DNA from: a virus
Virus record (IMG/VR): IMGVR_UViG_3300032093_000864
Coordinates: 1-23,320 of that record
Strand: one strand, 5' to 3'
Length of the DNA stretch: 23,320 nucleotides
Below the pieces are notes generated by a model. It was not told where the DNA came from and did no database searches. It saw nothing but the letters and a program-made list of their open reading frames with translations. Below, in pieces: positions 1 through 23,320 of this stretch. Position numbers and translations under genes: made by a program. How positions within the stretch are numbered: position 1 is the first letter of the stretch; every line of letters starts with the position of its first letter.

Positions 1-140
1 TCGATCCTTTTCTGTATGTGAGCCACCTCTTCTAGCGCCCGCACGAATGTCCTGTGTGCTTGCGTTGATTCTTTTTCTCGTTGTCGGCACGACAGCATTG
101 CCACCTTCAGTCGTGCCTTCCAGTATTGCAACCGTTTCAT
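1..140 (-). CDS. Small hypothetical phage protein, truncated by the window edge
   Basis: A reading frame of 46 codons begins with ATG at 140 and runs off the left edge without a stop. It starts MKRLQYWKARLKVAM and is rich in Lys, Arg and Gln, with a helical, possibly coiled-coil character. Its ATG overlaps the TGA of the upstream helicase gene by 4 nt (ATGA), so it is probably translated by coupling as the next gene of the minus-strand replication operon. I recognise no family. The call rests on the overlap and the open frame; the C-terminus is not visible. Confidence 0.6.
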   Translation of the reverse strand, partial: MKRLQYWKARLKVAMLSCRQREKESTQAHRTFVRALEEVAHIQKRI

Positions 141-1474
141 TTCAGTGCCTCCATCGCTATGTCGGAGATTGCTCGTTTGTCGTGTAGGGCTGCGTAGATC
201 TTTTCGTCAACCGTCTTCTCGGCGAGTAAGATATAGACCCAGACATCTCGCACTTGACCGGAACGATGGAGCCTTCCGACAGTTTGCTCGTATAGTTCCA
301 GCGACCACGGCAGCGACAGAAAGACCATGTGAGCCCCTCCGTGTTGTAGATTAAGGCCATGTCCTGCGGACTTTGGATGCACAGCGAGAAGCTCGATTTG
401 TCCGGCGTTCCATCGCTCAATCGCTCGGTCGTCGTCCAAGGTGGCAAGCCTTGGATAGCGGCGACGAAGTTCTGCCACCTCTTCTTGAAACTGGTAAACG
501 ATAAGGGTATTGGCATGTTGGTTCTCCTCCAGTAGTTCGTCTAATCGATCAAACTTGTGCCTGCTAAACCACACCGCTTTCTTGCTGGATGTAAACTGAC
601 CCGGCGCATCGCTCGCCACCCGGCTGCTGTCGTACACAAAGCCAGACGCCATCTGTTGCAACTTTGATGTAACGGCTGCTGCGTTAGCCGCCAGTATCTC
701 AGCTGTGGGGAACTGCACCACGAAGTCTTTTTTCATCTTTTCATACGGCTTGCGGTCGTCCAGTTCGCACCGCAGCTCGACCACATGACACGGCGGCAGC
801 TTGTCCTTGTACTCGCCAGGCTCAAGCACAAAGGTGGCTGGCTTGATGCGCTCCATGACCAACGACAGCGCGCTTGGGCGTGGCGCCCACTGCCCAAAGT
901 CGCGGTTCATACATACAAAGTATTGCTGCAAGAAGGCGCCTTTGGCACGGCCCAAGAGCTTCTCGTCAATGATCTTGCACTGACCGAAGACGTCCTCTAG
1001 CCCGTTACTGGTAAATGAGCCGGTCAACCCCCAGCGGATTTTAAATTGACCGATGACCTTGTGCAGGGCTTTGAAGCGTGTGCCTGATGGGTTCTTCAGT
1101 TTGGTTAGCTCGTCAAACACGATGGCATCGAACGATGACAGATCCTGCTCGGCCAGCCACTGGATATTGTCGTAGTTAATCGCCACGATGTGGGCGTCGG
1201 AGTCCAGCGCCTCGCCTCGGCTGCGCGGTGTGCCCACGGCTGTTCTGCAGTGCAGCTCCAGCGCCCACTTGCGCGCCTCGATGGGCCACACGTCCGTGCA
1301 GACGCGCTTGGGCGCCAGCACCAGAAAGCGAGACGCGTAGCCGTCTTTTACCATCGCCTGCATGGCGGTTAGCGTGATGGCCGTCTTGCCTGCACCGACA
1401 GGCGCCAAGATCATCGCCCGATCGCGTTCGTACAGGAAGTCGGCGGCTTCATCTTGGTACGGGCGCAGTTTCAC
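137..1474 (-). CDS. SNF2-type DEAD/DEAH-box superfamily 2 helicase
   Basis: A 445-residue superfamily 2 helicase or translocase of the compact SNF2-like type common in phage replication modules. Visible motifs are Walker A APVGAGKT (24-31), motif II DELT in place of DEAH (121-124), motif III GLTGS (149-153), motif V around SAGHGLNL (369-376) and motif VI QTVGRLHRSGQ (397-407), which is typical of SNF2 proteins. The family remodels DNA-protein complexes or branched DNA using ATP; its exact phage role (replication restart, recombination) is inferred. I chose GTG at 1474: it overlaps the upstream TGA by 4 nt, has GAGAGG upstream, and gives the usual LRPYQ start. A longer frame upstream would only add residues not typical of the family. 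It lies downstream of a VRR-NUC gene, a frequent pairing. Confidence 0.93.
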   Translation of the reverse strand: MKLRPYQDEAADFLYERDRAMILAPVGAGKTAITLTAMQAMVKDGYASRFLVLAPKRVCTDVWPIEARKWALELHCRTAVGTPRSRGEALDSDAHIVAINYDNIQWLAEQDLSSFDAIVFDELTKLKNPSGTRFKALHKVIGQFKIRWGLTGSFTSNGLEDVFGQCKIIDEKLLGRAKGAFLQQYFVCMNRDFGQWAPRPSALSLVMERIKPATFVLEPGEYKDKLPPCHVVELRCELDDRKPYEKMKKDFVVQFPTAEILAANAAAVTSKLQQMASGFVYDSSRVASDAPGQFTSSKKAVWFSRHKFDRLDELLEENQHANTLIVYQFQEEVAELRRRYPRLATLDDDRAIERWNAGQIELLAVHPKSAGHGLNLQHGGAHMVFLSLPWSLELYEQTVGRLHRSGQVRDVWVYILLAEKTVDEKIYAALHDKRAISDIAMEALK

Positions 1475-1710
1475 GGCGCGCCTCTCTCGCGAATAGCCAG
1501 CGCAGCCCAACGGTATTGCTCATCACCAGCAATCGACGCGACTGTTTGCGCACACGCCTCGCGCTCGGCTGCTGCGACTAAGGCCGCAAAGCGTTCAAGC
1601 TGTACTGGCATATCAATCCAGTGTTCACCCCAACCAGAAACAATAAGTTCATTTGTAATGCCAGCCTCTTGCGCCATGCGAATAACATCATCTCTGCTTA
1701 ATCCATTCAT
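1471..1710 (-). CDS. Conserved small phage protein of unknown function
   Basis: A 79-residue soluble protein starting MNGLSRDDVIRMAQEAG. The middle holds the segment LERFAALVAAAEREACAQ and the end AIRERGAP, a pattern I recognise from many short hypothetical proteins of proteobacterial phages (a helix with AAEREACA, then an AxAIRxRG tail). No function is known to me. A clear AAGGAG lies upstream of ATG 1710. The gene overlaps the VRR-NUC gene by 23 nt and the helicase gene by 4 nt, so it sits inside one minus-strand operon. A catalytic role is unlikely at this size; it could be an accessory or host-interaction factor. Confidence 0.75.
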   Translation of the reverse strand: MNGLSRDDVIRMAQEAGITNELIVSGWGEHWIDMPVQLERFAALVAAAEREACAQTVASIAGDEQYRWAALAIRERGAP

Positions 1711-1960
1711 CCACCATCTCCTTCGACCATAAACAGGCGTAGTTTTGTTTTAAGCGCAACACGTCGTTGCGGAATATCTTTTGCAGCTCGGACAACCGAC
1801 CACCTTTGGTTTTCAATTCGACAAACCATGTGCTGCCATCAGGCATACAAGCGATGCGGTCACTCACTCCACGCTGGCTGACCGACCTAAACTTGTACGT
1901 CTTGCCGCCAGCACGTTCGACTGCCCAGACAAAATAATTTTCGATTTCACTTTCACGCAT
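1688..1960 (-). CDS. VRR-NUC domain nuclease (PD-(D/E)XK)
   Basis: A 90-residue stand-alone VRR-NUC protein. The N-terminus MRESEIENYF is the usual opening, followed by KFRSVSQRGVSDRI (23-36), where D34 is the first acidic catalytic residue. FVELK (46-50) supplies E48 and K50 of the PD-(D/E)XK core, and Q60 follows in the conserved helix. VRR-NUC enzymes are structure-specific endonucleases, in phages usually encoded beside an SNF2 helicase, and probably process branched replication or recombination intermediates. I chose ATG at 1960 over a TTG at 1996, because the domain begins there and the TTG would add 12 non-conserved residues. ATG 1960 has no well-placed SD, but it falls at the predicted transcription start of a minus-strand promoter, so the message may be leaderless. 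Confidence 0.9.
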   Translation of the reverse strand: MRESEIENYFVWAVERAGGKTYKFRSVSQRGVSDRIACMPDGSTWFVELKTKGGRLSELQKIFRNDVLRLKQNYACLWSKEMVDEWIKQR

Positions 1961-1966
1961 GGCCGA

Positions 1967-1996
1967 AATATAACACCCTAAAAAAGTATTTGACAA
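1967..1996 (-). promoter_or_regulatory. Candidate sigma70 promoter for the minus-strand helicase operon
   Basis: Read on the minus strand, TTGTCA (1996-1991, 5 of 6 matches) is followed after 18 nt by TATATT (1972-1967, 5 of 6). The expected start falls at about 1960, on the ATG of the VRR-NUC gene, which would make a leaderless transcript. Its -35 overlaps the -35 of the plus-strand promoter, so the two would compete for polymerase. Confidence 0.55.
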
Positions 1997-2018
1997 GGAT
2001 TATTTTGTCCGGCATAGT
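1990..2018 (+). promoter_or_regulatory. Candidate sigma70 promoter for the plus-strand replication operon
   Basis: A perfect -35 TTGACA (1990-1995) and a 17-nt spacer lead to CATAGT (2013-2018, 4 of 6). Transcription would start near 2025, giving a leader of about 27 nt before ATG 2052 that contains the SD GGGAG (2038-2042). This is the only convincing promoter ahead of the replication genes. Confidence 0.6.
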
Positions 2019-2051
2019 CGGGGCTCAAATACTAAACGGGAGTACAGTCAA

Positions 2052-2216
2052 ATGAACGAAAACTCAATTAAAGTTACGCCAAACAACGTAAAAACTGTTA
2101 GCGTCCGCGAAGTTGAAATTCAATTCTTGCAATGGATGCACCCCACTATTGGTGTTGTACCTGTCGATCCTAAAACCCCGTTAATTTTAAAAGCTCAAAT
2201 ACGGGAGGAAGTGTGA
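2052..2216 (+). CDS. Small hypothetical protein, first gene of the replication operon
   Basis: A 54-residue protein that begins MNENSIKVTPNNVKTVSVRE and ends LILKAQIREEV. It has an SD (GGGAG) 9 nt before its ATG and is the first frame after the plus-strand promoter. Its TGA overlaps the GTG of the DUF2800 nuclease gene by 4 nt, and the nuclease's SD (GGGAGG) lies inside its last codons. This translational coupling supports it being real. The residue pattern (beta-prone N-terminus, one Trp-Met-His patch QWMHP at 27-31) suggests no family to me. It may simply be a leader cistron that sets nuclease expression. Confidence 0.7.
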   Translation: MNENSIKVTPNNVKTVSVREVEIQFLQWMHPTIGVVPVDPKTPLILKAQIREEV

Positions 2217-3334
2217 ACCATTCTAATATCGTCGGTGGCTCGACCGCCAAGCGCGTCATCAACTGCCCAGCATCCGTTGCGCTCTGCGCCAAGATGCCAC
2301 CCAAACCCTCGAGTGAACACGCAGACCGTGGCACACTACTGCACAACGTGATTGCCGAGCTGCTCGAGTTCGACAAGCCACCCGCGCAGTGCATTGGCGC
2401 AACTTACAAAGATCAGGTTCTGACACAGGAGCTAATTGATGAGAAGATTATTCCCGCTCTTGAAGCACTCGACGAAGTCGATCCCGACAAGACGATGGAG
2501 TACATGGTGGAGACCCGAGTTGGGTTTGGCGATTATCTGCCTGGTGTCTTTGGTAGCACTGATCTACTTGGGCGTAAAGGTAAACGCGCAATCGTTCTGG
2601 ATTGGAAATTTGGCGATGGTGTATCTGTGGATGCTGTGGAAAACCCTCAGCTACTATTTTACGCAGCTGCGGCAATGCGAACCCCCGCAGCCCAATGGAT
2701 CTTCGAAGGTGTAGAAGAGATCGAGTGCATCATCGTGCAGCCGCCTGCAGTGCGGCGCTGGGTGACAACACCAGAGCGCGTTAAGCAGTTCGAGGCCGAG
2801 TTGGCAGCTGCTGTGCGTGAGTCGTCGTGGCCCGAGCCCACCATGAAAACAGGTGAGCACTGCCGCTGGTGCGCAGCCAAACCGATCTGCCCGCAGATGA
2901 CTGGCGAAGTCGAGCGTGCGTTGCGCGTGCAGCTGGCGAACCTGCCGGCAGAACAGATCGCGATGCAGTTAGAGCAAGCCGACCGGCTGGAAGACTACAT
3001 CAAAGACCTGCGCGCGTTGGCGTTTCAGATGCTGGAGAACGAACGCCCAGTGCCAGGTTACAAGTTAGTCGCTAAACAAGCACGTCGGCAGTGGGTGGAC
3101 GAGACCAAAGCGAAAGATTTTCTGTTAAAGTCACTCGTCGAGCCGTACAAAGAACTTGAAGTTATTTCTCCCGCGCAGGCGGAGAAACTCCTAAAAAAGA
3201 TTAAAGTCGAATTACCGTCGGATCTGGTCGTATCGGTTTCGTCGGGTAGTACGTTGGCTACCGAAGATGATGCACGGCCAGCGGTGTTGCAAATCGGCAA
3301 ACAATTATTGCAGGCGTTAAATAAACTCATATGA
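2213..3334 (+). CDS. DUF2800 Cas4/RecB-like PD-(D/E)XK nuclease
   Basis: A 373-residue protein matching the phage DUF2800 family, distant kin of Cas4 and the RecB/AddB nuclease. The early CPAS at 18-21 and RGTLLH at 39-44 (H44) precede the core: GSTDLL at 114-119 (D117), then VLDWKFG at 128-134 (D130, K132), then NPQLLFYA at 144-151 (Q145, Y150). C18, C217, C220 and C226 (CRWCxxxxxC) are placed like the four ligands of the Cas4/AddB iron-sulfur cluster. The C-terminal third is helical. Known relatives act as exonucleases in recombination; a role in phage end processing or single-strand annealing is inferred. Start GTG 2213 has GGGAGG 4 nt upstream and overlaps the previous stop; its own stop overlaps the HNH start. 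Confidence 0.9.
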   Translation: MNHSNIVGGSTAKRVINCPASVALCAKMPPKPSSEHADRGTLLHNVIAELLEFDKPPAQCIGATYKDQVLTQELIDEKIIPALEALDEVDPDKTMEYMVETRVGFGDYLPGVFGSTDLLGRKGKRAIVLDWKFGDGVSVDAVENPQLLFYAAAAMRTPAAQWIFEGVEEIECIIVQPPAVRRWVTTPERVKQFEAELAAAVRESSWPEPTMKTGEHCRWCAAKPICPQMTGEVERALRVQLANLPAEQIAMQLEQADRLEDYIKDLRALAFQMLENERPVPGYKLVAKQARRQWVDETKAKDFLLKSLVEPYKELEVISPAQAEKLLKKIKVELPSDLVVSVSSGSTLATEDDARPAVLQIGKQLLQALNKLI

Positions 3335-3858
3335 ACACAATACCAATTAACATGTTGAGACAGATATTTGATTGTGATCCAACAACAGGCGTCGTTTACT
3401 GGAAAATACCGCGTAGAGGCGTTGTAGCCGGAGATACTGCAGGTCATCTATGTAAATCAACTGGGTATGAAAAGATTACTTTTGGTCGTCGTGGTTTTAG
3501 AACGCATAGGGTGATTTGGGCTTTGGTGCATGGGGTGTGGCCAGAAGTCGATGTAGACCACATCAACGGCAATCGAAGTGACAACCGTATCTGTAATTTA
3601 CGTTTGGCGTCCAGAGCAGAAAACATACGTAGTATGAAAACGCGTAAGAATAAGAAGTGCGCCTTAAAAGGCGCTACGCCGTACAAAGGTAGAACAGACA
3701 AGTTTGTAGCCCAAATAAGAATTGACGGAGAACAGCGAAAAATAGGCGTGTTTTCGACTGAACAAGAAGCGCACGATGCGTATTGCGATGCTGCAGTAAA
3801 AGCGTTCGGGCGTTTCTTCAACCCTGATTGTTCTTGCCACCAATCAGGGGTTATGTAA
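3331..3858 (+). CDS. HNH endonuclease with C-terminal AP2 DNA-binding domain
   Basis: A 175-residue free-standing homing-type endonuclease. The HNH core is at 59-93: HR at 59-60, DHINGN at 76-81 and DNRICNLR at 84-91. A basic linker (KTRKNKK, 103-109) leads to an AP2-like DNA-binding domain (112-166) with IGVFSTEQEAHDAY and the closing AVKAFGRFFN. Such proteins nick or cut DNA at intron or intergenic sites and promote their own spread; no intron is evident here. ATG 3331 overlaps the upstream TGA by 4 nt without an SD, so translation is presumably coupled; ATG 3352 is an alternative start. Codon use is more AT-rich than in its neighbours, consistent with a recent insertion between DUF2800 and the SSB candidate. 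Its 3' end carries half of the RNA pseudoknot. Confidence 0.9.
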   Translation: MNTIPINMLRQIFDCDPTTGVVYWKIPRRGVVAGDTAGHLCKSTGYEKITFGRRGFRTHRVIWALVHGVWPEVDVDHINGNRSDNRICNLRLASRAENIRSMKTRKNKKCALKGATPYKGRTDKFVAQIRIDGEQRKIGVFSTEQEAHDAYCDAAVKAFGRFFNPDCSCHQSGVM

Positions 3859-3868
3859 GTAGTGGCAA
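3822..3868 (+). promoter_or_regulatory. H-type RNA pseudoknot in the leader of the ssDNA-binding-protein candidate
   Basis: Stem 1 is nine perfect pairs, CCCTGATTG (3822-3830) with CAATCAGGG (3841-3849). Its loop contains TTGCCAC (3834-3840), which pairs perfectly over 7 bp with GTGGCAA (3862-3868). Loop 1 is 3 nt, the stems abut directly, and loop 3 is 12 nt, which fits a coaxially stacked H-type pseudoknot. An A/T-rich, weakly structured stretch with the SD AAAGGAAA follows, up to ATG 3898. The arrangement resembles the T4 gene 32 operator; function is inferred. Confidence 0.55.
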
Positions 3869-3897
3869 ACAATAAACTTTAAGTAAAGGAAACTACA

Positions 3898-4524
3898 ATG
3901 TCATTCGCTATAGCAAACCTGCCAAACGTATCCGCGCTCACGACTGCGCTTCGTTCATTGGAACAAGATGTCGGCGCCGTTGGCTCCGTCATTCTGAAGA
4001 TGGACAAGGGCGGCCACTGGGTCTACGGTGCGAACCAAAGCGAAGTCGAAGACGGCACTACATGGGCAGTCAATCCTATGTCGTTCGTTCACGGCTTCAT
4101 CGCATGGGGTGAGGGTGAAGTGCTGGCCGAGAAGATGGTGCCAGTCACTGAGCCGCGTCCTGAAGTCGGTGTTGCGCCGCCTGATGCGAAGAAGGGCTGG
4201 GAAGTGCAGGTTGGAATGGGGCTGAAATGCCTCTCCGGTCAGGACAAGGACTTGGAGGTGCGTTATACCGTCACGTCTGTGGGTGGTAAGCGCGCTGTCC
4301 AGCAGTTGGGCGTTGCGATTGCTGCACAAGTCGAAGCCGATCAAAGCAAGCCTGTGCCGGTTGTGCGTCTTAAAAAAGACCACTATCAGCACAAGTCGTA
4401 CGGCAAGATCTACACACCGGTCTTTGAGATCGTTGAGTGGATCAGCATGGATGGCAAGTCGACCGACGCAGTTGAAGAGACTGCTGACGCCGAAGCAGCA
4501 CCTGCCCGCCGCCGTCGCGGCTAA
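3898..4524 (+). CDS. Conserved phage replication protein, probable ssDNA-binding protein
   Basis: A 208-residue protein of a conserved phage family that I know only from replication modules like this one. Recognisable segments are HWVYGANQSEVEDGTTWAVNP (split around residues 40-60), FVHGFIAWGEGEVLAEKMVP (63-82), a central block around GLKCLSGQDKDLEVRYTVTS, and SYGKIYTPVFEIVEWISMDG (near 167-187). The tail is Ala/Glu-rich and ends RRRRG. Beta-rich character, size, and position just before the polymerase suggest a single-stranded DNA-binding role; this is inference, since no OB-fold signature can be proven by eye. The SD AAAGGAAA is well placed. A pseudoknot immediately upstream supports autogenous control, as for T4 gp32. 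It is not the DUF2815 protein often found here, although it may be its functional equivalent. Confidence 0.65.
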   Translation: MSFAIANLPNVSALTTALRSLEQDVGAVGSVILKMDKGGHWVYGANQSEVEDGTTWAVNPMSFVHGFIAWGEGEVLAEKMVPVTEPRPEVGVAPPDAKKGWEVQVGMGLKCLSGQDKDLEVRYTVTSVGGKRAVQQLGVAIAAQVEADQSKPVPVVRLKKDHYQHKSYGKIYTPVFEIVEWISMDGKSTDAVEETADAEAAPARRRRG

Positions 4525-4600
4525 GTAGCATGGGGGAAAGCGGATGCTGACCAGTTAGCTGAAATGCAAAGGCAGTGCAGCGAGTACCCCACCTTTTCTA

Positions 4601-4673
4601 TGACCCCGGTCATCTAATCATCAGGCTCTTCCTTGGTCGGTTCGGCCTGATGCTGGCAAGATGACAGGGGTCA
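4601..4673 (+). promoter_or_regulatory. Long nested hairpin in the DNA polymerase leader
   Basis: The gene-free stretch 4525-4682 contains an outer stem of 14 positions with 13 pairs, TGACCCCGGTCATC (4601-4614) with GATGACAGGGGTCA (4660-4673). Inside it is a perfect 8-bp stem, CATCAGGC (4619-4626) with GCCTGATG (4645-4652), closing an 18-nt loop. The right arm includes AGGGG (4666-4670), the only SD-like sequence ahead of ATG 4683, so folding would hide it. Bases 4525-4600 hold smaller imperfect hairpins only. Roles as translational operator, attenuator or replication element are all possible. Confidence 0.55.
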
Positions 4674-4682
4674 CCCTCTACC

Positions 4683-6674
4683 ATGACCGTATTGTTTGCA
4701 GATTTCGAGACCCGCAGTCGTTGCGACCTTCCGTCGCGCGGCGGGTACAACTACAGCTTAGACGCAAGCACATCCATTCTGTGCTTTTCCTATGCTTTTG
4801 GAGACGACGATGTACAAACGTGGACGCCAGATCAACCATTCCCTGAATCAGTATCAGAACACATTCGCGCTGGTAAACAACTGCGGTTTCATAACGCCGG
4901 TTTTGATCGTCAGATCTTTTGGAATGTCTTATGCCAAGATTTTGGCGTACCGAAGCCTGCGCTTGAACAATTCTACTGCACCGCTGCACAAGCGCGTGCG
5001 AACTGCTTACCTGGCAGCCTCGAAGACGTCGGACGAGCCATCAGCAGCAATATGCGAAAAGACCACCGAGGAAGCCAGCTTATCCGACTACTTTCCATCC
5101 CTCGCGCTGATGGATCGTTTAACAATTCGCCAGAACTAATGGCCGAGATGATCCGCTATTGCGAACAAGACGTCCGTGCCATGCGCGCGATTTCCAAGGC
5201 CATGCGGCCACTATCCGAGCAGGAGCTGGCCGACTACCACACCAACGAGCGCATCAACGACCGTGGCGTGCTGCTGGATCTACCACTGGCACAAGCGGCC
5301 ATTCGCTACGCATCGGTCGAACTCGAAGAGATCGAGACGTTAGTCGCTGAGCTGACCGAAGGTGAGATCGCGTCGGTGCGCAGTCCGCGCATGAAGTCGT
5401 GGGTCATGGCCCGCGTCGGACCGCAAGCGTTAAAGATGATGGAGACGTACAAGGACGGCGAACTAAAGTACAGTATCGACAAGTCTGTACGCGCTAATTT
5501 GCTGGCTTTTGCCGAGGAGAACCCTGATGAGATTCCGACCACTGTTGCGGACGTCATTCAATGCGCAGATGACCTCTGGGCGTCGTCGGTTGCGAAGTTC
5601 AGCCGCCTTGCGAGCCTGGCAGATGAAGACGATCAACGAGTACGAGGTGCTTTCGTATTTGCAGGAGGATCTGCCACAGGACGTGCTTCAAGCTATGGCG
5701 CGCAAGTTCACAACTTTACGCGCAAGTGCGCCGCAGCCCCAGATGACGTTAGGCACGCTATGGTCAGAGGCCACAGCATCGTCCCAGGATTTGGAAAACG
5801 CGTTACTGATGTTCTCAAGGGAATGCTCCGGCCCGCACTGATCCCCGCACCCGGTAAACAGTTCGTTGTCGCCGATTGGTCAGCGGTCGAAGCACGGGTG
5901 ACCGCTTGGGCATCAGCCGACCCGCAGGCCGAGGAGGTGCTAGACACCTTCCGCGCAGGCAAAGACATTTACATCCGCGAAGCCGCCGGCATCTATCGTG
6001 TGCCGTATGAGGAGATCGCCGAAGAATACGAAGCCACCGATCAATCCGAGCGGCGCCAGATCGGCAAGGTCGCGATCCTTTCGTTAGGGTTTGGCGGCTC
6101 GATCGGCGCCTTCTCGGCGATGGGCCGCAATTACGGTGTCTTCATGCCCGAGTCGGATTCGCGCCGCATTGTAGACGCATGGCGTCGCGCGAACCCGTGG
6201 GCGGTGCGTTACTGGGGCAAGCTCGAAGAGGCGTACACAAGGGCGCTGCGCAATCCTGGACGGGAGTTCACCGCTGGGCGGGTGACGTACCTGTTCCAAG
6301 GTCAGCATCTTTGGTACGCATTACCGTCAGGTCGCATTCTGTGCTACCCGTTCGCACGGTTCGAGGGCGACGAGATCACGTACGTCAAGGCAGCCTGGAA
6401 GCCGGCAGCAGACGCCAAAGAATGGCCACGGGCACGCTTGTGGCGCGGGCTCGCCTGTGAGAATATAACGCAGGCGGTCGCCAACGATCTGCTACGGCAC
6501 GCTTTACGCCAATTAGATGACGTAGTGCTGCACGTGCATGATGAGATCGTTCTGGAGACGGCAGACCCTGATGCACCCAATACCCTAAAGCAAGTGATGT
6601 GCACTGCGCCCGATTGGGCTGCAGGGCTCCCTTTGAACGCCGGTGTCAAAACTATGACGCGCTACGGCAAATAA
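4683..6674 (+). CDS. Family A (Pol I-like) DNA polymerase with 3'-5' exonuclease
   Basis: A 663-residue replicative polymerase. The proofreading exonuclease carries motif I FADFETRS (D7, E9), motif II FHNAGFDRQIF (D75) and motif III YCEQDVRAM (Y159, D163). The polymerase domain has motif A VVADWSAVEAR (D398, E403), motif B from R458 and K462 to GFGG, and motif C HVHDE (D620, E621). There is no 5' nuclease domain, and the length is short for the family, as is usual in podo- and siphoviruses. The residue aligned with E. coli F762 (motif-B Lys plus four) is L466, and the one aligned with Y766 is F470. The exonuclease motif at residue 7 fixes ATG 4683 as the start despite a weak SD. It is preceded by a long hairpin and followed by a terminator-like hairpin. 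Confidence 0.97.
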   Translation: MTVLFADFETRSRCDLPSRGGYNYSLDASTSILCFSYAFGDDDVQTWTPDQPFPESVSEHIRAGKQLRFHNAGFDRQIFWNVLCQDFGVPKPALEQFYCTAAQARANCLPGSLEDVGRAISSNMRKDHRGSQLIRLLSIPRADGSFNNSPELMAEMIRYCEQDVRAMRAISKAMRPLSEQELADYHTNERINDRGVLLDLPLAQAAIRYASVELEEIETLVAELTEGEIASVRSPRMKSWVMARVGPQALKMMETYKDGELKYSIDKSVRANLLAFAEENPDEIPTTVADVIQCADDLWASSVAKFSRLASLADEDDQRVRGAFVFAGGSATGRASSYGAQVHNFTRKCAAAPDDVRHAMVRGHSIVPGFGKRVTDVLKGMLRPALIPAPGKQFVVADWSAVEARVTAWASADPQAEEVLDTFRAGKDIYIREAAGIYRVPYEEIAEEYEATDQSERRQIGKVAILSLGFGGSIGAFSAMGRNYGVFMPESDSRRIVDAWRRANPWAVRYWGKLEEAYTRALRNPGREFTAGRVTYLFQGQHLWYALPSGRILCYPFARFEGDEITYVKAAWKPAADAKEWPRARLWRGLACENITQAVANDLLRHALRQLDDVVLHVHDEIVLETADPDAPNTLKQVMCTAPDWAAGLPLNAGVKTMTRYGK

Positions 6675-6701
6675 AAAAGCCGCCTGGCAGGGCGGCTCTT
6701 T
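6673..6701. terminator. Terminator-like hairpin between polymerase and primase genes
   Basis: AGCCGCC (6678-6684) pairs perfectly with GGCGGCT (6691-6697) around a 6-nt loop. On the plus strand the tail is a weak CTTTC. On the minus strand the hairpin is followed by six T, a classic Rho-independent terminator. It overlaps the polymerase stop codon region. In the plus direction it is probably only a partial attenuator; in the minus direction it would stop antisense transcription. Confidence 0.6.
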
Positions 6702-6719
6702 CAACTACCGGAGACTACG

Positions 6720-9026
6720 TTGGAATTCCTTGATTATATACAGAATCTCGCGCCCGAGGGCGAAACAGCCTTAATCGTTCGTCAAAAACCTATCCTATCC
6801 GACGGCAAGCTACAGTTCCACGCGGACGGCGCCGTCAAATGCACATGGCCCGCCTACCTGCCCACACATAAGCGCAAAGACGGCGAGAGCTGGTACGGCA
6901 ACACGGCGTCGTTCATCAAAGACCGCTTCAAGGATGGGCGCCCCAGCGCGTCAGCCGCTAATTGCGAGTACATCCTGGTGATGATGTTAGACGACATCGG
7001 CACCAAATCGAAGACACCGCCGCTAGAACCCACCTGGATCATGGAGACGTCGCCCGGCTCATTCCAATGGGGTTACGCATTCTCAGAGCAGCCGACTAAG
7101 GCCGATTTCGCAGCAGCGATCCGCGCGATTGCAGACGCTGGCTACACGGACCCCGGCGCTTGCAATCCGGTGCGCAACTTCCGCCTGCCCGGCTCGGTCA
7201 ACCTAAAACCAGGCCGCGAGAGCTTCAAGGCGCAACTGGCTCGCTTTAATCCCGAGCGCGAGTACACACTGGAGCAAATCTGCGCAGCGCTCGATGTGAC
7301 GCCGGTCGCCGGTGTCGGTCTTGGACCGGTGCCGATCCGGCTGCAGGATGACGGCAGCGACGACGTCATGGCGTGGCTCTCCGAGCAGGGGCTGTTCCTG
7401 CGGCATCCGAACCCTGAAGGCTGGGCTGGCGTCATCTGCCCGAACCATGCCGAACATACCGACGGTAACCCTGAAGGGCGCTACCACCCAGCAAACCGGG
7501 CGTACTGCTGCCTGCACTCGCACTGCATCGAACTCGGCTCGGCGGCTTTTCTGGAGTGGGTCGCAGCCAATGGCGGCCCAAAACACTCGCCCGGCCCGCG
7601 TGAGGAACTATTGGCTGCAGTGATGACGACTGCCTTGTCGAAAATCCCCGGCGCTGGCATATTCGAAGACACGGCGGCGCAGATCGTGCAGGATATGGCC
7701 GCCAAGGACGAGCAGCGCCAGAACGCGCGCGGGCAGAAGGAAGATTGGTACAAGAGGTTTGCGTATGTACAAGAGGATGAAAGCTATTTTGATCTGCGCG
7801 ACCGTCGGGAAATTTCTCGATCTACTTTTAACGCACTTTTCCGACATATCCCCTGCCGGTCCATACATAACGGCGCCAAAATTGAGGCGGCTACGTGTTT
7901 CGACGAGAACCGCGAATCGAAGGATGCTTATGCGCTGGTCGGCATAACGTACGCGGCGGGCGACGATATTATCGTCCACCGTAACGGCCATCAGTACGGC
8001 AACCGCTGGCGCGACGCCCGGCCTGCAGGCGTCCCAGGCGACGTGACACCGTGGCTGGACCATGTCATGCGCATGATTCCGACTGATTTTGAGCGTGAGC
8101 ATTTCTTGAACGCGCTGGCCTTCAAGGTCCAGCACCCTGACCGCAAGATCAACCACGCTATTTTAGTCGGCGGCCATCCTGGCAGCGGCAAAGACACCAT
8201 GCTGGCGCCGTTTTTCTGGGCGATCGGCGGGTTGACTAAACAGAACTGCAGCCTGGTTAAGAACGAAGACTTAAACAGCCAGTGGGGCTACGCGCTCGAA
8301 TGCGAGGTGATGGAAATCGCCGAGCTGCGCCAGAGCGAGGCACGCGATAGGCGAGCGCTTGAAAACGCTTTGAAACCTATCATTGCAGCGCCGCCTGAGC
8401 TGTTGCAGGTGAACCGCAAGGGCTTGCACCCCTACATGGCGCTAAACCGTGTGTTTGTCGTCGCCTTTTCGAACGAGCGCGCAGCGATTTCAATCCCATC
8501 GAACGACCGCCGCTGGTTTTGCCTGTGGGCGGAAGCAGGCCGCCTACCTGAAGCAGACGCGTCGCGCTTGTGGCGCTGGTACCAGACCGGCGGCGGCTTT
8601 GAGGCGATCGCGTCCTGGCTGCACCAGCGTGATGTGACGGCGTTTAACCCTTCAGCGGCTCCACCGATGACCGAAGCGAAGGCCATCATGATCGACCAGG
8701 GCCGCAGTACCGCAGAGTCATACCTGATCGAGCAGATCACTGGCCGGCTGGGCGAGTTTGCCGGCGGCGTCATTGCGTCGCCCTTTTTCGCGCTTTGCGA
8801 CCGACTAGCGGGCGCCGCGCCTTCAGGCGTGAAAGTCCCACAAGTAGCACTGCTACACGCGCTCAGTGAGGCTGGCTGGGTCGACATGGGGCGCATACAC
8901 TCGGCCGAGCATCAAACCAGGAAGCAAATCTACTGCGCGCCGGAGCTGGCGACCCTGTCGAAAGCAGAACTGCGCCGCATGGCGGAGGATGTACCAGCGC
9001 CTGCAGCCGTTCGGCTGGTCAAATAA
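6720..9026 (+). CDS. Primase-helicase (RepB-like primase plus DUF5906-type SF3 helicase)
   Basis: A 768-residue bifunctional replication protein. The N-terminal half resembles RepB/archaeo-eukaryotic-type primases: VMMLDDIGTK (87-96), PTWIMETSPGSFQWGYAF (104-121) and NPVRNFRLPGSVNLK (149-163). A Cys/His cluster follows at about 240-269 (CPNH, then YCCLHSHC), probably zinc-binding. The C-terminal half is a phage superfamily 3 helicase with Walker A GGHPGSGKDT (484-493), an acidic Walker B-like EVMEIAEL (529-536), sensor VAFSNE (581-586, N585) and a likely arginine finger at R597/R598. The start is TTG 6720, unusual but supported by CGGAGA 6 nt upstream; no in-frame ATG near it precedes the conserved region. 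It would prime and unwind DNA for the polymerase encoded just upstream. Confidence 0.9.
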   Translation: MEFLDYIQNLAPEGETALIVRQKPILSDGKLQFHADGAVKCTWPAYLPTHKRKDGESWYGNTASFIKDRFKDGRPSASAANCEYILVMMLDDIGTKSKTPPLEPTWIMETSPGSFQWGYAFSEQPTKADFAAAIRAIADAGYTDPGACNPVRNFRLPGSVNLKPGRESFKAQLARFNPEREYTLEQICAALDVTPVAGVGLGPVPIRLQDDGSDDVMAWLSEQGLFLRHPNPEGWAGVICPNHAEHTDGNPEGRYHPANRAYCCLHSHCIELGSAAFLEWVAANGGPKHSPGPREELLAAVMTTALSKIPGAGIFEDTAAQIVQDMAAKDEQRQNARGQKEDWYKRFAYVQEDESYFDLRDRREISRSTFNALFRHIPCRSIHNGAKIEAATCFDENRESKDAYALVGITYAAGDDIIVHRNGHQYGNRWRDARPAGVPGDVTPWLDHVMRMIPTDFEREHFLNALAFKVQHPDRKINHAILVGGHPGSGKDTMLAPFFWAIGGLTKQNCSLVKNEDLNSQWGYALECEVMEIAELRQSEARDRRALENALKPIIAAPPELLQVNRKGLHPYMALNRVFVVAFSNERAAISIPSNDRRWFCLWAEAGRLPEADASRLWRWYQTGGGFEAIASWLHQRDVTAFNPSAAPPMTEAKAIMIDQGRSTAESYLIEQITGRLGEFAGGVIASPFFALCDRLAGAAPSGVKVPQVALLHALSEAGWVDMGRIHSAEHQTRKQIYCAPELATLSKAELRRMAEDVPAPAAVRLVK

Positions 9027-9057
9027 AAAAGCCCGCGCAGCCTTCAGGCTGGCGGGC
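9025..9057 (-). terminator. Strong Rho-independent terminator ending the minus-strand accessory operon
   Basis: GCCCGC (9031-9036) pairs with GCGGGC (9052-9057), continued after a one-base bulge by CAGCC (9038-9042) with GGCTG (9047-9051) around a TTCA loop. On the minus strand an uninterrupted run of six T follows. On the plus strand the tail lacks a T tract, so plus-strand termination is doubtful. It sits where the convergent operons meet and overlaps the primase-helicase stop codon. Confidence 0.8.
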
Positions 9058-9060
9058 AAA

Positions 9061-9111
9061 GCCCGTCGGAGGGATTGACGGGCGACTCAAGCGCGTGGAG
9101 ATGACGCGCGC
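9061..9111 (-). ncRNA. Candidate 3' UTR small RNA: two stem-loops with anti-SD loops
   Basis: On the minus transcript, downstream of the last accessory gene, two perfect stem-loops precede the terminator. The first has GCGCGT and ACGCGC arms (9109-9091) with loop CATCTCC. The second has GCCCGTC and GACGGGC arms (9083-9061) with loop AATCCCTCC. Both loops resemble anti-SD sequences. The second is perfectly complementary over 9 nt to the SD region of the 75-residue gene in the same operon (10424-10432). Two CU-rich hairpins plus a terminator recall the cuckoo-type small RNAs of alphaproteobacteria. I see no dedicated promoter, so it could be processed from the operon mRNA. A purely terminator-clustering role is the alternative. 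Confidence 0.4.
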
Positions 9112-9163
9112 TACAATCGTCGCACAAGAACCCATAGTCCGACAATCACTTTAAACACAAGCG

Positions 9164-9421
9164 CTAACATGTTGGGCCTTCCTGCAGCGCTTCAGCGGCT
9201 TCGCGTTCGATATCTTTGACAATCTGATCCTTCAGTAGATCGACGATATCCACACCGCCGGCGTACGCGTGGATCAACCAGGCATTACCAGCAAACCCGA
9301 CTGACCGGTCAGCGGGTTCCCAGTCGACAAAGCAGAGCAGTTCAGTGTCGCCGTGGTGATATGTGTATGGCCAGAGGTGCGCCGGATACCACGGCGCGCT
9401 GGTATCAATTTGCGTTTTCAT
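9164..9421 (-). CDS. Hypothetical phage protein, last gene of the accessory operon
   Basis: An 85-residue protein starting MKTQIDTSAPWYPAHLWPYTYH, with an aromatic, His-rich N-terminal part. The middle segment VGFAGNAWLIHAYAGGVDIVDLL (about 41-63, mostly apolar) is followed by an acidic helix and a C-terminal Cys. I recognise no family. ATG 9421 has GAGGTGAT upstream, and the gene overlaps the end of the preceding gene by 17 nt. It is probably soluble; the apolar stretch is too interrupted by Asp, His and Gly for a sure membrane helix. Being last before the terminator, it probably shares its mRNA with the putative 3' small RNA. Confidence 0.7.
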   Translation of the reverse strand: MKTQIDTSAPWYPAHLWPYTYHHGDTELLCFVDWEPADRSVGFAGNAWLIHAYAGGVDIVDLLKDQIVKDIEREAAEALQEGPTC

Positions 9422-9689
9422 CTATCACCTCGAATAGTGGCATGGTGTAATCGTATTGTGCAGCGCTTTCGGTACTGGCACCGGTATAGTCGACCGATTG
9501 CAAAAAATTCAACGCGTCAAACCGGCGAATGTAATCGGCCGTCGACACTGTCGGTGTCCAGGTAGGAAACTTGCGCAGATCCTTAGGCTTTTTCGGTTTC
9601 CAGGCTTTGCGCGCCGTTTTGGCTAGCTCGACCGGGTCCCGGTCGAATTTCACTTTATAGGTCGTTCCGTCAATTTTTATCGTTTGCAT
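9405..9689 (-). CDS. Hypothetical phage protein
   Basis: A 94-residue protein. The beta-prone start MQTIKIDGTTYKVKFDRDPV leads to a strongly basic, Lys/Pro-rich segment ARKAWKPKKPKDLRKFP (26-42). The C-terminal half is rich in Asp, Tyr and Thr and ends FEVIDENAN. The basic patch could contact nucleic acid, but this is only a suggestion. ATG 9689 has GGAG about 8 nt upstream, inside the previous gene, which it overlaps by 13 nt; it overlaps the next gene by 17 nt. I recognise no family. Confidence 0.7.
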   Translation of the reverse strand: MQTIKIDGTTYKVKFDRDPVELAKTARKAWKPKKPKDLRKFPTWTPTVSTADYIRRFDALNFLQSVDYTGASTESAAQYDYTMPLFEVIDENAN

Positions 9690-9856
9690 AGCTCAGACTC
9701 CATTAAGTAAGTATTGATTAAATGCAGCGCTTTTTCGGCACTTTCGGCGTTTGCATTCTCGAGCAAGGCGCGCGCTTGCCAAAGTAGTGATTCATTCGAG
9801 CCGGTCATTTCGGCGGTTTCTTGCGCGCGCAGAATCGCGGTTTTGAGTTTTGCCAT
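9677..9856 (-). CDS. Hypothetical small helical protein
   Basis: A 59-residue protein beginning MAKLKTAILRAQETAEMTGS and ending MESELCKR. It is almost entirely predicted helical: two Ala/Leu/Glu-rich helices (about 2-17 and 21-51) separated by TGSN. The ATG at 9856 has GAGGG 7 nt upstream. It overlaps the next gene by 13 nt and lies 2 nt after the preceding stop. A small helical hairpin of this kind could be a protein-binding inhibitor or regulator, but nothing in the sequence settles that. Confidence 0.65.
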   Translation of the reverse strand: MAKLKTAILRAQETAEMTGSNESLLWQARALLENANAESAEKALHLINTYLMESELCKR

Positions 9857-9858
9857 AA

Positions 9859-10011
9859 TTAACCCTCTAATAATAATTTTTTGAGATACGGCACGGCAAA
9901 ACCCGTCAAATTAGACAATTCCTTCAATGTCATATTCGGGTTTTGATCATAAATTCGTTTGATATCATCATGCGTAAGCCCGTTAATCGAGCGTTTTAGT
10001 GTGTATGCCAT
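9859..10011 (-). CDS. Small helix-turn-helix protein, putative DNA-binding regulator
   Basis: A 50-residue protein, MAYTLKRSINGLTHDDIKRI at the start. It reads as a tri-helical DNA-binding unit: helix 1 THDDIKRIYDQN (13-24), helix 2 TLKELSNLTG (28-37), a turn at FA, and recognition helix VPYLKKLLLEG (40-50). The pattern xLKELSNLTGFxVPYLKKLL is characteristic of phage helix-turn-helix regulators that consist of little else. A perfectly spaced GGAGAG precedes ATG 10011. It may regulate its own operon or bind the repeat boxes of the control region near 11.6-11.9 kb; that target is conjecture. Confidence 0.7.
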   Translation of the reverse strand: MAYTLKRSINGLTHDDIKRIYDQNPNMTLKELSNLTGFAVPYLKKLLLEG

Positions 10012-10028
10012 TGTTTTACTCTCCAGGT

Positions 10029-10193
10029 TTACCACAGCGCACGGCCGTGGCTTTCGATTGTCGGAACAGCGCGCGCCGGTATAGGCACGCGCCGCGTGAT
10101 ATACCGGCCATTAGCCGGCGGATAGTCAAGCCACTGAATAACCGTATCAAAACAGTCTAAGCGGCCGTATTGCAGCCGGTAACGGCCGCTCAT
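10029..10193 (-). CDS. Hypothetical small basic phage protein
   Basis: A 54-residue protein, MSGRYRLQYGRLDCFDTVIQ at the start, with two Arg-rich clusters (SGRYRLQYGR and RYITRRVPIPAR) and net positive charge. I chose ATG 10193 because it overlaps the upstream stop by 4 nt (ATGA), implying coupled translation; a GTG at 10214 is a longer alternative. There is no strong SD. The aromatic/basic surface could suit nucleic acid or membrane contact, but no family is recognised. Confidence 0.6.
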   Translation of the reverse strand: MSGRYRLQYGRLDCFDTVIQWLDYPPANGRYITRRVPIPARAVPTIESHGRALW

Positions 10194-10417
10194 AGGGTGC
10201 AACACCCGCAACACGGCGCGTCAATACACCGGCCGCGCGCGTTTTGGTAGTACGTGTGCGCGCCGTTCTCGCCGTAAAGCGTGATCGTATCCACGGCCGT
10301 GCGGCGCCGCTCGAGCAAAACCGTGCGACCCTTAGACCATTGGATCAGGTCGCCGGCCAGTATGCGCGCGCCGGTAGCGGCGCATGTGCCGGTATATTTT
10401 GCGGTTATGGTTTTCAT
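10190..10417 (-). CDS. Small cysteine-rich phage protein, possibly zinc-binding
   Basis: A 75-residue protein starting MKTITAKYTGTCAATGARIL. The N-terminal TGTCAATGARILAGDLIQW is a recurring phage motif that looks like half of a small treble-clef or zinc-ribbon domain. The C-terminus RCIDAPCCGCCTL packs five Cys into about 10 residues. Together with C12 this could hold Zn or Fe-S, but the spacing is unusual. ATG 10417 follows the upstream stop by one base and has a very strong SD, GGAGGGATT. That same 9-nt site is complementary to a hairpin loop in the operon's 3' UTR. An upstream in-frame extension was rejected since it would overlap the preceding gene and lacks an SD. Confidence 0.7.
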   Translation of the reverse strand: MKTITAKYTGTCAATGARILAGDLIQWSKGRTVLLERRRTAVDTITLYGENGAHTYYQNARGRCIDAPCCGCCTL

Positions 10418-10418
10418 T

Positions 10419-11171
10419 TTAATAATCCCTCCCCTTAATTTGGACAAAACCGCCGGTGTCGCGTTTTGCCTTGCCTTTGGCATATAAGGCCACTACCACG
10501 CCGGCCGGTTCAATGTGACGTACATCAGTGTCATCGCCGTCAACGACCGGCCATCCGCGAAATTCGGCCGGTATATCGGCTTGCTTTTGGAATACCACGG
10601 CCGTGCGTTTATTTGCCGGATTAATCAGGCCTTTAATTGAGATCGGTTTTGGCGTGATAGCGCTGAATGAATAGGTTAAATCGTAATTGCCGGCCGTTTT
10701 GCCGTCTAACTTGCGGCTTGGGTGCTTTGTGTAATCGTAGAATTGAACGTCCGCGAACAGCTGGAAAATCGTTTTTCCGTCAATTTGGATGTTTTCAAAC
10801 GGGATATCGGACGTTCCATTCGGCCGTACCAGTGGAATCAGGCCAAGCTTTTCGGCACGGCGAGCGTGCGACCATATATCGGCGGCCATTGAGAGCATAA
10901 ACGCGCGCTGATTCTCGCGGAAAAACGCCGTTTTAGCGGCGCGTGCCTTTTGCGTACTGTTAAACGCGCCACGGCCGGATGATTTCAGGCACGGCTCGAA
11001 ACAACCGGCCATAATCGCGAACGGGCAGAGCTTTTCATCCGGTACCAAATAGCAGATAGCGGTTAGATAACCGATTTTTTGGCCTTTGATCGTTTTGGCG
11101 CTGGATTCGCCCAATATTGGCCGGTAAGGTAGGTTTTCGCGTTTGAGCTGGAGTTTGAACGGGTTTTGCAT
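10419..11171 (-). CDS. GP88-like conserved phage protein with cysteine motif
   Basis: A 250-residue protein, the largest in the accessory operon. After SAKTIKGQKIGYLTAICYL (24-42) comes the signature CPFAIMAGCFEPC (49-61), then SGRGAFNSTQKARAAKTAFF (65-84). A second conserved part reads FADVQFYDYTKHPSRK (139-154), and the end is VVVALYAKGKAKRDTGGFVQ. C40, C49, C57 and C61 are candidate metal ligands. I recognise this layout from the phage GP88-type family of unknown function; that assignment is from memory of the CPxAxxxCxxxC pattern and is moderately sure. ATG 11171 has AGGGAA upstream. It may be enzymatic, but no catalytic assignment is justified. Confidence 0.8.
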   Translation of the reverse strand: MQNPFKLQLKRENLPYRPILGESSAKTIKGQKIGYLTAICYLVPDEKLCPFAIMAGCFEPCLKSSGRGAFNSTQKARAAKTAFFRENQRAFMLSMAADIWSHARRAEKLGLIPLVRPNGTSDIPFENIQIDGKTIFQLFADVQFYDYTKHPSRKLDGKTAGNYDLTYSFSAITPKPISIKGLINPANKRTAVVFQKQADIPAEFRGWPVVDGDDTDVRHIEPAGVVVALYAKGKAKRDTGGFVQIKGRDY

Positions 11172-11194
11172 GGTCGGTTCCCTGGAAAGTGAAA

Positions 11195-11284
11195 TTAATA
11201 AGCCAGGCACATAAAGACGAATAACGCCAGCGCCGCGAATGCGCCGATCGCGCCGCAAATTTCAGCAAGTGTCGGTTTTTGCAT
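11195..11284 (-). CDS. 29-residue single-pass membrane peptide
   Basis: A 29-residue peptide beginning MQKPTLAEICGAIGAFAALA. After a short polar N-terminus, residues 9-29 are apolar (Ile, Ala, Phe, Leu, Val, with two Cys) and would span the membrane once. ATG 11284 has a well-spaced GGAGAA, better than expected by chance. It lies 23 nt before the GP88-like gene, directly behind a GC-rich hairpin. Holin-like, host-membrane-targeting or superinfection functions are possible; none can be chosen. Confidence 0.6.
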   Translation of the reverse strand: MQKPTLAEICGAIGAFAALALFVFMCLAY

Positions 11285-11302
11285 TTTCTTTTCTCCGATA
11301 GT

Positions 11303-11320
11303 GGCCGGCTTTCGCCGGCC
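11303..11320 (-). promoter_or_regulatory. GNRA-capped GC hairpin before the membrane-peptide gene
   Basis: GGCCGGC and GCCGGCC arms (7 perfect GC pairs) enclose GAAA when read on the minus strand, a stable GNRA tetraloop. It lies in the 43-nt gap between the first and second accessory genes and is not followed by a T run. A role in mRNA stability, processing or partial attenuation is more likely than termination. Confidence 0.5.
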
Positions 11321-11327
11321 GTTTGAT

Positions 11328-11513
11328 TTAGATTCTGAATTCAGGATGGCCGGCTAACCGAAGGCCTTCAGCCAGAGCGATCAGATCGCGCCGGCTTTTC
11401 TCCGTGCGTGATACGCGAATCAATGATGACAATATGCGCGCTGCTGATACATCATTACCAGCGAAAACGTGTGATTCGACAATCGCCGCTTGTTTAGTTT
11501 CGAATTTAGTCAT
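11328..11513 (-). CDS. Hypothetical protein, first gene of the accessory operon
   Basis: A 61-residue, mostly helical protein: MTKFETKQAAIVESHVFAGN at the start, then SAARILSSLIRVSR, SRRDLIALAEGLRLAG and the end HPEFRI. It is rich in Arg, Ala, Leu and Ser. ATG 11513 has GGAG 8 nt upstream and lies about 40 nt after the predicted start of the strong minus-strand promoter, so it would be the most highly made product of the operon. I recognise no family; small early proteins in this position are often host-takeover or anti-defence factors, which is context only. Confidence 0.7.
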   Translation of the reverse strand: MTKFETKQAAIVESHVFAGNDVSAARILSSLIRVSRTEKSRRDLIALAEGLRLAGHPEFRI

Positions 11514-11560
11514 GATTTTTTCTCCGCTTGAGTGAATAAATTATTGTGTTGCTGAAACCT

Positions 11561-11588
11561 AGTATAAGACTTTTCTTTGCAATGTCAA
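11561..11588 (-). promoter_or_regulatory. Strong sigma70 promoter of the accessory operon
   Basis: On the minus strand a perfect -35 TTGACA (11588-11583) and a 16-nt spacer lead to TATACT (11566-11561, 5 of 6). Transcription would start near 11554, about 40 nt before ATG 11513. No other strong promoter occurs within the operon. Confidence 0.8.
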
Positions 11589-11775
11589 GGATTGTTTTGC
11601 ATTTATTTGCGATTCGCGGTTCCAATGGTCATTTAGGGGGTGAAATGGTCATAAAATGGTCATTTGGCACGGGCAAATGACCATGACAAAACCCGCATGG
11701 ATACTAGCTTTTGGCCAATAATGGTCAAATGGTCATTTATTTTTAGATGTTAGTAGTAGTAGTAGGTAATATAGG

Positions 11776-11816
11776 GAATCCCGTGCCGTGCACGCCAGAA
11801 TCCCGTGTCGTCACGC
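11776..11816. repeat. Imperfect 19-20 bp direct repeat in the control region
   Basis: GAATCCCGTGCCGTGCACGC (11776-11795) recurs 22 bp later as GAATCCCGTGTCGTCACGC (11798-11816), with one substitution and one deletion. The 22-bp period is close to two helical turns, so two bound proteins would lie on the same DNA face. It sits between the two groups of ATGGTCAT-type boxes. Confidence 0.65.
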
Positions 11817-11829
11817 AAAAATTTTGATT

Positions 11830-11857
11830 TTGCTTTGGGGTTAGCAGCGATTAAAAT
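11830..11857 (+). promoter_or_regulatory. Candidate plus-strand promoter for the structural side
   Basis: TTGCTT (11830-11835, 3 of 6) and a 16-nt spacer lead to TAAAAT (11852-11857, 5 of 6). The start would fall near 11864, inside the three tandem TGACCATT boxes (11862-11884). That placement suits repression at the start site. The weak -35 could mean an activator is needed. This is tentative. Confidence 0.35.
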
Positions 11858-11900
11858 TGCATGACCATTTGACCATTTGACCATGTCAGAGTGATAACAT

Positions 11901-12110
11901 ATGCCAGCAGGTAGACCCGCATCAATTCGCACGCGCAATTTCCTGCGTCATTTAACGGATACCGAAGCCGCGATTTTGGCTCATGCCGGCGACGGCGATA
12001 TCAGCGCCGGCTTCAAAAATCTACTCGACTGGTATCAGCAAATGCATTGTCAATCGGACAATGCTAACGATTTTGTTATATCTGATTGTGAGCCAAAGGG
12101 TAATAGTTGA
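11901..12110 (+). CDS. Small phage protein, possible ribbon-helix-helix DNA-binding protein
   Basis: A 69-residue protein, MPAGRPASIRTRNFLRHLTD at the start. The basic N-terminus, the short strand around TRNFLRHL, and the following helix-turn pattern TDTEAAILAHAGDGDISAGF and KNLLDWYQQM resemble ribbon-helix-helix or small regulator proteins of phages. The last 20 residues are acidic and probably disordered. The SD is weak (AGAGTGAT), and the gene begins 17 nt after the last repeat box, so it could bind and autoregulate that array. Several overlapping frames on the other strand lack an SD and a credible start, so I prefer this one. Family assignment is uncertain. Confidence 0.6.
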   Translation: MPAGRPASIRTRNFLRHLTDTEAAILAHAGDGDISAGFKNLLDWYQQMHCQSDNANDFVISDCEPKGNS

Positions 12111-12476
12111 CGACTGTCAGGTACCGGCAAAATGCACCCGCTTCCTCTCACCCTCACCCCATAGCCCTACCCTATCGAATCCTGGCTATCGATAGTCGAC
12201 CCTCTCGCTCATAGCCGGCTGCTATCGCCGCCGATTATGCGCACATATAACGTACGTTATGTAAAACGCGGCTGATAGCCGCTTGCTATGGATATCGACC
12301 GCTTGCTGGCAGTTTGTTGCCATTTTGATAGGGGGGGGAGGGGTCTGGCTGGCTAGTAAAATTTGCGGGAGCCTCCAACCCTCTGAAAAAAGGAAAACAG
12401 CCAATCTGGCCAAAGTAGCCAATCCCACCAGAAAGCAGCTACAATCTGCGCAGCTTCCCCACACAGGAAAAAAGCC
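12111..12476. other. Gene-free, palindrome-rich stretch before terS (candidate packaging site)
   Basis: No credible gene is seen. The stretch holds a perfect 14-bp palindrome ATAACGTACGTTAT (12247-12260), a perfect 10-bp palindrome CTATCGATAG (12186-12195) and several more ATAGCC, GGCTAT and CTATCG motifs in both orientations. It also has a hairpin GCGGCT-gat-AGCCGC (12268-12282), CCGCTTGCT twice 20 bp apart (12279 and 12299) and a G8-A-G4 tract (12331-12343). Its position directly upstream of the small terminase gene is where cos or pac sites often lie; that function is inferred. The TerS SD (AGGA) is at its end. Confidence 0.5.
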
Positions 12477-12785
12477 ATGCCAGCCCCGATTAAAGACCCA
12501 CCGTACGTGCCGCCAGCGACGCTGCCAAAGACCGACACGCAGCGCATCAAAGAGTTGAAGCAAATGCTCATTGAAGGCAAGGGCGCTGACGTCGTGCAGA
12601 AGGTCATCACGATCGCGTTAGACGACGGCCACCCAGGCCAGATGGCCGCCTTAAAGATGTGTATGGACCGCGCACTACCGGCGAGCCTGTTTGAGAAGAC
12701 CGCCGCCCAGCGCAGCGCGATCAACATCACCATTACCGGCATCGGCCAGCCGGAGATCAAGGACATCACGGATGTCGGACCTTAA
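12477..12785 (+). CDS. terS: Terminase small subunit
   Basis: A 102-residue packaging protein. After a Pro-rich start (PPYVPPATLPK) come helices with RIKELKQMLIEGKGADVVQK (23-42) and IALDDGHPGQMAALKMCMDRALP (46-68), then LFEKTAAQRSAINITITGIG. The HPGQMAAxKxCMDRxLPxSLFE signature is typical of short small subunits in podovirus-like phages. The family forms a ring that binds the packaging site and delivers the concatemer to TerL. It overlaps the TerL start by 14 nt. The upstream palindromic stretch is the natural candidate for its target. Confidence 0.85.
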   Translation: MPAPIKDPPYVPPATLPKTDTQRIKELKQMLIEGKGADVVQKVITIALDDGHPGQMAALKMCMDRALPASLFEKTAAQRSAINITITGIGQPEIKDITDVGP

Positions 12786-14031
12786 CTTCCAGCTGCTGCC
12801 GTGGCAGCAAGAGGTCTTCAACGACAAGACGCGCTTCAAGGTCGTCGCAGCCGGTCGCCGTTGCGGCAAGTCCAGACTAGCCGCCACCACCTTGCTAATC
12901 GAAGGACTGCGCTGCCCGTCAGGATCTGCGGTCTTATATGTCGCACCCACGAACGGTCAGGCGCGGCAGATTATCTGGAACGTCCTCTTGGATCTGGGAC
13001 GGGACGTGATCGCCGGCAGTCATGTGAACAACCAGGACATCACGCTAGTCAACGGTGCGGTGATTTACGTCAGGGGCGCCGACCGCCCCGACACGCTGCG
13101 GGGTGTTAGCTTGACCTACGCCGTGCTGGACGAGGTGGCGGACATTAAGCCAGAAGCGTGGGAGCAGGTCATCCGCGCGTCTCTGTCAGACAAGAAGGGA
13201 CGAGGGCTCTTCATCGGAACGCCCAAGGGGCGCAACTGGTTCAACGACCTGTACAAGTTAGGCCAGACGGGTGAGGACGAGGATTGGAAGAGCTGGCACT
13301 TCACGACGAAAGACAACCCGCTGATCGACCCGAAGGAAATCGAGTCAGCGAAAAAGACGTTATCGACCTTTGCATTTAAGCAAGAGTACATGGCGAGCTT
13401 CGACAATGCGGGCTCGGACATCTTCAAGGATGAGTGGATCAAGTACGGCGAGGAGCCCGAGTACGGCAGTTACTTTGTGGCCGTGGACTTGGCTGGGTTT
13501 GAGGAAGTGGCCAAGCAGGCGGCGAACTCGAAAAAGCGGTTAGACGAGACGGCGATCGCGATTGTCAAAGTGACGGACGACGGCAAGTGGTTTGTCAAAG
13601 ACATCCAGCACGGGCGCTGGGACATCCGCGAGACGGCAGCGAAGATTCTAATGGCCATGCGCGACTACCGGCCCCTGTCGGTCGGGATTGAGCGAGGGGC
13701 GCTAAAAAACGCAGTTTTGCCGTATTTGAGTGATTTAATGCGCAAAAATAATGTATATTCGCACATAGTTGATCTCACGCATGGCAACCGGAAAAAGGCT
13801 GACCGGATCATCTGGAGCCTCCAGGGTCGGTTCGAGCACGGCAGGATCGTGCTGAACCAAGAAGGTGATTTTGAGACCTTTCTTGACCAGCTGTTGATGT
13901 TTCCGGCGCAAGGCGTCCACGATGACCTACCCGATGCGCTCTCTTACATTGACCAGCTGGCGGTGACTTCCTACTTCGAAGGCGACGCTGACGATGATTG
14001 GGAGCCGATAGACGTAATTTCTGGGGTGTAG
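12772..14031 (+). CDS. terL: Terminase large subunit (packaging ATPase-nuclease)
   Basis: A 419-residue DNA-packaging motor. The ATPase has Walker A GRRCGKS (28-34), Walker B VLDE (118-121) and coupling motif GTPKG (149-153). The RNase H-like nuclease shows VAVDLAG (D239), GIERG (E307) and HDDLPDAL (D384, D385, D388), the expected acidic triad. ATG 12772 begins MSDLNFQLLPWQQEVF, the usual adenine-binding Q-motif region; an earlier in-frame start would translate the TerS gene out of frame and is rejected. It cuts the concatemer and pumps DNA through the portal. The TAG stop is followed by the portal start one base later. Confidence 0.96.
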   Translation: MSDLNFQLLPWQQEVFNDKTRFKVVAAGRRCGKSRLAATTLLIEGLRCPSGSAVLYVAPTNGQARQIIWNVLLDLGRDVIAGSHVNNQDITLVNGAVIYVRGADRPDTLRGVSLTYAVLDEVADIKPEAWEQVIRASLSDKKGRGLFIGTPKGRNWFNDLYKLGQTGEDEDWKSWHFTTKDNPLIDPKEIESAKKTLSTFAFKQEYMASFDNAGSDIFKDEWIKYGEEPEYGSYFVAVDLAGFEEVAKQAANSKKRLDETAIAIVKVTDDGKWFVKDIQHGRWDIRETAAKILMAMRDYRPLSVGIERGALKNAVLPYLSDLMRKNNVYSHIVDLTHGNRKKADRIIWSLQGRFEHGRIVLNQEGDFETFLDQLLMFPAQGVHDDLPDALSYIDQLAVTSYFEGDADDDWEPIDVISGV

Positions 14032-14032
14032 G

Positions 14033-16081
14033 ATGGACCAAAACGATTTTGACCAGCCCACTGAGAACGATAAAGAGCTTATCGCTTTCGTGGTAGAACA
14101 CTGCGACCGCTGGCGCGACTACCGCAACGTCAACTTTCTCCCGCTTTGGGAAGAATATGAGCGCATCTTCCGTGGCGAATGGGCCATTGAAGACAAAACG
14201 CGCGACTCTGAACGCTCCCGCATCGTAACCCCCATGACCCAGCAGGCTGTTGAGACACGCCACGCTGAGATCATGGAGGCGATCTTTGGCTCGGGTGAGT
14301 TCTTCGACATCAAGGACGACGTCAAGGACATCGACGGCAACCCGATGGATGTCGAGATGATCAAGATCCAGATGATGGAGGATCTGAAAAAGGACAAGTT
14401 CAGGAAGTACGTTGATCAGATTGAGTTGTTGGCCGAGATTTACGGCACGGGTATCGCCGAGATCACCGTCACAATGGAGAAGGAATACATCCCGGCGACC
14501 CAGCCGATTCCTGGCATGCAAGGCCAAGCGGCTATTGGTGTCAAGGAAGTAGACCGCGTCTCGGTCAAGCCCATACCGGTGAACCCGAAAAACTTCCTGT
14601 GGGATCCCAACGGCACGTCGGTGGACGACTGCATGGGCGTGGCAATTGAGAAGTACGTGTCGATCCACAAGGTGGTGGCCAACATTGAGAAGGGCGTCTA
14701 CCGCAAGGTCAACATCGTGCCGACCTACGACGACACGGACTTGGAGCCCACGCAAGAGGTCAGCCAGTACCAGAACGAAAAGGTCAAACTGCTGACCTAC
14801 TATGGTCTGGTGCCCAAGGAATATCTGGAGAAGTTGGACAGCGAAGACGAGGAGATGGTTGAGCTCTTCCCCGACGACTCGCCTGCTGAAGACTACTCCG
14901 ACATGGTCGAAGCCATCATCGTGATTGGTAACGACGGCATGCTGCTGAAGGCCGAAGCGAACCCGTACATGATGAAGGATCGTCCGGTGTTGACGTACCA
15001 GGACGACACGGTGCCTAACCGCCTGCCTGGCCGTGGCACGGTGGAAAAAGCGTACAACATGCAAAAGGCGATCGATGCACAGGTGCGCACGCACTTGGAC
15101 TCGCTGGCACTGACTGCGGTGCCGATGGTGGCAATGGATGCAACCCGTCTGCCACGGGGTGCCAAGTTCGAGGTGCGGCCGGGCAAGGCGTTCATGACCA
15201 ACGGCAACCCGTCGGAGATTCTGTATCCGTTCAAGTTCGGTCAGACTGATGGCAGTAGCCTGACGACTGCGCAGGCATTCGAGCGCATGCTCTTGCAAGC
15301 CACAGGCACCTTGGATAGCCAAGGCATGGTCAGCCAAGTGGCCAGAGATGGTGGCAACGCAGGTATGTCGATGGCGGTGGCTACCATCATCAAGAAGTAC
15401 AAGCGTACGCTGGTGAACTTCCAGGAAGACTTCCTGATTCCGTTTATCAAAAAAGCGGCGTTTCGGTACATGCAGTTTGACCCCGAGCGCTATCCTTCGG
15501 TTGATCTGAACTTCGTACCAACTGCGACACTGGGCATCATCGCTCGCGAGTACGAGCAGGCGCAGTTCATCGCCTTGCTGCAGACCCTTGGCCCCGACAC
15601 ACCGGTGCTGCCATTGATTCTGAAAGGTATTGTGGCCAACAGCTCGCTGTCGAACCGCATGGAGTTGATGGAATCCCTGACTCAGATGGCCCAGCCGAAC
15701 CCAGAAGCGCAGCAAGCCGCCATGATGCAGCAGCAGCTGGCCATGCAGGCAGCGCAAGCGCAGATTGCGGTCAATCAGACGCAGGCCGAACGCAACCGGG
15801 CAGAGGCTATCAACACCACAATCGAGACGAAATTAAAGCCCATTGAGGTGCAGAGCAAGATTATGGCGGCCAATACGCAAAATCTGCCGACTAACGACGA
15901 GATGGCGTCTAGAGAGTTTGACAAACGGGTGAAGATCGCCGAATTGATGCTCAAAGAAGCCGACATCAAGAACAAATCGAAGATTGTCGAGATGCAAATG
16001 GCGGAAAAGCAGAACAAAATCAGCGGCATGGAAGAAGATTTCTTGGAAGAACTGACCAAGGAGCTCTCTGGTGGACGTTGA
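14033..16081 (+). CDS. Portal protein (head-to-tail connector)
   Basis: A 682-residue podovirus-like portal, forming the dodecameric ring at the capsid vertex through which TerL pumps DNA. It starts MDQNDFDQPTENDKELIAFV, with LWEEYERIFRGEW near 38-50 and the typical RSRIVTPMTQQAVETRHAEI block near 63-82. The core has alternating strands and helices with GRGTVEKAYNMQKAIDAQVR. The last ~150 residues are Gln/Ala-rich, then a charged coiled coil up to ELTKELSGGR, probably a barrel or scaffold-contacting tail. ATG 14033 has GGGGTGTAGG immediately upstream. It overlaps the tail-fibre start by 11 nt. The length (P22 has about 725) fits podoviruses rather than HK97-like siphoviruses. Confidence 0.9.
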   Translation: MDQNDFDQPTENDKELIAFVVEHCDRWRDYRNVNFLPLWEEYERIFRGEWAIEDKTRDSERSRIVTPMTQQAVETRHAEIMEAIFGSGEFFDIKDDVKDIDGNPMDVEMIKIQMMEDLKKDKFRKYVDQIELLAEIYGTGIAEITVTMEKEYIPATQPIPGMQGQAAIGVKEVDRVSVKPIPVNPKNFLWDPNGTSVDDCMGVAIEKYVSIHKVVANIEKGVYRKVNIVPTYDDTDLEPTQEVSQYQNEKVKLLTYYGLVPKEYLEKLDSEDEEMVELFPDDSPAEDYSDMVEAIIVIGNDGMLLKAEANPYMMKDRPVLTYQDDTVPNRLPGRGTVEKAYNMQKAIDAQVRTHLDSLALTAVPMVAMDATRLPRGAKFEVRPGKAFMTNGNPSEILYPFKFGQTDGSSLTTAQAFERMLLQATGTLDSQGMVSQVARDGGNAGMSMAVATIIKKYKRTLVNFQEDFLIPFIKKAAFRYMQFDPERYPSVDLNFVPTATLGIIAREYEQAQFIALLQTLGPDTPVLPLILKGIVANSSLSNRMELMESLTQMAQPNPEAQQAAMMQQQLAMQAAQAQIAVNQTQAERNRAEAINTTIETKLKPIEVQSKIMAANTQNLPTNDEMASREFDKRVKIAELMLKEADIKNKSKIVEMQMAEKQNKISGMEEDFLEELTKELSGGR

Positions 16082-18362
16082 AAGCCTCGCTAAACAGCTG
16101 ATTCTTCAAAATATGACGCCAGAGCAGCAAAAAGCTGTTCTGGAGTCGGTTCGTGCCACCCTGCAAGAGGCTCGCGGCAAGCAAAAACAGCGTGTGAGCG
16201 AGAATGTGGGCATGGTGGTAGACGCCTTGAAGAAGATCGAGGCTGATATTCGTGCCAAGTACGATGATTTAGGCAACAAAATCACCGCTCGGGTCAATTC
16301 GATCCGCGATGGCCGGGATGGCACCAATGGATCGGACGGTCGTGATGGCCAAGATGGCCGTCCTGGGCGTGATGGTGCACCGGGACCCGCAGGTCCAGCT
16401 GGTCGGGACGGTGCCAACGGCATCGATGGCAAGGATGGGGTATCTGTCACCGACGCCAAGATTGATTTTGATGGTTCGCTCATCATTAGTCTGTCGAATG
16501 GCCGTGAAATCAACGTTGGTGAGGTGGTGGCTCCCGACTTAGCGGAGAAAATCAAGGTCATCACCAACGGTGGTGGCACGTCGCAGTATGTCTTGGACAC
16601 ACTGGCGTCACTCCAGACGCAGATCAATAACCTGATCCCCAGCCAGACGGGCAATGCAGGTAAGTTCTTGACCACCAATGGGTCGGTATTGTCATGGGCG
16701 GACGTGGCTGGCGGCTTGGACTACCAAGGCACATGGAATGCGTCTACTAACACGCCAACTTTGGCCTCCGGCGTAGGCACCAACGGCTACTACTACGTGG
16801 TATCGGTCGATGGTACGACTACCTTGGACGGTATCAGCGACTGGAAAGCGGGTGATTGGCTGCTGTTTAACGGCACCGTGTGGCAAAAGATTGACCAGAG
16901 TTGGGCGATTGCCGGTGCCAACGACAACATCACGTCGATGACGGGCATCACGGGCGGCATTTCATCGCCGGACTTCGTCCAGTTCGACACAGGCGCCACA
17001 GTCACCAACGCAGCAGGCCGTCTGTACTGGGATTCGACGCAACAGACGTTGACAGTAGGTTTGAACGCCAACATCGCGGCGGATATTGGCCAAACGCTGT
17101 ACGCCTACGCGACGAATGACGAGGCCGTGACGATCACCAAGGGCCAGCCGGTGTACATGTACGCTGCGCAAGGCGACCGGGTGTCAGTCAAGCTGGCGTA
17201 CAACACGGGTGACGCGACTTCAGCCAAAACGCTGGGTATTTGCGCGGAAAATATTGCTGCAGGCCAAGCAGGCATGATCTTGTGCCAGGGTGTGCAAGAT
17301 GGCCTCGATCTGAGTGCCTACACAGCCGGTGATACGCTCTATTTGGGCGCAACTGCCGGCACTTTAACCAGTACGAAGCCTTACGCACCTAACCATCTGG
17401 TCTATATCGGCGTGGTTGAGCGGGCTAATGCGGGCAATGGTCGTCTGTACGTGCGCGTGCAGAATGGCTATGAGATGGACGAGCTGCACAATGTGTCAGC
17501 GCAGAGTCCATCTAATGGTCAGGTATTGATTTACAACGCATCAACCAGTCTGTGGGAAAAGAATACGCTGACTGATGGCACGGGCATCACAATTACTGAG
17601 GGTGCGGGGTCAATTACGATCACTAATGCAGCGCCTGACCAAACGGTCGCCTTGACGGGCGCTGGTACAACGGCTATCACAGGCACCTACCCCAACTTTA
17701 CGATTACCTCGAACGATCAGTACACAGGCACGGTCACAAGCGTTGGCGGCACCGGTACGGTCAACGGCATTAGCTTGTCGGGCACGGTCACATCCAGTGG
17801 CAGTCTGACCTTGGGCGGCACGCTTTCTGGTGTGGATCTGACTACCCAAGTTACTGGCACGCTGCCGATTGCTAATGGTGGTACAGGACAGACGACACAG
17901 ACTGCAGCGTTTGACGCACTAGCGCCGACGACGACTAAGGGTGATTTGATTGTCAATGACGGGTCGGATAATGTCCGCCTGGCAGTTGGTACCAACAACT
18001 ATGTATTGACAGCTGACTCTGCACAGGCAACGGGTGTGAAATGGGCAGCTGTGGCAGCCGGCACCACGGTGTCTGACGACACCTCGACCAACGCAACGTA
18101 CTACCCAACGTTCTCAACAGCGACTTCAGGAACGTTCTCAACGGCTACGGTATCGAGTACCAAACTGACCTATAACCCATCGCTGGGCGGCTTGACAGCT
18201 ACACAACTAGGCGCGTCGAATGGTATTTTGTTCACCAACCAGACGATCAATACGTCGGTGACATTTCCAACAGGCTATGAAGGCATCAGCGGTAAGAATA
18301 CAACCGTCGCTAGTGGTGTGACAGTGACTGTCCCCTCTGGCGCTAACTGGACGATAGTGTGA
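16071..18362 (+). CDS. Collagen-repeat tail fibre protein
   Basis: A 763-residue trimeric fibre. It starts at GTG 16071, with AAGGAG 7 nt upstream inside the portal gene. Residues 5-75 are helical or coiled-coil. Residues 81-123 are 14 Gly-X-Y triplets (GRDGTNGSDGRDG and so on), a collagen-like rod. Residues about 216-275 (LDYQGTWNASTNTP, then WKAGDWLLFNGTVWQKID) and 340-475 (KGQPVYMYAAQGDRVSVK to ELHNVSAQSP) are blocks common to phage fibres. Residues 597-660 carry the familiar LPIANGGTGQTT and TTTKGDLIVNDGSDNVRLAV module. The C-terminus is beta-rich and lacks Cys. The first helical part may dock it on the tail or capsid; the C-terminal part probably contacts the host receptor. Confidence 0.88.
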   Translation: MDVESLAKQLILQNMTPEQQKAVLESVRATLQEARGKQKQRVSENVGMVVDALKKIEADIRAKYDDLGNKITARVNSIRDGRDGTNGSDGRDGQDGRPGRDGAPGPAGPAGRDGANGIDGKDGVSVTDAKIDFDGSLIISLSNGREINVGEVVAPDLAEKIKVITNGGGTSQYVLDTLASLQTQINNLIPSQTGNAGKFLTTNGSVLSWADVAGGLDYQGTWNASTNTPTLASGVGTNGYYYVVSVDGTTTLDGISDWKAGDWLLFNGTVWQKIDQSWAIAGANDNITSMTGITGGISSPDFVQFDTGATVTNAAGRLYWDSTQQTLTVGLNANIAADIGQTLYAYATNDEAVTITKGQPVYMYAAQGDRVSVKLAYNTGDATSAKTLGICAENIAAGQAGMILCQGVQDGLDLSAYTAGDTLYLGATAGTLTSTKPYAPNHLVYIGVVERANAGNGRLYVRVQNGYEMDELHNVSAQSPSNGQVLIYNASTSLWEKNTLTDGTGITITEGAGSITITNAAPDQTVALTGAGTTAITGTYPNFTITSNDQYTGTVTSVGGTGTVNGISLSGTVTSSGSLTLGGTLSGVDLTTQVTGTLPIANGGTGQTTQTAAFDALAPTTTKGDLIVNDGSDNVRLAVGTNNYVLTADSAQATGVKWAAVAAGTTVSDDTSTNATYYPTFSTATSGTFSTATVSSTKLTYNPSLGGLTATQLGASNGILFTNQTINTSVTFPTGYEGISGKNTTVASGVTVTVPSGANWTIV

Positions 18363-18363
18363 T

Positions 18364-18831
18364 ATGCCAATAACAATTGACGGTAGCGGCACGATTACAG
18401 GTTTATCCGCAGGTGGATTGCCTGATAGTTCAATTGTGACTGCTGATATTGCTGATGCAAACATTACTGCGGCTAAGTTAGATGGCGCTCAGAGTGGATC
18501 AGCCCCTATCTATGCTGCTAGAGCATGGGTCAACTTCAACGGCACAGGTACAGTAGCTATCAGAGCTAGTGGTAATGTGTCGAGTATTACGGATAACGGT
18601 ACGGGTAACTATACGGTCAACTTTACGACGGCGATGCCGGATGCGAATTATTCCCTTGTTCAGGGCGGCGGCGAAGTAAATACCTCTACTTTGTATTCTG
18701 GATCAACAGCAGCTAGGATTATGCAGCCGGGAGTTTTGTCTGCAAGTAATGCTCAATTTTTTACTGGGTATCAATATTCAAGTAGCGCGTTGCAAGATGC
18801 TGCGTACATATATTTAGCAGTCTTCCGCTAA
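18364..18831 (+). CDS. Short tail fibre / receptor-binding protein, paralogue 1
   Basis: A 155-residue beta-rich protein beginning MPITIDGSGTITGLSAGGLP, with a segment TADIADANITAAKLDGAQSG typical of phage fibre linkers. Residues 44-96 are 46 of 53 identical to a block in the fibre gene at 19261, while the C-terminal 60 residues are unlike it. That pattern (shared platform, variable tip) fits exchangeable receptor-binding domains. The start is 1 nt after the large fibre's stop, with no distinct SD, so translation is probably coupled. It has no catalytic motif. It ends in AVFR, as does the paralogue. Confidence 0.8.
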   Translation: MPITIDGSGTITGLSAGGLPDSSIVTADIADANITAAKLDGAQSGSAPIYAARAWVNFNGTGTVAIRASGNVSSITDNGTGNYTVNFTTAMPDANYSLVQGGGEVNTSTLYSGSTAARIMQPGVLSASNAQFFTGYQYSSSALQDAAYIYLAVFR

Positions 18832-18843
18832 CAAGGAGATTTT

Positions 18844-19035
18844 ATGAACCAGAGAATTATTTACCCAACAGATGACGGCGGTGTCGCTGTCATTATCCCA
18901 GCCGCTGAGTGTGGCTTAACCATTGAAGAGATCGCCGCTAAAGATGTGCCAGCAGGTAAGCCTTACGAGATCGTAGACGTAGCGGATATTCCTTCAGAAC
19001 GTACATTTCGTGGAGCATGGTCATGGGTCTCGTAA
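18844..19035 (+). CDS. Small conserved protein associated with tail fibres
   Basis: A 63-residue protein, MNQRIIYPTDDGGVAVIIPA at the start, with ECGLTIEEIAAKDVPAGKPY and the end DIPSERTFRGAWSW. I recognise the DVPAGxPYxIVDxxDIPxxRTFRxAW pattern as one that recurs immediately after fibre genes in many phages; its function is not established, and an assembly factor or small structural protein is possible. The SD AAGGAG is strong. The gene overlaps the next by 13 nt. Confidence 0.75.
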   Translation: MNQRIIYPTDDGGVAVIIPAAECGLTIEEIAAKDVPAGKPYEIVDVADIPSERTFRGAWSWVS

Positions 19036-19259
19036 TTGACTTAACTAAAGCTAAGAACATTGGTCACGATATGCGTCGTGCTGCTAGAGCTGAAGAATTC
19101 GCTCCGCATGATGCTGTAATTGCTAAAGCTATTCCCGGTGCTGATGCTGTAGCTGCTGAGACTGCTCGTCAGGCTATCCGTGAGAAGTACGCAACGATAC
19201 AAGCCCAGATTGACGCAGCCACAACACCTGACGAGATTAAAGTAGCACTAGGGATTTGA
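19023..19259 (+). CDS. Small conserved phage protein downstream of the fibre genes
   Basis: A 78-residue, mainly helical protein, MGLVIDLTKAKNIGHDMRRA at the start, followed by ARAEEFAPHDAVIAKAIPG and AAETARQAIREKYATIQAQIDAATTPDEIKVAL. This is a recurring small phage protein that travels with the preceding one. I chose ATG 19023 over ATG 19017 because GGAG (19012-19015) is 7 nt from the former and only 1 nt from the latter. Coiled-coil potential suggests oligomerisation; a chaperone role for the fibres is plausible but unproven. Confidence 0.75.
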   Translation: MGLVIDLTKAKNIGHDMRRAARAEEFAPHDAVIAKAIPGADAVAAETARQAIREKYATIQAQIDAATTPDEIKVALGI

Positions 19260-19260
19260 T

Positions 19261-19785
19261 ATGCCAATCAAGTTAAACACAGCTTCTGGTGGTGGAGTAA
19301 TACTAACTGGTGCTAATACAGCGACGGACAAGACAATTACGGTTCCTGCTGCTGATACAACTATGGTTGGGACAGATTCAACACAGACGCTAAGTAATAA
19401 GACGTTTTCTGGAGCGCAGACGTTTGGTACTGCTTCTCTTGCAGAGCCTAGCGGTTCAGCGCCTTTGTATATGTGCCGAGCTTGGGTGAACTTTAACGGT
19501 ACAGGTACGGTTGCGATCAGGGCTTCTGGGAACGTGAGTTCGATTACGGATAATGGTACTGGTGATTACACGGTGAATTTTACTTCTGCTATGACGGATA
19601 CAAATTATTGTGTTGTTTTGCCGTCAATGATGACTGGCGGAAATACATCTCAATATTTTGGTGTGAGCACACCATCCAATAATTCTTACGCAACAAAAAC
19701 AACATCGGCTGTTCGTGTTGCTGTTTACAACACCTTAATTAGTAACCAAGATGTTTTTGACGCAAACGTGGCGGTATTCCGATGA
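19261..19785 (+). CDS. Short tail fibre / receptor-binding protein, paralogue 2
   Basis: A 174-residue beta-rich protein with a Thr/Ala/Gly N-terminal part (MPIKLNTASGGGVILTGANT, then TVPAADTTMVGTDSTQTLSN, a linker pattern common in phage fibres). Residues 64-116 match residues 44-96 of the gene at 18364 in 46 of 53 positions; the C-terminal tips differ. The DNA of the shared block differs at many synonymous sites, so the duplication is not recent or the copies came from different phages. ATG 19261 is preceded by AGGGAT, and the gene ends AVFR. The two paralogues flank the two small conserved genes. Confidence 0.8.
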   Translation: MPIKLNTASGGGVILTGANTATDKTITVPAADTTMVGTDSTQTLSNKTFSGAQTFGTASLAEPSGSAPLYMCRAWVNFNGTGTVAIRASGNVSSITDNGTGDYTVNFTSAMTDTNYCVVLPSMMTGGNTSQYFGVSTPSNNSYATKTTSAVRVAVYNTLISNQDVFDANVAVFR

Positions 19786-19850
19786 GCACACTACGCCTAA
19801 CCACCATATCAAACCAGTCGGGGTCATCTTCCGCTAAAGGTCAATTATGA
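19782..19850 (+). pseudogene. 22-codon remnant of a tail fibre gene
   Basis: A frame of 22 codons, MSTLRLTTISNQSGSSSAKG plus two residues, overlaps both the previous stop and the next start by 4 nt (ATGA each). The MSTLRxTTIxxxxG start is a common N-terminus of phage fibres, but it is cut off after one motif. It is most likely the stub of a fibre gene lost by cassette exchange, kept because it couples translation of its neighbours. It could also encode nothing. Confidence 0.4.
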
Positions 19851-20893
19851 GCGTCACCATTAACGGCACTAACGGCCTTACGTTTAACGATGCCAGCACT
19901 CAGAATACTAGCCCATTTACTGGTGGATTAGGATTTCGCAACCGCATCATCAACGGTGCGATGGTGATCGACCAGCGCAATGCTGGGGCGAGTCTTTCTG
20001 TGCCTAACGCAACCCTTGTTTATGGTGTAGATCGCACTCTTGTGTATGAAGACACGGGTGCTTCTAGTTGCACTGTTCAACAGGTAACGGATGCTCCATC
20101 TGGATTTGTTAATTCACTTAAATTCACTGTCGGAACTGGCAGCACTGCAACGGCTGCTCAACTGGCTGTAGCAGAACACAGAGTTGAAGGTTTTAACTTT
20201 GCTGATTCTGCTTACGGAACGGCTTCGGCACAAACCTTCACGCTTTCGTTTTGGGTAAAGTCCTCGCTAACAGGAGCGTATTGTGTCGGTCTGCGTAATG
20301 CCTCTGATAACAGATCGTATGTAGCAACATACACAATCAACTCAGCAAACACATGGGAATTCAAAACCATTACGATTGCTGGTGATACTTCAGGAACATG
20401 GGGTACTGGAAACGGTATTGGGATTAACGTTCGTTTTGACCTTGGCTCGGGTTCAAACTACCGGACATCGACGCTGAATTCATGGCAAGCCGGTCTACTG
20501 TTTTCAAATTCATCGCAAGCAAATCTCATTGGGACAAGCAGCGCTACTTGGCAGATCACCGGCGTACAACTAGAAAAAGGCAGCACAGCCACATCGTTTG
20601 ATTACAGGCCGTATGGTACGGAGTTGGCGTTGTGTCAGAGGTATTACAGATTTGCTAACTGCGCGAACAGAGATAACGGGGCAGCAGCTAATACAAAAGC
20701 CTACGCAAATTCTGTTAATTTCCAAAATATGAGAGCCGCGCCAACTGTGTCGTTTACTGCGGTGACATCGACAAACGTGTCAAGTAGATCGGCTAGTAAC
20801 ATTACCGAATACGGCTTTACATACAACACCGTCGCTTCTGCCTCTGCGAGTATGTTTGACGAATCAATTGCCACCTGCGCGATAGAGCTATGA
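19847..20893 (+). CDS. Tail fibre with carbohydrate-binding-like domain
   Basis: A 348-residue protein. The N-terminus MSVTINGTNGLTFNDASTQN is a common fibre start. GLGFRNRIINGAMVIDQRNAG (about 27-47) opens a beta-sandwich of the type seen in phage receptor-binding proteins. It is closed by WQITGVQLEKGSTATSFDYR (about 235-254) and ELALCQRYYRF. The last 80 residues form a variable tip. The sandwich is likely a jelly-roll carbohydrate-binding module, but no ligand can be read from sequence. The SD AAAGGT is a few bases upstream. Its stop overlaps the next small gene by 4 nt. Confidence 0.85.
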   Translation: MSVTINGTNGLTFNDASTQNTSPFTGGLGFRNRIINGAMVIDQRNAGASLSVPNATLVYGVDRTLVYEDTGASSCTVQQVTDAPSGFVNSLKFTVGTGSTATAAQLAVAEHRVEGFNFADSAYGTASAQTFTLSFWVKSSLTGAYCVGLRNASDNRSYVATYTINSANTWEFKTITIAGDTSGTWGTGNGIGINVRFDLGSGSNYRTSTLNSWQAGLLFSNSSQANLIGTSSATWQITGVQLEKGSTATSFDYRPYGTELALCQRYYRFANCANRDNGAAANTKAYANSVNFQNMRAAPTVSFTAVTSTNVSSRSASNITEYGFTYNTVASASASMFDESIATCAIEL

Positions 20894-21048
20894 CAATGGA
20901 AAACTACAAACTAACACCGTCTGCTACCACCGTTCAGCGTACAACAGACAACGCATACATCCCCTTCGACCCAGCCAACACCGACTATCAGGCTTACCTG
21001 AAGTGGCTTGAAGAAGGAAACCAACCTTTACCAGCAGAGGAAGCATGA
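20890..21048 (+). CDS. Small conserved protein downstream of the fibre gene
   Basis: A 52-residue protein, MTMENYKLTPSATTVQRTTD at the start, with the highly recurrent segment IPFDPANTDYQAYLKWLEEG and the end LPAEEA. This pattern (an NTVQR-type strand, then DPANTDYxAYLxWxxEGN) follows fibre genes in many phages and is often called fibre assembly-like, though I know of no proof. It overlaps both neighbours by 4 nt (ATGA at each end). ATG 20890 is chosen for the overlap; ATG 20896 is two codons downstream. Confidence 0.75.
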   Translation: MTMENYKLTPSATTVQRTTDNAYIPFDPANTDYQAYLKWLEEGNQPLPAEEA

Positions 21049-21284
21049 CGCCTGAACTGCAACGCTATTACGAAGATCGGTTCGCCATGATGACCCACCA
21101 GGGCTGGCGTGATCTGCTTGAAGATATTGACGGAATGATAACGTCCTTGAACAATGTATCCACTATCCAGGACGAAAAGGATTTACAATTTAAGAAGGGT
21201 GAGTTATCTATCCTAAATTGGCTGAAAACCTTGAAACAGGTCAGCGAAGAGGCATACGAGGCACTCAATGAGAAAGATATTTGA
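21045..21284 (+). CDS. Conserved small phage head-region protein
   Basis: A 79-residue helical protein, MTPELQRYYEDRFAMMTHQG at the start, then WRDLLEDIDGMITSLNNVST and KKGELSILNWLKTLKQVSEE. This is a recurrent small protein of podovirus-like head modules; the family's function is unknown to me. Its acid/base heptads suggest a two-helix coiled coil, perhaps a scaffold-like partner of the capsid proteins. It overlaps the next gene by 17 nt. Confidence 0.75.
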   Translation: MTPELQRYYEDRFAMMTHQGWRDLLEDIDGMITSLNNVSTIQDEKDLQFKKGELSILNWLKTLKQVSEEAYEALNEKDI

Positions 21285-21495
21285 ATTTCTCTGCGAAAGC
21301 GGAGAGCGCATCGAACGATTTGTCGAGTATGAAGACAAGGTAGTTCGTTGCAATTGCGGCAAGACGGCCAGCCGCACCATATCTGCGCCGGCGTTTAAAT
21401 TGGAAGGGTGGTCGGGAGCGTTTCCTACAGCTCACGCAAAGTTTGATAAAAGCCACCGAGACAAGCTAAAATCCGAGCAGAAGGCGAACAGATAA
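21268..21495 (+). CDS. Small FmdB-like zinc-ribbon-type phage protein
   Basis: A 75-residue protein, MRKIFEFLCESGERIERFVE at the start. FEFLCESG and the CNCGKTASRTISAP motif (from C28 and C30) resemble the FmdB-type zinc ribbon of many phage and bacterial proteins. The first knuckle has one Cys (C9) where two are usual, so metal binding may be incomplete or use another ligand. The end is basic (HRDKLKSEQKANR). It lies just before the scaffold gene, a common place for this protein. Function is unknown. Confidence 0.75.
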   Translation: MRKIFEFLCESGERIERFVEYEDKVVRCNCGKTASRTISAPAFKLEGWSGAFPTAHAKFDKSHRDKLKSEQKANR

Positions 21496-21559
21496 GCAGA
21501 AATGCCCTGTTCATGTTTAATCCTGAGAACCAAAAGATGGCAGGAAAAGGAACTTCGAC

Positions 21560-22318
21560 ATGTTGATTGATAAAGAACCAGAGATGCCTAGTGAGTTAGA
21601 GGCAGAGGAAGCGAAACTACCCGAGTACGCAGCGCCAGAAGTCCCAGAATTGCCCGACCGCTATCGCGGAAAGTCGATTGAGGACATCGTCAAGATGCAC
21701 CAAGAGGCCGAAAAGGTCATTGGTCGTCAGGCCCAAGAAGTCGGGGAAGTGCGGAAACTAGCCGATGAGCTGATTAAGCAGAATCTCTCGTCAAAATCGC
21801 AACCTGTTGAACAGGTAGAGCCTGAAGTAGACTTTTTTGAGAATCCCCAGAAGGCGATTCAAAAAACCGTTGAGACACATCCCGATGTTGTCGCTGCCCG
21901 TCAAGCGGGTATCGAGTTCAAACGGATGCAAACGCAGCAGCGCCTGGCGCAAGAGCACCCTGATTTCATGGAAATCAGCGCCGACAAGGACTTTGAGACG
22001 TGGATTAAATCGTCTCAGGTGCGACTCGAGCTCTATACCCGAGCGGATGCGCAGTTTGATTTCGATGCGGCGAATGAGTTGTTGTCAACCTATAAACAGT
22101 TGCGGGGCATTAAGCAAAAGCAGGTGGAGCAATCCGGTAAGGAAGCCCGCCAGCAGACGCTCAAAGCCGCGCAAGTGGATACAGGGGGTACCGGGGAGAG
22201 TTCAAAACGTGTCTACCGCAGAGCTGACCTTATTCGGCTGAAAATGACCGACCCAGCTCGCTACGATGCGCTGTCAGATGAGATTATGGCGGCCTACGCA
22301 GAAGGACGGGTCAAGTAA
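21560..22318 (+). CDS. Capsid scaffolding protein
   Basis: A 252-residue, highly charged, mostly helical protein. The acidic N-terminus (PSELEAEEAKLPEYAAPEVP) leads to LPDRYRGKSIEDIVKMHQEA (about 31-50), a region typical of scaffolds, then long coiled-coil helices and FFENPQKAI. The C-terminus, RRADLIRLKMTDPARYDALS and EIMAAYAEGRVK (from about 221), is the conserved basic helix-turn-helix that binds the coat protein. It guides capsid assembly and leaves before or during DNA packaging. AAAAGGAAC precedes ATG 21560. It sits directly before the major capsid gene, as usual. Confidence 0.88.
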   Translation: MLIDKEPEMPSELEAEEAKLPEYAAPEVPELPDRYRGKSIEDIVKMHQEAEKVIGRQAQEVGEVRKLADELIKQNLSSKSQPVEQVEPEVDFFENPQKAIQKTVETHPDVVAARQAGIEFKRMQTQQRLAQEHPDFMEISADKDFETWIKSSQVRLELYTRADAQFDFDAANELLSTYKQLRGIKQKQVEQSGKEARQQTLKAAQVDTGGTGESSKRVYRRADLIRLKMTDPARYDALSDEIMAAYAEGRVK

Positions 22319-22346
22319 ATTTTACTTTTGACTTTAGGAGTTAGAC

Positions 22347-23318
22347 ATGGCAACCGCATTTAACCCAGCAAATAGTGTAACAACGACAACAGCAGCAACC
22401 TTTATTCCAGAGATTTGGAGTGATGAGATTGTTGCGGCCTACAAAAAGAACCTGGTTCTGGCCAACGTTGTTATGAAGATGAACTTCAAGGGCAAGAAAG
22501 GTGACACCGTTCACGTTCCTGCACCAACCCGTGGCAATGCCTCGGCCAAGACTGCCACCAACGCAGTCACGCTGATCGCTGCAACTGAGTCCGAAGTTCA
22601 GATCCTGATCAACAAGCACTACGAATACAGCCGCCTGATCGAAGACATCGTCGAAGCCCAGGCTCTGAACTCGCTGCGTCAGTTCTACACAAGCGACGCC
22701 GGCTATGCGCTGGCCCGCCAAGTGGACACCGATCTGGTTCAGCTCGGTCGTGCTTTCAACGGCGCAACCGTCGGTACCGACGACTACGCTACCAGCAACA
22801 CCACCACCAAAGCCTACATTGGCTCGGACGGCACCACCGCGTACAACAGCACCAGCTCGAACGCTGCTGCCCTGACCGATGCTGCGATCCGTCGCACCAT
22901 CCAGCGTCTGGACGACAACGACACCCCAATGGATGGTCGTTTCTTCATCATCCCTCCATCAAGCCGCAACACCTTGATGGGTCTGGCTCGCTACACTGAG
23001 CAGGCATTCGTGGGTGATGGCAGCGCCATCCGCAACGGCGAAATCGGCAACCTGTACGGTATCCCTGTGTTCGTGACCTCCAACGCTGACTTCGGCGCTG
23101 GTAACTCGGGCGCTGACCGTATCTGCCTGATGGGCCACAAGGAGTCGATGGTTCTGGTTGAGCAGATGGGCGTTCGTTCGCAGACCCAGTACAAGCAGGA
23201 ATACCTGGGCACGCTCTTCACATCCGACATGCTGTATGGCGTCAAAGCCATGCGTACTGCCGCGACTGTGGGTGCTGCAACTTCGTCGTCCGCATTCGCT
23301 CTGGCTGTTCCAGCCTAA
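22347..23318 (+). CDS. Major capsid protein (HK97-fold)
   Basis: A 323-residue coat protein. It starts MATAFNPANSVTTTTAATFI, with IPEIWSDEIVAAYKKNLVLA (about 20-39) and the P-domain-like VHVPAPTRGNASAK. The long helix KHYEYSRLIEDIVEAQA (about 90-106) and the A-domain-like segments PMDGRFFIIPPSS, GIPVFVTS and MLYGVKAMRT are typical of the podovirus/HK97-like fold. TAGGAG is ideally spaced before ATG 22347. Codons are strongly biased to C- and G-ending forms, unlike the fibre genes, as expected for the most abundant protein. It is complete: TAA at 23316-23318. Confidence 0.92.
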   Translation: MATAFNPANSVTTTTAATFIPEIWSDEIVAAYKKNLVLANVVMKMNFKGKKGDTVHVPAPTRGNASAKTATNAVTLIAATESEVQILINKHYEYSRLIEDIVEAQALNSLRQFYTSDAGYALARQVDTDLVQLGRAFNGATVGTDDYATSNTTTKAYIGSDGTTAYNSTSSNAAALTDAAIRRTIQRLDDNDTPMDGRFFIIPPSSRNTLMGLARYTEQAFVGDGSAIRNGEIGNLYGIPVFVTSNADFGAGNSGADRICLMGHKESMVLVEQMGVRSQTQYKQEYLGTLFTSDMLYGVKAMRTAATVGAATSSSAFALAVPA

Positions 23319-23320
23319 TT

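Follow-up and report, generated by a model that had tools for sequence, protein, structure and literature searches.

The box array and its surroundings

The window analysed here, 23,320 bp long, is an entire IMG/VR record and represents a fragment of a virus whose terminally redundant relatives are ~37 kb in size. It encodes a primase-helicase and, 2.6 kb from this gene, contains an array of short repeated boxes that is located between divergent promoters and adjoins the gene of a small, 69 amino acid protein (Table 1). The window also encodes a long, probable tail-fibre protein (16071-18362), which contains a collagen-like Gly-X-Y stretch and is strongly variable between relatives.

Table 1. 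Positions of the array, its boxes and the related proteins in the window
Feature	Position	Strand	Basis or remark
Primase-helicase, 768 aa (DUF5906 / D5-like SF3), candidate initiator and reader of the boxes	6720..9026	+	Pfam, PHROG, Foldseek
Predicted C-terminal winged-helix domain, residues 664-757	8709..8990	+	AlphaFold2, mean pLDDT 84.6, core 90-98
Wing loop covarying with the box, residues 726-734 (IHSAEHQTR)	8895..8921	+	pairwise comparisons
Leftward sigma-70-like promoter match TTGACA-16-TATACT, abuts left boxes	11561..11588	-	11/12 consensus matches, consensus only
Iteron box 1 (ATGGTCAT)	11625..11632	+	sequence count
Iteron box 2 (ATGGTCAT)	11645..11652	+	sequence count
Iteron box 3 (ATGGTCAT)	11656..11663	+	sequence count
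Iteron box 4, inverted	11677..11684	-	inverted box here also in GAGGGCA, GTAGGCA, GTGGGCA, TTGGGTCA and GTTAGTCA relatives
Iteron boxes 5-6, an 8-bp tandem pair (starts 11721, 11729)	11721..11736	+	sequence count
AT-rich tract separating the box groups, candidate unwinding element	11733..11775	.	AT content
Iteron boxes 7-9, an 8-bp tandem triplet, opposite in orientation to left group (starts 11861, 11869, 11877)	11861..11884	-	sequence count
69-aa small protein downstream of array, ribbon-helix-helix-like by eye	11901..12110	+	inspection

By direct count of the window sequence, nine copies of ATGGTCA are found within 11625-11884, where ~0.03 would be expected per 260 bp; the whole window contains 13. 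This is far above chance and agrees with an earlier note on this DNA, which described about nine boxes between divergent operons. When up to one mismatch is allowed, the 8-mer ATGGTCAT appears 31 times in the window against 15.9 expected, an excess of about twofold over shuffled sequences (0 of 100 shuffles reach 31) of which the array cluster supplies much. The boxes are arranged as a left group of six, five forward and one inverted, and a right group of three tandem inverted copies. The right triplet directly follows a GCGATT(T)AAAAT (TTTAAAAT) element, which is conserved and lies upstream of the gene of the 69-residue protein. In the tract between the groups, the 40-bp stretch starting at 11733-11735 is 77.5% AT, which is the window maximum jointly with 9843-9849 (window mean 46%).

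The earlier note also suggested that the boxes are generally symmetric, with AAATG and CATTT halves, as sites of a dimeric regulator. Analysis of the individual copies contradicts this, as both halves are present in only two of the nine boxes (11656 and 11729), most boxes are asymmetric and the boxes of relatives are not palindromes. The boxes that relatives have in this array (TGAGGGCAAT, TGCACGTCAT) are clearly directional, and monomer sites with a direction are the best reading of the boxes. The described tandem spacing of exactly 8 bp was found in the right triplet and in the pair 11721/11729, but it is no fixed rule, because tandem boxes of another sequence are often spaced at 9 bp in relatives. 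The suggested likeness to the tandem iterons of phage origins is supported by the directional repeat cluster together with the AT-rich region; GC skew, examined for an origin signal, shows no clean switch. The right boxes also contain TTTGACCATT (11866-11884), found as well at the end of a test oligonucleotide of the NrS-1 polymerase (PMC7102993). The motif of this polymerase is given as TTTGGTTA in another paper, and the match is probably a coincidence.

The primase-helicase and its predicted winged helix

The primase-helicase matches DUF5906 (PF19263) in Pfam with an E-value of 8.9e-10, above the family cut-off, and DNA primase in PHROGs (phrog_1156, 3.8e-20). Its Walker A motif, GGHPGSGKDT (residues 484-493), is conserved in 33 sequences. 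The N-terminal part, where the model is poor, matches RepB_primase at 8.6e-5, just below the Pfam cut-off (22.9 vs 24.3 bits), and no TOPRIM family is found in the Pfam listing for the protein. The predicted fold of the helicase body, where model confidence is moderate, is matched by Foldseek to the NrS-1 C-terminal region (6k9c, E 6.8e-13) and, at ~1e-5, to D5, as in the helicases of poxviruses, and SaPI5 PriRep.

Prediction of the C-terminal structure shows a winged-helix domain with the topology a1-b1-a2-a3-b2-wing-b3 (a1 664-674, b1 684-686, a2 689-699, a3 708-717, b2 721-726, wing 727-734, b3 735-739), on which the full-length and domain AlphaFold2 models agree. Known winged helices dominate the fold comparison of this domain, the best match having a Z of 6.5 and an rmsd of 4.0 over 91 residues. 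A Foldseek search with the domain alone gave no close solved relative, with nothing at E <0.001 (best E 0.055), and the P4 origin-binding domain is absent among the matches listed. Conservation is strong in helix a3 (mean entropy 0.55 bits), whereas the wing is variable (1.69).

Box arrays in related phages

Loci of relatives were found through the 69-residue protein, the gene at 12477-12785 (in the small-terminase position) and the primase-helicase, and their arrays lie at the same place as in the window. Since the window is the whole record of this virus, the genome-wide box scan that the earlier note proposed was run on complete or near-complete relatives, where it bore out the clustering: G011, G005 and G001 have 11-15 exact ATGGTCA copies, and 8-10 of these are in the array.

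The geometry of the array is conserved throughout a large group of phages of ~37 kb, while the box sequence is swapped wholesale between near-identical relatives. In close relatives the number, order, orientation and spacing of the boxes are largely kept while the spelling changes in place, and the words flanking the boxes are partly retained. Relative to the 69-residue protein gene, the window boxes are located at -276+, -256+, -245+, -223-, -180+, -172+, -39-, -31- and -23-, and those of one relative (G006) at -284+, -272+, -263+, -251+, -227-, -186+, -177+, -32- and -23-. The six-letter versions found across the group are AAATGG, TGAGGG, TGCGGG, TGTAGG, TGTCGG, TGTGGG, TGCACG, TTGTAG, TGTTAG, GCTAGG and others, and the box spellings are ATGGTCA, GAGGGCA, GCGGGCA, GTAGGCA, GTCGGCA, GTGGGCA or GTGGGTCA, GCACGTCA, GTAGTCA, GTTAGTCA, TAGGTCA and others. 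The boxes share a 10-letter frame, roughly TGNNGN(CA/TC)AT, in which the CA/TC choice differs within one genome (e.g. G037 and G002) and the earlier bases form the address. On a maximum-likelihood tree of primase-helicase residues 1-700, the box changed at least 21 times across 41 tips. In MW202483, a named relative from Manatee Spring (52% identical), the wing is different and the matching region contains eight copies of GTTTACAT.

Members of the group with different boxes were found in one sample, namely 3300042544_002067 (L023) with GTAGGCA and 3300042544_000871 (L194) with ATGGTCA, and metagenomes 3300031963 and 3300047510 also contain members with differing boxes. Such co-occurrence is suggestive of compatibility groups. 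A search of a genome collection for the host returned only contigs of metagenome-assembled genomes, several of them betaproteobacterial.

Other repeats were seen along the way. In another clade (L255, L256, L258, L231 and others) a partly palindromic repeat, AAGTTAGTG / CACTAACTT, is present in 7-14 copies ~2-3 kb downstream of the primase-helicase, and some of these loci also have TGTGGACA-type boxes. Loci L082-L086 have ten CGGCCCG in ~450 bp, ~550 bp upstream of the gene in the small-terminase position, which may be coding repeats. Six unrelated contigs (L104, L106, L109, L114, L127 and L130) carry 2-4 ATGGTCA, tandem or clustered, with four each in L104 and L106; a recognised primase-helicase was not found in their available DNA.

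Covariation of the wing with the box

Eight close primase-helicases, when compared, show perfect sorting by box type at residues 727, 731, 732 and their neighbours: the wing H-S-A-E-H-Q-T-R accompanies ATGGTCA, A-T-R-E-L-T-T-K accompanies GAGGGCA and G-S-R-E-F-(L/P)-T-K accompanies GTAGGCA. Single-column mutual information over the primase-helicase also ranks residue 727 first; because clade-specific columns elsewhere scored high as well, pair-based tests were used. We compared pairs that are at least 88% identical elsewhere in the primase-helicase among 42 box-typed loci, leaving out loci where automatic box calling picked other or coding repeats. With box classes assigned by hand from k-mers, non-independent pairs and some incomplete contigs, residues 726-734 differ by 50% in different-box pairs (n=91) vs 5% in same-box pairs (n=46). 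This is the best 9-residue window in the protein, and the best window off the wing differs by no more than 0.17. One example is the pair G001 and G026, with ATGGTCA and TGAGGGCA boxes respectively: these sister proteins are 99% identical outside residues 720-740 and differ mainly in the wing, where seven of the nine segment residues are changed. The model places the covarying segment in the wing of the predicted winged-helix domain, with a pLDDT above 90.

The same test on the 18 proteins of the window, five of them small or patchy with too few pairs to compute, gives 0.46 for the primase-helicase and 0.19 for the next of the 17 others. The test was repeated for two complete genomes, and among their testable proteins the primase-helicase once more ranks top (0.46), followed by 0.31, a value from only four pairs a side, and 0.26. 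The relation extends to distant relatives. In pairs less than 80% identical, wing similarity follows box similarity, with a rho that reaches 0.54 and ranks first among 761 windows, against -0.12 for overall identity. Among such relatives, the one with the nearest wing has exactly the same box class 47% of the time; this figure is 0% when the relative nearest overall is taken and 9% for a random choice. When 2.9 million contigs were scanned with AAATGGTCAAATGGTCAW alone, the hits outside the window's own group included L119 and L125; their helicases are only 48-50% identical and have the wings HSVEHQS and HSATNPT beside ATGGTCA arrays. Similarly, TGTAAGCAAT boxes accompany the wings ASRDHTTRK in L271 (63% identical) and ASRAHSTRK in L260. 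The wing HSREFAT, however, occurs with two half-variant boxes, TGTGGGCAAT and TGTGGGTCAT, and therefore the wing does not specify every base.

One possible source of this pattern is a single large recombination tract that moves box and wing together. As the sole cause this is unlikely, since the two are 2.6 kb apart and the gene is otherwise ~91-93% identical in DNA between G000 and the GAGGGCA phages, with 14-15 of the 27 wing positions differing. The 100 nt on either side of the wing are somewhat more diverged than the gene average, and because of this a short recombined piece around the wing is possible.

Based on this covariation, the primase-helicase is the probable sequence-specific reader of the boxes. 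Another hypothesis is that the boxes are single-strand priming sites read by its N-terminal primase part in the manner of NrS-1, whose enzyme requires an 8-nt template motif and whose polymerase fold is matched by the helicase part. We find this hard to credit, as the covariation with the box is located in the C-terminal wing and absent from the N-terminal half, and the NrS-1 genome has two motif copies against the nine boxes here. A double use, in priming and in origin recognition, may also apply to the boxes.

Other candidate readers

The earlier note, which made no mention of the primase-helicase, named two small proteins as candidate binders, and both are very unlikely in this role. In the 69-residue protein the first 51 residues are identical between an ATGGTCA phage (L005) and GTAGGCA phages (L006 and L007). 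The helix-turn-helix protein (9859-10035, 58 residues from the first start codon) is present in only eight of the 42 box-typed relatives, with 96% identity between those that have different boxes. A GP88-family protein (10419-11258; PF17338, E 2.7e-34) was rejected as a reader as well, being found in only eight of the 42. Searches of Pfam and PHROGs with the small proteins of the window gave nothing useful; the 69-residue protein has no match in either, nor among named phages.

Tandem 8-bp sites fit ribbon-helix-helix proteins, as in MetJ-type proteins. Such sites, next to the gene of a ribbon-helix-helix-like product, would suit operators of a small dedicated regulator, for example the 69-residue protein, and the 2.6-kb distance and divergent-promoter setting of the array would also be suited to an operator. 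Yet the constancy of residues 1-51 across box types and a best covariation window of 0.13, against 0.46 for the wing, make this option highly improbable. The 69-residue protein could be an accessory factor without a role in specificity.

A probable replication origin

The mechanism that best fits these data, and which we consider very probable on the combined grounds of sequence, structural model and analogy, is that the array is the replication origin of the phage and that its iterons are read by the predicted C-terminal winged helix of its own primase-helicase. The conserved helices of this domain would presumably hold a common frame on the box, while the eight- to nine-residue wing between b2 and b3 (726-734) would read the variable bases. 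The AT-rich tract is flanked by left and right box groups that point towards each other, and therefore two helicase rings would assemble; the duplex would then be opened at the tract and priming would start. By analogy, opposed box groups of this kind around an AT-rich tract would mark an origin at which helicase rings assemble.

Binding of the boxes may also affect the promoters that flank or underlie them. Such transcriptional effects are likely a by-product, given that the left boxes lie near the leftward promoter match and the right triplet follows the TTTAAAAT element. The opposite weighting, in which the primase-helicase reads the boxes mainly to shut or switch the pair of divergent promoters while replication begins at another place, draws on the same two facts: the near-perfect promoter that abuts the left boxes and the position of the right triplet just after the conserved element upstream of the 69-residue protein gene. 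We regard it as improbable, because studied primase-helicases of like architecture bind origins and the opposed groups around the AT-rich tract look origin-like, although both roles may coexist.

With the array read as an origin, a probable origin and initiator can be named for a widespread uncultured phage group, and the residues that would set specificity are pinned down. Up to nine or ten boxes and about six residues were replaced together, at least 21 times on one tree, which makes this an unusually clean natural experiment on the joint change of a protein and its site that can be read directly. One broader suggestion, to which we give about an even chance, is that this freshwater group holds at least 12 largely exclusive lock-and-key pairs of origin and wing that are kept by selection, the wing and not the recognition helix being the readable code. 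If this is true, selection might act through the avoidance of cross-replication in co-infection, or through escape from satellites or defences that target origins. Several questions become testable: how a winged helix reads bases through its wing, how an initiator reaches a new address without dying midway, and why close phages diverge in their origin address (compatibility groups, satellites or defence). The natural origin/wing pairs are also ready candidates for orthogonal replicons.

Comparison with known systems

Iterons whose layout is conserved while the repeat sequences differ between close relatives are described for geminivirus Rep (PMC12548392), and in the V. cholerae PLE the replication module and origin are swapped (PMC8263062). 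The initiators there, the rolling-circle Rep and PLE RepA, are unrelated to the primase-helicase of the window, and the text consulted does not describe a many-way code in a helicase wing (PMC12548392, PMC8263062). The literature searched, with partial coverage, likewise gave no account of many-way specificity set in the wing of a phage primase-helicase.

NrS-1, a ~37 kb phage in which an 8-nt motif directs initiation, supplies the structure that fits the helicase body best (6k9c). It is, however, the N-terminal part of the NrS-1 protein that reads this motif, on the template; the NrS-1 genome has two copies of the motif, and the tail domain is described as having another fold than a winged-helix tail. 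SaPI Rep and Cch2 bind iterons or repeats through their C-terminal domains, and the origin repeats of SCCmec are read by the C-terminal domain of the initiator helicase according to in vitro evidence (PMC7581432). The SaPI Rep, SaPI5 and SCCmec Cch2 proteins thus share with the window protein an initiator helicase type with an iteron-binding C-terminal domain (putative here), and the SaPI5 structure is a Foldseek match. They differ in belonging to staphylococcal satellites or chromosomal islands, and their iterons directly follow the gene, whereas here they are 2.6 kb off, between divergent operons.

A single polypeptide, P4 alpha, comprises the primase, the helicase and the winged helix by which the short origin repeats are bound (PMC4234260). 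The window protein resembles it in having repeats and a predicted C-terminal winged helix on a primase-helicase; swapped repeat specificities read by the wing were not found for P4 in the literature searched. P4 has a TOPRIM-type primase and the N-terminal part of the window protein instead has a match, just under the Pfam cut-off, to the RepB/AEP type, and because of this we describe the protein as one that would work like P4 alpha, not as a member of its family. Iterons read by a helicase C-terminal domain, and iterons that differ between close relatives in geminiviruses and PLE satellites, were thus already known, and what the sequences suggest as new is the switching of at least 12 natural origin/initiator specificities within one phage group.
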